Shown here piece after piece: positions 1-64,000 of a DNA stretch of 64,000 bases. Both the position numbers and the translations under genes were made by a program. Positions within the stretch are counted from its first letter, which is position 1. Every line of letters starts with the position of its first letter. The notes below the pieces were generated by a model, which saw nothing but the letters and a program-made list of their open reading frames with translations, had not been told where the DNA came from and searched no databases. Source of the stretch: Asticcacaulis sp. ZE23SCel15 (GTDB lineage Bacteria; Pseudomonadota; Alphaproteobacteria; Caulobacterales; Caulobacteraceae). Where the stretch lies: the NCBI RefSeq assembly GCF_030505395.1, contig NZ_CP130044.1, forward strand, positions 419,001-483,000, given 5' to 3'.

Positions 1-969
1 ATGATGAAGGTCATCTACGATGTCATTGCGCGCGATACGCTCATCGAAAAGGTTGACCGAGAACTGGCCAGATCGCTGCTTGATACGCTCCGACATCTAC
101 CCACCAATGTCTCAAAGCGTTTCCCTACGATGGGCGCAAAAGCCGCTGCGGAAATGGCGAAGGCCAATGGCCTGAAAGACCTGCTCGGCCCCATCAGCAT
201 CAATAAGTATATGGCGATCCTGTCCAGCATCATGAACTTCGCCTTGAACGAAGGCTATGTGGATCGCAATCCATGTCGCGGGCTTCGGGTTCTTGACCCG
301 GTGAAACTCAAAGACAAGCGAATGCCGTACTCCGATGATCAGCTACGCCGGATTTTCAGCAGCCCTATCTACACGACCGAGGCCGAAGCCTACCGCCATA
401 CAGCAAAGTTCTGGGTGCCTCTAATTGGCCTGTATTCGGGAATGCGGCTCAATGAAACCTGCGCGCTTGATACCGCCGATGTTGCGGAAATCGATGGCAT
501 CCTCGCGTTCGTGGTCAGCGAGAGTAGCGACAAGTCGCTCAAAACTGAGGCAAGCAAACGAATCATTCCTGTTCACAAAGACCTACTGGAAATGGGCTTT
601 GCCTGCTTTGTCGAACACCGCCGCCAAAGCGGTAAAAGGAAACTGTTCCCCGATCTAACCCGTGCGCCAAATGGCTCCTATAGCAAGGAGTTCAGCAAAT
701 GGTATTCCCGTTTTATGCGGAAAATTGGGGTTCAAAGAACGGGCGACAAGACCTGCTATCATAGCCATCGCCACGTGTTTCGAGATGCGTTGAGAAATGC
801 CAAAATCGAACACGAAATCAGCTTGGCATTAGGGGGTTGGACGAACACAAACAAAGGAAATGTTCATGCGAACTATGGCAACGGACACGATGTGCGGACA
901 TTGAAAACCGCCATAGATACAATATGTTACTCAAACCTCAGCTTGTTATCTCTTCTGGAAGGTCGATAG
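1..969 (+). CDS. Tyrosine site-specific recombinase (integrase), 5' end outside window
   Basis: Phage- or island-type integrase that cuts and rejoins DNA through a catalytic tyrosine. The C-terminal catalytic domain is intact: the first Arg is in SGMRLNE (about residue 149), the H-x-x-R box is in HSHRHVFRD (about 254-262), the later Trp is in GGW (about 280) and the nucleophile Tyr is in NYG (about 292). The open frame starts at base 1 and the arm-binding N-terminus typical of about 400-residue relatives is missing, so the gene probably begins upstream of the window. Its last 32 bases overlap the 3' end of the convergent HNH gene. It marks the region as a likely integrated island. Confidence 0.85.
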   Translation: MMKVIYDVIARDTLIEKVDRELARSLLDTLRHLPTNVSKRFPTMGAKAAAEMAKANGLKDLLGPISINKYMAILSSIMNFALNEGYVDRNPCRGLRVLDPVKLKDKRMPYSDDQLRRIFSSPIYTTEAEAYRHTAKFWVPLIGLYSGMRLNETCALDTADVAEIDGILAFVVSESSDKSLKTEASKRIIPVHKDLLEMGFACFVEHRRQSGKRKLFPDLTRAPNGSYSKEFSKWYSRFMRKIGVQRTGDKTCYHSHRHVFRDALRNAKIEHEISLALGGWTNTNKGNVHANYGNGHDVRTLKTAIDTICYSNLSLLSLLEGR

Positions 970-1603
970 ACACTTGTTTTATTATGCATCGAGTCATAGC
1001 AGCATACTGGGCGGACGGTGCGGCTTCTACCAAAAGTAAATCCTCATACAGAGCCCGTCTGACATTTATAGGTAAACTCACGTCCAAAATCTGTAGGAAT
1101 ATTGTCATGACCCTGTCCGCTCTTTCATTGCGTGTTTCTACGAGTTCTGCGCGATGAAGTCTGAGAATAGCGCGTGTGGCCAAACCAGACTGGGTGTTAG
1201 CGAAGATCATGCCCCCTAAAAAAACAAAATGCTCTTCAGGATTAACTTCGTATGGATCGATTATGCTCTCAACGTTTGGATCGTTGTTGGTCTTAAATTG
1301 GTTGCAGACCTCACATGCAAGTGTGAGGTTTTCCCACTCGAACGTCTTCTTCACATCAAGCGATTTTGGATAAATATGCTCTACGTCCCCATGATGGACA
1401 TGACGAAACTTACTTTCGCAATAGGCGCATTTTTCATGAGTTTCCAGAAGCAGTTCTGATTTAACATCAGGATGTCGATAGCGGCTTTTTTCGTATGCTG
1501 TAGGGGTCTCACCTGCATCCATCTTATCCTGCAAAACCTTAAGCCAACGAGCCTCGTTGTCTGTTAAAATTTGCGGCTTTGGTCGTTTTTCAAGCTTTAT
1601 CAT
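938..1603 (-). CDS. HNH endonuclease, PtuB/TIGR02646-like
   Basis: A 221-residue protein with a zinc-ribbon HNH nuclease core: CAYC (Cys59, Cys62), then DVEHIYPKS (His76), WENL (Asn92) and CEVCN (Cys97, Cys100, Asn101). This arrangement matches the HNH partner of Septu-type anti-phage pairs and of PtuAB-like retron effectors (family knowledge). Its start codon overlaps the stop of the upstream ATPase gene (ATGA, 1600-1603), so the two are translationally coupled and probably act as one complex. The residues after about 125 are a helical tail without a recognised motif. Base composition is AT-rich compared with the genes after 3.5 kb, consistent with transfer. A role in defence is inferred from pairing and context. 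Confidence 0.82.
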   Translation of the reverse strand: MIKLEKRPKPQILTDNEARWLKVLQDKMDAGETPTAYEKSRYRHPDVKSELLLETHEKCAYCESKFRHVHHGDVEHIYPKSLDVKKTFEWENLTLACEVCNQFKTNNDPNVESIIDPYEVNPEEHFVFLGGMIFANTQSGLATRAILRLHRAELVETRNERADRVMTIFLQILDVSLPINVRRALYEDLLLVEAAPSAQYAAMTRCIIKQVSIDLPEEITS

Positions 1604-2847
1604 TGCTTCGACATGCGGCTCAACAGATCGGAATAAAATTCGCCCAACCCCATGCTATTTAGGCGTAATCTCAACTCCGCAATTCTACCAGCATTCAAGT
1701 TTTCCAAGCTATATTCCGAAGCGATCTGTTCAATTTGATCCTCTGCCCATAAAGGCAGTGTTACCGGGACGCCGAGAACACTACGAAGAATTTCACTCGC
1801 TGGCCCTGCTTTATTCACATTATCAAGTTTTTCAGAATATACAGCGCTTTTAACACCCTCAAAAAACTCTCCATCCCTGTAACGCAAGGCGTATACATGT
1901 GAATCTCTAACGGATGAAACAACAAATGGACTATGAGTTGCAATAATTAGCTGCGCATTCGGAAATGCAGATATTAAATTGGATATGATATTTCTTTGCA
2001 TTGATGGGTGGAGATGATTTTCTGGCTCATCTATCAATACCGAAAATTCTGATTTTCCTCTTGAGTATAGGAATATTTGCCATGCAATATCTATAAGTGC
2101 CATCAAACCGCCAGACGCCGCATCGATCACAAATTCACCAGTTTTCGTGACTATAACAACATCTGGTATTCTGATACTTATATCTACAAATCCAATAGAT
2201 TTGGGTAGTATTTTAGCCAAAACTATTTTGAATTCTTCGTATGTTGCTTCCAACTCATCATTTTTTTGGACATTTTTGTTCCCCGGACCAAACGTAGCCA
2301 TTGAAATAATGGCCTCTTTAATCCTATAGACGGGGGAAAATTGAGTATAACCATTGTTATATTTATTCTGAACTTCTTGGCTATACGACTGATATGCCTG
2401 CTGTGCATTGATCGCATTAGTCGGAATGTTGGATATAGCCTGATAATTATTCACAGGCCTGTGAGACGCTATATACAACCCATCAACTGACATCATGTTC
2501 TCAATCTGGACGTTGTAACTAATCGAACCAGATTGGGGAATAATTATGCGAGAGCTATGATCGTTCCAATAATCGATACGACCAACACTTTGGGCATTAT
2601 TCTGTTCCGTCTCTTTTTTAGAGCGGTCAAAAAGTCCAAATATGTAGGACCATGTCCCAGTTTTTCCTGAAGCCACTGGTGTGGCAAGCAGACTGTAGTT
2701 CACGCCAAAATGCTGCGAGAGAATTCTCAACAAGGTGCTTTTGCCCGCACCATTCGACCCAGCCAAGATTGTCAGTCTTGGGTGGAACTCAAGCTGCACA
2801 TCATCGAACTGACGCCATCCCGCCACTTTCAGTGATTTGAACCGCAT
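1600..2847 (-). CDS. AAA/ABC-type ATPase, PtuA-like, partner of the HNH protein
   Basis: A 415-residue SMC/ABC-like ATPase. Walker A is GSNGAGKST (residues 30-38), an SGG signature-like element lies near residue 245, Walker B is LIDEPENHLHP (about 268-278) and the switch histidine is in ATHSPFVVSS (about 303). This is the OLD/RecF-like layout used by PtuA of Septu and by many defence ATPases. The central part (about 60-230) is variable and AT-rich. It is the first gene of a two-gene minus-strand operon with the HNH nuclease. No reverse transcriptase lies in view, so a plain Septu-like pair is more likely than a retron. A stand-alone OLD-type nuclease is unlikely because no Toprim domain follows. 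Confidence 0.8.
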   Translation of the reverse strand: MRFKSLKVAGWRQFDDVQLEFHPRLTILAGSNGAGKSTLLRILSQHFGVNYSLLATPVASGKTGTWSYIFGLFDRSKKETEQNNAQSVGRIDYWNDHSSRIIIPQSGSISYNVQIENMMSVDGLYIASHRPVNNYQAISNIPTNAINAQQAYQSYSQEVQNKYNNGYTQFSPVYRIKEAIISMATFGPGNKNVQKNDELEATYEEFKIVLAKILPKSIGFVDISIRIPDVVIVTKTGEFVIDAASGGLMALIDIAWQIFLYSRGKSEFSVLIDEPENHLHPSMQRNIISNLISAFPNAQLIIATHSPFVVSSVRDSHVYALRYRDGEFFEGVKSAVYSEKLDNVNKAGPASEILRSVLGVPVTLPLWAEDQIEQIASEYSLENLNAGRIAELRLRLNSMGLGEFYSDLLSRMSKQ

Positions 2848-3010
2848 TTACTTCCCCAAGTTTTTCGCAGCTTACGATTGCCTCAAAGCCTAATGCAAGC
2901 GTTTTCCCGACTATCCCCTGTACATGTTGGGGCACCTTCCATTTCACATAGAACATCTGGCCTCGGACGATTAGCCCAGAGCCTTTCCTGATGGTCTTAC
3001 GACGATGGGG
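2801..3010 (-). pseudogene. Remnant of an integrase N-terminus (DUF6538-like)
   Basis: In this minus-strand frame a stretch reads LIVRGQMFYVKWKVPQHVQG, which has the look of the N-terminal domain of phage-like integrases (RGxxYYVRRxVPxxLQ pattern). Homology stops after about 50 residues, near VGKT, and the frame then runs into the start of the ATPase gene, where it ends at 2801. No catalytic domain follows on this strand. The open frame upstream (to 3427) is low-complexity and passes through the GTGGCACA repeats, so it is probably not coding. The likeliest reading is a second integrase gene truncated by acquisition or rearrangement of the ATPase-HNH cassette. Confidence 0.5.
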
Positions 3011-3184
3011 AAAGATGATCGGCTCATGATCGCCCAGACCGTGCTTAAGCCTGTTTCCAGCATCCTGAGAGGGCTTCGTCGAGGCTTGTGCTGAAGGTCT
3101 CGTGCGGGCCGGGTTCTTCGCCTGCGGCCCTTCATGGGAAGGCTTGCGCCCCAATATTTCTAAGGACCGGGAATTATAGCCTTG

Positions 3185-3288
3185 GTGGCACAGTGAAGTG
3201 GCACAGTCGGAATCGTCTCCAACCCTTGTGGGATAAGGGTTTCCGAACGATGTAAAACTGTCTGGGTGGCACAGCGTGGTGGCACAAT
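3185..3288. other. Putative recombination (att-like) region with paired direct repeats
   Basis: Four copies of GTGGCACA occur as two pairs, at 3185 and 3198 and at 3266 and 3279. The spacing inside each pair is exactly 13 bases. Between the pairs lies a perfect inverted repeat, AACCCTT-N7-AAGGGTT (3221-3241). Seven-base arms around a seven-base centre match the geometry of a tyrosine-recombinase core site, and paired direct repeats on both sides resemble arm-type sites. The integrase remnant lies just downstream on the minus strand. That this is an attachment site is inference. Confidence 0.45.
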
Positions 3289-3558
3289 AACCGTCAAAAA
3301 AAGAGGGGCTTATAGCCTTCTCATTGATTTTGAACGATAAATTGTCGGGATTTGGGAGATTGGAGCGGATGGAGGGACCGGGCACCCGGTTCTTGGGTGC
3401 AGTCTTGGCAGCGATGATCTGGGGCATGATCGGCCTTCATGATGGGGAATCGGATGCCTCATCTGATCACGCCGCCAGATCGTTTACCATATGCCCCAGT
3501 GGGGTTGTCCGCGATAATCCGATGGACACGTTACGCCCAAGAGCCATACATATGAGAA

Positions 3559-4989
3559 ATGGCCTCTAAAACGACCCTGAACGCTGCTAATCTTGAAGCG
3601 CTTGGCGCGGAGCGTCTCTCTAACTTACTGATGGAAATCAGCGCCGGTGATGCAAATGCAAAGCGGCGACTTCGCATGGAATTGGCCGGTAAGGACAGCC
3701 CGGAAAAACTGATCGCTGAGATACGCAAACGCCTGACCTCTGTCTCTGAGGCTGAGACGAACATCGGGTGGCGCTCACTCAAAGCATTTCGCGCCGATCT
3801 TCAAAGCCTTCGCCAGTTAATTGAGGGACAGGTCGCGCCCGCTGCCCCTATTGAGGCGTTGGCCCTGATGGGACAATTGCTGGGCATGAGCAACCGCGTG
3901 CTTGAGCGAGCCAATGACAGTTCCGGTGAAACGCTAAACCTGTTCAGGCAGGCGGCGATTGTTTTCGGCGAGATCGCAGGACAGGCTAAGCCCGCCTTAG
4001 CCGATCTTGTTCCTCTGGCAGCGAACCTGTTGATTCATAGCGGCTATGGTCAGGCCGATAGTCTGGTGACCAGTCTGTCCTCAAGTTTGGGGTCGGAGGG
4101 GTTAAACGCGCTACGCTCACAGCTTGAAGCGTTGGCCGCCTTGCCTGAGAAGGCGATACCGCCCCCGACCCGACGCGGATCAAAATGGCGGCGCAATCGC
4201 ACGCTGGAATATAGTGCGGTCCGTCGTCGCGCACGTGGCGAAACGGTTCGCGTCGCGCTGGAAGCCATAGCTGATGAGTTGGGGGATGTGGACGCATATA
4301 TAGCGTTGCAGCCATCTCGACGGACCCTTGCAACAACGCTGCGCATTGCGGAGCGGCAGTTGCGCGCCGGACGCCCCGGAGAGGCACTGACCGCCTTGGA
4401 CAAGGTGACCGAGCCTCTGCGCGACCGGCCCGCGGAATGGACGAACCTGCGCATCGAGGCTCTACAAGCCGACGGGCAGAACGAGGCAGCACAAAGTCTC
4501 AGGCTGAGCACATTTCACGCGACTTTGTGCGCAAGTTTACTACGTGATTATCTCAAACGACTGCCCGACTTTGACGACATTGAAGCGGAAGACGAAGCTC
4601 TGGATCGCGCCATGGCGCACCCGGACGCCAGCCTTGCGCTTGATCTATTGATTTCGTGGCCGTCTCCGGAACGTGCCGCGAAGATGGTTCTTTTGCGCGC
4701 TAATAATATCAACGGGGAAAGTGAAGCGGCCTTAGTGGCCGCGGCGGATAGGCTGGCGCTGCGCTACCCTCTGGCGGCTACACTTTTGCTTCGAAAATGC
4801 GTTGAGGCGATCCTTCAAATGGCACGAAGCGACCGCTACAAAGCCGCCGCCGCGGCGGTTTGGGAAACGGAACGACTGGCAGCGCATAGCGATGATTTCG
4901 CCCAGTTTGAGGATCATACCGCATGGCTCAAGGCCCTGCGTGATACTTACCGACACAGACGGGATTTCTGGCAAGAAGTTGATGCCTGA
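3559..4989 (+). CDS. DUF6880 family protein
   Basis: A 476-residue, alanine- and leucine-rich, mostly helical soluble protein. The opening (ASKTTLNAANLEALGAERLS) and the following block (LLMEISAGDANAKRRLRMEL) match my recollection of the DUF6880 family found in Caulobacterales and sphingomonads. No signal peptide, membrane segment or catalytic motif is visible. Residues about 240-460 have a repeat-like helical-hairpin pattern reminiscent of TPR or HEAT folds. The biochemical role is unknown. It stands alone on the plus strand next to the att-like region, so it may be either island cargo or the first chromosomal gene after the island. Confidence 0.75.
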   Translation: MASKTTLNAANLEALGAERLSNLLMEISAGDANAKRRLRMELAGKDSPEKLIAEIRKRLTSVSEAETNIGWRSLKAFRADLQSLRQLIEGQVAPAAPIEALALMGQLLGMSNRVLERANDSSGETLNLFRQAAIVFGEIAGQAKPALADLVPLAANLLIHSGYGQADSLVTSLSSSLGSEGLNALRSQLEALAALPEKAIPPPTRRGSKWRRNRTLEYSAVRRRARGETVRVALEAIADELGDVDAYIALQPSRRTLATTLRIAERQLRAGRPGEALTALDKVTEPLRDRPAEWTNLRIEALQADGQNEAAQSLRLSTFHATLCASLLRDYLKRLPDFDDIEAEDEALDRAMAHPDASLALDLLISWPSPERAAKMVLLRANNINGESEAALVAAADRLALRYPLAATLLLRKCVEAILQMARSDRYKAAAAAVWETERLAAHSDDFAQFEDHTAWLKALRDTYRHRRDFWQEVDA

Positions 4990-5078
4990 GGCTATGAGTG
5001 CGCCGCTTAGTGTAACTGGCTTTGACGGCAAGGGTCCACAAAGATATTATTACGAACGACGGAGACCTCCGGTCAACG

Positions 5079-5231
5079 ATGATGGACATCTTGGATGTGA
5101 ACCGCAACGCAACATTAGGCGTGCTTACTGGAAACGCTAGTGACAAAATTCCAATGCGGTGTTGGGTGGGCAAAACTCAGTGCGCCAGCGAAGAAGAATT
5201 CAGAAAGCTAAGTGACGCCTACTTGAAATAG
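5079..5231 (+). CDS. Possible small hypothetical protein
   Basis: A 50-codon frame from ATG 5079 (tandem ATGs; a TTG start at 5022 would give 69 residues). The product is soluble, has two cysteines and ends in a charged helix. I recognise no family. It occupies much of the 305-base gap between the DUF6880 gene and arsC, where nothing else is visible. There is no clear Shine-Dalgarno, so this may be a chance frame or a gene remnant at the island edge. Confidence 0.25.
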   Translation: MMDILDVNRNATLGVLTGNASDKIPMRCWVGKTQCASEEEFRKLSDAYLK

Positions 5232-5294
5232 GGCCCTACCACTTCTTCGTGATAGCTCTTGGCAAAATAAAAATGACGCCCCCGCCCCTTAAAC

Positions 5295-5648
5295 CTACAA
5301 AATCTCCAGCAATCGCTCGACCGGGCGGGCGATGACCGCGCCCTTAGAGGTCACCACGATTGGGCGCTCGACCAGCACAGGCTCGCGTATCATGGCCTCA
5401 AGGATGGCATTATCACTGACGCCCGCCACCGTCAGGCCCAGTTCCTCGGCAGGCGTGCCTCTGGTGCGCAAAATATCGCGCGCGCCCACGCCCATGATTT
5501 TCAGCAGGCCCTGCAATTGCGGCTTGGTCCAACCAACCTTGCCATAGTCGATGATGGTTGGCTCAACACCCTGCGCACGGATCAGTTCAAGCGCTTTGCG
5601 TGAGGTGGAGCAGGTCGGGCGGTGATAGATAGTGACTTCGATGGCCAT
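5295..5648 (-). CDS. arsC: Arsenate reductase, glutaredoxin type (ArsC/YffB family)
   Basis: A 117-residue thioredoxin-fold protein, the normal length for the family. The N-terminal YHRPTCSTSRKAL carries the catalytic cysteine (about residue 13) in the C-x-x-S arrangement of glutathione/glutaredoxin-coupled arsenate reductases. The C-terminal RPVERLLEIL matches the conserved RP..(V/L)..L tail. The substrate may be arsenate, or unknown as in Spx/YffB relatives. AGGAA precedes the ATG. It lies downstream of an ArsR-type regulator on the same strand, with a 130-base gap that contains a palindromic repeat unit. The ArsR neighbour supports a metalloid role. Confidence 0.85.
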   Translation of the reverse strand: MAIEVTIYHRPTCSTSRKALELIRAQGVEPTIIDYGKVGWTKPQLQGLLKIMGVGARDILRTRGTPAEELGLTVAGVSDNAILEAMIREPVLVERPIVVTSKGAVIARPVERLLEIL

Positions 5649-5700
5649 TTTATTCCTGTGCGCTCAGACGCCGCGTAAGCTTACCTCGCTCATATTCAGC

Positions 5701-5726
5701 GCGCTAACGCTACGCTTTCTGAGCGC
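5701..5726. repeat. 26-base palindromic repeat unit, copy 1
   Basis: A unit beginning GCGCTAACGCT and ending CTGAGCGC, flanked by GCGCT/AGCGC inverted ends. A near-identical unit in the same orientation lies at 26669-26694, differing at about three positions. It sits in the arsR-arsC gap. Confidence 0.55.
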
Positions 5727-5779
5727 ATAAGCTCGGGCGGGCGGGCGCCCTTGCCGGACACGTCCGGAAGATTCGGGCT

Positions 5780-6112
5780 TTACGCGTTTTGTTTAAGCCA
5801 TGCCCGCAGCAATTCATAGGCTTCGGGCCGACCCTGCGCGCAGTCTTTCAGCAGAAACCCGATCATCTGTGAGAAATGCGCCATGTCGGCGCTATAGATG
5901 ATCGAGCGCCCTTCGCGGTGCGCGGTTAGCAACCCCGCGCCCGTCATGATGCTGAGGTGCGTTGAGGCGGTGTTGGCGGGCATATTGACCGCGCGCGCCA
6001 CCTGACCCGCAGCTATGCCACCGGGGCCAGCCGCGACAATGACCTGATACATAGCCAGCCGCCCAGGGTGCGCCAGTGCAAAAAGATTAACTACGGCATC
6101 ATCGGTGTTCAT
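5780..6112 (-). CDS. ArsR-family winged-helix transcriptional regulator
   Basis: A 110-residue protein with the ArsR/SmtB winged-helix layout: an N-terminal LFALAHPGRLAMYQVI helix, a recognition region AGQVARAVNMPANTASTHLSIM (about 35-57) and a wing LLTAHREGRSIIYSAD. It probably represses the downstream arsC-type gene on the same strand. The ELCVCD metal-binding motif of the classical ArsR group is absent; only one cysteine is visible near the C-terminus (about residue 92), so the inducer is uncertain. Some members without the classical motif sense arsenite through other cysteines, or sense other signals. Confidence 0.85.
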   Translation of the reverse strand: MNTDDAVVNLFALAHPGRLAMYQVIVAAGPGGIAAGQVARAVNMPANTASTHLSIMTGAGLLTAHREGRSIIYSADMAHFSQMIGFLLKDCAQGRPEAYELLRAWLKQNA

Positions 6113-6228
6113 GCGTTAAGTGTACATGAGATTTAGGGCACAAAAAGCGAAATAAGATAAAAAATTTCGTCTTTCTCGCGACTATGGAATTAAAAACCCG
6201 TAAGAATACAGTGCCTCGAACAATAATT

Positions 6229-7008
6229 TCAGTATGTATAGGCTCCGTCGATTGCGGCCCGAAGATCGTCGCTATAATTCCCAGCGTCTTTGAGCGCTTT
6301 TTTTAACTGCTGGGCCAAATGGGGTTTCAGGCACTTCATGGCAGGCTCAGGATCAATACCTTTGGCGGCGATATAAAGGGCGGCATCGAACACCAGGTCA
6401 CGTTCCGGCAAATAACCGCTTTTGCGGCCCTGCCACCCTTGCGTACCGGTTCCGGCATCTCGCCATTGCTCGAAAACAAAGGCGCTATTGGCCATAAACA
6501 CACCGAAACCCAGAAAGCAGGCGGTCTGATCCGTCAGAAATTCAATCTCTTCGGGCGCGCACGGTAAGGTATCCGCCACAGAATGCAGCAAATAATGGGC
6601 TAACTCATGCGCAAAGGTGGCGATCAGGTTTGCGGGCGTTTTCAGAAGCTGCGGAGCGTAGCTGATCTGAACCGGCCCCTGATGGTCATGCATGAACATA
6701 CCCAGCGGCGTTTGGCGGGACGTGGCCTGAACAAGATCGGCGTTAGGTTCATATATCTGAACATCACTGACCAGTTGAACCGGCCAGTCTTCCATGCCTG
6801 CATATTTTTTGACCTGAGCAAAAATAGCCTCGGCAAGGGCATGGCCAGTTTTATCACCTGTCACGAAAAACCCTGGCGTCGGCAGGATCATTTTTGTCTC
6901 AGTAAAACTGGGGGTGTTGGCGAGATTGCGAATTAGCCAGCACATATTGTCAACGTGCCATCGCGCCGTATCGTGATCCAGAAACGGCGCCTCTTTAAAT
7001 GGCCACAT
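6229..7008 (-). CDS. Hypothetical protein with a HEXXH zincin-like motif
   Basis: A 259-residue soluble protein of unknown function. FAHELAHYLLH (about residues 133-143) is a HEXXH zinc-metallopeptidase-type motif, and an acidic stretch, PEEIEFLTDQTACF, follows about 15 residues later and could supply the third ligand. No signal peptide or membrane helix is clear, so it is probably cytoplasmic. GGAG lies just before the ATG. It starts MWPFK, similar to the MWPL start of the unrelated protein at 37623-38159. It stands between ArsR and a phosphatase-fold arsenate reductase, but no functional link is evident. The peptidase assignment rests on the motif only. Confidence 0.65.
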   Translation of the reverse strand: MWPFKEAPFLDHDTARWHVDNMCWLIRNLANTPSFTETKMILPTPGFFVTGDKTGHALAEAIFAQVKKYAGMEDWPVQLVSDVQIYEPNADLVQATSRQTPLGMFMHDHQGPVQISYAPQLLKTPANLIATFAHELAHYLLHSVADTLPCAPEEIEFLTDQTACFLGFGVFMANSAFVFEQWRDAGTGTQGWQGRKSGYLPERDLVFDAALYIAAKGIDPEPAMKCLKPHLAQQLKKALKDAGNYSDDLRAAIDGAYTY

Positions 7009-7071
7009 GATGACTCCGCTGCGAAAACAACCTGAGCTTAATGCTGTTAAGCGAAAGGTGTTATGTGACCG

Positions 7072-7590
7072 TTAAGATGCCAGCCGGAAGGCTTCCTCGC
7101 CCATCCGCTCCAGACGACCGCGCAGCGGCATGAATGCCTTTAAGGCCTCATCCGACATCTGCGACAGCGTATCGATCCGGCTCGACAGACGCGCGAACAT
7201 GTCGCCATAAGCCTGCGCCACGACGCTTTTGGAATCGCTCAGATCGCTGGGGTCGGGCAGGAACCAGTCGATGACCATCGGCGCGCCCTTGAAATCCGGC
7301 CAGTGGCCGTCCTGCGGCACATGGTGCGACAGACGAAAGATGAAATCAAACACCGGCGCGTCATCGGCAACCATGGTCTCCACCGGCTTGGGCGACAGCT
7401 TTGAGAGGGTATAGTTGATCTTTTGCAGCAACCCGACGGCGAAAGGACTGATCAATCCGGCCGGCGTGATACCCGCCGAATGAGCCTCAAATCGCCCGGC
7501 CCCCAGCCGGTTCAACAGGGCCTCGGCCATGATCGACCGCGCCGAATTATGCTCACACAGGAACAAAACCTTATATGCCTGAAACCCCAT
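7072..7590 (-). CDS. Low-molecular-weight phosphatase-fold arsenate reductase-like protein
   Basis: Belongs to the LMW protein-tyrosine-phosphatase/thioredoxin-type ArsC superfamily. The N-terminal VLFLCEHNSARSIMAEALLN holds the C-x5-R phosphate-binding loop, and DWFLPDPSDL (about residues 109-118) carries the general-acid aspartate region (DPS). It would reduce arsenate with thioredoxin- or mycothiol-type chemistry, or act as a phosphatase. The start was set at 7590 because AAGGTGAGG precedes that ATG; an upstream start at 7632 adds 14 unlikely residues. It is the second ArsC-type protein within 2.5 kb and is evolutionarily unrelated to the glutaredoxin-type one. Confidence 0.8.
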   Translation of the reverse strand: MGFQAYKVLFLCEHNSARSIMAEALLNRLGAGRFEAHSAGITPAGLISPFAVGLLQKINYTLSKLSPKPVETMVADDAPVFDFIFRLSHHVPQDGHWPDFKGAPMVIDWFLPDPSDLSDSKSVVAQAYGDMFARLSSRIDTLSQMSDEALKAFMPLRGRLERMGEEAFRLAS

Positions 7591-7695
7591 GACGCCCTCA
7601 CCTTGATTATTTTGGGAACCCTTATCCCGCATAACAAGGTTACACCATCAGGTTTAGTTTAAGGTTTACAGACACGGTTAAGCAAAACTGAACAA

Positions 7696-7738
7696 GCGCA
7701 TGCCAAAAAGTGTGAAGCGGTTTTTGGAAACAATGCGC
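7696..7738. repeat. GCGCAT...ATGCGC palindromic repeat, copy 1
   Basis: Terminal inverted repeats GCGCAT/ATGCGC enclose CCAAAAA-GTGTGAAGCGG-TTTTTGG, itself an inverted repeat. Related units lie at 29460-29503 and 31690-31753. It sits between the arsC-like gene and ctrA. Confidence 0.65.
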
Positions 7739-7765
7739 GGTAAAAAACGCAAAGGGCATATAAAA

Positions 7766-7795
7766 AGCGCCCGTCGGGAGGGGCCGACGGGCGCT
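7766..7795 (-). terminator. Rho-independent terminator of ctrA
   Basis: A perfect 12-base stem (AGCGCCCGTCGG paired with CCGACGGGCGCT) with a six-base loop, followed on the minus strand by a run of T. It lies 52 bases after the ctrA stop codon. Confidence 0.88.
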
Positions 7796-7847
7796 CAGTC
7801 ACCTTTGCGAATCCGAAAGGTGATAACGTAATCTATGTATCCGTAGC

Positions 7848-8549
7848 TTAAGCGGCGACGGTACCGCCGACTTCGGACGGATCGCGCAGGACGTAGCCAC
7901 GGCCCCAGACGGTTTCGATATAGTGGTTGCCCGAAGCGGCCACGGCCAGCTTCTTGCGCAGCTTACAGATGAACACGTCGATGATCTTAAGTTCAGGCTC
8001 GTCCATGCCGCCGTACAGGTGGTTCAGGAACATTTCCTTGGTCAGCGTCGTGCCCTTACGCAGGGACAAAAGCTCAAGCATTTCATATTCTTTGCCGGTC
8101 AGGTGCACGCGGTTGCCAGACACTTCGACTGTCTTGGCGTCCAGATTGACAATGATGTCGCCGGTCTTGATCACCGATTGGGCATGGCCCTTGGAGCGGC
8201 GGACCACAGCGTGAATACGCGCGATCATTTCGTCTTTGTGGAACGGCTTGGTCATGTAGTCGTCAGCGCCGTTGCCCAGGGTCTTAACCTTGGTGTCGAT
8301 TTCAGACGTGCCCGACAGGATCATGATCGGCGTATTGATCTTGCCCACGCGCAACTGGCGCAGCACTTCGACGCCTGACATATCCGGCAGCGAAAGGTCC
8401 AGCAGGATCAGGTCGTAATCGTAGATCTTACCCAGATCCACGCCCTCTTCGCCCAGATCGGTCGTGTAGACGTTAAAACCTTCCGACTTAAGCATCAATT
8501 CGATGCTTTGCGCGGTCGCGCTGTCGTCCTCAATCAATAAAACTCGCAT
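7848..8549 (-). CDS. ctrA: Cell-cycle response regulator CtrA
   Basis: The master OmpR-type regulator of cell cycle, flagella and chromosome replication in Caulobacterales. The 233-residue product is near-identical over long stretches to Caulobacter CtrA as I recall it. It has a receiver domain with acidic pocket EDD (7-9), phospho-acceptor Asp51 in [11 protein letters not shown] and Lys in MTKPF, then a winged-helix DNA-binding domain ending [10 protein letters not shown]. The C-terminus is VAA, matching the Ala-Ala tail used for ClpXP-dependent turnover (family knowledge). ATG 8549 was chosen over the TTG one codon upstream. It is expressed alone, with its own promoter region and terminator. 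Likely targets in this window are fliI, fliF and sciP. Confidence 0.98.
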
Positions 8550-8602
8550 CAAGCCCCTCCGGCGTTGGGAACGAGGTCAGGGCAACATGCCCAAACCATT
8601 CG

Positions 8603-8660
8603 TTAACAAGCTAAAACGAAAATCCCTTAAGATTCGTTAAGCTTACCCGAATATTGATTC
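8603..8660 (-). promoter_or_regulatory. Candidate ctrA promoter region with GANTC and TTAA motifs
   Basis: Upstream of ctrA lie two GATTC sites (8631-8635 and 8656-8660), targets of the CcrM-type GANTC methylase, and TTAA half-sites at 8603, 8627 and 8637. The last two form TTAA-N6-TTAA around one GANTC. A further GAATC lies at 8755. In Caulobacter the ctrA P1 promoter is methylation-sensitive and autoregulated, so the layout fits. The rest of the 340-base gap shows no gene. Confidence 0.5.
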
Positions 8661-8892
8661 GTAGAGTGATTTGCAACTCACCCACAAGGCCGGTAAGTCA
8701 ACAATTCTATTTATTAACAGGATAAATATGTGCATTTTTTGGCACTAAGTCTTCGAATCACAGCGGGGAACCCCCGCGGGTGAAACTTGGAGCGGGCGGC
8801 AAGGACAGCTTTTTCGCAAACACACAATTGCGCTTGTAACTCCGGGAAAAGAGTTGAATAAATTCAGGCAATAACAATAATCGGGGGGAACT

Positions 8893-10086
8893 ATGTCAGA
8901 ACAACCTGCGCCCGTCGCGCGCAACGAAGCGGTCGATGTCTTGCGCGCCTTTGCCATTTTCGGCGTCTTTGCGGTTCACATTGCCGATCAGTTCGAGCTT
9001 TATTACGCCCATATGACGCCCGACCCCCTGACCGGGTTTGTGCTGACCTACATCATGGGTAAGTCGTTTTCGCTGCTGGCCCTGTGTTTTGGTTTAAGCT
9101 TTTTTGTCCTGATGGACCGCGAAGCGCATAAGGGCGGGGATTTTTCCGGCCGGTTTGCCTGGCGCATGGCCGTGCTGGCAATCATCGGCGTGGTGCATGG
9201 GGCGCTGTACCGGGGCGATGTGCTGACAGTTTTAGCCCCGATCGGGCTGGTGCTGATCCCGTTTCATCGGGTGCGCCAGAACGGGATACTGATTGCCATC
9301 GCCGCCATACTGATCCTGCAGCCGTTTATTTTCTATCAGACACTCAGCGCCGTAAGCGGTGCCGACTGGGCCAATGCCAAGCCCAACTTCTGGAATGGCG
9401 GCAGTTTTGACGCCTATCAGCATGGGACGTTTATCGATGTCATCCGCTACAACCTGTTTGAAGGTCAGTACCCAAAATGGTGGTTTTTCCTTGAAACCGG
9501 GCGGGTGGCGCAAATCGCGGGCCTGTTCCTGATTGGCATGGTTCTGGGCCGCATCGGCTTTTTCGATCAGCCGCAGAGGTATGCGACGGCGCGGCGTATA
9601 TGGCTGGTGGTTTTGGCCGCCCTGTCTGTGGCGCTCATCATTTATAAACCGGCGCTAATCGCGCTGGCCCCGACCGCGCATAGCCCGGTTATGGCTGGGG
9701 CCCTGTCGAATATGATATTAAGCGGGTGGACAGACCTGACGCTGATGGGCGTTTACGTGCTGGTGATCCTTGAGCTGTTTTACGGGTTCGCAGGGTCAGG
9801 CTTGCGCGTTCTTGTCCCCGCCGGACGCATGACCTTAAGTCTTTATGTGTTTCAGGCCGTGGTGTGGGTGCCGGTCTATTATGGCTTCGGCCTGGGCGGG
9901 TGGGCATGGCTGACACCGCCGACGGCCATGCTGTGGGGTGCAGCCTTCTTTGTGGCCGAAGTCATCTTCGCCCAGCTGTGGCTTAAGCGCTTCTATTACG
10001 GCCCGCTGGAATGGGTCTGGCGCGCGGCGACCCAGATGAGTGTTATGGTGCCGTTTCGGCGCGCACTAACACAGGGTAAAATATGA
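8893..10086 (+). CDS. DUF418 family membrane protein (YeiB-like)
   Basis: A 397-residue polytopic inner-membrane protein with about 8-10 hydrophobic segments. The opening RNEAVDVLRAFAIFGVFAVH is the N-terminal signature of DUF418/YeiB proteins (VDxLRGFAxxGI), and KRFYYGPLEWVWRAAT near the C-terminus is the family's W.KRF..GPLEWLWR motif. The function is not established; it resembles acyltransferase-3 and heparan N-acetyltransferase-like membrane enzymes. A strong purine-rich GGGGGGAAC precedes the ATG. The stop overlaps the start of the small downstream gene, so the two are probably co-translated. Confidence 0.85.
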   Translation: MSEQPAPVARNEAVDVLRAFAIFGVFAVHIADQFELYYAHMTPDPLTGFVLTYIMGKSFSLLALCFGLSFFVLMDREAHKGGDFSGRFAWRMAVLAIIGVVHGALYRGDVLTVLAPIGLVLIPFHRVRQNGILIAIAAILILQPFIFYQTLSAVSGADWANAKPNFWNGGSFDAYQHGTFIDVIRYNLFEGQYPKWWFFLETGRVAQIAGLFLIGMVLGRIGFFDQPQRYATARRIWLVVLAALSVALIIYKPALIALAPTAHSPVMAGALSNMILSGWTDLTLMGVYVLVILELFYGFAGSGLRVLVPAGRMTLSLYVFQAVVWVPVYYGFGLGGWAWLTPPTAMLWGAAFFVAEVIFAQLWLKRFYYGPLEWVWRAATQMSVMVPFRRALTQGKI

Positions 10087-10289
10087 TGCTCCCACCATGG
10101 AAACAGCATCCCGATATTCCGCGCGGCATTGGCTGGCGCATGGGCCGTGGCGAAGACTCCTACAATCAGTTCTATCAGTGGTTCAGCAGAATGGATTCAG
10201 ACGCACAAATTATCTACGCCGCCGAAAACCCGGAGCCTGACGAATGGTCAGGCATTTATGAACGCATCAAAAGCCATCCGTGGCTTTAG
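10083..10289 (+). CDS. Small hypothetical protein coupled to the DUF418 gene
   Basis: A 68-residue aromatic-rich soluble protein (eight Trp or Tyr in the first 47 residues) with no recognised domain. The ATG at 10083 overlaps the stop codon of the membrane-protein gene (ATGA), a strong sign of translational coupling; a second ATG follows at once. The stop lies 10 bases from the end of the convergent hemerythrin gene. A partner or accessory role for the membrane protein is only inferred from coupling. Confidence 0.55.
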   Translation: MMLPPWKQHPDIPRGIGWRMGRGEDSYNQFYQWFSRMDSDAQIIYAAENPEPDEWSGIYERIKSHPWL

Positions 10290-10298
10290 ACAGACAGC

Positions 10299-10781
10299 CT
10301 ACTCCTCACCCACTGTGGCGGCGGCTTTTTCCTTGGGTTTGCGGTCTTTGAAGACCTTACCCATGTCGCGCTCTTCGGTTTTGGTCAGTTCTTCATCGGC
10401 GGCGGGGAACATTTCCTCTTCCTCCTCCTCGATATGATGAAGATATTCGTGCTTTAGCTCCGAGAACTTCTCCGACCACGCTTTCGATCCGGCATCAAGC
10501 TCGGCAATCTCGTCAATCAAGTCTTCGATTTCCTTATGCTCAGCCACCGAATGGCGAGCCTTGCTGGTCAGATCAGGATTGGCCATCATCACTGAATAGA
10601 GCGCCTGTTCTTCGGCCGCCGCGTGAGCCTTGGCCTCCAGCGCAAAGGCCGCAAAATGCTCCAGACGCGCGTCCTTATCGGCGGCCTCGATCTTATCCAG
10701 CAGCTTACGGTGCTTATTGTGATCAGCGATCAGGGCGGTGAAGATATCAAGCGCAGATTTCGTGGGGGTTTTATTAGTCAT
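10299..10781 (-). CDS. Hemerythrin-like HHE domain protein
   Basis: A 160-residue, highly charged four-helix protein with the hemerythrin/HHE pattern: DHNKHRKLLDKIE, then EAKAHAAAEEQALYSVM, SVAEHKEIEDLIDEI and ELKHEYLHHIEEEEEEMFP. The His and Glu residues would bind a di-iron centre used for oxygen, NO or iron sensing and storage (family knowledge). ATG 10781 was chosen because GGAGG lies just upstream; a longer frame to 10931 lacks family similarity and overlaps the GH28 gene. The tail is Lys/Glu-rich. The protein is probably cytoplasmic and linked to stress or redox physiology. Confidence 0.85.
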   Translation of the reverse strand: MTNKTPTKSALDIFTALIADHNKHRKLLDKIEAADKDARLEHFAAFALEAKAHAAAEEQALYSVMMANPDLTSKARHSVAEHKEIEDLIDEIAELDAGSKAWSEKFSELKHEYLHHIEEEEEEMFPAADEELTKTEERDMGKVFKDRKPKEKAAATVGEE

Positions 10782-10836
10782 AGGGGCCGCCTCCAAAAGG
10801 TTAACCCACCCTAACCACCTAAAAATGGCTTTTCGA

Positions 10837-12267
10837 TCAGGTCGCGCCGTCAGATAATAAAGTCTGCGTATCGTCCAAAACCATATCCGGCCTTGCATCA
10901 GGGCTGGCGGTTGCCAGCACCACATTCTCAAGCCTTAAGCCCCGTACATGCCGCGCCCAAAGCCCAAAAGCTGGCGTGATCCCGAACATGCTCGGCTCCG
11001 GATAGGCGCTATCCAGTTCATCAGGCCGGCGCGCCGCATCCTCTGCCGTGCAGCCACCGCGATAGGTGAAATGCACATTCGATAGGGTCACATCCTCAAT
11101 CGGATGGTCGCTCAGCCCCATGATCAGCGCCGAATAATCCGGCAATATATCGGTCGCGGTCATGTCCGATATCCGCACGCGACGGATCGCGCCGGGCGTT
11201 GTGCCTTCCGGCCCGCGCAGACGCGCCCCTATGCGCAGGAATAGCGGCGCTGTCGTAACCTCGTTCAGGCTCAGGTTTTCGGCCACCACATCTTCGATCA
11301 CTCCGCCATCGACCGTTTCCAGCGCCAGGCCGCGGGAACGCTCAAAATGGCAGTTACGGATGGTGATGCGCCGGAAACTGCCGTTCGATTCCGTACCGAT
11401 CTTGATGCGGCCGGTGACGCGGTCCTGATCCGGTGCACGCTCTTGCGTCCGCCCAAAGGTGCCATCCAGCATGGTGCCCAGGTCGAACCCGCTGACGCGG
11501 CAATCTTCGATATGGATGTCTTCGCAGTCACGGAGTTCGCCCAAAGCAAAACTCGATTTCAGCACAATCGCATCGTCATTAGGCGTATTGACCTTGCAGC
11601 CGGTGATGCGCACGCGCTTGCAGCCGTCGATATCCAGCCCGTCGCGGTTGGTGTCGATGGTCAGACCGTCGATCACCATGTCCTCAACACCGGTGGCCAG
11701 CAGCGCAAAATGGCCGCCGTTTTTAATCGTAAATCCGCGCAAGGTGACATGGCGGCAGTTCTTAAGCGCGATAGATTTATTACCCAGCCCCTTCATGGCC
11801 GAAACTTCCGGTGCCAGTTCGGCCATGACTTCGGCGGACAGGCCACGCATGCTGAGCGGAAACTCACCGGCCTGCTTTTGCCATTGCGATCCCGGCCCTT
11901 CGCGGGTCAAACCTTCGCCATTGATCAGGCCTGAGCCGGTAATGGCGATATGCGCCAGCCCCTCGCCCCAGATCAGCGAGTTGTGCCAGTGGGAGTGGCC
12001 AAAATCCTGATATAGATCAAATGGATTGGACTCAAACGGATCATATGCGCCGCCGTGGAGTTTCGGGTCGGCGGCGATAATCTCCGCCCCTTCGGACAGG
12101 TGCAGGGTGACGTGGCTTTTCAGGCGGATCGAAAAACTTAAATACCGTCCCGCCGGAAATACCACCACCCCGCCGTCAGTGGCTGCGGCCTCAATGGCGG
12201 CATTGATCGCGCCGGTATCCAGCGCCACACCGTCGCCAACCGCCCCGAAATCCCTGATATTGAACAT
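10837..12267 (-). CDS. Glycoside hydrolase family 28 (polygalacturonase-type)
   Basis: A pectin-active right-handed beta-helix hydrolase. It opens MFNIRDFGAVGDG, a standard start of the GH28/pectate-lyase-3 N-terminal domain. The catalytic motifs are NTNRDGLDIDGC and NTPNDDAIVLKS (the two-Asp motif, about residues 220-255), then RIKIGTES, the GH28 RIK motif. ATG 12267 was chosen because GGAG precedes it; 16 extra residues to 12315 look spurious. With this start there is no signal peptide, so the enzyme would be cytoplasmic, cutting imported oligogalacturonides or rhamnogalacturonan fragments. It fits plant-polymer use, as does the GH10 xylanase at 18398. Confidence 0.88.
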   Translation of the reverse strand: MFNIRDFGAVGDGVALDTGAINAAIEAAATDGGVVVFPAGRYLSFSIRLKSHVTLHLSEGAEIIAADPKLHGGAYDPFESNPFDLYQDFGHSHWHNSLIWGEGLAHIAITGSGLINGEGLTREGPGSQWQKQAGEFPLSMRGLSAEVMAELAPEVSAMKGLGNKSIALKNCRHVTLRGFTIKNGGHFALLATGVEDMVIDGLTIDTNRDGLDIDGCKRVRITGCKVNTPNDDAIVLKSSFALGELRDCEDIHIEDCRVSGFDLGTMLDGTFGRTQERAPDQDRVTGRIKIGTESNGSFRRITIRNCHFERSRGLALETVDGGVIEDVVAENLSLNEVTTAPLFLRIGARLRGPEGTTPGAIRRVRISDMTATDILPDYSALIMGLSDHPIEDVTLSNVHFTYRGGCTAEDAARRPDELDSAYPEPSMFGITPAFGLWARHVRGLRLENVVLATASPDARPDMVLDDTQTLLSDGAT

Positions 12268-12323
12268 GCGCGTCTCCGTTTTGGCCGGATTAGCGCAGCC
12301 CCCTTCAAAGGGCAATGCTTAAG

Positions 12324-13292
12324 CTACGGCACCAATATCGTCGTGCCGGTGGTGGCACGGCTTTCCAGCGCTTGGTGGGCAAGGGCAGCGTCGCTCAACG
12401 CAAAGCGCTGATGGATGGGGATGGTGATAATCCCGCGCCCGATCAGGTCGAATAGTTCGCTGGCCGAAGCCAGCAAATCCGCGCGCGTGGCGTTATAGGC
12501 AAACAGCGATGGCCGCGTCATGTAGAGCGAACCCTTGGCATTGAGGATGCCGATATCAAACGGCGGAATTGGCCCTGACGATTGCCCGAACGACACAAAC
12601 AGACCGCGCGGTTTCAGCACATCTAATGATGCCGGAAAGGTATCCGCGCCGACGGAATCATAGACCACATCAAAGCGTCCGCCATTCAGTTCCAAAGCTT
12701 TCGGCGCAAAGTCTTCATCGGCATAGTTGATGACGTGATCATAGCCGTGCGCCATCGCCAGATCGACCTTGGCCTGAGACCCGGCTGTACCGATAATGTA
12801 CGCGCCCAGATGCCGCGCCCACTGCCCGGCGATCAGGCCCACGCCACCGGCGGCGGCATGAAACAACAGGCGGTCACCGGCCTTAACCTCAAACGTCCGG
12901 CGCAGCAGATATTGCACCGTCAGGCCTTTCAAGAGGGATGCCGCTGCCACGTCGTCCGGTACAGTATCCGGCAGTGGGATCAGCTTATCGGCAGGCACAT
13001 TGCGCGCCTCGACATAGGTGCCCGGTCCATCAAGATAGACCACACGGTCGCCGGGTTTAAATCCGTCAACACCTTCGCCTATGGCCTCAATGACACCGGC
13101 GGCCTCATTCCCCGGCGAAAACGGCAGGGCGGCCTTATAAAGCCCTGAGCGGAAATAGGTGTCGATATAGTTGACCCCGATCGCCGTGTGGCGCACCCGC
13201 ACCTCACCGGCTTGTGGCGGGGTGAGGTCAATGTCTTCGGCCACCATGACGTCAGGGCCGCCGGTGTGATGCACGCGGATCGCTAAGACCAT
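12324..13292 (-). CDS. qor: NADPH:quinone oxidoreductase, zinc-free MDR family
   Basis: A 322-residue medium-chain reductase of the quinone oxidoreductase group. An N-terminal GroES-like domain holds the typical NYIDTYFRSGLY segment, and the nucleotide-binding motif is AAAGGVGLIAGQWARHLGA (about residues 149-167). The catalytic zinc ligands of alcohol dehydrogenases are lacking. It reduces quinones or enones with NADPH in the cytoplasm. It is transcribed like the downstream GH28 gene with a 56-base gap, but a functional link is not obvious. The name qor is by family similarity. Confidence 0.88.
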   Translation of the reverse strand: MVLAIRVHHTGGPDVMVAEDIDLTPPQAGEVRVRHTAIGVNYIDTYFRSGLYKAALPFSPGNEAAGVIEAIGEGVDGFKPGDRVVYLDGPGTYVEARNVPADKLIPLPDTVPDDVAAASLLKGLTVQYLLRRTFEVKAGDRLLFHAAAGGVGLIAGQWARHLGAYIIGTAGSQAKVDLAMAHGYDHVINYADEDFAPKALELNGGRFDVVYDSVGADTFPASLDVLKPRGLFVSFGQSSGPIPPFDIGILNAKGSLYMTRPSLFAYNATRADLLASASELFDLIGRGIITIPIHQRFALSDAALAHQALESRATTGTTILVP

Positions 13293-13337
13293 CGGATATC
13301 TCCTTATTCGTTCAGAGATATATCGGCGTCACGGCTT

Positions 13338-15287
13338 TCAGTTCAATAGCGGGATGCCGCAGCTTTGCAGAAACCGGGAAGTCTCATCATAAAATGCCGA
13401 AGGCCGTGTCGGATCACGATCATCACCGTTCGGCACAAAGATCACCATACCTTGGCGGGCGCGGGTGAGGATGACGCGGTAAGCATTTTTGAGGTATAGC
13501 CGCTGATGGCGGTCCTTGACCGACTGCCATTTCGTGCCTTTGAATTTGTTCAGTTGCCAACCGTGGCTATCATGGCGCAGGTCGGCGTCCCAGCACACCC
13601 CGGCCCAATCCAGCTCCAGCCCCTGCACGTCAAATTCGGTCGCCACATCTTCCAGGTAATAGGATGACCGCACATCCGCACGATCATTCAGGAACCAGTT
13701 GGCCGGGTCAATCTCGGTCTTGATATGCACGCCTTCGGGCTTAAGCCGCAATGCGCCGGATGAAGCGATCAGGCCGAACCGCGCTGTACCCCGCCCCTGT
13801 TTACGTAACCATTCGCGGGCGGCGCCCAAATCGCGGGTCAGGTAGATGGGATAATTACCTAACTTGTCAAAGGCCGCCCGTGCCGCCTCGGCATCACCAT
13901 TTAGGACGTGGGCGACGAAATCCGACAGGGTTTCCGCCCGGAACGACCGCATAGACACCGCCAGATGCAGATCGTCATGCAGGGTCACGGGCTCGGTTTT
14001 GATAAAGGCAGCGGCATCGTTATTCAGGTCATAGTCCGGCTGCGTTATCTGCGCCGAAGCATGGACGCGCCAGTGCGGAAAATGATCACGGATCGCCGCT
14101 ATCCATTCGGATAATCCCGCCTCACCGGTATTGATTTCCTGCCCGCCGCCGATCAGGCACACCACCGCGCACCAGTCGTCATGACGATCCATAACCCGCA
14201 GCAAAAACTCAGGTTCGGACATATCAAAATCGGCAACCGCGCGCTTTTGCTGCATGAACTTTGAGGCCTGCGCCCGCGTCCAGGCGCGCTGAGCTTCATC
14301 AAAGACCACGATATGATCAGAAGGCGCTTCGTGGCTGCGCAGGTAATGGTCGCGGAAGTGGTGAATATTCTGAATGAAGGCGTGAACATTCCGCGCAATA
14401 TGGGTTTTGGTGCCGCCCGTTCGGGATTGCTGATCGCGGATCAGGGCCTCGGATAGCACCGCCACCAAAGGCCCGTTGCCGGATAGGAACGTCGCATGAG
14501 TGTCACCCTGATCACTGCGTTGGGTGGCGACGTTTAGGCCCGCCAAGGTCTTGCCGGCCCCCGGAACGCCGGTGACAAAACAGATCGATTTTTGCCGGTG
14601 AGCGCGGGAGGTTTCCACCACGCGGTTGATGATCTCCTGCGTGCGACCAAGATTGAGCGCCCCCGCGTCATGACGCACAATGTCTGCCACATCATGACGG
14701 GCATAGAGCGCGCGGGCGGCTTCGATAATGGTAGGCGTTGGGCGATAGCCGGTGGCAGCCCAGGTATGCGCATCAAACTGTGCGGCCGCCGTGGCGCTGA
14801 ACATTTTCAGGACATAGCCAAGGTCGGCAGGGCACACGCACAAGGGCTTGGCGACATGGGAACCCGGCAATTCAAACTGGATGAGGCCGGACGCACGCGC
14901 TTTGGTGGGCACCAATACCGGCACTATCGCCAGATCATGACTGCCCAAATGGAAGTTTTTCAGATCGAGCGCATAGTCTTCGACCTGCTCTATGGCGTGG
15001 CGGTCAAAGGTGTCGGAGCCTACCTTAAACTCGATCACAAACACGCAGTCGCCAATCAGCACCACGCAATCGGCGCGCTTACCCATGCGCGGAATGGCAA
15101 ACTCGAAATAGAGCGTAAAGGCCGGTTGATCGCTAAGTGCCGCGCGCATCAGGGTGATTTGCTGCGCCCATGCGTCGCGCTGAGTTATCTCCAGCGCAAA
15201 TGAATGCCCCTGCGCCAAAGCCCCAAGAATATGCTCACCCGTATCGGCAAAAAACCGCGCACGGTCTGCGGTATAATAGGCGCGCAT
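13338..15287 (-). CDS. DUF2075 P-loop helicase with N-terminal PD-(D/E)XK-like nuclease
   Basis: A 649-residue fusion. The N-terminal part has a nuclease-like core: Asp73 in KRADCVVLIG, then Glu86-x-Lys88 in VIEFKVG, the D-(x)n-ExK pattern. A superfamily-1-like ATPase follows: Walker A GVPGAGKT (about 240-247), DEAQRAW (about 330), and C-terminal helicase-like QGLELDWAGVCWD and YRVILTRARQGM motifs. These fit DUF2075/Schlafen-type P-loop proteins (family knowledge). ATG 15287 was chosen because AGGGGGAGCA precedes it; a TTG at 15350 adds 21 unlikely residues. It is a single gene with no partner. Roles in nucleic-acid processing, repair or stand-alone defence are possible; which is unknown. Confidence 0.8.
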   Translation of the reverse strand: MRAYYTADRARFFADTGEHILGALAQGHSFALEITQRDAWAQQITLMRAALSDQPAFTLYFEFAIPRMGKRADCVVLIGDCVFVIEFKVGSDTFDRHAIEQVEDYALDLKNFHLGSHDLAIVPVLVPTKARASGLIQFELPGSHVAKPLCVCPADLGYVLKMFSATAAAQFDAHTWAATGYRPTPTIIEAARALYARHDVADIVRHDAGALNLGRTQEIINRVVETSRAHRQKSICFVTGVPGAGKTLAGLNVATQRSDQGDTHATFLSGNGPLVAVLSEALIRDQQSRTGGTKTHIARNVHAFIQNIHHFRDHYLRSHEAPSDHIVVFDEAQRAWTRAQASKFMQQKRAVADFDMSEPEFLLRVMDRHDDWCAVVCLIGGGQEINTGEAGLSEWIAAIRDHFPHWRVHASAQITQPDYDLNNDAAAFIKTEPVTLHDDLHLAVSMRSFRAETLSDFVAHVLNGDAEAARAAFDKLGNYPIYLTRDLGAAREWLRKQGRGTARFGLIASSGALRLKPEGVHIKTEIDPANWFLNDRADVRSSYYLEDVATEFDVQGLELDWAGVCWDADLRHDSHGWQLNKFKGTKWQSVKDRHQRLYLKNAYRVILTRARQGMVIFVPNGDDRDPTRPSAFYDETSRFLQSCGIPLLN

Positions 15288-15420
15288 TGCTCCCCCTGAA
15301 ATCGCGCCCAGGCTGTCATAAAGCGTCAGATTTACAAGAAAAATATCCAAGGAGCGTTTTCAGTATGCACAATTCCAAACAATGGTCTAAATAACCGAAA
15401 ATGTTAAGCGGGGGAAAGCC

Positions 15421-16566
15421 ATGCGGTATTTTGCGGCACTTGCCACAGTTTTTGCGACCATGGTCACAGCAAACAATCTATGCGCCGAGACATGGCCTTA
15501 TGACGGCACCGGCAGTCGGTTTAACAAAACCAAGACAGATGAAGAACTAGCACAGTCGGCAAAACTTCTTGCCGAAGAACGAAAGCATTTTGACAGGTTC
15601 AAGGTCGCCGCCGAACGCGGCAACGCCAAGGCCATGTACGATTTTGCAACCTTACTGCATCAAGGAGCTACAAACAGACCTCCGGACATCAAATCAGCCT
15701 ATGACCTATATGAGAAAGCCGCGGAGGCAGGCGAATACCGCGCTAATATTCTGCTTTGCCCGGCATATCTTTTGGGCATTAACCGCCCTGTCAATATCGT
15801 CAAAGGCATGAATAGCTATTGTGTTAAATTAAAACCGGACCAACCCGCCCTTTTATTTTCCGGTGCCTATGATTATGAACACGGCCTGTCCGGGCCGAAG
15901 GACGAAACTGAGGCCCTGAAGCTTTATATGATCGCGGCTCAGGCGGGTAGCGGTGACGCTATGAACCGGCTTGGCCTACGAGCGCTAAATGAGTTAGGTA
16001 AGGATGATGACGCCCGGCAGTGGTTTCGCCGCGCATCTATTGAAGGCTCAATCGATGCTATGTTTAATCTGGCTGAAATGACGGCGGCCGGTCGTGGCGG
16101 TTTTAAAGATGAGGCAGAAGCAACCTGGCTTTACGTAAATGCGGCCCGGCGCGGTCACCAGGGCGCTTCGGCATTACTGGCAAATTACGCAGCCCCTCCG
16201 GCACCTTTGTCCCGTAGTTCGCTATTATGGCCTTCCACGAAAATGATGCAAACTATTAAGGACAAAAACGGAGAGAAAACTAGGCCTTTCGATCTGGATT
16301 TTATTCTAAAATACTACGATAGCGTCATACCTACGACGGCATTAGATTATGAAGCTGAAGGTGTAGCTTCTGTGCACTGTTATATCACAGCGCAACATGT
16401 GGTGGATGTATGCCTCACGCGCGAAGAATTTCCAGTGGGGTATAATTATGCCGCCGTCCTTCAAGGCATCTTCGGTGGCAAAATCACGGTTCCCCCAACC
16501 GACAATGACGGTTTGCCAACGGCACATACCGTCATAACTTTAAAATACCGTTGGACCTTCAATTAG
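15421..16566 (+). CDS. Secreted Sel1-repeat protein with a C-terminal TonB-C-like domain
   Basis: A 381-residue envelope protein. A signal peptide ends near LCAETW (about residue 23). Sel1-like repeats cover about 58-250, for example AERGNAKAMYDFATLLHQ, DETEALKLYMIAAQAGSGDA and EAEATWLYVNAARRGHQGA. The last 95 residues (LDYEAEGVASVHCYITAQHV to ITLKYRW) follow the TonB C-terminal domain pattern (YPxxAxxxGxEGxVxVxxxVxxxGxVxxxxV). Sel1 repeats bind partner proteins; TonB-C-like ends interact with periplasmic or outer-membrane partners. No TonB transmembrane anchor is present. The function is unknown. A GGGGGAAAG Shine-Dalgarno precedes the ATG. Confidence 0.75.
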   Translation: MRYFAALATVFATMVTANNLCAETWPYDGTGSRFNKTKTDEELAQSAKLLAEERKHFDRFKVAAERGNAKAMYDFATLLHQGATNRPPDIKSAYDLYEKAAEAGEYRANILLCPAYLLGINRPVNIVKGMNSYCVKLKPDQPALLFSGAYDYEHGLSGPKDETEALKLYMIAAQAGSGDAMNRLGLRALNELGKDDDARQWFRRASIEGSIDAMFNLAEMTAAGRGGFKDEAEATWLYVNAARRGHQGASALLANYAAPPAPLSRSSLLWPSTKMMQTIKDKNGEKTRPFDLDFILKYYDSVIPTTALDYEAEGVASVHCYITAQHVVDVCLTREEFPVGYNYAAVLQGIFGGKITVPPTDNDGLPTAHTVITLKYRWTFN

Positions 16567-16574
16567 TCTGCCCA

Positions 16575-16588
16575 TTAACCATTCTTAA
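16575..16588 (+). promoter_or_regulatory. Candidate CtrA box upstream of fliI
   Basis: TTAACCATTCTTAA lies 24 bases before the fliI start codon: TTAA-N6-TTAA, containing the TTAACCAT half-site seen in CtrA targets. If it overlies the -35 region, transcription would start near the ATG, giving a leaderless or very short leader. The spacing is one base shorter than the classical N7. Confidence 0.45.
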
Positions 16589-16612
16589 GTTTGCGTTACC
16601 TAAACTCACCCC

Positions 16613-17965
16613 ATGCAGGATCTGATTCACGCCGCCGATAATGTTGAGCCGTTGCGGGTTTATGGCCGGGTGGCCGTGGTCAATGGCCTGCTGATCGAAG
16701 CCAAGGGCGGGCTTAGCTATATGCAGGTCGGCGCGCGCTGTGAGATCACCCGCCGCCATGCCGAGCCCCTGCCCGTCGAAGTCGTCGGCTTTCGCGAAGA
16801 CCGCGCCCTGATGATGCCGTTTGGGCCCATCGAAGGCATAGCCCCCGGCGCCGAAATCCGCATCCTGTCCGATGGCGGCAAGGTCTATCCGTCGCGCGCC
16901 TGGCTGGGGCGGATCGTCGATTCATTCGGTGAGGCCATTGATGGTCTGGGGCCGCTGCCCAAGGGGCAGGTCGGCTATACTTTACGCGCCGCACCTCCGC
17001 CCGCCCATACCCGCGCCCGCGTCGGGGAACGGCTGAACCTTGGCGTGCGGGCGATGGATGTGTTTACCACCTGCTGCCGCGGTCAGCGCTTGGGCGTATT
17101 TGCCGGTTCCGGCGTCGGCAAATCCGTGCTGCTGTCGATGCTGGCGCGCGAAGCCACATGTGATGCCGTTGTGGTCGGCCTGATCGGTGAACGGGGCCGC
17201 GAAGTGCGCGAATTTATCGAAGAAACCCTCGGCCCCGAAGGCTTGCGCCGCGCCATTGTGGTGGTGGCAACCTCCGATGAGCCGGCCCTGAAGCGTCGGC
17301 AGGCGGCCTATATGACGCTGGCGCTCAGTGAATATCTGCGCGATCAGGGTTTAGAGGTTCTGTGCCTGATGGATTCGGTTACCCGCTTTGCGATGGCCCA
17401 GCGTGAGATTGGCCTTGCCACCGGTGAGCCGCCGACCACCAAGGGCTATACCCCGACCTGCTTTGCCGAATTGCCTAAGCTTTTGGAACGCGCCGGGCCC
17501 GGCCCGACCTATCCGGATGGCACCCAGGGCGGGCCGATTACCGGCCTGTTTACCGTGCTGGTGGACGGCGATGATCATAACGAACCGATTGCCGATGCCG
17601 TGCGCGGTATTTTGGACGGGCACATCGTCATGAGCCGCAATATTGCCGAACGCGGCCGCTTCCCGGCTATTGATGTGTTGAAATCCATCAGCCGGACCAT
17701 GCCGGGGTGCCAAACCCTGCCTGAACGTGAGGTGGTGCGTCAGGCGCGGCAGGTGCTTTCCAGCTATACCAACATGGAAGAACTGATCCGGATCGGGGCG
17801 TATCGCGCAGGCGCCGACCCCGATGTTGACCGGGCCATTCGGCTTAACCCCGACATTGAAAATTTTTTACGGCAAGACAAGGAAGAATACACGTCTCTTG
17901 ACAACTCGTTTACATTTCTGGCGCAAATTCTGACTTCGGATCAGGTGGAACCTCCACCGGGTTAA
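16613..17965 (+). CDS. fliI: Flagellum-specific ATP synthase FliI
   Basis: The 450-residue ATPase that energises the flagellar type III export gate, at the cytoplasmic face of the basal body. Walker A is AGSGVGKS (about residue 164) in the F1-beta-like core, preceded by [20 protein letters not shown]. Downstream motifs are [13 protein letters not shown], the Walker B region [15 protein letters not shown] and [10 protein letters not shown]. Length and motifs match FliI/HrcN, not F1 beta. It forms an operon with fliJ, 19 bases downstream. Expression is probably early (class II) under CtrA through the box at 16575. Confidence 0.97.
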
Positions 17966-17984
17966 ATAAGTAGGGGTTCTACAC

Positions 17985-18401
17985 ATGGCTAAGTGGGTCA
18001 AAAGCTTAATCCGCATCTCGACCTTTGAGGTGGAGACCCTGCAAAAGACCCTGGCCGAAGTCGTTACCCGCCGCACCCATGTTGAGATGAAAATCGCCAC
18101 GCTCGACGCCGAATTTGCGTTAGAGGACGTGCGCGCCCGTGAGGATTACAGTCTGTCGATCCATATGCCCGCCTATAAAAAGGGCTGGGACGCGCGCCGG
18201 GTTCAGGTGGCCAATGATCTTAACCTCATCACCCATGAAGAACGTGGCATCCGCGATCAACTGACCGAGGCGTTCGAGGAGCTTAAGAAATTCGAGCATG
18301 TGTCCGAAGTGACCAAGCTCAATCGTCAGCGTCAGGAACTGGCCCGTGAAAACGCCGCCATGGACGAAGCGGCCCTACGCATGAGCTACAGCCGCGCATG
18401 A
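17985..18401 (+). CDS. fliJ: Flagellar export chaperone/stalk protein FliJ
   Basis: A 138-residue, almost wholly coiled-coil protein. It is placed directly after fliI, as expected, and resembles Caulobacter-type FliJ (MAKWVKSLIRISTFEVETLQ opening). FliJ forms the central stalk of the FliI ring and escorts export chaperones. Heptad-rich segments span residues 20-60 and 85-130. Its stop codon overlaps the start of the xylanase gene (ATGA at 18398), so translation of the two is coupled. Confidence 0.9.
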   Translation: MAKWVKSLIRISTFEVETLQKTLAEVVTRRTHVEMKIATLDAEFALEDVRAREDYSLSIHMPAYKKGWDARRVQVANDLNLITHEERGIRDQLTEAFEELKKFEHVSEVTKLNRQRQELARENAAMDEAALRMSYSRA

Positions 18402-19441
18402 TCTCTCGGCGGGCCGTGCTGACCGGAGCTGTAGCTCTGGCCGGATGCGGCCAGAGCACCGCGTCGCCTCAAGGTGATGCGCCCCTGCCCCCGTTAAAGT
18501 CGCTGGCCCCGTTCGATCTGGGTGTCTGCGCCATGACCGCCAGCTTCAAAGACCCGCAGTGGGGGCCATTGGCTGCCACCCATTTCGACCGGATCACGCC
18601 GGAATGGGAAATGAAGATGGAATACATTCTTCAGCCCGACGGATCGTTACGGTTCGGTGCCCCTGATGCTGTGGTCGATTTTGCGCACGCCCGCGGCATG
18701 AGCGTCTTTGGCCATGTCATTATCTGGTACGCGCAAGACGGCGATTATTTTCAGAAATTGAAGGGCGATAAACGTGCCTTTGGAGAGGCTTACCGCGCCT
18801 ATGTCCGCGATGTCGCCGCCCATTACCGGAGTAAGGTCATGGGCTGGGATGTGGTCAATGAGCCGATGCTCGATGACGGATCGGGCCTGCGCGATTGCCT
18901 GTGGATGCAGATGATGGGCGAGGACTATGTGGCGCAGGCATTGCGATCCGCCCATGCCGCCGCCCCGAACGTGCCGCTGTTTCTCAATGACTATAATCTG
19001 GAATATTACCCAAAAAAGCGGGCGGCGTTTCTACGGCTGGCCGAGCGGTTGCTGAAAGCGGGGGTCCCGCTGCACGGGCTGGGCACCCAGACCCATATCG
19101 ATGCCACTATCGCCCCCGGTATGCTCAAAGCCGCGATCACAGACATCGCCTCATTGGGCTTAAAAGTACACGTGTCCGAAGTCGATATCAGCCTGAAACC
19201 CGAAGGCATGGTGATGCCGGGAACGGATTTGCCTGCGGGTCAGATACAGGCGCTGGAGGAGATTACGGACGCCTATTTGCAACTCAAACCCCATCAGCAG
19301 TTTGGCATGACGGTGTGGGGGCTGCGCGACAAGGACACCTTCCCCTATCGCAAGGACAGCAGCGATAAGCCTGTTTTGTTTGATAGTTCAGGCTTTGCCA
19401 AGCCTCTGGCCCACGCCTTTGCGGGCCGGTTTAGCGCCTAA
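18398..19441 (+). CDS. Endo-1,4-beta-xylanase, glycoside hydrolase family 10
   Basis: A 347-residue GH10 enzyme that hydrolyses xylan backbones. The N-terminus MISRRAVLTGAVALAGCGQ has a twin-arginine-like SRRAVL and a lipobox LAGC, so the product is probably an exported lipoprotein. The TIM-barrel motifs are HVIIWY (usually HTLVWH), the acid/base Glu in GWDVVNEP (about residue 153) and the nucleophile Glu in LKVHVSEVDIS (about 255); TVWGLRDKDTF is the C-terminal WGxxD motif. The odd feature is translational coupling to fliJ in a flagellar operon, perhaps only because of recent gene juxtaposition. Confidence 0.92.
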   Translation: MISRRAVLTGAVALAGCGQSTASPQGDAPLPPLKSLAPFDLGVCAMTASFKDPQWGPLAATHFDRITPEWEMKMEYILQPDGSLRFGAPDAVVDFAHARGMSVFGHVIIWYAQDGDYFQKLKGDKRAFGEAYRAYVRDVAAHYRSKVMGWDVVNEPMLDDGSGLRDCLWMQMMGEDYVAQALRSAHAAAPNVPLFLNDYNLEYYPKKRAAFLRLAERLLKAGVPLHGLGTQTHIDATIAPGMLKAAITDIASLGLKVHVSEVDISLKPEGMVMPGTDLPAGQIQALEEITDAYLQLKPHQQFGMTVWGLRDKDTFPYRKDSSDKPVLFDSSGFAKPLAHAFAGRFSA

Positions 19442-19920
19442 TTTTCTTTGGCCGGACGGACATTGGTAAAGGGCGAATCCATCACATCCTTGGGGTCGCC
19501 CATATCGATCGGGGCCTGCGGGTCAAGGGTCGGGCGCGGCTCAGGCGCTGGCGCGACAGGTGCTTGTCGGCTGGCGGTTTCGGCCTCTTTACGCAGGAAA
19601 CGCAGATCGTCAGCAATGCGGAAAATAGCGACATAGAATTCGCAGAACGACCGCCAGAGTAGTATGCCTGCGAACACAAACAGCAATCCGCCAATCAGAA
19701 ACGGCACCGCCAGAAACCAGCCCCACGGCGCTTCTTCGCGCATGGCGATGCCAACCGTGGCACCGAGCACACCAAAGGCCGACAGCAGCAACAGCGACAG
19801 TCCGGCCCAATAGATCAGGTGAATGACCGGCCGCGTAATCAGGCGGTCAAAGGTAATCAGGTCAAAGAAAATATCGCCCGGAGAGGTCGAACCGAACACC
19901 TGCTTGATCAGACGCTTCAT
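19438..19920 (-). CDS. DUF4282 family membrane protein
   Basis: A 160-residue protein with two transmembrane helices (about 34-55 and 66-92) followed by RSFCEFYVAIFRIADDLRFL, matching the DUF4282 pattern (FDRLITPxxIxxIYWxG, then W R...E...FRI). The C-terminal 55 residues are Pro/Ala-rich and probably disordered in the cytoplasm. The function is unknown. Its 3' end overlaps the end of the convergent xylanase gene by four bases. Confidence 0.75.
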   Translation of the reverse strand: MKRLIKQVFGSTSPGDIFFDLITFDRLITRPVIHLIYWAGLSLLLLSAFGVLGATVGIAMREEAPWGWFLAVPFLIGGLLFVFAGILLWRSFCEFYVAIFRIADDLRFLRKEAETASRQAPVAPAPEPRPTLDPQAPIDMGDPKDVMDSPFTNVRPAKEN

Positions 19921-20136
19921 AAGCTGGCCACCCTTTAACCCGTCATGGGTTTGTCATTAAGGCGTTAGAAATGATTTTAACCCCGATTGTCAAGCTCTGA
20001 GCTTGGTTCGCAGTGCCGCTAAAACGCAGACCGCACCGGAATGAGAGGTATCATTTACCCGCAGCCCTGACGCGATTTTTTGCATTGCAAAATCACCGGT
20101 TTAACTCCACTATCGTGTCATTCAGCGGGGGGCCGG

Positions 20137-21627
20137 ATGATGTCATTAACTGCCTGGATCAATCGGCTGGATTACAAATCCGCCCCCGTCATGTGGGCGG
20201 TGTTGGGCGCCATTATTCTGAGCGCACTGATTTTGCGGCTATATCTTTCCGATATATCCTTATGGGTGGACGAAAGCGCTTCGGTATCGTTTGCGCGCGC
20301 GCCGGTTCAGTTATTGTGGTCAGACTGGATGGCCCGCGAAACCAATCCGCCGCTCTATTACACGTTCCTAAAAGTATGGATGGCGCTGTTTGGGGACAGC
20401 GATCTGGCGCTGCGAAGCCTGTCGATTATCGCCGGATGCACCAGCATATTCATAGCCTTCCTGATCGCCCGCGACATAGGCGGTCCGTTAGCGGGCCTGT
20501 TGGCGGCACTGCTTTTGGCCATATCGTTTCAGAACATATTCTACAGCCTTCAGGTGCGCGGCTATATTTTCACGCAAACCTTTGCGCTGGCCGCCCTTTA
20601 TGCCGTTTTACGAATCATGAGACCGGATGAGCCACAACTTTTGAGGCGATGGGCCTTGGGTGTTTATGTCGTCAGCGTCAGCGCCGCGGCCTATTGCCAC
20701 ACAACCTTGATCATCCTGCCGGTCCTGATCAATCTGTTTCTCATCCCCTGGGCGGTGAAACAATGGTCCACCAACCGGATCGTGGTGATTGAATGGGCGC
20801 TGGCGCAAGCCATCGTGCTGATCCTGTGGAGTTGGTGGGGCGGCATAACCTTGCAACAGATGAACCATGCCGCGACCATCAACTGGATACCGCAGCTTAA
20901 CCTGTCCGAAGCCGTAGGCATGATCCGGAAAGTCTATGCGCCCAATTTCCAGTCGGTGGCGCCGGGCGGAAAATTCTGGGCCGCAGTGCTAATCGGTCTG
21001 GCCGTCTATATGGCGGTCAAATATCGCGCCCGCCCGGCATTGATCCTGCCGCTGGTGGGGCTGGCCGTGCCGATCCTGATATTTTTGCTGAACCTGAAAA
21101 CCCCCATCATGCTGCCGCGCACGCTGTACTGGGGGACCGGCCCGTTCATCGCCGCCGTAGCCATAGGGATCTGCGCCCTGCCCGATCATCGCGCCGCCAT
21201 AGCCGCGGCCATACTGGCGATCACCACGACCGGCCTTGAGACGGTCAGCCAGCGCCATCAGTATCAGATGGAACCATGGCAACATATTACAGAGACGCTC
21301 AGCCAACGAAACCCGACCGCCGTCGTCCTGACCAGCTATGAATTACAAGGCCACCTGATGCAGCGCTATTGTGCCGAAATCAACTGCCGCCTGACCATTC
21401 TGGTGCCCCGCACTGATCCCGGAACCACGTCCTATTTGCCGCTGCATAATCAGGTTAATCTGGCGCAGGTTCCGGCCTTGCTGTCCAAATACGGCACCCT
21501 GTATGTCATCAGCCGCCGCAGCAAGAACCTCAATGGGCTGCTCACCCCGCACGGCACATCCCGGCCCGTGGCGATTGACGGCCTACCGGAAATTATGGCG
21601 GTGACGGAATGGAAAGCGACCAAATAG
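20137..21627 (+). CDS. Membrane glycosyltransferase, GT39/ArnT-like
   Basis: A 496-residue polytopic protein of the dolichyl/undecaprenyl-phosphate-mannose family (GT-C fold). The first periplasmic loop has WVDESASVSFARAPVQ with the catalytic-type Asp-Glu, followed by RETNPPLYYTFLKVWMALFGDSDLALRSLS, the NPP(L)Y and LR.S motifs of this group. About 10-12 membrane segments are visible, with a soluble C-terminal part. It would transfer a lipid-linked sugar to a protein or lipid in the periplasm; donor and acceptor are unknown. ATG 20137 (tandem ATGs) was chosen because GGGGGCC precedes it. The 216 bases upstream show no gene. Confidence 0.82.
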   Translation: MMSLTAWINRLDYKSAPVMWAVLGAIILSALILRLYLSDISLWVDESASVSFARAPVQLLWSDWMARETNPPLYYTFLKVWMALFGDSDLALRSLSIIAGCTSIFIAFLIARDIGGPLAGLLAALLLAISFQNIFYSLQVRGYIFTQTFALAALYAVLRIMRPDEPQLLRRWALGVYVVSVSAAAYCHTTLIILPVLINLFLIPWAVKQWSTNRIVVIEWALAQAIVLILWSWWGGITLQQMNHAATINWIPQLNLSEAVGMIRKVYAPNFQSVAPGGKFWAAVLIGLAVYMAVKYRARPALILPLVGLAVPILIFLLNLKTPIMLPRTLYWGTGPFIAAVAIGICALPDHRAAIAAAILAITTTGLETVSQRHQYQMEPWQHITETLSQRNPTAVVLTSYELQGHLMQRYCAEINCRLTILVPRTDPGTTSYLPLHNQVNLAQVPALLSKYGTLYVISRRSKNLNGLLTPHGTSRPVAIDGLPEIMAVTEWKATK

Positions 21628-21630
21628 TCG

Positions 21631-23727
21631 TTAAATTTGGCCGACAGTTTTCAGCTTTACCTTGGGGTGGATTTCGTTCTGGCTCATGACCGTGGTGGTC
21701 GGCCGGAAGCGCTCCACGATCGAGCGCACATAGGGCCTGATTTGCGGGCTGGTCAAAAGCACCGCCACCTCGCCGTTCATTGACACGCGCTCAAAGGTGT
21801 CCCGCACGCCGCGGATAAAGTCCTGCAAAATGGATGGCGCCATAGTCAGTTGGCGCTCTTCACCGGTGCCGACCAGCGATGTTGAGAACGCATTTTCCCA
21901 CTCGTGGCTTAGGGTCACGATCGGCAGGGTGCCGTCGTCACCGCGGTTATGCCAGCACAACTGCCGCCCTAAACCTGAGCGGACATGTTCGACCAGTTGG
22001 GTCACCGATTTGGTATAGGGGGCCGCCTCCCCCAGACCTTCGAGGATCGCGGGCAGATCGCGGATCGATACGCGCTCTTTCAGCAAGGCCTGAAGCACCC
22101 GCTGCAAGGTCGCCACCGGCACGACCGATGGGATCAGGTCATCGATCAGCTTTTTCTGATCGTCCGGCGCGTCTTTCAGCAGCTTGGTCAGTTCGGCGTA
22201 GGACAACAGATCGCTCATGTTGTCTTTCAGGATCTCAGTCAGGTGGGTGGTGATCACGGTCGCCGGATCAACGATAGTGTAGCCCAGAAACGTCGCCTCT
22301 TCGCGCAAGGCCTGATCAATCCAGGTGGCGGGCAGGCCAAAGGCCGGCTCCTTCATATGCTCGCCGGGCAGTTCAACCTGACGGCCGCTTGGGTCCATGG
22401 CCATCAGCGAGCCGATGCGCACTTCGCCGGAACCGGCTTCCATTTCCTTGACGCGCACCACATAGCCCTGATGGGGCAGGCGCATATTGTCCAGAATCCG
22501 CACCGACGGCATGACAAAGCCGTACTCCTGCGCCAGCGTCCGGCGCAGGGCCTTGATCTGGTCCGTCAGCTTGCGGCCATCCAGATCGTTGATCAGACCG
22601 AGCAGGCCCAGGCCCAGCTCGATCTTGACATCATCAATGGCCAGCGTGGCCGAAATCGGTTCATCTTCCTGAACGAGCGGGGCGGGTGGCGGCAGATCGG
22701 CCACGACCGGCTCCAGCATTTTTCGCCCGATACGCCACGCCATGAACCCGGCCCCCAGCGATATGCCTGCCAGCGGCAGGATCGGCATCCCCGGCACCAG
22801 CGCCAGCACGCCCGCCGCCGCCGACACCATGCCGAGCACGACCGGATTCTGCGCCAACTGCGCGGTCAGGGCCTTATCCGCAGATCCGTCAACCCCGGCC
22901 TTGGACACCAGAAAACCGGCGGCGATCGAGATGATCAGGGCCGGGATTTGCGTCACCAGACCGTCACCGACAGTCAACTGGATATAGGTTGAGGCCGCTT
23001 CACCGGCGGGCATCTGGTGATTGATAATGCCGATCAGGATACCGCCAACAATATTGATGGCGGTGATGACAAGCCCTGCGACCGCATCGCCGCGCACGAA
23101 TTTCGAGGCACCGTCCATGGAACCGAAGAAGTTTGATTCCTGCTCGACTTCCTTACGGCGTTTTTTGGCTTCGTCCTGATCGATAATGCCTGACGACAGA
23201 TCGGCATCGATGGCCATCTGCTTGCCCGGCATGGAATTGAGGCTGAAACGGGCCGACACTTCGGCGATCCGGCCTGAGCCCTTGGTGATGACGACAAAGT
23301 TGACCAGCAACAGGATGGCGAAAATGATCACCCCGATGATGAAATTGCCCTGCATGATCAGGTCGCCGAAGGCCTTAATGGTCTGACCGGCGGCATCGTG
23401 GCCCTCGTGGCCGTGGGTCAGGATCAGGCGCGTCGAGGCCAGATTGAGCGACAACCGGAACAGGGTCGTGACCAGCAGCACGGTCGGAAAGGCTGAGAAC
23501 TCAAGCGGCTTTTTGATCAGCAGGGCCGTCATCAGGATCAGCACGGCTGAGGCAATCGACATCGACAACAGCACGTCGAGCAAAAACGCTGGCAGCGGAA
23601 TGATCAGCATGACGATGATCAGCATGACGCCGACCGCCATGATGACTTCGCCGCGCTTCAGCCAGCCGCCGATTTCGGAAAACTGAAAGGGCTGGACACC
23701 CGTAGTTGTTGCCGCTGCGTCCGCCAC
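21631..23727 (-). CDS. flhA: Flagellar export apparatus protein FlhA
   Basis: The export-gate protein of about 700 residues. The N-terminal half has eight membrane segments (from VIMAVGVMLIIVMLIIPLPA) and the FHIPEP signature region FPTVLLVTTLFRLSLNLASTRLIL; the C-terminal cytosolic domain binds chaperone-substrate complexes (DLPPPAPL linker, DPATVITTHLTEIL). The start is uncertain: GTG 23727 (VADAAAT...) follows GGGGGCC at a good distance and matches Caulobacter FlhA length; a TTG at 23784 is less likely. It is the last gene of the minus-strand flagellar set, separated from flbD by a small non-flagellar ORF. Confidence 0.96.
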   Translation of the reverse strand: MADAAATTTGVQPFQFSEIGGWLKRGEVIMAVGVMLIIVMLIIPLPAFLLDVLLSMSIASAVLILMTALLIKKPLEFSAFPTVLLVTTLFRLSLNLASTRLILTHGHEGHDAAGQTIKAFGDLIMQGNFIIGVIIFAILLLVNFVVITKGSGRIAEVSARFSLNSMPGKQMAIDADLSSGIIDQDEAKKRRKEVEQESNFFGSMDGASKFVRGDAVAGLVITAINIVGGILIGIINHQMPAGEAASTYIQLTVGDGLVTQIPALIISIAAGFLVSKAGVDGSADKALTAQLAQNPVVLGMVSAAAGVLALVPGMPILPLAGISLGAGFMAWRIGRKMLEPVVADLPPPAPLVQEDEPISATLAIDDVKIELGLGLLGLINDLDGRKLTDQIKALRRTLAQEYGFVMPSVRILDNMRLPHQGYVVRVKEMEAGSGEVRIGSLMAMDPSGRQVELPGEHMKEPAFGLPATWIDQALREEATFLGYTIVDPATVITTHLTEILKDNMSDLLSYAELTKLLKDAPDDQKKLIDDLIPSVVPVATLQRVLQALLKERVSIRDLPAILEGLGEAAPYTKSVTQLVEHVRSGLGRQLCWHNRGDDGTLPIVTLSHEWENAFSTSLVGTGEERQLTMAPSILQDFIRGVRDTFERVSMNGEVAVLLTSPQIRPYVRSIVERFRPTTTVMSQNEIHPKVKLKTVGQI

Positions 23728-23837
23728 CAAGGCCCCCGAATTACTCGAACTCCACACCGAAGACACACTTCGGGCGCTAGGCAAAATTTACCCGATGGAT
23801 GGTGAACAAGTGGTTAATAAGGATTAACTACAGCTAT

Positions 23838-23861
23838 CTCCTCCCGTGAAATGGGGAGGAG
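23838..23861. repeat. CTCC palindromic repeat, short copy after orf84
   Basis: CTCCTCCC-N8-GGGAGGAG stem-loop, six bases after the stop of the small ORF. It belongs to the CTCCCC/GGGGAG repeat family found at 26506, 40302, 42976, 49065, 52991 and 55131. Confidence 0.6.
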
Positions 23862-23866
23862 GGTAA

Positions 23867-24115
23867 TTACATGACTGGGAACCAGATGCCCCTTAGAAAT
23901 ATATTCCCCATGTTGGGCAAAACATGGGAAGCATCTAAAGTTGAGACATCATCAACTGCGGATATTGACGCAATTTCCAGATGTTCCCGCTCCAAACTCA
24001 GCCGTTCATTAATTAGAGAAATAGCGTCACTTTCATCACAGGCAGTAATTCCACAACCGATATTCAGCGGAGTAAATTCTATCGGATTTTTGAAAGTCAC
24101 CCAATATACCTTCAT
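23867..24115 (-). CDS. Small conserved hypothetical protein between flbD and flhA
   Basis: An 82-residue protein, MKVYWVTFKNPIEFTPLNIG at the start and VLPNMGNIFLRGIWFPVM at the end. I recall small bacterial proteins with the same frame (VYWITL..PLNxGCGVTA..., then VDxSTLDxxHVxPNMG...RGIWYP) but no function. It is predicted soluble. ATG 24115 is preceded by AGAGG; GTG 24121 is an alternative. It starts 12 bases after the flbD stop and is followed by a palindromic repeat, so it has probably been inserted in the otherwise conserved flbD-flhA order. Confidence 0.65.
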   Translation of the reverse strand: MKVYWVTFKNPIEFTPLNIGCGITACDESDAISLINERLSLEREHLEIASISAVDDVSTLDASHVLPNMGNIFLRGIWFPVM

Positions 24116-24126
24116 TGACACCTCTA

Positions 24127-25497
24127 TTACGCCGCGTTGGCACCGGACTGTGGCGCGGGCACGGGCACACCGGCGTCGGAATATTCTTTCAGCTTATTGC
24201 GCAGGGTGCGGATCGAAATCCCTAAAATATTAGCCGCATGGGTGCGGTTGCCCAGACAGTGCGACAGGGTATCCAGAATCAAAACCTGCTCGACCTGCGC
24301 CACCGTTGACCCCACAAAGGTGCGCGCGGCACTCTCGGCGGCTTGCGCGGCACGACCCACATAATCAAGGCCAATCGGGGCCTCGACATTGAGCGGCTTA
24401 CCGTCGGGTAGGCGAATAGCCTCGGCATCAATCTCAGAGCCTGCCGACAACAGCACCGCGCGGTGCATGGCATTTTCCAGTTCACGGACATTGCCTGGCC
24501 AGTTATGGGCCTGAAGGCGGCGACGGGCCTCATTCGACAGGGGCTTAAGGGCAATGCCGTTGGCCTCTGAGTATTTCTTAGCGAAGAATTCCGACAGGGC
24601 CATGATATCGGCCGGACGTTCCCGAAGCGGCGGTAGTGCCAGATTGATGACGTTCAGGCGGTAGAGCAAATCTTCGCGGAAAGTGCCTTCCTTAACCGCG
24701 ACGCTAAGATTGCGGTTGGAGGTCGCCAGCACGCGGATATTGACCGGCACAGGCTTGGCCCCGCCAACGCGGTCGATGACCCGCTCCTGCAACGCGCGCA
24801 ACAGCTTGGCCTGCAAACGGGCATCCATTTCCGAGATTTCATCGAGCAGCAACGTGCCGCCATCGGCTTCTTCGAACTTACCGATGCGACGGGCCATAGC
24901 GCCGGTGAACGCGCCTTTCTCGTGGCCGAACAGTTCCGATTCCAGCAGGTTATCAGGGATGGCCGCGCAGTTGACCGAGATGAACGGTTTTTGGGCGCGC
25001 TTAGATTTTTCGTGCAGGTAGCGGGCCATGACCTCTTTACCGACGCCGGACTTACCGGTGATGAGGATCGAGGCATCGGAGCCTGCGACCTGGTCGGCCA
25101 GTTTCAGCACCTGCTGCATGGCTGGATCTTGCGTCACTAAAGGGCGCCGATCATCGGCCACTGCGGCCAGCACGGCGGCAATCAGTTCGGCATCGGGCGG
25201 CAGCGGAATGAACTCCTTGGCCCCGGCGGTTATGGCTTGCGCGGCCTTACGCGGATCGGGATTGACGCCACAGGCCACGACCGTGATGTGGATGTGTTCC
25301 AGATCACACGACGCAATAAGCCCCGCAATATCCAGCTCATAATCGACCATCAGCAGGTCAGCGCCCTGACCTTTACGCAGGGCATCCAGCGCCTGCTGGC
25401 AGCCCTCGACATGGGACACCTTGGCCCCCGTATCCATCACCATCTTGACCGCGACCGACATCTGACCGCTTAATTTTCCGACTACTAATAGTCTCAT
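24127..25497 (-). CDS. flbD: Sigma-54-dependent flagellar regulator FlbD
   Basis: The NtrC-like activator of late flagellar genes in Caulobacterales. It has a degenerate N-terminal receiver-like domain (residues 1-115), then the AAA+ core with Walker A TGKSGVGKE, the sigma-54 contact loop GAFTGA and GGTLLLDEISEM, then a Fis-type helix-turn-helix NRTHAANILGISIRTLRNKL. It acts on sigma-54 promoters such as those at 34115 and 34311. It follows fliN by 17 bases in the fliF operon, as in Caulobacter. Activity is expected to be tuned by a FliX-type partner (family knowledge), which is not in this window. Confidence 0.97.
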   Translation of the reverse strand: MRLLVVGKLSGQMSVAVKMVMDTGAKVSHVEGCQQALDALRKGQGADLLMVDYELDIAGLIASCDLEHIHITVVACGVNPDPRKAAQAITAGAKEFIPLPPDAELIAAVLAAVADDRRPLVTQDPAMQQVLKLADQVAGSDASILITGKSGVGKEVMARYLHEKSKRAQKPFISVNCAAIPDNLLESELFGHEKGAFTGAMARRIGKFEEADGGTLLLDEISEMDARLQAKLLRALQERVIDRVGGAKPVPVNIRVLATSNRNLSVAVKEGTFREDLLYRLNVINLALPPLRERPADIMALSEFFAKKYSEANGIALKPLSNEARRRLQAHNWPGNVRELENAMHRAVLLSAGSEIDAEAIRLPDGKPLNVEAPIGLDYVGRAAQAAESAARTFVGSTVAQVEQVLILDTLSHCLGNRTHAANILGISIRTLRNKLKEYSDAGVPVPAPQSGANAA

Positions 25498-25514
25498 GGG
25501 TTTTTCCTTTGCGG

Positions 25515-25847
25515 TTAGCTGTTGCTGTCTTCGGACTTGATGATTTCAGTCATGGTCACGCCTAAGCGCTCATCGACCACCACCACTTCACCGCGCGCCA
25601 CCAGCCGGTTATTGACGTAGATATCGATGGCCTCACCGACCTTGCGGTCCAGTTCAAGGATCGAGCCCTGCCCCAGCTTAAGCAGTTGCGCCACCGACAT
25701 ATATGACTTACCCAGCACCGCTGAGATATTGACCGGCACGTCGAACACCGGTGCCAGATCGGCGGCGGTTTTATCACCATCGTCATCGCCGCCCATAGCC
25801 GGCATATTGTTTTCGCTAAATTCTTCCAGTGAGAAGTTCTCGGCCAT
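25515..25847 (-). CDS. fliN: Flagellar motor switch protein FliN
   Basis: A 110-residue C-ring protein. An acidic N-terminal tail (about 30 residues) precedes the SpoA/FliN domain: VPVNISAVLGKSYMSVAQLLKLGQGSI, then LDRKVGEAIDIYVNNRLVARGEVVVVDERLGVTMTEII. It forms the bottom of the C-ring with FliG and FliM. It is encoded two bases after flbE and 17 before flbD, the Caulobacter order. Confidence 0.96.
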   Translation of the reverse strand: MAENFSLEEFSENNMPAMGGDDDGDKTAADLAPVFDVPVNISAVLGKSYMSVAQLLKLGQGSILELDRKVGEAIDIYVNNRLVARGEVVVVDERLGVTMTEIIKSEDSNS

Positions 25848-25849
25848 GG

Positions 25850-26497
25850 TCAGGCCTCCCTTTTCATGGCCGGGGTGGCCTGATGATGATGGTGATCCGC
25901 CGCCAGCGCTTCACGCAGGGCGGTATCAAGTGTGTTCAGCACGCGCTCAGGGTCGAACTCGGCGCGGCCATCCGGCCACATCACCTCGAACGCCCCAACC
26001 GGCATGGTGGTTGAGGTGCGAAAGGTGATAGCCCCCGTAAATCCGGCCAGAGTCACGGCTTCGCGCGCGGCCCCTTGCAGGGACGCATCGGGATTAGGCA
26101 CCGACACCACCAGACGCGGGGCGGTGTCGATCTCATGGGTCAGGGCCTCTAATGTTGCCTTGAGCGGCGCTTCCGGAAAATGGTTGAGGGCTTCTGCGCT
26201 GATTTTTTGCGCACAAATCAGCGCCAGTTGCGCGCAGGCGGCCTTGTGTCTGGAGATGGCGTCCTGAAGGTGCGACAAGCCATGATGGGCCGCATCGGCC
26301 AGGGCCTGCAGCGCCTGCGCCTGCGCCAACTGGGCGCGCGCCAGCGCCGATTGCTCACCTTCGTGATAGGCGTTGGTACGTAAAGTCTCGACCTCTTCGG
26401 GGGTGTAGCTGCGTTTTTGGACCGGTGCACGTGTCACCTGACCGGCGTCACCAAAGACGGTGCCGAAGTCGAATTTTTTATGGACCGGCTGGGTCAT
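25850..26497 (-). CDS. flbE: FlbE/FliH-like flagellar export regulator
   Basis: A 215-residue protein in the fliG-flbE-fliN position. MTQPVHKKFDFGTVFGD is followed by a coiled-coil Ala/Gln-rich segment (about 60-115) and a C-terminal domain with FRTSTTMPVGAFEVMWPDGRAEFDPERVL, the FliH/HrpE-type end. FliH-like proteins hold FliI at the export gate. The start is 26497: the GGGGAGGAG ribosome site is formed by the arm of a palindromic repeat (26506-26516). The His-rich tail (DHHHHQ) is unusual. An upstream extension to 26548 reads through the repeat and is rejected. Confidence 0.88.
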   Translation of the reverse strand: MTQPVHKKFDFGTVFGDAGQVTRAPVQKRSYTPEEVETLRTNAYHEGEQSALARAQLAQAQALQALADAAHHGLSHLQDAISRHKAACAQLALICAQKISAEALNHFPEAPLKATLEALTHEIDTAPRLVVSVPNPDASLQGAAREAVTLAGFTGAITFRTSTTMPVGAFEVMWPDGRAEFDPERVLNTLDTALREALAADHHHHQATPAMKREA

Positions 26498-26505
26498 GAC
26501 GATAT

Positions 26506-26635
26506 CTCCTCCCCTGCACAGCGGGGGAGGTGGATTTTGCGATAGCAAAAGACGGAGGGGGCATACCCCGGCGCCATTGCTCCCTCCGTCAGTCTGCTGC
26601 GCGCCCTGACACCTCCCCCGTAAACAGGGGAGGAG
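26506..26635. repeat. 130-base inverted composite of the CTCC/GACGGAGG repeat
   Basis: Perfect 11-base terminal inverted repeats (CTCCTCCCCTG and CAGGGGAGGAG) enclose two head-to-head units, each with GGGGGAGG-TG and GACGGAGGG motifs. It sits inside the flagellar operon between fliG and flbE and its left arm forms the flbE Shine-Dalgarno. Confidence 0.75.
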
Positions 26636-26668
26636 AAGATTAACTTCATGCCCTGTACGGCTTTTAAG

Positions 26669-26694
26669 GCGCTAACGCTGCGCTTCTTGAGCGC
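26669..26694. repeat. 26-base palindromic repeat unit, copy 2
   Basis: Starts GCGCTAACGCT and ends TTGAGCGC; a second copy of the unit at 5701-5726. It lies immediately after the fliG stop codon (on the minus strand). Confidence 0.55.
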
Positions 26695-26701
26695 GGAGAC
26701 C

Positions 26702-27724
26702 TTAATAAATAAGTTCATCATCGCCTCCCTGACCGGCCAGCATGATTTCGCCCTTAGCCGCCAAATCCTTGGCGACCTGCACCATAGCCATCTGCGCACC
26801 GTCAACATCCTTAAGGCGCACCGGCCCCATCGAATCCATATCATCGCGCATGATCTTAGCCGCGCGCTCGGACATGTTGGACATGAACATATCGCGCAAA
26901 GCATCCGACGCGCCCTTGAGCGCCATGGCTAACTGGTCCTTCTCAACCGCCCGCAGCAAGGTCTGCACTCCGCCCGGATCAAGCTTGGACAGATCTTCAA
27001 ACACAAACATCAGCGCGCGAATACGCTCAGCCGACTCGCGGTTGCGTTCCTCCAGCGAGGTGATGAACCGGCTTTCAGTCTGGCGGTCGAAATTGTTGAA
27101 GATTTCGGCCATCAGTTCATGACTGTCACGCTTTGAGGTCCGCGCCAGATTGGACATGAACTCGACCCGCAGGGTCTGCTCGATCTTATCGAGGATTTCG
27201 CGCTGCACCGGCTCCATGCGCAGCATCCGCTGCACGCACTCAAGGGCGAAATCTTCCGGCAACGCGGCCAGAACGCGGGCGGCGTGATCGGTTTTAACCT
27301 TGGACAGAACCACGGCCACGGTCTGCGGGTATTCGTTTTTCAAATAGTTAGCCAGCACCGCCTCATTCACGTTGCCGAGCTTATCCCACATGGTCCGGCC
27401 AGCCGGGCCTCTGATTTCTTCCATCAGGGCGTCGACCTTATCCGACGGCAGGAAGGAGGCCAGCATTCTCTGGGTCTGCTCGAACGAGCCCATGATCATG
27501 CCGCCATTATTCAGGCTGGAGACAAACTCCAGCAGCAGGTCTTCGACTACGTTCGAGGTCACGGTCCCCAGCGCCGACATAGCCTGAGAGATCTCCTTGA
27601 TCTCTTCTTCGTCGAGCGCCTGCCACAACTGCACATGGTCTTCGCCCAGCGCCAGTAACACCACGGCGGCCTTTTCGACCCCGTTCAGTTTTTTGGCATC
27701 ATCGATAAGATTCTTACGCGCCAT
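26702..27724 (-). CDS. fliG: Flagellar motor switch protein FliG
   Basis: The 340-residue C-ring torque protein. It opens [20 protein letters not shown], has the FliG middle motif HPQT-like [29 protein letters not shown] and the C-terminal charged helix [21 protein letters not shown] that meets the stator. It lies nine bases after fliF on the same strand, so the two are co-transcribed. A 204-base gap holding two repeat elements separates it from flbE. Confidence 0.97.
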
Positions 27725-27733
27725 GACTGCCCC

Positions 27734-29428
27734 TTAGCTTTCGTGCAGCCAGCTACGCAGGATCGACACCGACTCATCAGGGTGACGCTCCACGAACTCA
27801 GACACCTTTTTCACCGAAGACGCCTTAACCTGACCTTCGATCTTGGCCATATCGATGCTGGAGGTTTCAGCTCCCGGCAGGGCCAGGCCACCGGCCTGCG
27901 CCGCCAAAGCCGCCTGTTGAGCCTCCGGCAACATGGCCGCCTGCTCCGGCGTCAGAGCGACGGTGAAATTATTGGGCAGTCCTGCCGCGCCGCCGGGGCC
28001 TGCGGTGCCATTGATGAACTTCATCAGCGGACGGGCCACAAAGAAGATAATCAGAACCGCCACGACGACGAGGATCAGCATTTCAATGGCGCGCATGATG
28101 TCGTTTTTGTCGAAATCAAACATGCCGCCCGCAGTGCCGGTGCCTTCGGCGATTTCGCCCGGATCGCGGCTGAAACGGACGTTGGCGACCGAGATCACAT
28201 CGCCGCGTTCGGCATTGATGCCCACGGCGGCGCGCACCAGTTCTTCGATTTTGGCCATGTCTTCCGCCGAGCGCGGCGCATAGGCCGGTGCGCCCTGACC
28301 ACCCGCGGGCGGGGTCAGCACGCCGTCCACGACCACGGCCACAGCCAGCTTTTTCACCTGACCCGGTGCCGTCACTTCGGTCGTAGTGGTGTTGGAAATT
28401 TCAAAGTTGGTGGTTTCTTCGGTCGCCCCGGAACTGTTGGTCGCGGTCGCCGCCCCGTTCGCTTCCTGACCACCCGGAATATTGGCCGCCGCCGTGGTCA
28501 CACCATTCGGGTCAGGCTGAGAGGACGAATCATTGGTTTCAGAGGTCTTGGTTGAGCGCACCACCTGACCATCAGGATCATACTGTTCCTGTTTGCGGGT
28601 CGTGGTCGTGGTATCAAGCTCTGCGGTCACGGTCACACGGGCCGCGCCCACGCCGACCACACCTTCGACAATATCCTTAATGCGTTTACGTAAGGTCTCT
28701 TCGACCTCGTTCTTGCGCTCAGCACCCGCCGCCCCCAGTGCCGGATCATCTTCGCCACCGGCCGCCAGCAGACGGTTCTTATCGTCCACCAGCGTGATGT
28801 TCGACGGCTTAAGGTTCGGCACGGCTGAGGCCACCAGATTACGGATCGAGCGCACTTCATCGCCGGTCAGTTGACGGCCCGACAGCCCGACCACCACGGA
28901 GGCGGTGGGTTGGGCGGCGTCTTCTTCAAATAACTGGCGCTTGGGCATGACCAGATGCACCCGCGCCGAGGTCACGCCTTTTAACGAACGAATGGTGCGG
29001 GCGAGTTCCCCTTCAAGGGCGCGCTTGTCGTTCAGGTTCTGCACAAATTCGGTCTGGCCCAGCGCCGGGGCATTATCGAAAATTTCATAGCCGACCGATG
29101 CGGCAGTCGGCATGCCTTTTTCGGCCAGCATCAGACGGGCGGTTGCGACCTGATCGCGCTCAACCATGATGGTCGATCCGTCGCCCTTGGCGGAATATTT
29201 AATGCCGGCCTGATCGAGGGCTGCCGTAATTTCCGAAGCTTCTTTAAGGTCGAGATTGGAGAACAGCAAGGATTGCGGCTGGGCGGCAAAATGCAGCATG
29301 ACGGCTGCCAGCACCGCAGCAATGCCAATCGACACGCCCACGATGGCGGCCAGGCGGCCTATGCCAAAGCGCTGAAGGAAACCTCCGCCCTGCTGGGTAA
29401 TATTGAGTGTCTGACCCTGTGCCGCCAC
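27734..29428 (-). CDS. fliF: Flagellar MS-ring protein FliF
   Basis: The 564-residue protein forming the inner-membrane MS ring, the first structure of the basal body. A transmembrane helix lies at about 24-48 (RLAAIVGVSIGIAAVLAAVM) and a second at about 445-468 (MLILVVVAVLIIFFVARPL). The ring-building motifs include LVMPKRQLFEEDAAQPTASVVV and VEGVVGVGAARVTVTAELD. The periplasmic loop (290-360) is Ser/Thr/Asn-rich. The start is GTG 29428. It is the first gene of the class II operon fliF-fliG-flbE-fliN-flbD. Confidence 0.97.
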   Translation of the reverse strand: MAAQGQTLNITQQGGGFLQRFGIGRLAAIVGVSIGIAAVLAAVMLHFAAQPQSLLFSNLDLKEASEITAALDQAGIKYSAKGDGSTIMVERDQVATARLMLAEKGMPTAASVGYEIFDNAPALGQTEFVQNLNDKRALEGELARTIRSLKGVTSARVHLVMPKRQLFEEDAAQPTASVVVGLSGRQLTGDEVRSIRNLVASAVPNLKPSNITLVDDKNRLLAAGGEDDPALGAAGAERKNEVEETLRKRIKDIVEGVVGVGAARVTVTAELDTTTTTRKQEQYDPDGQVVRSTKTSETNDSSSQPDPNGVTTAAANIPGGQEANGAATATNSSGATEETTNFEISNTTTTEVTAPGQVKKLAVAVVVDGVLTPPAGGQGAPAYAPRSAEDMAKIEELVRAAVGINAERGDVISVANVRFSRDPGEIAEGTGTAGGMFDFDKNDIMRAIEMLILVVVAVLIIFFVARPLMKFINGTAGPGGAAGLPNNFTVALTPEQAAMLPEAQQAALAAQAGGLALPGAETSSIDMAKIEGQVKASSVKKVSEFVERHPDESVSILRSWLHES

Positions 29429-29459
29429 GCTGTAACTGCCCCATTGAACTTATCTGGTC

Positions 29460-29503
29460 GCGCATTTGATTCCAAAAACCGCTAAACACTTTTTGGAATG
29501 CGC
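29460..29503. repeat. GCGCAT...ATGCGC palindromic repeat, copy 2
   Basis: GCGCAT/ATGCGC ends with inner TTCCAAAAA and TTTTTGGAA arms and a CGCTAAACA loop. It lies just upstream of fliF, between its start and the TTAA-rich region, so it would be within the fliF leader. Confidence 0.65.
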
Positions 29504-29571
29504 TTGAGGCGAAGCAGCCTTATGCTGATCACCGCTAGGCAGTAATTTCCCAGTGAAGAGTAAACGACCCA

Positions 29572-29646
29572 TTAATAAATGGCGTTAAGACGTTAAAAAG
29601 GCCGAAAATTCAGCACTTTTATCCACATATCCTTAAAACGCATTAA
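29572..29646 (-). promoter_or_regulatory. Candidate fliF promoter region with TTAA pairs
   Basis: TTAA sites at 29572, 29585, 29593 and the pair TTAA-N6-TTAA at 29633-29646 (CCTTAAAACGCATTAAGG, symmetric) lie upstream of fliF. In Caulobacter the fliF operon is directly CtrA-activated, so CtrA binding is expected here, though none shows the exact N7 spacing. The remaining part of the 350-base gap (29647-29778) shows no gene. Confidence 0.4.
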
Positions 29647-29778
29647 GGTTCCGGGCACCGGAAACACTTCAATGGCTAAAATGCGAAAATTCCCACAGGG
29701 CTTAGCCCGCGGGAATTTTCACAATGCAAATCCGCTGAAAACGTATTGGGCGTTTACGCCCAAACTTTTCTGCGAGTT

Positions 29779-30060
29779 TTAGCGGTACTGCTGGATGCGC
29801 GTGGTGCGCAGGCCCGCCATACCGTGAGATTTAATCGACTTCTGCCAGGACAGAAATTCTTCCGAGGTAATGCGATAACGCTCGCACGCCTCATCGAAGG
29901 TTAACAGCCCGCCGCGGACAGCCGCCACGACCTCTGCTTTGCGCCGTATTACCCAGCGTTCCGTCCCCGGAGGGGGCAGATCGTTGAGCGTAAGCTTTGC
30001 TCCAGTTGGACCAATCACGTATTTTTCGCCTTTGTTATCGCGGCGTTGTTCTTGCAGCAT
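29779..30060 (-). CDS. sciP: CtrA-inhibitory protein SciP (DUF1153)
   Basis: A 93-residue helix-turn-helix protein. YVIGPTGAKLTLNDLPPPGTERWVIRRKAEVVAAVRGGLL (residues about 14-53), then TFDEACERYRITSEEFLSWQ, is the conserved DUF1153 block of Caulobacter SciP. SciP binds CtrA at its promoters and blocks transcription in swarmer cells (family knowledge). The position between flgE and fliF repeats Caulobacter synteny. The C-terminal tail GLRTTRIQQYR is basic. Its gap to flgE (30061-30231) contains scattered TTAA motifs but no clear box. Confidence 0.95.
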   Translation of the reverse strand: MLQEQRRDNKGEKYVIGPTGAKLTLNDLPPPGTERWVIRRKAEVVAAVRGGLLTFDEACERYRITSEEFLSWQKSIKSHGMAGLRTTRIQQYR

Positions 30061-30231
30061 GACTTTTTCACGCCTTTCTTACCATCACCATTGAGAGCCA
30101 ATATACCCCAAGGGCTTAAACATCAGCTTAATCGCCATAGTAAATATATTACTAACGCAACTATTTCTGAAATTAACCAGTCGTTTACCGAAACCGGGAT
30201 GGTTACCGCAAGCTTAACGCGCTATACTTAC

Positions 30232-31662
30232 TTACCTCTTGATGCTAATCAACTCAGCCAGCATGTCGTCTGCTGTCGTGATGATCTTTGATGCGGCGGA
30301 GTAAGCCCGCTGCGTTGTAATCAAACCTGTGAATTCCGTAGACAAGTCCACCGCCGACGCTTCGAGGGTCGAAGGGCTCAGTAACCCGGACCCGCCGATG
30401 CCCGGCGACTTAAGGTTAAACGTACCGGAATCGCGCGACATGATGTATGAGTTGCCGTTGACCGGGATCAGGCCGTCCGGGTTGACGAAGGTGGCCAAAG
30501 CGACCTGAGCAATATTACGAGTTACGCCGTTGTCGTAGATGGCGGTGACAATGCCGTCCTTTGAGACCTGCACGGTGGCGAGGTTACCAAAGGCCGTACC
30601 GTTGGTGACGACCGACTGCACGATCGATGTGGAGTTAAGCTGGGTCAAACCGGCGGTGGCGTCTTCGAGATCAAGCGAAATGGTCTGGTCACCGACCCCC
30701 AGAATATCCATCCAGCGCGGCGTACCGGCGGTACCCGAAGCGCCGACCGTCAGGGTCGAGTTATAAGGCGTACCAAACAGGGTTGAGTTGGCGGTATCCA
30801 GACGACCGTCCTGGGTAAAGGTCAAGGTTCCGCTGGCCAGTTGTCCGGCAGGCGTACCCGTCGTTATGTCCGGGGACACCATTTCGGCATACCAGGTGTT
30901 GGCGGTTTCCGACTTCAGCAGGCGCATAGTGATATTGCGCTGACCGCCCTTGGAATCCGACACCGGGATGGAGATTTCAAAGTCGGGCTCGACACCTGTG
31001 CCCGCGTCAATATCATATACGGCCATCGAATTGGTGGCTGAGGCCGGATCATAGGCCGTCGCCGCCGGTGCCGCCGTAAAGTTGCCCGCCGCATCGACCG
31101 TACCTACGCGGGCCGACAAGGCCTGACCGTCCGACAGGTTGGCATTGACGACCACGCGGGTCGTGGCTTCGGCCGCACCACCGACGCTGGAGACGTTGAT
31201 CGAGCCCAGCTTTGACATATCCGATGGGTCAGTGACCACATTGCCAAGCGCATCAACCGGCCAGCCCTGGAGATAATAGCCCGACGCGTTTTGTAGATAG
31301 CCATATTTGTCGACCGCGAACGAACCGGCGCGGGTAAACAGACGGGTATCGGAATTGGTCAGATTTTCCGACTTTTCCGTCACGACGAAAAAGCCCTGAC
31401 CGTCGATGCCGAGATCCATGTCCGAATTGGTCCGCTGCAGCAGGGCCGGATTGGAAATCTGCTGGCGCGTGTCAGCAATAACACCGCCCGCGCTATAGCC
31501 GCCGGAGCTTGATGAATTTGTGACGATCGCGGAGAAATTGGTGGCCACGCGCTTATAGGCCGTGGTGTTGACGTTGGCGATATTGTTGGAAATCGCCGCC
31601 AGAGCCGTTGAATTGGCCGCAAGCCCCGAAACCCCGGCCAGCATGGCGCTGTTGATACTCAT
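30232..31662 (-). CDS. flgE: Flagellar hook protein FlgE
   Basis: The 476-residue hook subunit. The N-terminal MSINSAMLAGVSGLAANSTALAAISNNIANVNTTAYKR is the conserved axial-protein helix (ANNxANxxTxGYKR type), and the C-terminal STEFTGLITTQRAYSAASKIITTADDMLAELI is the matching coiled-coil end. The central domain is Thr/Ser/Gly-rich and variable. It is exported by the FlhA-FliI apparatus and capped by FlgD. It is the third gene of the fliK-flgD-flgE set, with a 114-base gap containing a palindromic repeat. Confidence 0.97.
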   Translation of the reverse strand: MSINSAMLAGVSGLAANSTALAAISNNIANVNTTAYKRVATNFSAIVTNSSSSGGYSAGGVIADTRQQISNPALLQRTNSDMDLGIDGQGFFVVTEKSENLTNSDTRLFTRAGSFAVDKYGYLQNASGYYLQGWPVDALGNVVTDPSDMSKLGSINVSSVGGAAEATTRVVVNANLSDGQALSARVGTVDAAGNFTAAPAATAYDPASATNSMAVYDIDAGTGVEPDFEISIPVSDSKGGQRNITMRLLKSETANTWYAEMVSPDITTGTPAGQLASGTLTFTQDGRLDTANSTLFGTPYNSTLTVGASGTAGTPRWMDILGVGDQTISLDLEDATAGLTQLNSTSIVQSVVTNGTAFGNLATVQVSKDGIVTAIYDNGVTRNIAQVALATFVNPDGLIPVNGNSYIMSRDSGTFNLKSPGIGGSGLLSPSTLEASAVDLSTEFTGLITTQRAYSAASKIITTADDMLAELISIKR

Positions 31663-31689
31663 GAGTTTTCTCCGTTACTTATATTGTGA

Positions 31690-31753
31690 GCGCATTTCGA
31701 AAAGTGTGACGCGGTTTTGGCTCCGCCGAACTTCGTTTCGGATTCAAATGCGC
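31690..31753. repeat. GCGCAT...ATGCGC palindromic repeat, copy 3 (long form)
   Basis: GCGCAT/ATGCGC ends enclose TTTCGAAAAGTGTGACGCGG and about 20 extra bases compared with the copies at 7696 and 29460. It fills most of the flgD-flgE gap. Confidence 0.6.
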
Positions 31754-31776
31754 GTTGAGGGTCTGAACACTGGTCA

Positions 31777-32460
31777 TCAGGCTGCCGCCTGTTTGACCGA
31801 CAGAATTTTGTAGAAAGGTACGCGGTTGTTACCGATGGTCAGGATGATCTCGCCGTCTTCGTATTCAGCGGATTTGACCGTGCCCTTGACCATGACGGTG
31901 GAATTGATTTCGGTACCCGCCGTGTTTTTAGCGGTGACGCTTAAGGTATAGTCGCCCGCGGGCATGGCCTTGCCATTGGAGCCCTTGCCGTCCCATTCAA
32001 AGCTGTGACTGCCTTGAGTTTCATTCTCAATGCTCTTGGTGTAGACGATATCGCCATTAGAGTTTTTGACGGTCAGGAGCGTATTGGCGACATTGCCGTC
32101 GAGCTTATAGTCCCAGGACGTGCCGCTGCCGCTGGCCGTTATGGTGGCGGTATCATGCTCAGCGCTGACGTCCTTGCCGATATAGTTGACGGCCGTGGTC
32201 ATGCTGTCGCCGCCCTGATTGGCGATGGTGGCCAGATATTCGTTGGACTTAAGCTGCTGTTCGACGCTGGTGTACTGGACAAGCTGGTTGGTCCACTCGG
32301 TCGTATCCATCGGCGACAGCGGGTCCTGATTTTTGATCTGGGCCGTCAGCAGCGACAGGAAGGTTTCGTATGTTGACGCGAGACCGGTCGATCCCGCCGC
32401 CGCGGTCGTATTGGTCGGCGTGCTCTGGGTCGAAAGATAATCGGTAATGCTGGTTGCCAT
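31777..32460 (-). CDS. flgD: Flagellar hook-capping protein FlgD
   Basis: A 227-residue scaffold for hook assembly. The N-terminal motif YETFLSLLTAQIKNQDPLSPMDTTEWTNQLVQYTSVEQQLKSN (about 31-75) is diagnostic of FlgD. The FlgD-Ig domain (SFEWDGKGSNGKAMPAGDYTLSV) and the closing tudor-like part follow. It lies ten bases after fliK on the same strand, consistent with the fliK-flgD-flgE order. Confidence 0.96.
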   Translation of the reverse strand: MATSITDYLSTQSTPTNTTAAAGSTGLASTYETFLSLLTAQIKNQDPLSPMDTTEWTNQLVQYTSVEQQLKSNEYLATIANQGGDSMTTAVNYIGKDVSAEHDTATITASGSGTSWDYKLDGNVANTLLTVKNSNGDIVYTKSIENETQGSHSFEWDGKGSNGKAMPAGDYTLSVTAKNTAGTEINSTVMVKGTVKSAEYEDGEIILTIGNNRVPFYKILSVKQAAA

Positions 32461-32470
32461 AGCCTGTTTC

Positions 32471-34003
32471 CTAAACCCTTACATTGAGCGCGATACGCCC
32501 GCTCATACTGTCAAAGCCATCCATGCCCGGCAGCCAGTTATTCCCTGACAGATCATCTGCCGTATCTTCGGTGCGTGAAAACTGCGTGCTGGCGGCGGTC
32601 GCCGTCACGGCGGGCTGATCAGCTTCATCCCGACCTGAATCACGCCCCGACTGCTGCGGGTTCTGATCGCGCGAGGAAAAGCTCAATGACCCGTCTTCGA
32701 GATTAAAACCTGATTGTTCCAATTGCCGGCGCAGTTCGTCCTGACGGCCACGGAACTCGCTCTCGGCCACCGGACTGTCGAAGCTTAAGTGCGCTGACAA
32801 CTTACCGTCGGCATTGATTTCCATACGGACATCGACGCGGCCCATGTCGCTTGGGCGCAGTTCCATGTCAAAACGCATCGACTTGCCGTCCATACGTTTG
32901 TGAATGTTCGCCGCCAGAGCCGCAATATTGTCCGCCGTCTGGTTAGACATGACATAGGCCTGAGCCGTGGCGGCGCTTGATGCACTCGACGCCGCCGTAG
33001 CGCCGTTAAGGCGCGCCGACAAATTATTGACCAGGGCCTGAGCTTCGCTTTGTGACGTCGGCACCTGAGCCGTTTGCGCGGCAGCGACCGCCGGTTGGGC
33101 CGCATCCGCAGCCGCTTCGGCGGTGGCCATTACATCCTTGACCGCGCTTAAGGCTGGATCAGCCGATATATCAGCAGCCTTGGCGGTCAGGGTGTCAGCC
33201 TCCGCAGAGGTTCCGGCAAAGGCCTTATCCATCAGGCTTTTGCCGTTCAGCAGGGCCGGCTCGGATTTGGGCGGAGCCGCTTTGCCCTGACCATTCGCCG
33301 GGTTGGCCGTCGCTTGCAGCAGAGCCTGAAGCTCCGGTGGCAGGGTTTTCAGCAAGGCGTCCAGATCAGCATCGCTCGGCGGCGTTGCAGCATCGGCAGC
33401 AACCTCATCGGATTGGGCCAATTGCGCCGCCATCAGCACCGCCGCCAGATCAAGAGCGGGCGCATCCGCTGCGGGTTTTACAGAATCTGTTGCTGTGGCC
33501 TCAGACGCACCGGTAGCCTGCGCCGCCTTAAGCGCATCCATCAACGCCTGAACGATAAGGGACGGCGCAGGCGCCTCCGTCGCCCCTTCCGGTGTCGCGT
33601 CTTCGGTGGGCACAGTCAGGCCGGATTCTGAAGCCACCGTGACATCAATCGTCTGCGGGGATGTTTGGGCCAAAGTTGTGGCCAGAGCTGGAGTTGATGT
33701 TGGGGTTTTTGCATTTTCAGCATAAACCGCCTGAGCCAGCATATCGATCAGGGCGGGCAGTGCCGGAACGGTCGTCTCTGCGCCATCCACAGGCGCAATC
33801 GGGGTTACAGCCGCCACTGGGGGTGTCGTTTCGTTTGGGATCTTTGCGGGCGTCTCAACCGTTTGCGATTGCAGAACCTGATCAAAGCGCGACTTGATCC
33901 CGGCCTGTTCGGCGTCTGACAGGCCCTGCCCGCCCGCGGACGGTGCCGCGTCGGCGGAGGTCACAGCCCCCGGCAAGATCAGATTGTGCGTGTCAAACGA
34001 CAT
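32471..34003 (-). CDS. fliK: Flagellar hook-length control protein FliK
   Basis: A 510-residue, Ala/Pro/Thr-rich protein with a long unstructured central part. The C-terminal Flg_hook domain has MRFDMELRPSDMGRVDVRM (the LxPxxLGxVxV motif) and DELRRQLEQSGFNLEDGSL. FliK measures the hook and switches export to filament-type substrates. ATG 34003 was chosen over an upstream frame start at 34096 because MSFDTHN follows AAAGAG and the sigma-54 promoter lies at 34115. It is the first gene of the minus-strand late operon. Confidence 0.92.
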   Translation of the reverse strand: MSFDTHNLILPGAVTSADAAPSAGGQGLSDAEQAGIKSRFDQVLQSQTVETPAKIPNETTPPVAAVTPIAPVDGAETTVPALPALIDMLAQAVYAENAKTPTSTPALATTLAQTSPQTIDVTVASESGLTVPTEDATPEGATEAPAPSLIVQALMDALKAAQATGASEATATDSVKPAADAPALDLAAVLMAAQLAQSDEVAADAATPPSDADLDALLKTLPPELQALLQATANPANGQGKAAPPKSEPALLNGKSLMDKAFAGTSAEADTLTAKAADISADPALSAVKDVMATAEAAADAAQPAVAAAQTAQVPTSQSEAQALVNNLSARLNGATAASSASSAATAQAYVMSNQTADNIAALAANIHKRMDGKSMRFDMELRPSDMGRVDVRMEINADGKLSAHLSFDSPVAESEFRGRQDELRRQLEQSGFNLEDGSLSFSSRDQNPQQSGRDSGRDEADQPAVTATAASTQFSRTEDTADDLSGNNWLPGMDGFDSMSGRIALNVRV

Positions 34004-34114
34004 GAACGGCTCTTTAAAAGCGGAAATATTCCGGCAAAACCCATCACCCACATTCAGCCGGGACGGACTATTTTTCTCAGAGCGCATTTTGCGCATGATC
34101 AGGTCACTGCCGTA

Positions 34115-34129
34115 GCAAGCGTCAGGCCA
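34115..34129 (-). promoter_or_regulatory. Sigma-54 promoter for fliK-flgD-flgE
   Basis: On the minus strand the sequence is TGGCCTGACGCTTGC: GG and GC separated by ten bases, the -24/-12 pattern. It lies 112 bases upstream of the fliK start, and FlbD, encoded nearby, is the expected activator. Confidence 0.75.
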
Positions 34130-34203
34130 GATTTAAAATCATTGTTTTTATTGATTTTTTACATGAAAGACACGGATTGCGCCCTGATCAGTTTCTTCCC
34201 TGT

Positions 34204-34220
34204 GCGGCCAAATCTGCCGC
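34204..34220. promoter_or_regulatory. Candidate FlbD enhancer between fliK and flgK
   Basis: A GCGGC-N7-GCCGC inverted repeat lies roughly midway between two divergent sigma-54 promoters, about 80-110 bases from each. Caulobacter ftr enhancers bound by FlbD are GC-rich dyads at such distances. The match is positional and by symmetry only. Confidence 0.4.
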
Positions 34221-34310
34221 CTTGACCGGCATCATTCCTGCCTAGCGCCCTCCGGTGGAACCCCGCTAAACCTCACCTGCAAAGCGCCCCGCATCATAGC
34301 TTTATAAATG

Positions 34311-34326
34311 TGGCACCTAACTTGCG
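34311..34326 (+). promoter_or_regulatory. Sigma-54 promoter for flgK-flgL
   Basis: TGGCACCTAACTTGCG is a full match to the -24/-12 consensus TGGCAC-N5-TTGC. It lies about 180 bases before the flgK start, giving a leader of about 165 bases. Nothing else is visible in the leader. Confidence 0.85.
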
Positions 34327-34502
34327 AAGGTTAGGGCCATAGTTAGCTCACGCACGGGACAATTTTTGGTATCCATATGAAAAACAACAGGTTTTCATTT
34401 AAGCCCTCAGCACAGGTTAGGCAGAAATTGCCTGATGGTGCGCAGGCTTTGCCTAAAGACGCGTCATCGGCGTATGCGCTCAATGGTTACGGAGGCTAGG
34501 CC

Positions 34503-35225
34503 ATGTCGCTTTCGACCATCCTGAATATCGGTGTTTCGGGCCTGATGACGGCCCAGAACCAGTTGAGCATTGTCTCGGACAATATCTCCAACCTCAACAC
34601 GCCGGGCTATATCCGTAAGAAACTTGAGCAAAACGCGGCCACGGTTAATGGCGTGGGCGCCGGGGTGACCACCGGTCAGGTTAATCTGTCGACCAGCACC
34701 TATCTTCAGAGCGCCTCGCTCAAGGCCAATTCCGCCTCGTCTCAGGCCCAGGCCTATTACGAATTGCTGGACCAGATTCAGGGCCAATTCGGCGATATCA
34801 GCGAAGCCGGTAATGTCTTTAATCTGGGCGATGAAATCTTCACCACCTTCGCCAAGGCCGCCGAAAGCCCGCAATCGACCGCCAGCCGTCAGGAAATCGT
34901 CACCAATCTGGAAAATTTCCTAGATGAGACGACGCGCATCGCCGATCAGATTCAGACGATCCGTAAGGATGCGGATTTGCGCATTTCTTCGGGCGTCAAA
35001 TCGGTCAATGACCTTCTGAAAAACATCAGCCAGTTGAACGGCGTCATCTCTCAGGCCTATGTCACCGGCGGCGACGCCTCCGGCGCTCAGACGACCCAGT
35101 CGCAATATATGGATGAACTGTCCAAGCTGATCGACGTCGGTGTTTCCTCCAATGGCACGGGCGGCGTGACCCTACGCACCCAGTCGGGCTTTAATCTGGT
35201 CACCAAGGACTTTATGCGACCTTAA
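34503..35225 (+). pseudogene. flgK: FlgK, 5' part (frameshifted gene)
   Basis: The N-terminal 240 residues of hook-filament junction protein FlgK. LSTILNIGVSGLMTAQNQLSIVSDNISNLNTPGYIRKK is the axial-protein start. The frame breaks after FNLVTKDFM, near 35210-35220, where ATGCGACC would restore the frame if read ATGGCGACC. The continuing frame encodes the matching remainder (A-T-L-S-Y-Q-S-A-G-N-V...). Restored, the gene would run 34503-36661 with about 719 residues. One missing base is the simplest explanation; no canonical slippery heptamer is present, so programmed frameshifting is unlikely. Transcription is from the sigma-54 promoter at 34311. Confidence 0.9.
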
Positions 35226-35338
35226 GCTACCAGTCCGCCGGCAATGTCGATGCCGACACGACCTTCAATTCAATCTATGTCACTGGCCCTGACGGCGAAA
35301 AGCGCGACTTTGGCGACCATCTGGGCAGCGGCGAGCTT

Positions 35339-36661
35339 ATGGGCCTGACCCAGTTGCGGGATGACACATCGGTCAAGATTTCCGAACAGCTCTCCGAATA
35401 TGTCTCGGCCTTTACCGATCAGTTGAACGCCGCCCATAATGCCGCCAGCGCCGTACCGGCCCCGACCGCGCTTAATGGCAAGGCAACCGACCTGACCCTG
35501 GCCGAAGCCGCCACCGGCTTTACAGGCACCACCAATCTGGTGGTCACCAATTCATCAGGGGTTATCCAGCGCCGGGTTGAACTGAACATGACCGCAGGCA
35601 CCTGGACCGCCTATAATGCGGCGGGGGCTGCCGTTGGCACCGGCGGTTATGCTGCGGCAACCTTTGATACCGACATCACCACCGCCATGGGCGGCTACGG
35701 CACGGTCAGCTTCGCCAATGGTCAGCTTAGCGTTGCCGCCGCTCAGACCGCACCGGGTTCAGCCGGAAACGGCATTTCGGTGGTTGAGCCCGACACCGGC
35801 GCCTCAACCAAAAATGGCCGGTCATTTTCGCACTATTTCGGCCTGAACGACCTGATCACCTCATCGGGTCATACTCAATACGATACGGGTCTGACCTCGA
35901 CCTCCAACCATGGCTTCACCGCCGGTGACACCATCCGATTTGACCTGCGCGAAGCCAATGGCTCAATCCTGGCCAAGGTCGATTTCCAGATACCGGCCGG
36001 CACGCAGATGAGCGATCTGCTGACCGCACTCAATTCAACCACGACCGGCGTCGGCTCCTATGGTCAGTTTGCGCTGTCCTCCGAAGGTGAGTTGCAGTTC
36101 ACCGGCTATGGCACCCCGTCTAATAAACTGAGTGTCTTGTCGGATCAGACCTCGCGCCTTAATGCCGGTGGTGCGAGCTTCACGGAATTTTTTGGCGTCG
36201 GCGGCACACCGGCCACCCGCATAGGCAACTTTTCCGTCAGCGACCGCATCTCTAACAACCTTTACAATCTGTCGATGGCCCAGGTCGACCTGTCCGCCCC
36301 GGCGGGTGAATTGGCCCTGGTCAGCGGCGATGGCTCCGGCGCGCTGTTGATGTCAAAAATCGGCGACGCCAGCTATAATTTCAATAAGGCCGGTTATTCC
36401 GGCGTCGGTCTGTCATCGCTGTCGCGCTATGCCTCAGACCTCGCCGGTCAGATCGGCACTCTGGCGTCCTCCGCCGAAAAGCGCCGCGATTCCGCCGAGG
36501 CCTTATCAAATGAGGCCACCGCCCGCCGGTCTTCGGTCGAAGGGGTCAATCTGGATGAAGAACTGGTCAACCTGACCACCTTCCAGCAGGCCTACAACGC
36601 TTCGTCCCGCGTCATTCAAACCGCCAAAGATATGTACGATATCCTGCTAGGATTGGTGTAA
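35339..36661 (+). pseudogene. flgK: FlgK, 3' part (frameshifted gene)
   Basis: The C-terminal part of FlgK in the other frame; the frame is open from about 35217, so ATG 35339 is internal and not a true start. ISEQLSEYVSAFTDQLNAAHN continues the N-terminal coiled coil. The C-terminal end GVNLDEELVNLTTFQQAYNASSRVIQTAKDMYDILL is the FlgK closing signature. The middle is a variable Ala/Thr/Gly-rich domain. It is followed three bases later by flgL. If the single-base difference is real, hook-filament assembly would fail, so an error in the sequence is plausible. Confidence 0.9.
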
Positions 36662-36664
36662 GTC

Positions 36665-37588
36665 ATGAGAATCTCGACCTCGCAAAGCTGGAACAATGCC
36701 TTATCAAACCTGATGCAGGCGCAATCGCGCCAAAATCAGGCCAATGAGCAGGTTCAAACCCAAAAGGTCGCCACCGATCTGCGTGGCTATGGCCGCTCTT
36801 CGGAAATCGTGGCCTCTTATCAGTCCTCGGTAACGCGCATTGAAGGCTATCTCAGCGTCAACCAGACGGTCGCTGACCGCCTCGATACCCAGAATCTGGC
36901 GCTGGAGCGCGTTGGCGAAGGGGCCGAAGGGGCACGTCAGACCATCCTTGATGCCCTGGCCAATGGCAGCGCCAACACCATGATGCAGGCACTCAATTCC
37001 GATTTCGCCGCCGTAGTTGATGGCCTGAACTTCAAGCATCAGGGCCAATACCTGTTTGCGGGCGGCAAGGATGACACCGCCCCCGTCAATGTCTCAACCA
37101 TGGCTCAGGCGGCGGCGCTGACCAATGTCGCTGATGCTTTCGATAACGGCACCATCAAGAAAAGCTCCCAGATTGATGCCACCACCAAGCTGCAGACCGG
37201 CATGCTGGCTGATGATCTCGGCAGCGAAGTCATGCAGATCTATAAGGATCTTTATGACTACCATGCGTCTGCCAACGGCCCGCTGGATGGTGAGCTTAAT
37301 GATGCTCAGCAGACCTTTCTGACCGGCATCGCGTCGCGCTTTGCGACCGCCTATAATAATGTGCTGGAGTTGACCTCGCTCAACGGCACCTATCAGAACC
37401 GGGTCGAAAACGCGGCCACCTCTTTGACGGCCCAATCAACCTCATTGCAGGGCCTGCTGTCGGATCGCACCGGCGTCGATCTTGCCGAAGCCTACACAAA
37501 GCTTGAGATGGCGACAGTGTCGGTCAATGCCTCCGCTCAGGTTGTTGCTAACCTTAAGCAAACGACCCTGCTGGATTTGCTGCGGTGA
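36665..37588 (+). CDS. flgL: Hook-filament junction protein FlgL
   Basis: A 307-residue flagellin-like protein. MRISTSQSWNNALSNLMQAQSRQNQANEQVQTQKV is the flagellin/FlgL N-terminal helix, and FLFAGGKDDTAPV-like FKHQGQYLFAGGKDDTAP is typical of FlgL (YLFAG). The C-terminal LAEAYTKLEMATVSVNASAQVVANLKQTTLLDLL forms the coiled-coil partner. It follows flgK by three bases, so it is co-expressed from the late sigma-54 promoter. Confidence 0.95.
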   Translation: MRISTSQSWNNALSNLMQAQSRQNQANEQVQTQKVATDLRGYGRSSEIVASYQSSVTRIEGYLSVNQTVADRLDTQNLALERVGEGAEGARQTILDALANGSANTMMQALNSDFAAVVDGLNFKHQGQYLFAGGKDDTAPVNVSTMAQAAALTNVADAFDNGTIKKSSQIDATTKLQTGMLADDLGSEVMQIYKDLYDYHASANGPLDGELNDAQQTFLTGIASRFATAYNNVLELTSLNGTYQNRVENAATSLTAQSTSLQGLLSDRTGVDLAEAYTKLEMATVSVNASAQVVANLKQTTLLDLLR

Positions 37589-37622
37589 GTGGGGCGTTTA
37601 CCCAGCCAATTTAGTGAGAGTG

Positions 37623-38159
37623 TCAAACGGCTCCGCCCCAACCGTTAGCCAGATAATATTCTACTTCCGAGTCATCGATTTCTATCAATAACCGCCCCAG
37701 CATTTCGTAATTTTTAGCCAGCGCTAAAACGGAAAAAATCGCCCGCAACTCCCATGAGGTCGCACTCTTTGGAATATCTTCCAGACAGTCAGCTTCTATG
37801 GTCGCCCAAACCTGTTGATAAGCCTCTTTAAACTCATCAGGAACGAGCGGATTTTGGGGCTTTAAACGACACCCCTCAATTGCGGCCATAAGCGCATAAA
37901 AATTCCAGTCAAACCGGAGGCCGGTACGTCGCAGATGAACAAGGCATATCACAGCCAAATAAGACGCTGATCCAATGTCACCTTGGTGGTGCAGTTCCTG
38001 CCACAGCTCTTTCCAAGATTTTTCATCCTTGGGATTAGAAGCTAATTTCTTCAGCGCTTTAAGAGGTGAATATGGCTGCTTGTAGCCACCCTCGACGCTG
38101 CGCCATATGGGATCATCATCCTTAAACGGCAGTTGTGATGCCTTAGTAAGCGGCCACAT
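37623..38159 (-). CDS. Hypothetical protein downstream of the GntR regulator
   Basis: A 178-residue soluble, mostly helical protein with many Trp and Leu residues (WKELWQELHHQGDIGSASYLAVICLVH in the middle) and an acidic C-terminus. I recognise no family. It opens MWPLTKASQLPFKDDDPIW, a style shared with orphan or immunity-like proteins, but that is not evidence of role. It starts two bases after the GntR gene stop, so the two are probably co-transcribed. Confidence 0.6.
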   Translation of the reverse strand: MWPLTKASQLPFKDDDPIWRSVEGGYKQPYSPLKALKKLASNPKDEKSWKELWQELHHQGDIGSASYLAVICLVHLRRTGLRFDWNFYALMAAIEGCRLKPQNPLVPDEFKEAYQQVWATIEADCLEDIPKSATSWELRAIFSVLALAKNYEMLGRLLIEIDDSEVEYYLANGWGGAV

Positions 38160-38161
38160 GA

Positions 38162-38842
38162 TTACGCCCTCACCGCCTCCACCATCAGGTCCATGCCCTC
38201 AGCGATATCCTCGGCCATAGCTTTGCGCGCGGTGTCGGCATCGCGGGCAGCAAAGGCCCCGATCAGTTCCTGATGGTGATCGCGGGGCAATTGCACGGTG
38301 CCGAGCTTATTGAACACCACCCGCATAAACGGCCCGGTTTGCAGCCACAGGGTGCGCGCCATATCGTAAAACAGGTCGGCATGAGCCGCTTTATAAATAT
38401 GGAAATGAAAGGCGTGATTGGCCTTCATATAGCCTTCGACATCGCCTTTGGAGAGGGCGACCATCAGGGTGTCGTCTTCTTCTTTTAGGGTATCGACCAG
38501 TTCCGGCGTCGCCTTGATCGCCGCGATCGCCGCCAGTTCCGGCTCGACCCAGGACCGGGCCTTGGCCAGTTGATGCAGGCGGTCTTCGGACAATGACGGC
38601 ACCCGCAGGCGCTTATTTGACGGCTGTAACTCCAACGCCTTTTCCGCGATCAGACGGCGCACCGCCTCACGCACTGGCATAGGCGATACATTCAATCCGC
38701 TGGCGAGCGTCCGCAGCGACACCGACTGTCCCGGCGCGAAAACACCTTCGGTCAGCGCTTCGGCCAGGGCGTCATAGACCTGATCGTGGAAGGAGGCGTC
38801 ATCGGCCTTTAGCAAATATGAACTCAACGCTTCCACAGCCAA
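38162..38842 (-). CDS. GntR-family regulator, FCD (FadR-like) subgroup
   Basis: A 226-residue regulator with an N-terminal winged helix (LTEGVFAPGQSVSLRTLASGLNVSPMPVREAVRRLIAE, about 32-70) and a C-terminal all-helical FCD ligand domain with metal-binding His residues (NHAFHFHIYKAA, DHHQELIGAF). The start is TTG 38842, since AGGAG lies eight bases upstream and no ATG is in frame nearby. It is divergent from the omega-amino-acid aminotransferase, with a palindrome TGTGATCACA between them, so it probably represses that gene in response to an amino or carboxylic acid. Confidence 0.88.
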   Translation of the reverse strand: MAVEALSSYLLKADDASFHDQVYDALAEALTEGVFAPGQSVSLRTLASGLNVSPMPVREAVRRLIAEKALELQPSNKRLRVPSLSEDRLHQLAKARSWVEPELAAIAAIKATPELVDTLKEEDDTLMVALSKGDVEGYMKANHAFHFHIYKAAHADLFYDMARTLWLQTGPFMRVVFNKLGTVQLPRDHHQELIGAFAARDADTARKAMAEDIAEGMDLMVEAVRA

Positions 38843-38886
38843 AACGCATCTCCTGAAACGGAATATTCTTGCAGGGCCAGATGATG

Positions 38887-38896
38887 TGTGATCACA
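38887..38896. promoter_or_regulatory. Candidate GntR operator
   Basis: A perfect palindrome TGTGATCACA lies in the 121-base gap between the GntR gene and the aminotransferase. FCD regulators bind short dyads in such divergent gaps. A CRP-like half-site resemblance (TGTGA) is the alternative. Confidence 0.4.
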
Positions 38897-38963
38897 ATTG
38901 CAGGCCGCCTGAACTCATAGTGTCACATGTTTTACCACCCCGTCATCAGGGATTTTTCGTATA

Positions 38964-40295
38964 ATGGATAATCTCAGCCCCAACCTGCCGTCGCCCGAAG
39001 CGCTCGACAGCTTTTGGATGCCCTTTACCCCCAATCGGCAGTTCAAGGCCCAGCCGCGGCTGTTGGTGTCGGCCAGGGACATGCACTACCAAAGCCATGA
39101 TGGGCGCCAGATTCTGGATATGACCGCGGGTATATGGTGCTCGAACGCCGGCCATAACCGCCCGAAAATCGTTGAGGCCATTCAAAAACAGGCGGCAGAG
39201 ATGGATTTTGCCCCCACCTTCAACATGGCCCACCCCAAGGTATTTGAGTTTACCCATAAGCTGTCCAAGCTTTTGCCCTATGACCTCAAGCGGGTGTTCC
39301 TGACCAATTCGGGGTCAGAATCCGCCGATACTGCGCTTAAGATCGCGCTGGCCTATCAGCGGGCGCGCGGCATGGCGGGCAAGGTACGCCTGATCGGGCG
39401 GGAACGGGCCTATCACGGCGTCGGCTTTGGCGGCATCAGCGTCGGCGGCATCCCCAAAAACAGATTATTTGGCCCGCTGTTGAATGGGGTTGACCACCTG
39501 CCCCACACCTATCAACCGGAGCATGGCCGCTTTATCAAGGGCGAACCGGAGCACGGTCTGGACTCTGCCGAAGCGCTGGAGCGGATCATCACCCTGCATG
39601 ACGCCTCAACCATTGCCGCGGTGATCGTTGAGCCTGTCGCCGGATCGACCGGGGTTCTGGTGCCGCCCAAAGGGTATTTGAAACGCCTGCGCGAAATCTG
39701 CGACAAGCACGATATTCTGCTGATTTTCGATGAAGTTATCACCGGCTTCGGGCGGTTGGGCGCGGCTTTTGGGGCGGAGTATTTTGGGGTGCGGCCCGAC
39801 ATCATGTGCATGGCCAAGGGCATCACCAACGCCGCCGTGCCGATGGGCGCTGTCGCCGTATCCAACCGCATCTATGACACCTTTATGCAGACCTCTGAAA
39901 CGCCGATTGAGCTGTTCCACGGCTATACCTATACCGGCCACCCTCTGGCCTGTGCGGCGGGGATTGCCACACTTGAGACCTATGCCGAAGAAGGCCTGTT
40001 TGCCCGCGCTGCCGATATGGCCCCCTACTGGCAGGAGGCGATCCATTCCTTAAAAGACGCTCGTCATGTCATCGATATCCGCAATCTGGGCCTGATCGGC
40101 GGGATCGAGTTGGAGCCCCGTTCTGGTGCTGCCACCGCGCGGGCGATGGAGGTGTTCAACAAAGCCTTCGATGCCGGGCTGCTGATCCGGGTCACAGGTG
40201 ACATCATCGCCATGTCCCCGCCGCTGATCCTTGAAAAATCCCATATCGATCAGGCGGTGGAGATTCTCCGCAAGGTTTTGTCGGAGACGGAATAG
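38964..40295 (+). CDS. Beta-alanine/omega-amino acid:pyruvate aminotransferase
   Basis: A 443-residue class III PLP-dependent aminotransferase. The pattern SFWMPFTPNRQFKAQPRLLVSARDMHY is typical of beta-alanine:pyruvate transaminases; FLTNSGSESADTALKIAL binds the cofactor phosphate; LLIFDEVITGFGRLG contains the PLP-ring Asp and MCMAKGITNAA the Schiff-base lysine (about residue 290). It would convert beta-alanine or related omega-amines to semialdehydes with pyruvate as acceptor. No malonate-semialdehyde dehydrogenase neighbour is present. It is probably controlled by the divergent GntR regulator. Confidence 0.9.
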   Translation: MDNLSPNLPSPEALDSFWMPFTPNRQFKAQPRLLVSARDMHYQSHDGRQILDMTAGIWCSNAGHNRPKIVEAIQKQAAEMDFAPTFNMAHPKVFEFTHKLSKLLPYDLKRVFLTNSGSESADTALKIALAYQRARGMAGKVRLIGRERAYHGVGFGGISVGGIPKNRLFGPLLNGVDHLPHTYQPEHGRFIKGEPEHGLDSAEALERIITLHDASTIAAVIVEPVAGSTGVLVPPKGYLKRLREICDKHDILLIFDEVITGFGRLGAAFGAEYFGVRPDIMCMAKGITNAAVPMGAVAVSNRIYDTFMQTSETPIELFHGYTYTGHPLACAAGIATLETYAEEGLFARAADMAPYWQEAIHSLKDARHVIDIRNLGLIGGIELEPRSGAATARAMEVFNKAFDAGLLIRVTGDIIAMSPPLILEKSHIDQAVEILRKVLSETE

Positions 40296-40301
40296 ACAAG
40301 A

Positions 40302-40417
40302 TACCCCTCCGCCTCACTATCGCTCGGCACCTCCCCACCTTGCGGTAGGGAGGAGGTAGAGTCCTCATTCTCCTCCCCATTTCATGGGGAGGTGGCCGCG
40401 TAGCGGACGGAGGGGTA
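40302..40417. repeat. 116-base inverted composite of the CTCC/GACGGAGG repeat
   Basis: Perfect ten-base terminal inverted repeats TACCCCTCCG and CGGAGGGGTA, with inner CACCTCCCC and GGGGAGGTG arms: two units tail to tail, the reverse of the arrangement at 26506. It lies between the aminotransferase and MFS genes (convergent 3' ends). Confidence 0.75.
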
Positions 40418-40424
40418 CTTACGG

Positions 40425-40460
40425 CCCAAAGTACATTGAGCGGAGCGAAGGACTTTGGGG
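40425..40460. repeat. CAAAGT...ACTTTG stem-loop repeat, copy 1
   Basis: CCCAAAGT and ACTTTGGG arms around TGAGCGGAGCGAAGG. A related inverted copy lies at 52929-52962; both neighbour a CTCC-family repeat. Confidence 0.55.
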
Positions 40461-40467
40461 CAAGGGC

Positions 40468-41736
40468 TTATAGCTGGTCAGATTTGTAGAGCGCCGGAAA
40501 CAGCTTGACCCACGCGCCGGTGACAATCAGCGAGCCAATACCCCCAAACAGGGCCGCCCCGACCGGCCCCAGGAACCGCGCCACGACGCCGGATTCAAAC
40601 TCGCCCAGTTCGTTGGACGCCCCGATAAACAGGTATGACACTGAGGCCACCCGCCCGCGCATGTAATCGGGCGTTACGATCTGAACCAGCGTTCCGCGCA
40701 CATAGACGCTGACCATATCCGCCGCCCCCAGCACCACCAAAGCGGCGACCGATACCCAAAAGCTCTGGGATATGCCGAAAATGATGGTGCAAATTCCGAA
40801 TATCGCCACCCCGCCATACATCCACTTCCCGGCATGACGCCGGATCGGCGATCGCGCCAGCCAGGCCGCCGTGGCCATGGCGCCTACCGCTGCCGAAGAC
40901 CGCAAAATGCCGTAGCCTTCCGGCCCGACATGCAAAACATCCTTGGCGAAAATCGGCAGCAGGGCCGTCGCTCCACCCAGCAACACCGCAAACAAATCCA
41001 GCGACAAGGCCCCCAGCACGACCTTATTGGTCCAGATATAGCTGAGGCCTTCCTTGACCATTTCCATCTTTGAGCCACCGGCATATTCGGGCTGGGTATT
41101 GGCCTTGATGTTGAGGATGATGATGCCTGCAACCACGAAAAGTACCGCGCTGACGCCGTAGGCAAAGCCGGTCGAAGCCGCCACCAGCACGCCCCCAAGG
41201 GCTGGCCCAAGCACCCCACCGACCTGAAACGACAGGGAGTTGATGGCAATCGCCTTGGGCAGCATGTCGCGCGGCACGATCATCGGGCCAATGCTTGATC
41301 CCGCAGGGGCGATAAAGGAGCGCGTTACCCCCAGACAGGCCGACAGCACAAACAGTGCCCAGAACGGCGAATTGGGTGTCACCGCCAGCGCAAAAAACCC
41401 AAGCGCAATCACGGCTTGGGCGGCAATCGTAAAGCCCATCACCTTCTTGCGGTCGTATTTGTCGACGACCACACCGGCGGGCAGGGTTGTGATAAACATG
41501 GCGATGAACTGACACAGGCCCATCAGCCCGACATAGAGCGCCGATTGCCCCACCCCGGTCGTCTCGCGCGCCGTTTCATAGATATGCCAGGCAATCGCCG
41601 CCGACTGTGCCGAATAGCTTAGGACCGAAATGAAACGCGCCAGCAGGAAACTGCGAAAGGCCGGAATCTGCAGCGGGCCTTTGTAGAGCGATGGCGATGG
41701 ATCAATGGGCGGGATTTCGGCAGGGGGATTTGACAC
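40468..41736 (-). CDS. MFS transporter, EntS/MFS_3 type
   Basis: A 422-residue inner-membrane major facilitator with about 12 hydrophobic segments. The opening PAFRSFLLARFISVLSYSAQSAAIAWHIYE and the loop motif PAGVVVDKYDRKKVMG (A-type MFS motif between TM2 and TM3) match the EntS-like MFS_3 group. Such proteins export siderophores, drugs or metabolites; the substrate is unknown. The hydrophilic N-terminus starts MSNPPAEIPPIDPSPS. It is divergent from dapE. Confidence 0.85.
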   Translation of the reverse strand: MSNPPAEIPPIDPSPSLYKGPLQIPAFRSFLLARFISVLSYSAQSAAIAWHIYETARETTGVGQSALYVGLMGLCQFIAMFITTLPAGVVVDKYDRKKVMGFTIAAQAVIALGFFALAVTPNSPFWALFVLSACLGVTRSFIAPAGSSIGPMIVPRDMLPKAIAINSLSFQVGGVLGPALGGVLVAASTGFAYGVSAVLFVVAGIIILNIKANTQPEYAGGSKMEMVKEGLSYIWTNKVVLGALSLDLFAVLLGGATALLPIFAKDVLHVGPEGYGILRSSAAVGAMATAAWLARSPIRRHAGKWMYGGVAIFGICTIIFGISQSFWVSVAALVVLGAADMVSVYVRGTLVQIVTPDYMRGRVASVSYLFIGASNELGEFESGVVARFLGPVGAALFGGIGSLIVTGAWVKLFPALYKSDQL

Positions 41737-41814
41737 AAAAAAAGTCCCGAAATGGCGGGAACCCGGTCACATTGCGGCTTCCCTAATATAGCCGGAGGTC
41801 TTACACCAAGCCTC

Positions 41815-42972
41815 ATGTCAAATACACCAAAATGTCTCACCGATCCCGTTCAGTTAACGCAAGAGCTGATTCGCCGCCCGTCCGTCACCCCCGCTGACGA
41901 AGGCGCGATGGATGTGGTGCAGGGCTGGCTTGAGGATCTGGGGTTTAGCTGCACACGCCTGAAATATGGTGAGATCGAAAACCTCTATGCACGGCGGGGC
42001 ACGGCCTCACCCAATCTGTGTTTTGCCGGTCATACCGATGTGGTGCCAGATGGCGCGCGCGATGACTGGCGCTGCGATCCCTTTGCCGGTGAGATCACGG
42101 ACGGCGTTCTGACCGGACGGGGTGCTGTCGATATGAAGGGCGGGATTGCCGCCTGGATCTCCGCGGTAGCGCGTCTTGAAAACGCCCCCGGTTCGTTGTC
42201 ATTTCTGATCACCGGCGACGAAGAAGGGGTGGCGACCGACGGCACGGTCAAGGTCGTTGAGTGGCTGAAAACACAGGGCGAAGTCATCGACCACTGCATT
42301 GTCGGTGAGCCAACCTCATCAGCGATATTGGGTGACATGATCAAGGTCGGTCGGCGCGGCTCGATCAATGCCACCATCACCGTGACGGGCAAGCAGGGCC
42401 ATGTCGCTTATCCGCAGCGCGCCCTCAATCCGGTGCCGGTGCTGGTCGACATCATGCAGGCGCTGAACGCGCGGGTGCTGGACGAAGGCTATGAGCGGTT
42501 TTTGCCGTCAAACCTTGAAATCACGAACTTTGATGTCGGCAATGCCACGACCAACCTTATCCCGCAAAAGGCGTCTGGCCGGATCAATATCCGCTTTAAC
42601 CCTACCCATTCGGGGCAGTCTCTCGCTGACTGGATGCGCGGCGTGTGCGATGAATTTGCGCACAAAACGGGTGCACAGATCGCGTTCAAACCAACCATAT
42701 CGGGTGAGGCCTTCCTGACCGAGAGTGGTGCGTTTGTGGATGTGATTTTGGGCGCGATCCATGAGGTTTTAGGGACTGACGCTGATCCGTCGACGACCGG
42801 CGGCACGTCGGATGCGCGCTTTATCCGCGCCCTGTGCCCCGTGGTCGAATTTGGTCTGGTCGGTCAGACCATGCATCAGGTCAATGAATCGACGCCCATC
42901 GCCGACCTTGAAAACCTGACCCGCGCCTATCAGCGTTTGATTGATCTCTATTTCGAGAAATTCGCCGCTTAA
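41815..42972 (+). CDS. dapE: Succinyl-diaminopimelate desuccinylase
   Basis: A dinuclear-zinc M20 hydrolase of lysine and meso-diaminopimelate synthesis: N-succinyl-LL-DAP to LL-DAP plus succinate. Motifs: LCFAGHTDVVP (metal His), GRGAVDMKGGIAAW (bridging Asp), ITGDEEG (catalytic Glu) and near the end VNESTPIADLENLT. Its length of 385 residues is normal. ATG 41815 (MSNTPKCLTDP) was chosen; 21 residues to 41752 look spurious. The stop codon TAA is part of a TAAGAACTCCCC motif that begins a repeat element. Confidence 0.95.
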   Translation: MSNTPKCLTDPVQLTQELIRRPSVTPADEGAMDVVQGWLEDLGFSCTRLKYGEIENLYARRGTASPNLCFAGHTDVVPDGARDDWRCDPFAGEITDGVLTGRGAVDMKGGIAAWISAVARLENAPGSLSFLITGDEEGVATDGTVKVVEWLKTQGEVIDHCIVGEPTSSAILGDMIKVGRRGSINATITVTGKQGHVAYPQRALNPVPVLVDIMQALNARVLDEGYERFLPSNLEITNFDVGNATTNLIPQKASGRINIRFNPTHSGQSLADWMRGVCDEFAHKTGAQIAFKPTISGEAFLTESGAFVDVILGAIHEVLGTDADPSTTGGTSDARFIRALCPVVEFGLVGQTMHQVNESTPIADLENLTRAYQRLIDLYFEKFAA

Positions 42973-42975
42973 GAA

Positions 42976-42999
42976 CTCCCCACCTTCGGTAGGGAGGAG
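42976..42999. repeat. CTCC palindromic repeat, short copy after dapE
   Basis: CTCCCCACC-TTCGGT-AGGGAGGAG stem-loop between the dapE and truA 3' ends; nearly identical to the segment at 40330-40357. Confidence 0.65.
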
Positions 43000-43000
43000 A

Positions 43001-43777
43001 TTATTTCAATGAACTCCGCCCCTTAAAATCAGGCTCGGCCTCATAGGTCACATGGGTCAGGAACAACCCTTCCGGCGGGGCGACCTGCCCGCAGGCGGTC
43101 CGGTCTTTCGCCTCCAGCGCTGTCTTCACATCATCAATATCCCAGCGCCCGATGCCGACCTCCGCCAACGTCCCGACCATCGAACGCACCTGCCGATGCA
43201 GAAAGGACCGCGACGCAAACACCAGATGCACCTCATCCCCAACGCGGGCGACACGGGCAATATCCAGCGTCTTGACGGGGGACTTGGCCTGACATTCCAC
43301 ATGGCGAAAAGTGGTAAAATCATGCAGCCCGATCAGGGCTTTCGCCGCCGTCTGCATGGCGGTCGCATCCAGCGGTTTCTTGACATGCCATACCCGCCCC
43401 AGATCAAGTGCGGGCGGCGCACGCCGGTTCAGGATGCGGTACAGATACATCCGCCCGGTCGCCGAAAACCGCGCCGAGAAATCGTCCGGCACCTGAGCGG
43501 CCTCCAGCACCGACACCGGCTCCCCCATCAGATGGGCATTGAGTGCATTGGCTACCACCTCACCGCGATAGGCTTTCTCTAAATCAAACGTGATCACCTG
43601 CCCGGTGGCATGGACGCCGGTATCGGTCCGCCCCGCAGCCGTCAGCCGTAGGCGTTCACCGGAAAATTTGAAGATCGCCTCTTCAATCACCCCCTGCACG
43701 GTCGGCAGGTCGCCCTGAGCCTGAAAGCCCTTATAAGGCCGCCCGTCATACTCAATAAGGCAGGAATAACGCGGCAT
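43001..43777 (-). CDS. truA: tRNA pseudouridine(38-40) synthase TruA
   Basis: A 258-residue enzyme that isomerises uridines 38-40 of tRNA anticodon stems. It opens [21 protein letters not shown], and the catalytic Asp is in TAAGRTDTGVHA (about residue 52). RVWHVKKPLDATAMQTAAKALIGLHDFTTFR and SFLHRQVRSMVGTL are further family motifs. Its start overlaps the end of fmt by one base, so fmt-truA is an operon. Confidence 0.96.
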   Translation of the reverse strand: MPRYSCLIEYDGRPYKGFQAQGDLPTVQGVIEEAIFKFSGERLRLTAAGRTDTGVHATGQVITFDLEKAYRGEVVANALNAHLMGEPVSVLEAAQVPDDFSARFSATGRMYLYRILNRRAPPALDLGRVWHVKKPLDATAMQTAAKALIGLHDFTTFRHVECQAKSPVKTLDIARVARVGDEVHLVFASRSFLHRQVRSMVGTLAEVGIGRWDIDDVKTALEAKDRTACGQVAPPEGLFLTHVTYEAEPDFKGRSSLK

Positions 43778-44706
43778 CAGTTAAGCCGATCCCCGACGTT
43801 CAGTCCCGCACCATTCAGAAACGACAGCGCATCCTGCGCGCCCTTACCTTCGCGTTGGACGCGCAACAATTCGATCACGCCGTTGCCGGTGGCGATATTT
43901 AACCCACTGCCGATAAGGGTTCCGGCGGGCTGATCTGTGGTCATGTCCGACCGCCGCGACATCAGAACCTTTAACCGTTGCGGACCCTTGAGGGTTTCCA
44001 GTTCGCACCAGGCACCCGGAAATGGCGACAAACCGCGAATGTGGAAATCAAGGTCACGCGCGGGACGATTCCAGTCTATGCGCGCCTCGGCGGGGGTAAT
44101 CTTGGCGGCATAGGTAACCTCGCCGGATTGTTCGGTCCCCGCCGCCCCGCCCCGTTCAATCGCTGCCAGCGCCACCGGCAACAGGGCAGCCCCCGTGTGC
44201 GCCAGCTTATCATGTAGGGTCTGGGCCGTATCATCGGGGGTGATTTCGACCCGGCCGGACAGGATGATCGGGCCTTCGTCCAGCCCCTCACTCATGCGCA
44301 TGACCTGCACGCCGGTATAGGCATCGCCCGCCATGATCGCTCGCTGGATCGGGGCCGCCCCGCGCCAGCGCGGCAACAATGACGCGTGCAGATTAAAGCA
44401 CCCCAGACGCGGGTGATCCAGCACGGCTTTTTTCAGGATCTGGCCATAGGCGACGACGATGCAGGCATCGATATCCAGCGCCTGAAAGTCAGAGATTGCG
44501 TCCGCTGATTTCATCGATGCGGGGGTGCGGACCTCTATCCCTAAGCTTTCGGCGAAGGCATGAACGGGCGATGGCGATAATTGCTGGCCACGGCCCTTGG
44601 GCTTTGGCGGCTGAGAATAGACGCACACGATCTCATGACCTGACGCCACCAGTTCGGCCAGGGCCTTCACCGCAAACTCAGGCGTTCCAATAAAGGCGAG
44701 TTTCAT
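43777..44706 (-). CDS. fmt: Methionyl-tRNA formyltransferase
   Basis: A 309-residue enzyme that formylates initiator Met-tRNA with 10-formyl-tetrahydrofolate. [20 protein letters not shown] opens a Rossmann-like domain; [24 protein letters not shown] holds the catalytic Asn and His, and [17 protein letters not shown] the Asp loop. The C-terminal domain binds tRNA. It is separated from the upstream def gene by a hairpin terminator, an unusual feature since def-fmt are often one operon. Confidence 0.96.
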
Positions 44707-44720
44707 CGTCCATCCTCAAT

Positions 44721-44748
44721 ACAAAAAGCGCACCGTTACGATGCGCTT
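44721..44748 (-). terminator. Probable terminator between def and fmt
   Basis: On the minus strand, stem AAGCGCA/TGCGCTT with a nine-base loop, followed by TTTTTG. It lies 31 bases after the def stop and before the fmt start. Confidence 0.7.
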
Positions 44749-44779
44749 CTTTGGAATATATTGTGCCGCGGATCAAGGC

Positions 44780-45289
44780 TTATGCGGCGCGTTTCAGCTT
44801 CTTGACCTTGGTGATAGCACGGTCGCGCTTAAGCTTCGACAGATGGTCGATAAACAGCACGCCGTTCAGGTGGTCCATCTCATGCTGGATGCAGGTGGCA
44901 TAAAGGCCGGCGGCCTCTTCGATAATCTCTTCGCCTTGATAGTTCAGGTATTTGATCTTGACGCGGGCGGGACGCTCGACCTCATCATAGACTTCCGGCA
45001 CCGACAGGCAGCCCTCATCATAGGGTGCGGTCTCTTCGGAGGCCCAGACAATTTCCGGGTTCACAAAATAGCGCGGCAGCTTTTCTTCGTTTTCCTGAAG
45101 GTCCATGACGATGATGCGGATCGGCTCACCGATCTGGATCGCCGCCAGGCCAATGCCGGGGGCGTCGTACATGGTTTCCAGCATATCATCCATCAGGGTG
45201 CGCAATTCATCCGTCACGCCGCCTTCGACGGGCTTGGATATCTGCTTCAGCAGAGGATTAGGAACGGTTATGATTTCACGTATGGCCAT
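44780..45289 (-). CDS. def: Peptide deformylase
   Basis: A 169-residue metalloenzyme that removes the N-formyl group from nascent proteins. All three motifs are present: [10 protein letters not shown] (GxGLAAxQ), EGCLSVPE with the metal Cys, and QHEMDHLNG with HExxH. ATG 45289 was chosen since [14 protein letters not shown] is the family start; nine extra residues to 45316 are spurious. No strong Shine-Dalgarno is visible. It acts together with the formyltransferase encoded next. Confidence 0.96.
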
Positions 45290-45331
45290 GACATAAAAAT
45301 AATGATCGCGCCGCATAACGTCAAGCGGCGA

Positions 45332-46588
45332 TCATTCCACCGATGACGATTCCAGTTTATTCAATAGCTTAGTCTGGACCTCAAGCTGATTTAACTCTGG
45401 CAAGGTCTTGCCTTCGTGGTCAACGCTTAAGTCTTCAAACCGGCGCGCCTGGGTCAGCACCTTGGTCTCTAGCGAGCCCACGAACTGATTATATTTGCCA
45501 ACAGCGGTATTCAGTGACTTGCCCAGATCAGCGACATGCCCGCCCATGACCGACAGGCGCGCATAAAGCTCACGGCCTAGTTCAGCCACTGACTGCGCAT
45601 TTTTCATTTGATCCTCAACCCGCCAGCCATAGGCCACCGCCTTACAGAGCGCAAACAGGGTCGTGGGCGTGACGATAATCACTTTGCGGTCCATCGCCTC
45701 ATTCATCAGGTTCGGCAGCCGCTCCAGCGCCGAGGCCAGAAACCCATCACCGGGGATGAACATGGCGACAAAATCCGGTGAGGCATCCTTAAACTGGTCC
45801 CAATAGGCCTTTTGCGACAGGTCACGCACATGGGTTTGCAGGGCGCGGGCATGGCGCATCAGGTGCATTTCACGGGCCTCATCATCGACCGCTTCCATCG
45901 CCTCAAGAAACGCCGTCAGATTGACCTTGGCATCGATGACAAACACCCCGCCGGGCAGTTTCACGGTCACATCGGGACGCCTGCGTCCTTCCTCGGTATC
46001 GAGGTTATGCTGTTCGGTAAAATCAAAGCGCGTTAGACCCGCCGCCTGCAAGACATTGCGCAGGGTCTCCTCACCCCACCGGCCCTGAACGCCCGCGCCG
46101 CGCCGCAGGGCATTGGCCAGTTTGGCTGTCACATCGCGCGTGGCGGTCGAGGCGGTCATCAAATGCTCGATCTGTTGTTTCAGGCCGCCGGTATCCTTAT
46201 GGCGGTTTTCTTCCATTGCCTTGACCTGCGCCTCAAAGCGCGTGAGCGTTTCCGACACCGGTTTCAGACTGGAATCCATGCGCTCCAGTGCCAGTTTTTC
46301 ACGCGCCACAAACGATTCTTCGGCACGTTTCAGCAACCCATCCGCCGTCTGCTCCATCGCCTGAAACGACGCCGCTTTGAAGTGCTCGCTCATGGCCGCC
46401 TTGGCGTCCTCAAGATTACGCGCCCGCTCCTTAACCTGCGCCAGTTCGCCAATTGCTGACAACAAACTGTCGTTCAGGTCTTCGTTTTTAGCGCGCAAAC
46501 GCCGGTTGTCAGCCACACTGACATACCATCCGCCCGCAAAGGCCAGCGCGACCACGATAAGGATAATGGGCAAAATAATTTCGTTCAT
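45332..46588 (-). CDS. rmuC: DNA recombination protein RmuC
   Basis: A 418-residue protein with an N-terminal membrane helix (IILPIILIVVALAFAGGWYV), a long coiled coil (about 30-130) and the RmuC domain. RRGAGVQGRWGEETLRNVLQAAGL is diagnostic, and RRRPDVTVKLPGGVFVIDAKVNL has the D...DxK pattern of PD-(D/E)XK nucleases. RmuC limits inversions at short inverted repeats (family knowledge), interesting in a genome rich in palindromic repeats. It lies 42 bases upstream of def on the same strand. Confidence 0.95.
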   Translation of the reverse strand: MNEIILPIILIVVALAFAGGWYVSVADNRRLRAKNEDLNDSLLSAIGELAQVKERARNLEDAKAAMSEHFKAASFQAMEQTADGLLKRAEESFVAREKLALERMDSSLKPVSETLTRFEAQVKAMEENRHKDTGGLKQQIEHLMTASTATRDVTAKLANALRRGAGVQGRWGEETLRNVLQAAGLTRFDFTEQHNLDTEEGRRRPDVTVKLPGGVFVIDAKVNLTAFLEAMEAVDDEAREMHLMRHARALQTHVRDLSQKAYWDQFKDASPDFVAMFIPGDGFLASALERLPNLMNEAMDRKVIIVTPTTLFALCKAVAYGWRVEDQMKNAQSVAELGRELYARLSVMGGHVADLGKSLNTAVGKYNQFVGSLETKVLTQARRFEDLSVDHEGKTLPELNQLEVQTKLLNKLESSSVE

Positions 46589-46662
46589 GATACGTTCTTA
46601 TTTGATTTTTCCTGATATTGCAAGCATGGTTAAACGGATTCTGAGTATGGGGCGAATGACAG

Positions 46663-47235
46663 ATGCATACGGCTGAATTTTTAAAAAAGGTCTTTAGCGG
46701 ACGCACGCCGTGGACTTACTTTTACGTCTTTCTGATCCCGTTTGTGAACTGGTCGTTCGCCCATGTACCGTCGATCCCGATGCCAGATGGCGGGGCCTGG
46801 CCACCGCTGGCGATTGTCACCGGCTTTATTCTGGTGGCGCGCGATTTCGCCCAGCGCGAGGTCGGCCACCATATTTTCGTGGCGGTATTTATCGGCATGG
46901 CGGTGTCGTTTCTGATGGCCCCGCCCGCCATTGCCTTTGCGTCCGCTGCCGCATTTTTGGTCTCGGAAGTGGTTGACTGGGCGATCTATACGTTCAGCAA
47001 ACGGCCTTTGTCCGAGCGGGTTTTGATATCGTCGGTCGTCGCAGCCCCGCTTGATACCACCCTGTTCTGGGGGCTGGCGTCCTTGAGTGCCGAGGCGTCG
47101 GGCACATTTACGCCACTGACGCTTGTGACCGCCGCCGCATCCAAATTGGTCGGGGCCTATGTGGTCTATCTTCTGCTGAAACAGCGCGAAAAAAAAGCGG
47201 CAATTACGCAGGAAAAACTACCAGATTTGTTTTAA
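46663..47235 (+). CDS. VUT family transporter (YhhQ/queuosine-precursor type)
   Basis: A 190-residue protein with about 5-6 hydrophobic segments. LAIVTGFILVARDFAQREVGH and FASAAAFLVSEVVDWAIYTFSKRPL, with the SEVVDxxIY motif, match the VUT/YhhQ family, whose studied members import preQ0/preQ1 or related bases. The C-terminus is short and charged. A role in queuosine salvage is inferred from family only. It converges with the small metallopeptidase gene, overlapping it by four bases. Confidence 0.75.
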   Translation: MHTAEFLKKVFSGRTPWTYFYVFLIPFVNWSFAHVPSIPMPDGGAWPPLAIVTGFILVARDFAQREVGHHIFVAVFIGMAVSFLMAPPAIAFASAAAFLVSEVVDWAIYTFSKRPLSERVLISSVVAAPLDTTLFWGLASLSAEASGTFTPLTLVTAAASKLVGAYVVYLLLKQREKKAAITQEKLPDLF

Positions 47236-47624
47236 CTTTTTAGCGTCGCCTCAAGCCATTCCATATCGTCATCGGACAAGCCGAAATGGTGACCGGCTTC
47301 GTGGATCAGGACATGACTGACAAGGTGATTGAGGTCCACGCCGGTCTCGATCCATTCCTCTAAGATCGGACGGCGGAATAGGTGGATCATGGCGGGCAGA
47401 TCGCCGGTCATGGCCTCAGTCTCGGCCGGGCGGCCACTATAGAGGCCGGTCAATTCAAACGGATCGTCAATGCCCATATCGGCCAGCAAATCATCAGGCG
47501 CAAAATCCTCAACGATCAGGATAACGTCTTTGAGATAGCCCGCAAACGGTTCGGGCAGCTTATCCAAAGCTGCCCGCGCCATAAGTTCGATATCATCAAG
47601 TGAAGGCGCGGAACCAAACTTCAT
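47232..47624 (-). CDS. Metallopeptidase family protein (minimal zincin, DUF1025-like)
   Basis: A 130-residue protein with the conserved end HVLIHEAGHHFGLSDDDMEWLE (about 106-127), a HExxHHxGxxDxD zinc-binding motif, and an upstream block VEDFAPDDLLADMGIDDPFELTGLYSG typical of this small family. The domain is common next to housekeeping genes in alphaproteobacteria; the substrate is unknown. It is cytoplasmic. Confidence 0.85.
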   Translation of the reverse strand: MKFGSAPSLDDIELMARAALDKLPEPFAGYLKDVILIVEDFAPDDLLADMGIDDPFELTGLYSGRPAETEAMTGDLPAMIHLFRRPILEEWIETGVDLNHLVSHVLIHEAGHHFGLSDDDMEWLEATLKS

Positions 47625-47640
47625 CTTTTAACTCCGCGCT

Positions 47641-47746
47641 GAAAATCGTGAGATTTGAGTTCGAGTACTAGGCGTCTAGCGCCGCAGGTACACCTCGTAC
47701 CTGCAAGCGACGACAACGACGTAATCGGCCAAAGACCGCGATTTTC
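47641..47746. repeat. 106-base element with terminal inverted repeats
   Basis: GAAAATCG at the left end and CGATTTTC at the right end enclose a central perfect stem-loop (GCAGGTAC-ACCTC-GTACCTGC, 47684-47704). It exactly fills the gap between the metallopeptidase start and the fabI stop. It contains no coding frame. Confidence 0.6.
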
Positions 47747-48559
47747 CTAAGAAATGTCTTCCGGGAGCCCCACCGCATGAAAGCCCGCATCGACGTGGAT
47801 GACTTCGCCGGTCGTCGAGAAACCAAGGTCAGACGCCAGCCACAGCGCCGCCCCGGCGACCCCTTCCATCGAGGTTTCTTCCTTCATCAGGGAGAACTGA
47901 CCCGATTTGGCGTGCAGGCCGCGACCACCGGAAATACCGGCCAACGACAGGGTACGCATGGCCCCTGCCGAAATGGCGTTGGCGCGGATGCCCTTGGGGC
48001 CCAGGTCGCGGGCGATGTAACGGGTCGAGGCCTCTAACGCCGCCTTAGCCACGCCCATGGTGTTGTAGTTAGGTATGACGCGCTCGGAGCCCAGATAGGT
48101 CAGGGTCACCAGCGAGCCGCCGTTGGGCATAAGCTCTGCGGCACGGCGCGATACGTCCACGAACGAAAAGGCCGAGACGTTCAGCGCCAGCAGGAAGCCT
48201 TCGCGGGTGGTGTTTTCAACGAAGGAACCTTGCAGTTCGTTCTTGTTGGCAAAGGCGACCGAATGGATGACGAAATCGATTTCGCCGTAGATGTCTTTCA
48301 GCTTGGCAAAGGTCGCATCCATTGAGGCGTCGTTGGTGACGTCGCATTCGATCAGGTGCTTGACGCCGATCGACGCGGCCAGCGGTTCAACACGGCGCAG
48401 CAGGCTGTCGCCCATGTAGGAGAACGCCATGTCGGCGCCTTGCGCCGCCAGTTGCGAAGCAATGCCCCAGGCGATGGACTTGTCATTGGCCACGCCCATG
48501 ACCAAGCCCTTTTTGCCCTTCATCAGGTCGCCCTTGGGGAATTTCCATTCGTCAGACAT
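47747..48559 (-). CDS. fabI: Enoyl-[acyl-carrier-protein] reductase (NADH)
   Basis: A 270-residue short-chain dehydrogenase-like enzyme completing each round of fatty-acid elongation. GKKGLVMGVANDKSIAWGIA binds the dinucleotide; PNYNTMGVAKAALE gives the Y-x6-K catalytic pair of FabI. RANAISAGAMRTLSLAGISGGRGLH contains the substrate loop, though the usual P in SAGPI/AGPMRT is Ala here. It lies near fabB and fabA on the same strand with a small membrane gene between. Confidence 0.95.
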   Translation of the reverse strand: MSDEWKFPKGDLMKGKKGLVMGVANDKSIAWGIASQLAAQGADMAFSYMGDSLLRRVEPLAASIGVKHLIECDVTNDASMDATFAKLKDIYGEIDFVIHSVAFANKNELQGSFVENTTREGFLLALNVSAFSFVDVSRRAAELMPNGGSLVTLTYLGSERVIPNYNTMGVAKAALEASTRYIARDLGPKGIRANAISAGAMRTLSLAGISGGRGLHAKSGQFSLMKEETSMEGVAGAALWLASDLGFSTTGEVIHVDAGFHAVGLPEDIS

Positions 48560-48628
48560 GATTGGCTCCTTGCTATGACTTTTTGGCCGTTAAGAGCAAA
48601 TAACCACTGCAAAAGCAAGACCTCGCTG

Positions 48629-49066
48629 TCAAACAGCCGTAGCAAGTCTCGGTTTTCGCTCCGGCCACATCGCTAATAACAGCACAAGACACATACCATA
48701 CACCCTCATAAGTTCCATCGCCTCAAAGCTTCCCGGAGGCATATCCCATGTTTGCGGAGCGATATCGCTAAACAGCCACCAGCTACAATACCGAATCAGA
48801 ACACCAAACCCCATCGGCAAAACCAACCAAGGGCTCCAGCCAAGAGCGCGCGATCGTAAAGCGGCAACCGCCATCAGGGGAAATACCAGAGCGTAATAGA
48901 GAATGTTCACGCCCGTGAAAACCCAGCCGTCATTGGTCGAATTGATCACTAGACCTATGAGCGCATTTCTGATCTCGATACCTACTATAGTATAGAGAAT
49001 TACCGCCAAAGGCAGCGCCAGCAGGACGTATCGCAAGCGCGATAAATAGCCTAGTTTTGATTTCAT
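48629..49066 (-). CDS. Small hypothetical integral membrane protein
   Basis: A 145-residue protein with four predicted membrane segments (about 13-33, 47-63, 78-95 and 115-137) and a basic N-terminus (MKSKLGYLSRLRY). I recognise no family. Its ribosome site GGGGAGGG is the arm of a palindromic repeat (49065-49099), four bases before the ATG. It sits in the fab cluster with 57-69 base gaps on both sides, but nothing links it to lipid synthesis. Confidence 0.6.
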   Translation of the reverse strand: MKSKLGYLSRLRYVLLALPLAVILYTIVGIEIRNALIGLVINSTNDGWVFTGVNILYYALVFPLMAVAALRSRALGWSPWLVLPMGFGVLIRYCSWWLFSDIAPQTWDMPPGSFEAMELMRVYGMCLVLLLAMWPERKPRLATAV

Positions 49067-49099
49067 TGTACCCTCCCCTGTCTCAGGAGAGGGTACAAT
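49065..49099. repeat. Palindromic repeat ATTGTACCCTC...GAGGGTACAAT
   Basis: Perfect 11-base arms enclose CCCTGTCTCAGGA; the inner part is of the CTCCCC/GGGGAG family. The left end overlaps the start codon of the membrane-protein gene and supplies its Shine-Dalgarno. Confidence 0.7.
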
Positions 49100-49123
49100 C
49101 GGAATGACCGTTTGGCAAAGCCT

Positions 49124-50347
<1,224 letters not shown>

Positions 50348-50404
50348 ATTCAATTATCCTCGCTGATCCTAAATCAATGCTCAGTTTGAGGGTTAATAAG
50401 CAAA

Positions 50405-50923
50405 TTATACCAGATCTTTGGCGTCAAACAGACCGACCCGCAGGCCCGACGCGCTGTAGATCAGTTTGTCGTCGGCATAGACCGAGCCGTCGCCAATACC
50501 CATGATCAGCTTACCCGCCATGACGCGCTTCATATCGATCTTATAGGTCACTTTTTTGATGGCTGGCGTCACCTGTCCGGTAAATTTCACGTCGCCTACG
50601 CCCAGTGCGCGGCCACGGCCCGGATGGCCCGACCAGCCAAGGAAGAAGCCGACCAGTTGCCACATGGCATCAAGGCCCAGACAGCCTGGCATGACCGGAT
50701 CGCCGATAAAGTGACAAGCAAAGAACCATTGTTCCGGCGTGATATCGAGTTCTGCCTCGATATAACCCTTATTGAACGCGCCGCCGTCCTTGGTGATCAG
50801 GGTGATGCGATCCATCATCAGCATCGGCGGCGCCGGAAGCTGCGCATTGCCTGGGCCGTACATTTCACCTCGCCCACAGGCCAGCAAAGCTTCATAATCA
50901 AACGACGAAGGACGATCGGACAT
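50405..50923 (-). CDS. fabA: 3-hydroxydecanoyl-[acyl-carrier-protein] dehydratase/isomerase
   Basis: A 172-residue hot-dog-fold enzyme that dehydrates 3-hydroxydecanoyl-ACP and isomerises the double bond. The catalytic His is in [23 protein letters not shown] (about residue 71) and the Asp (about 85) is in the same block. ATG 50923 ([17 protein letters not shown]) matches the family start; the longer frame to 51037 is spurious. It heads the fabA-fabB operon. The 251-base gap upstream contains two repeat structures but no gene. Confidence 0.96.
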
Positions 50924-51068
50924 ACGGCAATAAGACTCCGGGGGCGGCACCGCACCTGCATCACAGGTTGAGGGCGAACCGCTCAGGTTTGTAAGAACAC
51001 GAAATGATGCGTTACACGACCGCGCGCGTCGTCTCAACCCTTTTTAGTAAGTGGCAACTTACAATTCC

Positions 51069-51127
51069 CGCTCAGGCCGCCACCAGCGGCGCGGCCAAGG
51101 GGGCGGATGCCCCCGCCCGGCGAGGGA
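51069..51127. repeat. About 58-base dispersed repeat, copy 1 (inverted)
   Basis: CGCTCAGGCCGCCACCAGCG to CCCGGCGAGGGA: reverse complement of the sequence at 55042-55099, differing in the central loop. It lies upstream of fabA. Confidence 0.7.
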
Positions 51128-51141
51128 CTAAAGTAAAGCTG

Positions 51142-51175
51142 GATCACTATGGTTTTGTTTAAAATCATAGTGATC
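51142..51175. other. Stem-loop after the SH3 gene
   Basis: Perfect ten-base arms GATCACTATG and CATAGTGATC around an AT-rich loop whose TTTT/AAAA can extend the stem. It begins at the stop codon of the SH3 gene (read on the minus strand). It may act as a terminator, but the T-run is weak. Confidence 0.5.
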
Positions 51176-51741
51176 TAGCGGGTGGAAAAGGGATCGGGCC
51201 GCTTACAGACGGGTGTGGTCTGGGTTCCCCACAGACTGTCCTGGGGCACCCAACCGCGCTCAGAGCCGACCGAAATCTTGCACCAGCCGTCCTTGCATTT
51301 ATCCAGCGACGCCAGAGCGCGCGGCCGGATAATCGCCTTGGTACGGGACTCTGGCTTCGGTGAGGCCTTGAGTTCCAGCTTATGGCCCTCCGGCGTCAGG
51401 GCATTGGTCTTACCCGACAACAGATTGGCCGCCACCCAGCCGGTATTGCCGTCCGGATCGCAGATCAGCCGCCATTCGCGGGTCTCGGATATAATCTGCA
51501 CCGGCAGGCCTTTGACGCGGTAAGCCCACAGGATTTTATGATCTTTGGACGGCCCGGCGCGGGTATAGATTTTATTGGATCGCATAATGCCCCAGCGCGG
51601 CACCGGATTGCCCGACGGCGTATCAGTTGTGACAGCGCTATCATCGGACAGAGCCGCACCGCCGGATACGCTCGCCAGCATAAAAATCGCCGCCACAGCC
51701 AACATCCGGTTGATTTTCTTGCGAAATAGCAGGTTTTGCAC
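51175..51741 (-). CDS. Secreted bacterial SH3-domain protein
   Basis: A 188-residue exported protein. A signal peptide (KKINRMLAVAAIFMLASVSGGAALS) is followed by two SH3-like segments: IYTRAGPSKDHKILWAYRVKGLPVQII (about 58-85) with WRLICDPDGNTGWVAANLLSG, and IRPRALASLDKCKDGWCKISVGSERGWVPQDSLWG near the C-terminus. Such domains bind peptidoglycan or ligands in the periplasm. The start is GTG 51741; an internal ATG at residue 13 is possible. Its divergence from a 2-hydroxyacid dehydrogenase gene is common in alphaproteobacteria (recollection). Confidence 0.85.
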   Translation of the reverse strand: MQNLLFRKKINRMLAVAAIFMLASVSGGAALSDDSAVTTDTPSGNPVPRWGIMRSNKIYTRAGPSKDHKILWAYRVKGLPVQIISETREWRLICDPDGNTGWVAANLLSGKTNALTPEGHKLELKASPKPESRTKAIIRPRALASLDKCKDGWCKISVGSERGWVPQDSLWGTQTTPVCKRPDPFSTR

Positions 51742-51932
51742 GCTTAAGTCTCGACGGGCGGGGTAAGATTGATTAAGGACTGTAGCAGAAGTTTACGCAA
51801 CGATGGGTCATTGGGACTTCGGTCAGATTTAACGGCCGCAGGTTCAGATTTGGTTAACATAATCATAATAACCCGCCACCGGATGACTTCGGCCATTGCT
51901 TGCGACTACCACCGGAGCCACAAGACCTCATC

Positions 51933-52919
51933 ATGAGCGCCAAAAAGCTTAAAGTCTTCGTCACCGTCAAACTGCCCGACAGTGTGGAAACGCGCCTGCG
52001 CGAACTGTTCGACACGACCCTGTGCCCGGACAAGCGCCCCATGCCGCGCGAAAAGCTGCTGGAGGCGGCACAATCCGCCGAAGTGATCATCTCCTCCATC
52101 AATGATCAGATCGATGCCGATTTTTTTACCGCCGCCGGTGAGCCGCTCAAGATGGTCGCCAATTTCGGCGTCGGCTATGACCATATCGATATCCAGAGCG
52201 CCGCCGACAAAGGCATCATCATCACCAACACCCCCGGCGTGCTGACCGAAGACACCGCCGAAATGACCATGGGCTTGATACTCGCCGTGGCGCGCCGCTT
52301 CGTCGAAGGCGCCGAAACGGTTCAGCGCGGTGAGTTTTCCGAATGGTCACCGACCTTTATGATGGGTCGGCGCATCTATGGCAAACGGCTGGGCATTATC
52401 GGCATGGGCCGCATTGGTCAGGCTCTGGCTCGCCGTGCCAAGGCCTTTGGCATGAGCGTCCATTACCACAACCGCAAACCGGTCAGCGCCCGCATAGCCG
52501 AAGAGATCGGGGCGACCTACTGGGACAATCTCGACGACATGCTGCCGCGCATGGATGTGGTCTCGGTCAATTGCCCGCGCACGCCGGAGACGTTTCATCT
52601 GTTGAACGCCGAACGGTTGGGGCTGTTGTCGCCCAACGCCATCATCGTCAACACGGCGCGCGGAGAGATTATCGATGAGACGGCGCTGGCCCATCTGCTG
52701 CGCGAACATAAGATCGCGGGCGTAGGCCTTGATGTCTATGAGCGCCTGCCGGGGATTAACCCAGAACTGTTCGGGTTACCCAATGCGGTGCTGCTGCCGC
52801 ACATGGCGTCATCGACCATCGAAGCCCGTCAGGACATGGGCGACCGGGTGATCCTGAACATCAAGACCCTTCAGGATGGCCACCGCCCGCCCGACCGCGT
52901 TATTCCGGCGATGATATAG
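51933..52919 (+). CDS. D-isomer 2-hydroxyacid dehydrogenase (glyoxylate/hydroxypyruvate reductase type)
   Basis: A 328-residue NAD(P)-dependent enzyme. Catalytic residues: Arg in NTARGEIIDE (about 236), Glu in VGLDVYE (about 265) and His in LLPHMASST (about 283). The Rossmann motif is GIIGMGRIGQALARRAKAFG (about 151-170). It probably reduces glyoxylate or hydroxypyruvate to glycolate or D-glycerate. ATG 51933 (MSAKKLKVFVTVKLP) was chosen over 51900. The 191 bases upstream, divergent to the SH3 gene, show no recognised site. Confidence 0.92.
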   Translation: MSAKKLKVFVTVKLPDSVETRLRELFDTTLCPDKRPMPREKLLEAAQSAEVIISSINDQIDADFFTAAGEPLKMVANFGVGYDHIDIQSAADKGIIITNTPGVLTEDTAEMTMGLILAVARRFVEGAETVQRGEFSEWSPTFMMGRRIYGKRLGIIGMGRIGQALARRAKAFGMSVHYHNRKPVSARIAEEIGATYWDNLDDMLPRMDVVSVNCPRTPETFHLLNAERLGLLSPNAIIVNTARGEIIDETALAHLLREHKIAGVGLDVYERLPGINPELFGLPNAVLLPHMASSTIEARQDMGDRVILNIKTLQDGHRPPDRVIPAMI

Positions 52920-52928
52920 GGCCTCGGA

Positions 52929-52962
52929 GAAAAGTCCTTCGCTTACGCTCAGTGTACTTTTC
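52929..52962. repeat. CAAAGT...ACTTTG stem-loop repeat, copy 2
   Basis: GAAAAGT and ACTTTTC arms around CCTTCGCTTACGCTCAGTGT. Inverted relative to the copy at 40425-40460 and likewise next to a CTCC-family element. Confidence 0.5.
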
Positions 52963-52990
52963 ACCGCAAGTTTAAAAGAGCCTAAATTTA

Positions 52991-53112
52991 TACTCCCCCG
53001 GCGTGCCGGGGGAGGTGGCGCGGCGCTTTAGCGACGTGACGGAGGGGGGCAACGAGCCACCCCCAACGATGGGGTTAACGGTCGCAAGTTTACCCCCTCT
53101 TGGAGGGGGAGT
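52991..53112. repeat. CTCC/GACGGAGG repeat after the PfkB kinase
   Basis: One full unit, CTCCCCCGGCGTGCCGGGGGAG-like stem plus GTGACGGAGGGG (52993-53049), then an inverted stem-loop CCCCCTCTTGGAGGGGG (53092-53110) that meets the kinase stop codon as TAAGAACTCCCC on the minus strand. Confidence 0.7.
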
Positions 53113-53114
53113 TC

Positions 53115-54108
53115 TTAAAGAAGTCCGTATTGCCCGGCCAGATCCTTAAGCGATACCAACGGTCTTGGGCCATAGTGACCGATAACTTCGGCAGCGGCCA
53201 TAGCCCCTAAACGTCCACAGGTATAAAGATCAAACCCGCGCGACAGGCCAAACATAGCCCCCGCCGCATACTGATCACCAGCACCGGTCGTATCGACCAG
53301 AGTGTCGACATCAAACACCGGCACCAGAACCGTGTCATTCTTGGTCAGAATCACTGAACCCTGATCCGAGCGGGTCACGAACGCAAGGTCAACCTTGGCC
53401 CGTAGCGCGCTTTGGGCAGCAAAAAAATCCTCGGTCTCATACATGGCCAGCAGTTCGGAACTCATTGGCAAAGACGATGTCGATATGCCGATCGATGAAC
53501 GGCAGCAAATCCGCACGCCAGCGATCGACCACAAAGCGGTCCGACATGGTGATCGCCGTCTTACGACCGGCGACCCGGGCCAGTTCGGACGCCTTGACGA
53601 AGGCTTCGCGCCCGGTCGGCGTATCGAACAGATAGCCCTCAAGATAGACGATGTTCGACGCCTGAATCAGCGCCGCATCAACATCGGCAGGACCGACTTT
53701 CGCCGCAGCACCCAGGAACGTCGCCATGGTGCGCTGAGCGTCCGGAGTGATATTGATCAGGCAGCGGCCCGTGGCGATATCGCCATCAAACACCGCCGTG
53801 TCAAACTGTACGCCCTGCGCCTTCATATCGTGGCGAAAGACCTTGCCCAGTTCGTCGTCAGAAACCTTACCGATATAGCCGCACTTGCCGCCCAAAGATG
53901 CCGCCCCGGCGATGGTATTGCCCGCCGATCCGCCTGAGGCCAGTTCCGCCTGCGCCATGACGCCGTAAAGGCTTAAGGCGCGATCCTGGTCGATCAGGGT
54001 CATCGCCCCCTTGGCCAGATTTTGCGCGGTCAGAAACGCGTCGTCAGCAGGCGCCAGAACATCGACAATAGCGTGGCCGACGGCAGTGACATCATAAGGT
54101 GCGGTCAT
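53115..54108 (-). pseudogene. PfkB-family sugar/adenosine kinase, frameshifted
   Basis: Two overlapping frames together give one ribokinase-like protein. The first (53437-54108) has VGHAIVDVLAPAD, the sugar-binding ASGGSAGNTIAGAASLGG and RTMATFLGAA; the second (to 53115) has LVDTTGAGDQYAAGAMFGLSRG with the catalytic Asp. The break is near 53455-53460, where TTGCCAATGAGTTCCGAACT would restore NEFELLAMYE if one C were removed. The restored length is about 330 residues, usual for adenosine-kinase-like enzymes of alphaproteobacteria. An extra base in the sequence is as likely as a true mutation. It is divergent from an ATP-grasp gene. Confidence 0.88.
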
Positions 54109-54157
54109 GAAATAATATCCGTTTGATTTTTCAATCCTCATGCGCATAAAACGCCTC

Positions 54158-55036
54158 ATGAGCAAGTCTTTATTGATCCTGACCCCAAACCCTGACCACC
54201 CGTCCCACCACGGGCGCTGGCCCTATGTGCTGGAAGCCTTTCGGGAGGCACTGTACGATCTTGATCTGGATGTGTTCGATCAGCCGTGGTCTGAGCCGGT
54301 GGGTAAGGCCTATGACCTGATCTGTCCGCTGGTGGCGTGGGGCTATCATAATGCGCCCGATGATTTCAGGCGCGCCCTGGCCCAGATCAAAGCCAAAGGC
54401 CATCGCCTGCTGAACCCCGCAGAAATCGTGTCGTGGAATGTTGATAAGCGTTACCTGCGCGATCTGGCGCAGGCCGGGGTGCGCACCATTCCGACGGCTT
54501 TTGTTGACCAGTTGACGCCCGAAAACATGGCCACCGCCCGCGCGGATTTTGGTCAGGACGCGTTGGTACTTAAACCCGTGGTATCGGCTGGGGCCAAGAA
54601 TACCCTGATCTGGGAAGGTGCGGACGTGCCTGCGGAGGCCCCGCAATCTGAGGCCATGATCCAGCCCCTGATGCGGGCCATTCAGACCGAAGGCGAATGG
54701 TCGCTGCTGTTTTTCGGTGGGGCGTTTTCTCATGCCGTCCTGAAAACCCCAAAGGCTGGGGATTTCCGCTCCCAGCCCGATTACGACGCTCATTTGCGGA
54801 TGGAAACCCCGCCGTATGAGGCCCTGCAATTGGCCTATGATGCGCTTGATTTTGTAGGGCGTGATCAGGTGCTTTATGCCCGCGTCGATATGGTACGCGA
54901 TGATATGGGCCGGTTCTGTCTGATGGAACTGGAACTGATCGAGCCCGATCTGTACCTGAAATACGACGATGATGCTCCGGAACGATTAGCTAAGGCCTTC
55001 GCCGCAGCGCTTCATATTGGCTGTGGCTGTCATTAG
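54158..55036 (+). CDS. ATP-grasp domain protein
   Basis: A 292-residue RimK/glutathione-synthetase-like protein. The N-terminal preATP-grasp part (SLLILTPNPDHPSHHGRWPYVLEAFREAL) is followed by VLKPVVSAGAKNTLIW (nucleotide-binding lysine), MIQPLMRAIQTEGEWSLLFFGGAFSHAVLKTPKAGDFRSQ and a metal-binding MELELIEPDLYLKYD (about 258-272). It would ligate a carboxylate to an amine or thiol with ATP; the substrate is unknown. ATG 54158 was chosen over 54140. Only about 50 bases separate it from the divergent kinase start. Confidence 0.8.
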   Translation: MSKSLLILTPNPDHPSHHGRWPYVLEAFREALYDLDLDVFDQPWSEPVGKAYDLICPLVAWGYHNAPDDFRRALAQIKAKGHRLLNPAEIVSWNVDKRYLRDLAQAGVRTIPTAFVDQLTPENMATARADFGQDALVLKPVVSAGAKNTLIWEGADVPAEAPQSEAMIQPLMRAIQTEGEWSLLFFGGAFSHAVLKTPKAGDFRSQPDYDAHLRMETPPYEALQLAYDALDFVGRDQVLYARVDMVRDDMGRFCLMELELIEPDLYLKYDDDAPERLAKAFAAALHIGCGCH

Positions 55037-55041
55037 ATGAG

Positions 55042-55099
55042 TCCCTCGCCGGGCGGTGGCTCCGCCACTTTGGCCGCGCCGCTGGTGGCGGCTTGAGCG
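55042..55099. repeat. About 58-base dispersed repeat, copy 2
   Basis: TCCCTCGCCGGGCGGTGGC to GGTGGCGGCTTGAGCG, directly after the ATP-grasp gene; its reverse complement lies at 51069-51127. It contains several inverted arms (GGTGGC/GCCACC). Confidence 0.7.
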
Positions 55100-55130
55100 A
55101 AATGATTCTGAATAATCATTCCGCTTTAAC

Positions 55131-55290
55131 TTAAGAACTCCCCCTGCGGGGCCGCCCGCGCGGTGCAGGGGGAGCTTTGTTTGATGACATTTCATCAAAC
55201 TAAAGAGGGGGTAAACTGCCGCTGCTGTTACCCCACCTTCCGGCCTGATACATCAGGCCTCCCTCCTCCCCTCCAAGAGGGGAGGTTCTT
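55131..55290. repeat. Composite palindromic region of the CTCC family
   Basis: It starts TTAAGAACTCCCCCTGC and includes CTCCCCCTGC/GCAGGGGGAG (55138-55174), a TTTGATGA/TCATCAAA hairpin, a perfect GGCCTGAT-AC-ATCAGGCC palindrome (55242-55259) and CCTCCCCTC-CAA-GAGGGGAGG (55265-55285). The right end joins the gpsA stop codon. No gene is seen in the 252-base gap. Confidence 0.7.
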
Positions 55291-56311
55291 AGATCGCACT
55301 CTCAAATTTCAGCGGCCGCGACATCAGCGCCGAGACCGTGTCCTCGACGCCCGCCTCACCGGCCAGAATCGCCGCTACCGCCTCGCAGATCGGCAGTTCG
55401 ACCCCCAGCTTCTTTGCCAGATGCACCACGGCAGGCGCCGATTCGACCCCTTCGGCGACTGAGACCTTACCGGCCAAGGCCTGCTCCAGCGTCTGACCGC
55501 CGCCGAGCGCTAAGCCCACGCTCATATTACGCGATTGCGGCGATGAGCAGGTCAGCACCAGATCACCCAGCCCGCATAGGCCCGCCACGGTCTCGGATCT
55601 GGCCCCCAAGGCCACAGCAAAGCGCAAAATCTCAGCAAAGCCGCGCGTAATCAAGGCCGCATGGGCATTGCGCCCCAACCCGCGCCCTTCGGAAATGCCA
55701 CAGGCAATCGCCAGCACGTTTTTCAGCGCGCCCGCCGCTTCCGCGCCGATCATGTCATCGGAGTGATAGGGCCTGAACGTCGGCGTCGCCAGAGTATGAA
55801 TAATCTGCGCCCCCAGATCAACATCGGGACAGGCCAAGGTCACCGCCGCGGGCAAGCCCCGCGCCACCTCAGCGGCAAAGCTCGGCCCCGACAGTACGGC
55901 GGGCGTTGCACCCGGCAATGTTTCCGCCAACACTTCGTTCATCAACGCATCTGTGCCGCGCTCGACCCCTTTGGCGCACAGCACAATCGGCACACCGTCG
56001 CTGATGAACGGTGCCAGAGCCTTTAAGGTCGAGCGCATATGCTGGGCGGGCGGCACGGCCAGTATCAGTTCACAATCGGCCAGATCGCTAAGGTTTGCGG
56101 TCGCCCTGACCTGTGGCAACAGGTCGATACCTTTCAGGTAAATCTCATTGCGATGGGCCGTGTTGATCAATTCCACCACGTCCAGCTCACGGGCCTGCAA
56201 GATCACCTCGCGTCCGGCGCGTGCACAGACCTGCGCCAGGGCCGTGCCCCAGGCCCCGGCGCCAATGACACCGACCCGCTCAAAATGGTCCGCTTGTTTG
56301 AGTTTTTTCAC
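55289..56311 (-). CDS. gpsA: Glycerol-3-phosphate dehydrogenase [NAD(P)+]
   Basis: A 340-residue enzyme making sn-glycerol-3-phosphate from dihydroxyacetone phosphate for phospholipids. [21 protein letters not shown] binds NAD(P); [18 protein letters not shown] has the catalytic-lobe Lys; [21 protein letters not shown] is diagnostic. The start is GTG 56311, overlapping the tsaD stop (GTGA), so it is co-translated with tsaD. The stop TAA is embedded in a TAAGAACCTCCCC repeat edge. Confidence 0.95.
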
Positions 56312-57465
56312 GCCTTCGCTCCCTTGCGACCGCTCAGTTTATGGACGGGTGATGCCTGCGCTGCCGCTTCATCCAGCGGCCAGCGCGGCCGCGCCACCGT
56401 CGCCATTGATCCCATCATGTCAGCACGTTCATCCGCATCCATCAGGCTGAACCGTTCCAGTCCGGCCAAGGCAATCATAGCCGCGTTGTCGGTGCAATAG
56501 GCCATCGGCGGGGCGACGAACCGAAAACCATGCTTATCCGCAAGTTTAGTGAGTTCGGCGCGCACGGTTTTGTTGGCGGCCACCCCGCCTGCCACGACAA
56601 AGGCCGGTTTGGTGTCTCCGCGATCAAACGCCGTCATGGCCCGTTCCGAGCGCTCAAACAGTTGCCGGGCAATCGCCGCCTGCACCGAAGCACACAGATC
56701 GGCGCGATCCTGCGGGGTCTTGACCTGATCGGTGGCAACCTTGGCGGCGGCGGTTTTCAGGCCCGAAAATGAGAAATCGCAGTCTTTGCGCCCCAATAGC
56801 GCGCGCGGCAAAACAAACCGCGTGGCATCGCCATCCGCCGCGCATCGCTCAAGGGCTGGCCCGCCGGGATAGCCCAGCCCTAACACCTTAGCGATCTTAT
56901 CGAACGCTTCGCCCGCCGCGTCGTCGATAGTGGTGCCCAGCCGCTCATAATCCCCGACGCCGCGCACGTTGAGCAACTGACAATGGCCGCCGGAAACCAG
57001 CAGCAGCAGATAGGGAAACGCCACCGGCTCGGCCAAAAGCGGCGACAGGGCATGGCCTTCGAGGTGATTGACCCCGATCAGCGGCAGCCCACGCGCCAGC
57101 GCAAAGCCCTTGGCGAAGGATAACCCGACCATCACCCCGCCGATCAGACCGGGACCAGCCGTGGCGGCGACTGCATCGAGTTCGCCCTCATCAAAGCCTT
57201 TGGTTTTGGCCTCACTCAGCGCCCGTCGGCACAGGTCGTCGATGGTTTCCACATGAGACCGCGCCGCGATTTCCGGCACGACCCCGCCATAAACCGCATG
57301 GGCGGCGATCTGGGAATGGATGACCGACGACAAGACCTCGACCTGCCCGCCCCGTTTGCGCACCACAGACACGGCGGTTTCGTCGCAGCTTGATTCCACC
57401 CCCAGCACGCACAGGTCATCGTCCGGTGCGGGCTTTTGCGATGGATCGGAGATTGCTAAGGTCAT
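56308..57465 (-). CDS. tsaD: tRNA N6-adenosine threonylcarbamoyltransferase TsaD
   Basis: A 385-residue Kae1/YgjD-family ATPase-fold enzyme that attaches threonylcarbamoyl to A37 of ANN-decoding tRNAs. [16 protein letters not shown] opens the ASKHA fold; metal-binding His residues are in [12 protein letters not shown] (HxxxH); [12 protein letters not shown] and FSFSGLKTA are further motifs. An 18-residue extension precedes the usual start and may be real. It leads the tsaD-gpsA pair and diverges from hemC, the common alphaproteobacterial arrangement. Confidence 0.96.
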
Positions 57466-57566
57466 AAGGCTCTTGTAACGGGTACATATTATAGATTGGC
57501 CACTGTCTTTCCCGTCAGATGGGCGTGCGTCAAGCGTTTTGCCAGCTTTTTTGAGTTTAAGATTCC

Positions 57567-58511
57567 ATGATACGACTGAAAATCGGCACCCGCGGCTCCA
57601 AACTGGCCACCACCCAATGCGGTTGGGTGCAGCGTCAGATTGTCGCGGCTTTAGGCGAAGATGTGGCCCGCGCCGATGACATTGCCCCGCTTGTCATCAT
57701 TTCGACCCAGGGCGACCGCATTCAGGATCGCCGCCTGATCGAAGCCGGTGGCAAGCAATTGTTCACCAAGGAAATTGAGGATGCCCTGCTGCGCGGCGAT
57801 ATCGATGTCGCCGTCCATTCGCTCAAAGACATGCCGGCCAATGAGGTCGAGGGCTTAAGCATTGCCGTGTTTCCGGTGCGCGAAGACCCGCGCGACGCCT
57901 TTATCAGCCTGAACTATCAAAGCCTTATGGATATGCCTGCTGGTGCGAAACTCGGCACCGCCAGCTTGCGCCGTCAGGCTCAGGCGCTAAACGTGCGGCC
58001 CGACATTGAGGTCGTCATGTTGCGCGGCAATGTCGATACGCGGCTGAAAAAACTTGAGGCCGGTGACTGTGACGCGATTTTACTAGCCGCAGCTGGGCTT
58101 AATCGTCTCAGCCTGTCGCACCACATCAAATCCTATATCGATCCCGATCAGTTCGCCTCAGCCCCCGGTCAGGGCGCCTTGGCGGTGCAGTGCCGCACCG
58201 CCGATATCGATCAGGACTGGATCAGAAAACTGCACCATGTGCCGACCCATATCTGCATTTCGGCCGAGCGCGGGGCGCTTGAAGCGCTGGAAGCCTCGTG
58301 CCGCACCGCCGTGGGCGCCTATGCCAAACTTAGCGATGATCACACCCTGACCCTGTTCACAGAGGCGCTGAGCGCCGATGGCACAACCCGCTGGCAACGA
58401 CGAGCCAAACTGGCCAACCCAACGGTCGAGAGTGCACGCACGCTGGGCATCCGATTGGGGCACGAAATCCGCGATGAGGCGGGCGATGACCTCATTCAGT
58501 ATCTGGGTTAG
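57567..58511 (+). CDS. hemC: Porphobilinogen deaminase (hydroxymethylbilane synthase)
   Basis: A 314-residue enzyme condensing four porphobilinogens in haem synthesis. IRLKIGTRGSKLATTQ opens it; KDMPANEVEGLSIAVFPVREDPRDAF contains the catalytic region, and Cys in LEASCRTAVGAYA (about residue 245) carries the dipyrromethane cofactor. RRQAQALNVRPDIEVVMLRGNVDTRL binds substrate carboxylates. It is three bases upstream of hemD, so hemC-hemD are co-transcribed. Confidence 0.97.
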   Translation: MIRLKIGTRGSKLATTQCGWVQRQIVAALGEDVARADDIAPLVIISTQGDRIQDRRLIEAGGKQLFTKEIEDALLRGDIDVAVHSLKDMPANEVEGLSIAVFPVREDPRDAFISLNYQSLMDMPAGAKLGTASLRRQAQALNVRPDIEVVMLRGNVDTRLKKLEAGDCDAILLAAAGLNRLSLSHHIKSYIDPDQFASAPGQGALAVQCRTADIDQDWIRKLHHVPTHICISAERGALEALEASCRTAVGAYAKLSDDHTLTLFTEALSADGTTRWQRRAKLANPTVESARTLGIRLGHEIRDEAGDDLIQYLG

Positions 58512-58514
58512 GCC

Positions 58515-59258
58515 ATGAAGGTGTGGGTCACGCGGACGGCCAACCGAGCCCATAAGACCGCCGCCGCGGTTGAGGCGCTGGGGTTTGAGACCCTGATTGA
58601 TCCGGTGCTAAAAGTTGAGCGCCTGCCCGCTCAGTCGCTTAAGGGTGGGTTTGGCGCCATTGCCTTCACCAGCCGCAGCGCGGTTGAGATATTCGCCAAG
58701 ACCTATCCTTTACGCACTGTGTCGACGTTTTGCGTCGGTGATGCCACCGCTGAGGCCGCCCACGAGCATGGCTTTGCCAGGGTCTTGAGTGCGGCGGGTG
58801 ATGGACGGGCCCTGTTCGATCTGATCCGCCAACACAGGCCGCAGGCCGTGATCGTCTGCGCCCCGGAAACACCTGCGGCCCCTCTGGCCGAATGGCTGAC
58901 CGCTGACGGCATAAGGGCGCACGAATTAGCGCTCTATCGCACAGTCACGATCTGCCCGGATACCGCCCTTAACGCCATAGAGGATATAGATATCATCCTG
59001 CTGCATTCGCCCCGAGCGGCACGGTTTATCGGCGAAATGCTGCGCACAAAAATGAGCCCTGAGACCGTAAAACGCCTGTCGTTTATAGCTATTTCCAAAG
59101 CCTGCGCTGAGGCGTTGATCGCTGGCCTTAACGAACCGGAAACCGCCTCTGGTGAGGCCGAACGCGAAAATGTGTCTGAAATTTCACCTAAAGTGCTGAT
59201 TTCGCAGTTCCCAGACGAAGCCTCTATGCTTATGCTCCTGAGCAATATCCCGCGTTAG
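58515..59258 (+). CDS. hemD: Uroporphyrinogen-III synthase
   Basis: A 247-residue protein with the weakly conserved two-lobed HemD fold: MKVWVTRTANRAHKTAAAVEALGFETLIDPVL, then GAIAFTSRSAVEIFAK, TFCVGDATAEAAHEHGFARV and IILLHSPRAARFIGE. It closes the linear tetrapyrrole made by HemC and inverts ring D. Position directly after hemC supports the call. Its C-terminus is Glu-rich. The stop codon TAG is the first part of a long palindrome (59255-59296). Confidence 0.9.
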   Translation: MKVWVTRTANRAHKTAAAVEALGFETLIDPVLKVERLPAQSLKGGFGAIAFTSRSAVEIFAKTYPLRTVSTFCVGDATAEAAHEHGFARVLSAAGDGRALFDLIRQHRPQAVIVCAPETPAAPLAEWLTADGIRAHELALYRTVTICPDTALNAIEDIDIILLHSPRAARFIGEMLRTKMSPETVKRLSFIAISKACAEALIAGLNEPETASGEAERENVSEISPKVLISQFPDEASMLMLLSNIPR

Positions 59259-59346
59259 AGCATATTTCGATCAAATTGATCCGAAATATGCTCTAAATAT
59301 TTGTTTGGTCGCTCTTTCTTATCCAATAAGTGAAGACACTTATTGG
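59255..59346. repeat. AGAGCAT palindrome and second stem-loop between hemD and the mitofilin-like gene
   Basis: TTAGAGCATATTTC and GAAATATGCTCTAA (59255-59268 and 59283-59296) are perfect 14-base arms; the centre GATCAA-A-TTGATC is itself a dyad. A second hairpin, CCAATAAGTG-AAGA-CACTTATTGG, lies at 59323-59346. Elements starting AGAGCAT and ending ATGCTCT are widespread in alphaproteobacteria as I recall. It may also attenuate transcription into the next genes. Confidence 0.7.
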
Positions 59347-59384
59347 GAAAACGCTCTAACCCTTTAAAGATACGCGAAGCCTTG

Positions 59385-60362
59385 ATGACTGACCCGGATA
59401 CAATACCTGTTGATACCCTGCCGCCTTCAGGGCCTGATGCAGCCAACCAGAACAGCCGCGCCGTCCTGAAAGAAAAATGGGCGCGCACGCCGCTGATGAT
59501 CGCCATCGCCATACCGCTGCTGTTTATTGTGGCAGCCTTTGTGTTCATGGGGCTGGGCATATTCAAGGATGTGGGGGGCAAATCCGCCCCCGCGACCGAT
59601 GTGCAAACTCAGGCGGCCATTGCCGAATTGCGTGCCCAGGTTCAGGCGCTCAAAGCGCCCGTGCCTGCGGCCAACCCCACAACCACCCAGACGACCACGC
59701 CATCGCCCCTCGACGCGCCCGCCGCCCCGGTCTATAGCGACCCCTCAGCTTTGGCGCGTTTGTCGCAGCGCATTGATGAACTCGAAGCCCGCCAGCGGGA
59801 GGTGACCTCTGCCGCCGCCGCCGTTGAGGCCGCCACCGCCCTGCAACTGGCCGCCCGCAGCGCCCAGCCGTTTTCCGCCCAATTGACGGCGGCTGAGCGT
59901 ACCCTGACGGACCCGGCACCACTGGCCGCCTTGCGCCCCCATGCCGACAAGGGTGTCATGTCCGAAGCGGCGCTGGCCATCGAATTCCCGGCCTATGCCG
60001 CCAAGGCCCACGCCACGGTCAAGGCCCCCGAAGACCGCAACACCATCTGGACCGGCGTGCTCGATACGCTCGGCTCGATCATCTCCATCCGCCCCCTCAA
60101 CCGCGTCGAAGGCAGCGATGTCGATGCCACCCTGCGCCGCGCCGAACTGCAACTCAATCAGGGCGACCTGAGCGGTGCCATGACCCACATCGACGCCCTG
60201 CCTACCCCGGCCCAGCGCGCGCTTGGCCTCTGGCTGGATCAGGCCCGCGCCCGCCTGTTGATTGATGCGACCACCCGCCGGATCAGCGAGTCCGCCCTTA
60301 AGCAATTGTCCGCGACCGCGCCGCAAACCTCAGCAGCCGCAATCCCCGGAGGCACCCTGTGA
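59385..60362 (+). CDS. Mitofilin-like (COG4223) inner-membrane protein
   Basis: A 325-residue protein encoded between hemD and hemY. A cytoplasmic N-terminus is followed by one membrane helix (PLMIAIAIPLLFIVAAFVFMGLGIF, about residues 37-61), a Pro/Thr linker, a coiled coil (about 130-165) and a C-terminal helical domain (RPLNRVEGSDVDATLRRAELQLNQGDLSGAMTHIDAL) similar to the mitofilin/Mic60 C-terminal module. Alphaproteobacterial homologues shape the inner membrane (family knowledge). The start is 59385. Its stop overlaps the GTG start of hemY. Confidence 0.85.
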   Translation: MTDPDTIPVDTLPPSGPDAANQNSRAVLKEKWARTPLMIAIAIPLLFIVAAFVFMGLGIFKDVGGKSAPATDVQTQAAIAELRAQVQALKAPVPAANPTTTQTTTPSPLDAPAAPVYSDPSALARLSQRIDELEARQREVTSAAAAVEAATALQLAARSAQPFSAQLTAAERTLTDPAPLAALRPHADKGVMSEAALAIEFPAYAAKAHATVKAPEDRNTIWTGVLDTLGSIISIRPLNRVEGSDVDATLRRAELQLNQGDLSGAMTHIDALPTPAQRALGLWLDQARARLLIDATTRRISESALKQLSATAPQTSAAAIPGGTL

Positions 60363-61891
60363 TCAGAACTTTTCTCATTCTTCTGGCCATTACGGTTCTG
60401 GTGACTCTGGGGATTGGGGCGGCTGGCGAAGCCGGCACCGCCAGCCTGATCTGGATGGGCTACCGCGTCGATACGTCCGCGACCGCCGCCATTATCCTGA
60501 TCGGTTTTCTGGCCCTGACCGCTGTTTGCTTCTGGAATCTGGCCCTGTGGCTGTCGCGCTCCCCGCAGCGTCAGGCCCGTGCAAAAGCTGAAACTCGCCG
60601 CCGTCAGGCTGATGATACCTTAAGCAAGGGCTTTGTCGCTATTGCCGCCGGTGACGGTGCCGAAGCCCGCCGCCATGCCGTCAAGGCCATCGACCTGAGC
60701 GACAATGTCCCTCTGGTGCGGGTCTTAGGGGCGCTGGCCGCCGAAACCGCTCAGGACGATGTCGCCACCAAGGCAGCCTATTCGGCCATGCAGAGCGTGC
60801 CGGAACTGAAACTGGCAGGCCTCAAAGGCCTGATGACCTTGGCGCAAAAGCAGGGTGACCGGATTGAGGCCATTCGTCTGGCCGAAGAGGCCTACAGCCA
60901 GACCAAACCCGCCATGTGGGCCTTCCGCACCCTGTTTGAAGCCCGCCTGACCGCCGGGGAATGGGCCGAAGCGCTTGACCTGATCGAAGGCGCTCTGGGC
61001 CGCAAGCTGATCTCACCGATCTATGCCGAACGGGCGCGGGCCTCACTGATGGCCGCGTCGGCGGCCCGCATGGAAACGGCGGCGGATAACGCCACACGCG
61101 AGCAGGCGCTTGATTACGCCGTGCGCGCTGCCAAGCTCCAGCCGCAGTTCGCTCCCGCCGCCATCATGGCGGGTCGTCTGCTGGCCGCCCACAATAAGCT
61201 GGGCCGGGCCGAAGATGTGCTTGAGGCCGCCTATGCCGCTCAGCCCCATCCGGCGATCTGGCTGGCTTACCGCGATCTGGTCAATGATGAAACCCCGCGC
61301 GACCGGGCCCGCCGCCTGCAAGGGCTGGTCGACCGCAATCCGGCCCACCGTGAAAGCCGCCTGCTTAACTTAGAGCGCGCGTTGATGACCCACACCAAGG
61401 CCGATATCCGCACGGCCATGGCAGCCTTAGAACCCGATCTGGCCGAAGAGGTGGTGACCCGGCGGGTGTGCGGCCTGATGGCCAAGGCCTGCCTGGGGCT
61501 TCAGGACATGGACGGGGCCCGCAACTGGGTCGCCAAGGCGTCACTGGTTAAGGCCGAGCCGGACTGGTCCGACCTTGATCCGGAGGGTAAGGCCTTTGCA
61601 TATTCGCCCGCCGACTGGGCGCAACTGGTGTTAAGCTATGCTGAAAAAGGCACGCTGGTGCACCCACGGTTTGAGCGTGATGAGCGCACCCTGTCGGAAC
61701 TGCCCGATCTGGTGTCGCGCTACATGCCGTCCATGCCGTTCGTTAAGGCGGCGCAAAAGGCGGCGACCTTTGTGCCCCTGCCGGATGACCCGGGCATCTA
61801 TGACGATGCTCTGCGCGGCGACGATGCGGAGGCCCCGCCGGTCCCGGCCCCAAAACCTCGGGCGAAACGGGCAACTACCAAAACCAAATAA
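60359..61891 (+). CDS. hemY: HemY-like haem biosynthesis-associated TPR membrane protein
   Basis: A 510-residue protein. Two N-terminal membrane helices (about 4-25 and 42-63) and a HemY_N domain (RRQADDTLSKGFVAIAAGDGAEARRHAVKAI) are followed by TPR-like repeats to about residue 430 and a Lys/Pro-rich tail. HemY proteins of this type are tied to haem synthesis or to membrane organisation with the mitofilin-like partner; the enzymatic protoporphyrinogen oxidase of the same name is unrelated. The start is GTG 60359. It ends the hemC-hemD-mitofilin-hemY operon. Confidence 0.88.
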   Translation: MIRTFLILLAITVLVTLGIGAAGEAGTASLIWMGYRVDTSATAAIILIGFLALTAVCFWNLALWLSRSPQRQARAKAETRRRQADDTLSKGFVAIAAGDGAEARRHAVKAIDLSDNVPLVRVLGALAAETAQDDVATKAAYSAMQSVPELKLAGLKGLMTLAQKQGDRIEAIRLAEEAYSQTKPAMWAFRTLFEARLTAGEWAEALDLIEGALGRKLISPIYAERARASLMAASAARMETAADNATREQALDYAVRAAKLQPQFAPAAIMAGRLLAAHNKLGRAEDVLEAAYAAQPHPAIWLAYRDLVNDETPRDRARRLQGLVDRNPAHRESRLLNLERALMTHTKADIRTAMAALEPDLAEEVVTRRVCGLMAKACLGLQDMDGARNWVAKASLVKAEPDWSDLDPEGKAFAYSPADWAQLVLSYAEKGTLVHPRFERDERTLSELPDLVSRYMPSMPFVKAAQKAATFVPLPDDPGIYDDALRGDDAEAPPVPAPKPRAKRATTKTK

Positions 61892-61945
61892 GAAATCCCA
61901 ATAAAAATGAGCGCTGCGGCCTTGGCAAAGACCACTGTCATGTGT

Positions 61946-61985
61946 AAAGAAACGCCCCTGTCGACTGGCCGGGGCGTTTCTTTTT
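61946..61985 (+). terminator. Rho-independent terminator after hemY
   Basis: A 13-base stem (AAAGAAACGCCCC with GGGGCGTTTCTTT), a 12-base loop and a T-run, 54 bases after the hemY stop and just before the tRNA gene. Confidence 0.88.
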
Positions 61986-62005
61986 ATTCCCCGCCTTCGC
62001 AGTGT

Positions 62006-62082
62006 GCCGCATTAGCTCAGCTGGTAGAGCACCGCATTCGTAATGCGGGGGTCAGGTGTTCGAAGTCACCTATGCGGCACCA
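62006..62082 (+). tRNA. tRNA-Thr (anticodon CGT), with one extra base in the T-loop
   Basis: A cloverleaf with acceptor GCCGCAT/ATGCGGC, D arm GCTC-AGCTGGTA-GAGC, anticodon stem CCGCA/TGCGG with loop TTCGTAA (anticodon CGT, reading ACG) and encoded CCA. The T-stem is AGGTG/CACCT but the loop reads TTCGAAGT, eight bases instead of the normal seven (TTCGAGT would be expected). The total is 77 bases with CCA. Either the genome has an unusual T-loop or one A was added in sequencing. Confidence 0.9.
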
Positions 62083-62189
62083 CTTTTCCGTTAAATAATC
62101 ATGGCTTTTTACGACAAGCTAAGTGACAATTCTCGTCACACACGCGTCATGGCCGTATGTTAGGGACGGGCTTTTGCCGGAGCTTTTAG

Positions 62190-63417
62190 ATGTCCCTCGC
62201 CCACACCCGCGCGATCGGTCTGGTGGCCGCCCTGTTTGTGGCCGCACCCGCTATGGCAGGGGAAACCCCGGTTGAGGTCGGTGTGCGTCCGCTCTATCTG
62301 ATCGATAAGATGGTCGACGGCCCGCTCAAGGACGCGCTCAAAGCCTGTATTGGCAAGCCTGTGCATCGCACCCTGTTCTCGATCGGACACCGCGGGGCAC
62401 CGCTCATGTTCCCGGAACACACGGTCGAATCGAACCGTGCCGCCGCCTGGCAAGGCGCCGGTATCCTTGAGTGCGATGTCACGTTCACGAAGGATAAGGA
62501 ACTGGTTTGCCGTCATGCCCAGAATGATCTGCACACCACGACCAACATTGTGACCACGGATCTGGGGAAGAAATGCACTCAGCCGTTTGTGCCTGCCTCC
62601 GGCACCAAATCGGCTCAGGCCGAATGCCGGACCTCAGACATAACGCTGGCGGAATTTCGTCAACTGACGCCCAAGATGGACGGCGCAAATGTGAGCGCCG
62701 TCACCGCCAAAAATTACCTGGACGGCACCCCGAATTGGCGCACCGACCTCTATGCGGCTGAACCCGCCAAGACGATGACGCATAAAGAGTTCTATCGAAC
62801 TGTTCCGTGCACTGGGGGCCAAATTCACACCGGAGCTTAAGACCCCAGTCGTTGCCATGCCGTTCAACGGTTTCTCACGGGCCGACTATGCGCAAAAGCT
62901 GATCAACGAATATAAGGCCGCCGGTGTTCCGGCCGCCGATGTCTGGCCGCAAAGCTTTGATATTGCCGACATTCGTTACTGGATCGCCCATGAGCCGGCC
63001 TTTGGCGCGCAGGCGGTATACCTGATCGATGACGAGACTATCCCCGGACTGGACGGCATGAACCCGTCAAGCTGGGGGTTCGATCCGAAGGCCCTGAAGC
63101 GTGAGGGCATAAACTATGTCGCCCCGGCCATTACATTCCTGCTGACCTTGGATGCGAACGGCAAAATTGTGCCGTCACGTCTGGCCAAGGCGTTGAAAGC
63201 CGCCGATATCAAGATCATCGCCTGGTCGCTGGAGCGCTCCGGCCCCCTGACCGACGGCGGCGGCTGGTATTTCCAGAGTGTGTCCAAAGCCATCCGCGGC
63301 GGCGGAGATTACTACACGGTACTGGATGTGCTGGCCAAGGATGTTGGTGCAACCGGCGTGTTCAGCGACTGGCCCGCCACGGTCAGCTATTATGCCAGTT
63401 GCCAGGGACTGAGATAG
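62190..63417 (+). pseudogene. glpQ: Periplasmic glycerophosphodiester phosphodiesterase, frameshifted
   Basis: Two frames make one GDPD enzyme that cleaves glycerophosphodiesters. The first (62190-62840) has a signal peptide ([19 protein letters not shown]) and [21 protein letters not shown] with the catalytic HR and PEHT motifs, then [17 protein letters not shown]. The second is open through the join and contains [26 protein letters not shown], ending at 63417. The break is near 62790-62795 (AAAGAGTTCTATCGAACTG), where loss of one base gives [14 protein letters not shown]. The restored length is about 408 residues. An extra base in the sequence is the simplest cause. The name is by family similarity. 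Confidence 0.88.
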
Positions 63418-63478
63418 CCCTTGGCCTGAGCCGCCCCGTCATGCTTCAATTGGCAGGCAAACTCAGAGGGGTAGCAGG

Positions 63479-64000
63479 ATGACAGGCGGCAAAAGGTTAA
63501 AGGTTAAGGGGCTCGCCTTTATGGCTATGGTGATGGTCAGCGGTCACGCCTGGGCCAAGCCGCCCAAGCCTGCGGATCTGATCCTCACCAACGGCAAAAT
63601 CTATACGGCCAATGCCAGCGATGCCGTCACTGAGGCCATGGCCATTACCGATGGCCGGATTGTATATGTCGGCAATCCCACGGACGCCAAAGCGTTTGCG
63701 GGTAAGACCACCCGCACCATCGACCTGAAGGGGCGCTTTGTCATGCCGGGCCTGATCGACGGGCATATGCACCCGCAGTCGGGGGGGCTGCGCACGCTGG
63801 GGTGCAACCTTAACTATGAGCGCCTGACGCAGGCCGCATTTCTGGCGCGGATACAGGCCTGTCTCGATGCTGAAACCACAGCCAAACCCGATCAGTGGCT
63901 GACGGTGATCAACTGGTTTCAGCAGGACATGATCCCGACCGGCTATGCGCCGACCCGGTACGATCTGGATGGCTTAAATACCCGAAGGCCGGTGATGGTG
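63479..64000 (+). CDS. Amidohydrolase family 3 (YtcJ-like), 3' end outside window
   Basis: The first 174 residues of an exported amidohydrolase. The N-terminus MTGGKRLKVKGLAFMAMVMVSGHAWA looks like a signal peptide. DLILTNGKIYTANASDAVTEAMAITDGRIVYVG is the usual opening beta-sandwich, and GRFVMPGLIDGHMHP carries the HxH metal site (about residues 98-100). The frame stays open to the window edge. The substrate is unknown; family members hydrolyse amides, imides and related bonds. Start ATG 63479 follows AGCAGG and GGGG. Confidence 0.85.
   Translation, partial: MTGGKRLKVKGLAFMAMVMVSGHAWAKPPKPADLILTNGKIYTANASDAVTEAMAITDGRIVYVGNPTDAKAFAGKTTRTIDLKGRFVMPGLIDGHMHPQSGGLRTLGCNLNYERLTQAAFLARIQACLDAETTAKPDQWLTVINWFQQDMIPTGYAPTRYDLDGLNTRRPVMV

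What the first reader, a model, noticed from the sequence alone, without database searches (positions are those of the whole stretch)
938..2847. Septu-like ATPase-HNH pair beside an integrase
A coupled AAA/ABC-type ATPase (Walker A, SGG, Walker B, H-loop) and a zinc-ribbon HNH nuclease overlap by four bases, are AT-rich and lie next to a tyrosine recombinase. The layout equals PtuA-PtuB. The HNH C-terminal half and the ATPase middle are not obviously conserved, so the pair may be a divergent subtype.
Basis: partly seen in the sequence, partly recalled or inferred. Interest (0 to 1): 0.7.

Follow-up and report, generated by a model that had tools for sequence, protein, structure and literature searches.

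The report
Phage-defence pair beside mirrored integration site
The gene pair is an ordinary Septu phage-defence system, but it sits in an unusual slot: a mobile island that carries, behind its integrase gene, a mirror-image second copy of its own integration site, and several related islands hold other defence genes in the same slot.

Summary
In detail: window 938-2847 (-) holds an ATPase/HNH pair overlapping by four bases. It is type I Septu, not a divergent subtype: PADLOC PtuA1 and PtuB1 models match over nearly full length (E 1.5e-168, 5e-73).

The surprise is the integrase. It follows a tRNA-Gly whose 3' end is the attachment core. A 479-bp inverted repeat (440/479) brackets integrase plus ptuAB; its far arm (2899-3377) is an inverted flank-core-integrase-5'-end, an attP-like joint. 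Of 28 related integrase loci, 19 show such an inverted head; 14 of 16 checked include the inverted core. Four islands in single-contig genomes have cores in the order +,-,+, the inner copy matching both island ends at 99-100%. The slot behind the integrase holds Septu, SoFic, OLD-like, dCTP-deaminase, Mrr, HigB-like, HipA, unknown genes or none.

Likely reading: an island family with a mirrored attP whose duplicated end promoter can serve cargo while integrated. The structure is shown; promoter use and cargo exchange are inferred, and 6 of 16 filled slots point away from that promoter. My paper searches found no description.

The parts
1..969 (+). 3' part of the tyrosine integrase gene (whole gene window -533 to 969; 500 aa from its TTG)
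   Evidence: Pfam DUF6538 E 2.9e-13 plus weak Phage_integrase
938..1603 (-). ptuB, HNH nuclease of Septu type I; its 3' end overlaps the integrase 3' end by 32 bases, convergent
   Evidence: PADLOC PDLC00337 PtuB1 E 5e-73, profile 1-214 of 216
1600..2847 (-). ptuA, ATPase of Septu type I, with a purine-rich stretch just before its ATG
   Evidence: PADLOC PDLC00290 PtuA1 E 1.5e-168, profile 1-410 of 414; upstream sequence
2801..3427 (-). open frame opened outside the core and running through it into a truncated copy of the integrase N-terminus (int'N); overlaps the ptuA start by 47 bases
   Evidence: weak DUF6538; 92% to integrase residues 2-76
2899..3377 (-). right arm of the 479-bp inverted repeat (440/479 identical to the left arm at window -783 to -305): core, regulatory stretch, first ~77 integrase codons
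3361..3376 (-). inverted attachment core, identical to the 3' end of tRNA-Gly(CCC) at window -840 to -767
3181..3286 (-). two pairs of TGTGCCAC-type repeats, 81 bases apart, likely integrase arm sites (function inferred)
   Evidence: families D1, I2, I3 (left-arm counterpart D2)
3378..3491 (-). flank F: related to the inner right end of the island in genome G004, next to that island's direct attR core
3559..4989 (+). DUF6880 gene between flank F and the backbone; role unknown
   Evidence: Pfam DUF6880 E 7.7e-143; backbone homology to G004 and G013 resumes near window 5254-5280

Best explanation
A type I Septu operon carried as cargo in a family of tRNA-targeting tyrosine-integrase islands that contain an inverted second copy of their own attP. 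Order here: tRNA-Gly/core, int (rightward), ptuB-ptuA (leftward), truncated int 5' end, inverted core, flank F. In four intact relatives F is repeated in direct orientation at the island's attR, so the inner copy is F-core-int'N, i.e. the joint that exists only in the excised circle. Proposed working: the island-end promoter in F, which in an ordinary ICE feeds int only after circularisation, is duplicated and turned so that in the integrated island it feeds leftward cargo such as ptuAB; int, cut off from F, depends on the tRNA side. Septu itself probably acts like studied PtuAB: an ATPase-controlled HNH nuclease that cuts tRNA on infection. Shown: proteins, repeats, core orientation, recurrence, different cargo, arm homogenisation. 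Inferred: promoter use, cargo expression, Septu activity and target.
For: Septu. Mirrored attP: 479-bp repeat starting in the tRNA 3' end; G012 has the same head, cut at the same integrase codon, with a SoFic gene and an inverted integrase 3' remnant; inverted head in 19 of 28 loci examined, core included in 14 of 16 checked. Three cores +,-,+ in G301, G349, G211, G250, with F repeated at attR over 1878 (100%), 1355 (100%), 1408 (100%) and 2347 bp (99.87%). Arms within a genome 350/350 and 334/334 where the two genomes sharing one cassette differ (280/333). Leftward cargo only in 8 of 16 filled slots, among them Septu, two whole SoFic genes, OLD-like, dCTPase-like, Mrr and SLFN_AlbA_2. An ATG-opened frame runs from F through the core in 10 of 15 flanks; GTTGAC in 9 of 15 F flanks (shuffled mean 0.53, max 4). 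Precedent: ICEKp1 int uses the tRNA promoter when integrated and a 3'-end promoter when excised (PMC13023037, abstract).
Against: No expression or recombination data. In this genome the arms have diverged to 92%, no direct attR remains and F lacks the GTTGAC stretch, so this island may no longer be mobile. ptuA has its own likely ribosome-binding stretch and may have its own promoter. Of 20 slots (19 loci plus G012) 6 hold cargo pointing the same way as int, away from F (L128, L129, L132, L134, L138 HipA, L146), 2 are mixed (L142, where the SoFic fragment points away from F, and L143) and 4 hold no convincing gene, so F cannot drive all cargo. Nine of 28 loci lack the inverted head: 2 have contig ends within 0.7 kb, 2 truncated integrases, 5 (L095, L102, L103, L137, L147) are plain misses. 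Three of the 19 are seen only as 65-119 bp at a contig end and one (L094) is 90 bp without core. The GTTGAC motif was chosen after looking, and the F flanks are partly related to each other. Only the state 'int beside the tRNA' was seen.
Confidence: 0.55

Rival explanations
1. The inverted attP copy is a neutral by-product of replication or repair errors near attP; cargo landed there by chance and nothing is driven from F.
For: Slots without a convincing gene exist (L094, L130, L136, L144); 6 of 16 filled slots point away from F; the truncation point of int varies between elements; own arms diverge to 92% and L096 arms to 72%.
Against: Recurs over a well-supported integrase clade (19 of 24 rows, support 99/96) at different tRNA genes and is 99-100% identical in the four full islands.
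Confidence: 0.31
2. The two inverted cores make an invertible switch: integrase flips the int-cargo segment, alternating which gene faces F.
For: Inverted cores with identical arms bracket int plus cargo; arms are homogenised.
Against: In 13 of 14 loci with an inverted core int lies beside the tRNA; the 14th (L135) follows another island core in a tandem array; no reversed state was seen. The survey started from integrase hits, not from tRNAs.
Confidence: 0.12
3. A transposon-like unit with long terminal inverted repeats that moves as the 1.8-5.8 kb segment alone.
For: Repeat-bounded units of 1.8-5.8 kb.
Against: The outer flank F is element-borne and repeated at a direct attR in four islands; of the 14 left ends with an inverted core, 13 are tRNA genes and one an island junction.
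Confidence: 0.04
4. The perfect inverted repeats are assembly artefacts.
For: Some loci end at contig ends inside the repeat (L128, L133, L143).
Against: Single-contig genomes show it (G301, G349, G211, G250, G189); own, L142 and L096 arms differ by 8, 9 and 28%.
Confidence: 0.03

Closest known systems
Septu type I (PtuA-PtuB)
   Same: ATPase plus HNH nuclease, overlapping operon, PADLOC PtuA1 and PtuB1 models over nearly full length
   Different: Nothing defining that was tested; only its genomic setting
Retron I-A (Ec78/Eco7) PtuAB effector pair
   Same: Distant PtuA/PtuB relatives (NCBIfam NF041760 and NF041761 match below cut-off)
   Different: No reverse transcriptase seen among the listed frames and no Rfam match but the tRNA
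tRNA-integrating ICEs with state-dependent int promoters (ICEKp1, ICEclc)
   Same: int next to the tRNA; island-end promoter feeds int after circularisation (PMC13023037, abstract)
   Different: Here an additional inverted copy of the circle junction lies inside the island, next to cargo; the abstract mentions none (rest of that paper not read)
tmRNA-linked IntY islands of Pseudomonas with defence genes (PMC12595487, passages seen)
   Same: Tyrosine integrase at an RNA gene, putative defence cargo, direct repeats
   Different: The word 'inverted' does not occur in that paper's main text
Engineered cassette-exchange platforms with two inverted attP sites (MiMIC; search listing, design recalled)
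   Same: Two inverted sites of one recombinase around a swappable cassette
   Different: Those are man-made with a serine integrase (recalled); here natural, tyrosine integrase, exchange not shown

Membership tests
Septu type I | PtuA-type ATPase with Walker A, SGG, Walker B, H-loop | tested here: met
   PDLC00290 E 1.5e-168, profile 1-410/414; motifs
Septu type I | PtuB-type HNH nuclease directly downstream | tested here: met
   PDLC00337 E 5e-73, profile 1-214/216; 4-base overlap
Septu type I | No retron reverse transcriptase or msr-msd partner | tested here: met
   Frames of 90 aa or more listed for L009 1-19000 hold no such gene (read by eye, no profile run on all of them); Rfam scan of L009 12500-19600 finds only the tRNA
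Septu type I | Phage protection, tRNA cleavage | not testable with these tools
   Known for Septu EcB88 (PMC13096335, abstract and one section) and retron-Eco7 PtuAB (PMC11555353, abstract)
Retron I-A | Reverse transcriptase and ncRNA | tested here: not met
tRNA-targeted tyrosine-integrase island | Integrase next to a tRNA whose 3' end is the core | tested here: met
   tRNA-Gly 74 nt, repeat starts 17 nt from its 3' end
tRNA-targeted tyrosine-integrase island | Direct core copy at the far end (attR) | tested here: not met
   Own genome: only one + and one - copy of the extended core, up to 3 mismatches; present in G004, G301, G349, G211, G250
Mirrored-attP island (family proposed here) | Inverted core with int 5' fragment behind int | tested here: met
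Mirrored-attP island (family proposed here) | Flank of the inner core repeated at attR | tested here: inconclusive
   Own attR is gone; own F plus core resembles the attR end of G004 (84.5% over 142 bp); met in four other islands
Integrase-driven cargo exchange or promoter reuse | Recombination at, or transcription from, the inner copy | not testable with these tools
   Only sequence evidence

The most novel reading that the evidence does not exclude
A natural cassette platform for immunity genes: an island family keeps a mirror-image attP so that (a) the circle-form promoter serves leftward defence cargo while the island is integrated and (b) two inverted cores let the integrase swap the int-plus-cargo block between islands, like engineered cassette exchange. 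Supporting mosaic: L132 and L134 share the slot, its cargo and breakpoints but have unrelated F flanks (0.59, the shuffled level), whereas L134 and L136 share F (0.84) but not cargo, with the change at the core. Ordinary recombination at cores plus homogenisation could give the same mosaic.
Probability: 0.27. Interest if true: 0.87.

Novelty: new variant of a known kind. Interest (0 to 1): 0.7.

Why it matters
The Septu pair alone is ordinary. The island layout is not: it gives a fixed, searchable signature (inverted int 5' end plus tRNA core behind int) that marks a slot where single-operon defence and toxin-antitoxin genes, known and unknown, are found. It would let new defence genes be picked by position (for instance the unknown cargo of L129, L133, L132/L134), and it poses a testable question: why does an island keep a near-perfect inverted copy of its own attP, and does that copy express or exchange the cargo?

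Tried and rejected
Divergent Septu subtype: rejected, nearly full-length models. Retron effector: rejected. Close copies of the pair elsewhere: none found; of 149 relatives searched 6 matched PtuB including the genome itself, the other 5 weakly; one locus in genome contigs, a search limited by six exact peptide patterns; 44 plasmid records, 4 covering 80% of PtuA, all under 60% identity; 6 phage records. Integrase in viral contigs: no match; right arm in plasmids: no match. The repeat as chance or as IS: the long repeat in L097 is two copies of a transposase gene (naming from memory) and was dropped; the own repeat begins in the tRNA 3' end. Simple integrase inversion as the source: no reversed state seen. 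Empty-site comparison for L140 gave no clear join. Class-level integrases (35-38% identity): four fetched, none with an inverted head, two of them on short contigs. Tree: the label is clustered but not one clade (5 changes).

Choice and dropped rows: of the 29 matches, 20 were fetched and 5 had been fetched before (G000, G018, G030, G054, G020); G410:C30, G214:C18 and G289:C78 were not looked at; G189's third match lies inside L138. One search took these 20 plus 8 earlier loci; L097, L100, L101 (broken or partial integrases) and G004's deleted one were left out. L102 has a weak 65-base inverted hit inside its own integrase and counts as without. PADLOC control: 1 of 10 ordinary window proteins matched below 1e-10, so matches on ATPase- or nuclease-type domains alone (L096, L145) are weaker evidence. 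Not every slot frame was searched: the third frame of L128, most frames of L142 and L143, the L132 copy and a 105-aa frame in L130 were not run against PADLOC. One search printed long stretches by a script slip and its blocks were cut; one search repeated the comparison. Paper searches; no listed title or abstract start named a natural inverted attP behind an integrase; most papers were seen as listings only, and subscription papers and preprints are not held. On re-checking I found cargo in L129 also points away from F, so I lowered the best explanation from 0.60 to 0.55 and the novel case from 0.30 to 0.27, and raised the neutral rival from 0.27 to 0.31.
Full report
WHAT IS THERE. The window is G000:C1:419001-483000 of a single-contig 3.77-Mb genome. 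ptuA (1600-2847, -) and ptuB (938-1603, -) overlap by four bases. PADLOC's best models are PtuA1 (PDLC00290, E 1.5e-168) and PtuB1 (PDLC00337, E 5e-73), each nearly full length. NCBIfam's retron-Ec78 PtuA and PtuB models match below their cut-offs, and four-row profiles reach solved PtuA and PtuB chains over part of their length. Relatives at 36-44% identity were found in Comamonas testosteroni and on plasmids of Vibrio tubiashii, Azoarcus and Paraglaciecola mesophila (the last incomplete), each followed by an HNH gene. No reverse transcriptase was seen among the listed frames and Rfam finds only the tRNA. So it is type I Septu.

HOW SEPTU LIKELY WORKS. For Septu EcB88, infection by T6 leads to cleavage of tRNA-Tyr in the variable loop (PMC13096335, abstract and the section on cleavage); retron-Eco7 PtuAB leads to tRNA-Tyr degradation and abortive infection (PMC11555353, abstract). 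For the pair here the same logic is inferred; target and trigger are unknown.

THE REPEAT AROUND IT. Upstream of the window the integrase gene follows a tRNA-Gly(CCC) (L009 13160-13233). A 479-base inverted repeat has its left arm from the tRNA 3' end through the regulatory stretch into the first ~77 integrase codons, and its right arm at window 2899-3377 (440/479 identical). Between the arms lie the integrase and, convergent, ptuB and ptuA. Outside the right arm, flank F (3378-3491) is related (84.5% over 142 bp including core bases) to the inner right end of an island at the same tRNA in genome G004, next to that island's direct core. The right arm therefore reads F-core-int'N: an attP-like joint, inverted. 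In G013, without this island, homology to the own genome stops 10 bases after the tRNA and resumes at window 5280, with about 680 unrelated bases between. In the own genome the extended core occurs once in each orientation, so no direct attR was found.

IT RECURS. In G012, a same-genus genome, the same head (88%) is cut at the same integrase codon and is followed by a SoFic gene (PADLOC E 5.5e-120) and an inverted integrase 3' fragment that ends at an IS21-like stretch (naming from memory); no tRNA lies beside this copy. A search of 390 family genomes gave 25 with an integrase match at E 1e-60 or better. Twenty of its 29 matches were fetched and, with 8 earlier loci, examined for an inverted copy of their own integrase head: 19 of 28 had one. 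Two-arm identity was 100% in L129, L132, L134, L136, L139, L140, L145 and L146. Three of the 19 are 65-119 bases at a contig end, and L094 has 90 bases without the core. Of the 16 loci whose junctions were read, 14 have the inverted core itself, with tRNA-Gly, -Ala, -Val or -Arg as target in 13 of them. Nine of the 28 lack the head: L131 and L141 (contig ends), L098 and L099 (truncated integrases), L095, L102, L103, L137 and L147.

FULL ISLANDS. A core search in nine genomes and extended stretches gave four islands with cores in the order +,-,+: G301, G349, G211 and G250. In each, F beside the inner inverted core is repeated at the direct attR: 1878 bp at 100%, 1355 bp at 100%, 1408 bp at 100% and 2347 bp at 99.87%. 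Together with the int side (273/273, 266/267, 281/283 and 316/316) the inner copy is a 1.6-2.6 kb inverted duplicate of the circle junction. In L130 (G349) and L139 (G250) a serine-resolvase gene lies inside the duplicated stretch. Against a universal rule: G030 and G181 have two exact direct cores and no inverted one, G085 and G226 a single exact core. No exact direct core was found for the two G189 sites or G295 (a two-mismatch copy lies 62 kb off in G189); G154 and G373 could not be followed on their contigs.

THE SLOT. Between int and the inner copy lie: Septu (own), SoFic (G012, L140, a fragment in L142), OLD/GajA-like (L096), a HigB-like plus HTH/M78 pair with a PD-Lambda-2_B match (L128), a deaminase-type gene with a dCTPase match of E 1.7e-146 (L139), an Mrr-domain gene (L145), SLFN_AlbA_2 (L135), HipA (L138), genes without match (L129, L134 and its like in L132, L146, one of two in L133, the other being DUF5677), mixed genes (L142, L143), or no convincing gene (L094, L130, L136, L144). 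That is 8 of 20 slots with a PADLOC match below 1e-10, 10 of 20 if HipA and SLFN_AlbA_2 are added. Ten ordinary window proteins gave one such match, so enrichment is suggestive, not measured. Direction: in 8 slots cargo points from F towards int (own, G012, L096, L133, L135, L139, L140, L145), in 6 it points the other way (L128, L129, L132, L134, L138, L146), in 2 it is mixed.

HOMOGENISED AND MOSAIC. L132 and L134 are collinear through the slot with the same kind of cargo. Their arms are 350/350 and 334/334 within each genome but 280/333 between genomes, so arms are made alike after divergence, or remade. Their F flanks are no more alike than shuffled sequence (0.59), while L134 and L136, with different slots, share F (0.84); the L132-L134 alignment ends at the core.

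PROPOSED WORKING. In 10 of 15 F flanks an ATG opens a frame through the core, and 9 of 15 carry a GTTGAC stretch, 64-69 bases before that ATG in six tRNA-Ala/Val examples; in two closely related tRNA-Arg ones it lies 56 bases before an ATG whose frame does not run on (shuffled mean 0.53, motif chosen after looking, flanks partly related). This fits an island-end promoter with its own start codon. ICEKp1 offers the precedent: integrated int uses the tRNA promoter, excised int a 3'-end promoter (PMC13023037, abstract). I propose that the inner copy lets such a promoter serve leftward cargo while integrated. Int beside the tRNA is the only state seen (13 of 14; the other is in a tandem array); perhaps the reversed state, with int under F, would be unstable. 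These steps are inferred, and the six slots pointing away from F show that it is not a general rule for all cargo.

PHYLOGENY. In a 30-row integrase tree, a clade of 24 (support 99/96) holds all 19 loci with the inverted head, three without and two untestable; the four class-level relatives and L102, L103 lie outside. One ancestral gain with losses fits, but several gains are not excluded.

NOVELTY. The listings named no paper describing this layout; one search listed mainly engineered fly lines with inverted attP sites. The library lacks subscription papers and preprints. I file Septu as an ordinary member and the setting as a new variant of tRNA-targeting islands.

Noticed in passing
window 3559-4989 and L079 5132-6598: DUF6880 genes lie near the mirrored head in both the own genome and G012 (the two about 31% alike). 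The own one has a weak partial PADLOC PDC-S62 match (E 2.8e-6). 14 of 25 same-genus genomes, this one included, have a match.
   Followed up: partly
G211:C1 640773-706791: Five direct cores (at most one mismatch) at the tRNA-Ala site suggest a tandem array of islands; one contains the inverted core.
   Followed up: partly
L138 (G189), oriented 6681-9153: Two inverted heads and a second, partial integrase, apparently an older relic of the same arrangement, next to a HipA gene.
   Followed up: no
L136 (G301), oriented 2860-4473: In the integrated island the integrase frame is open into the tRNA gene, with an ATG inside it; the circle form would use an ATG in flank F instead.
   Followed up: partly
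L129 1716-2438 and 794-1711 (-); L133 5293-6381 (-); L134 4484-4996 (+): Slot genes without any Pfam or PADLOC match at 0.001: candidates for unknown defence genes.
   Followed up: partly
L011 (Vibrio tubiashii plasmid p251): The closest full-length PtuA relative on a plasmid (43%) lies among an integrase, a restriction endonuclease and a kinase/phosphatase pair.
   Followed up: no
L039 (G004) 9857-10720: At the same tRNA-Gly, a related integrase (85% over residues 2-93, 69% over 402-494) has lost its middle but stays in one open frame.
   Followed up: partly
window 24127-25497: A protein matches PADLOC RtcR/PspF models strongly (E 4e-107), probably through shared AAA and HTH domains; a caution for single PADLOC matches.
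   Followed up: no
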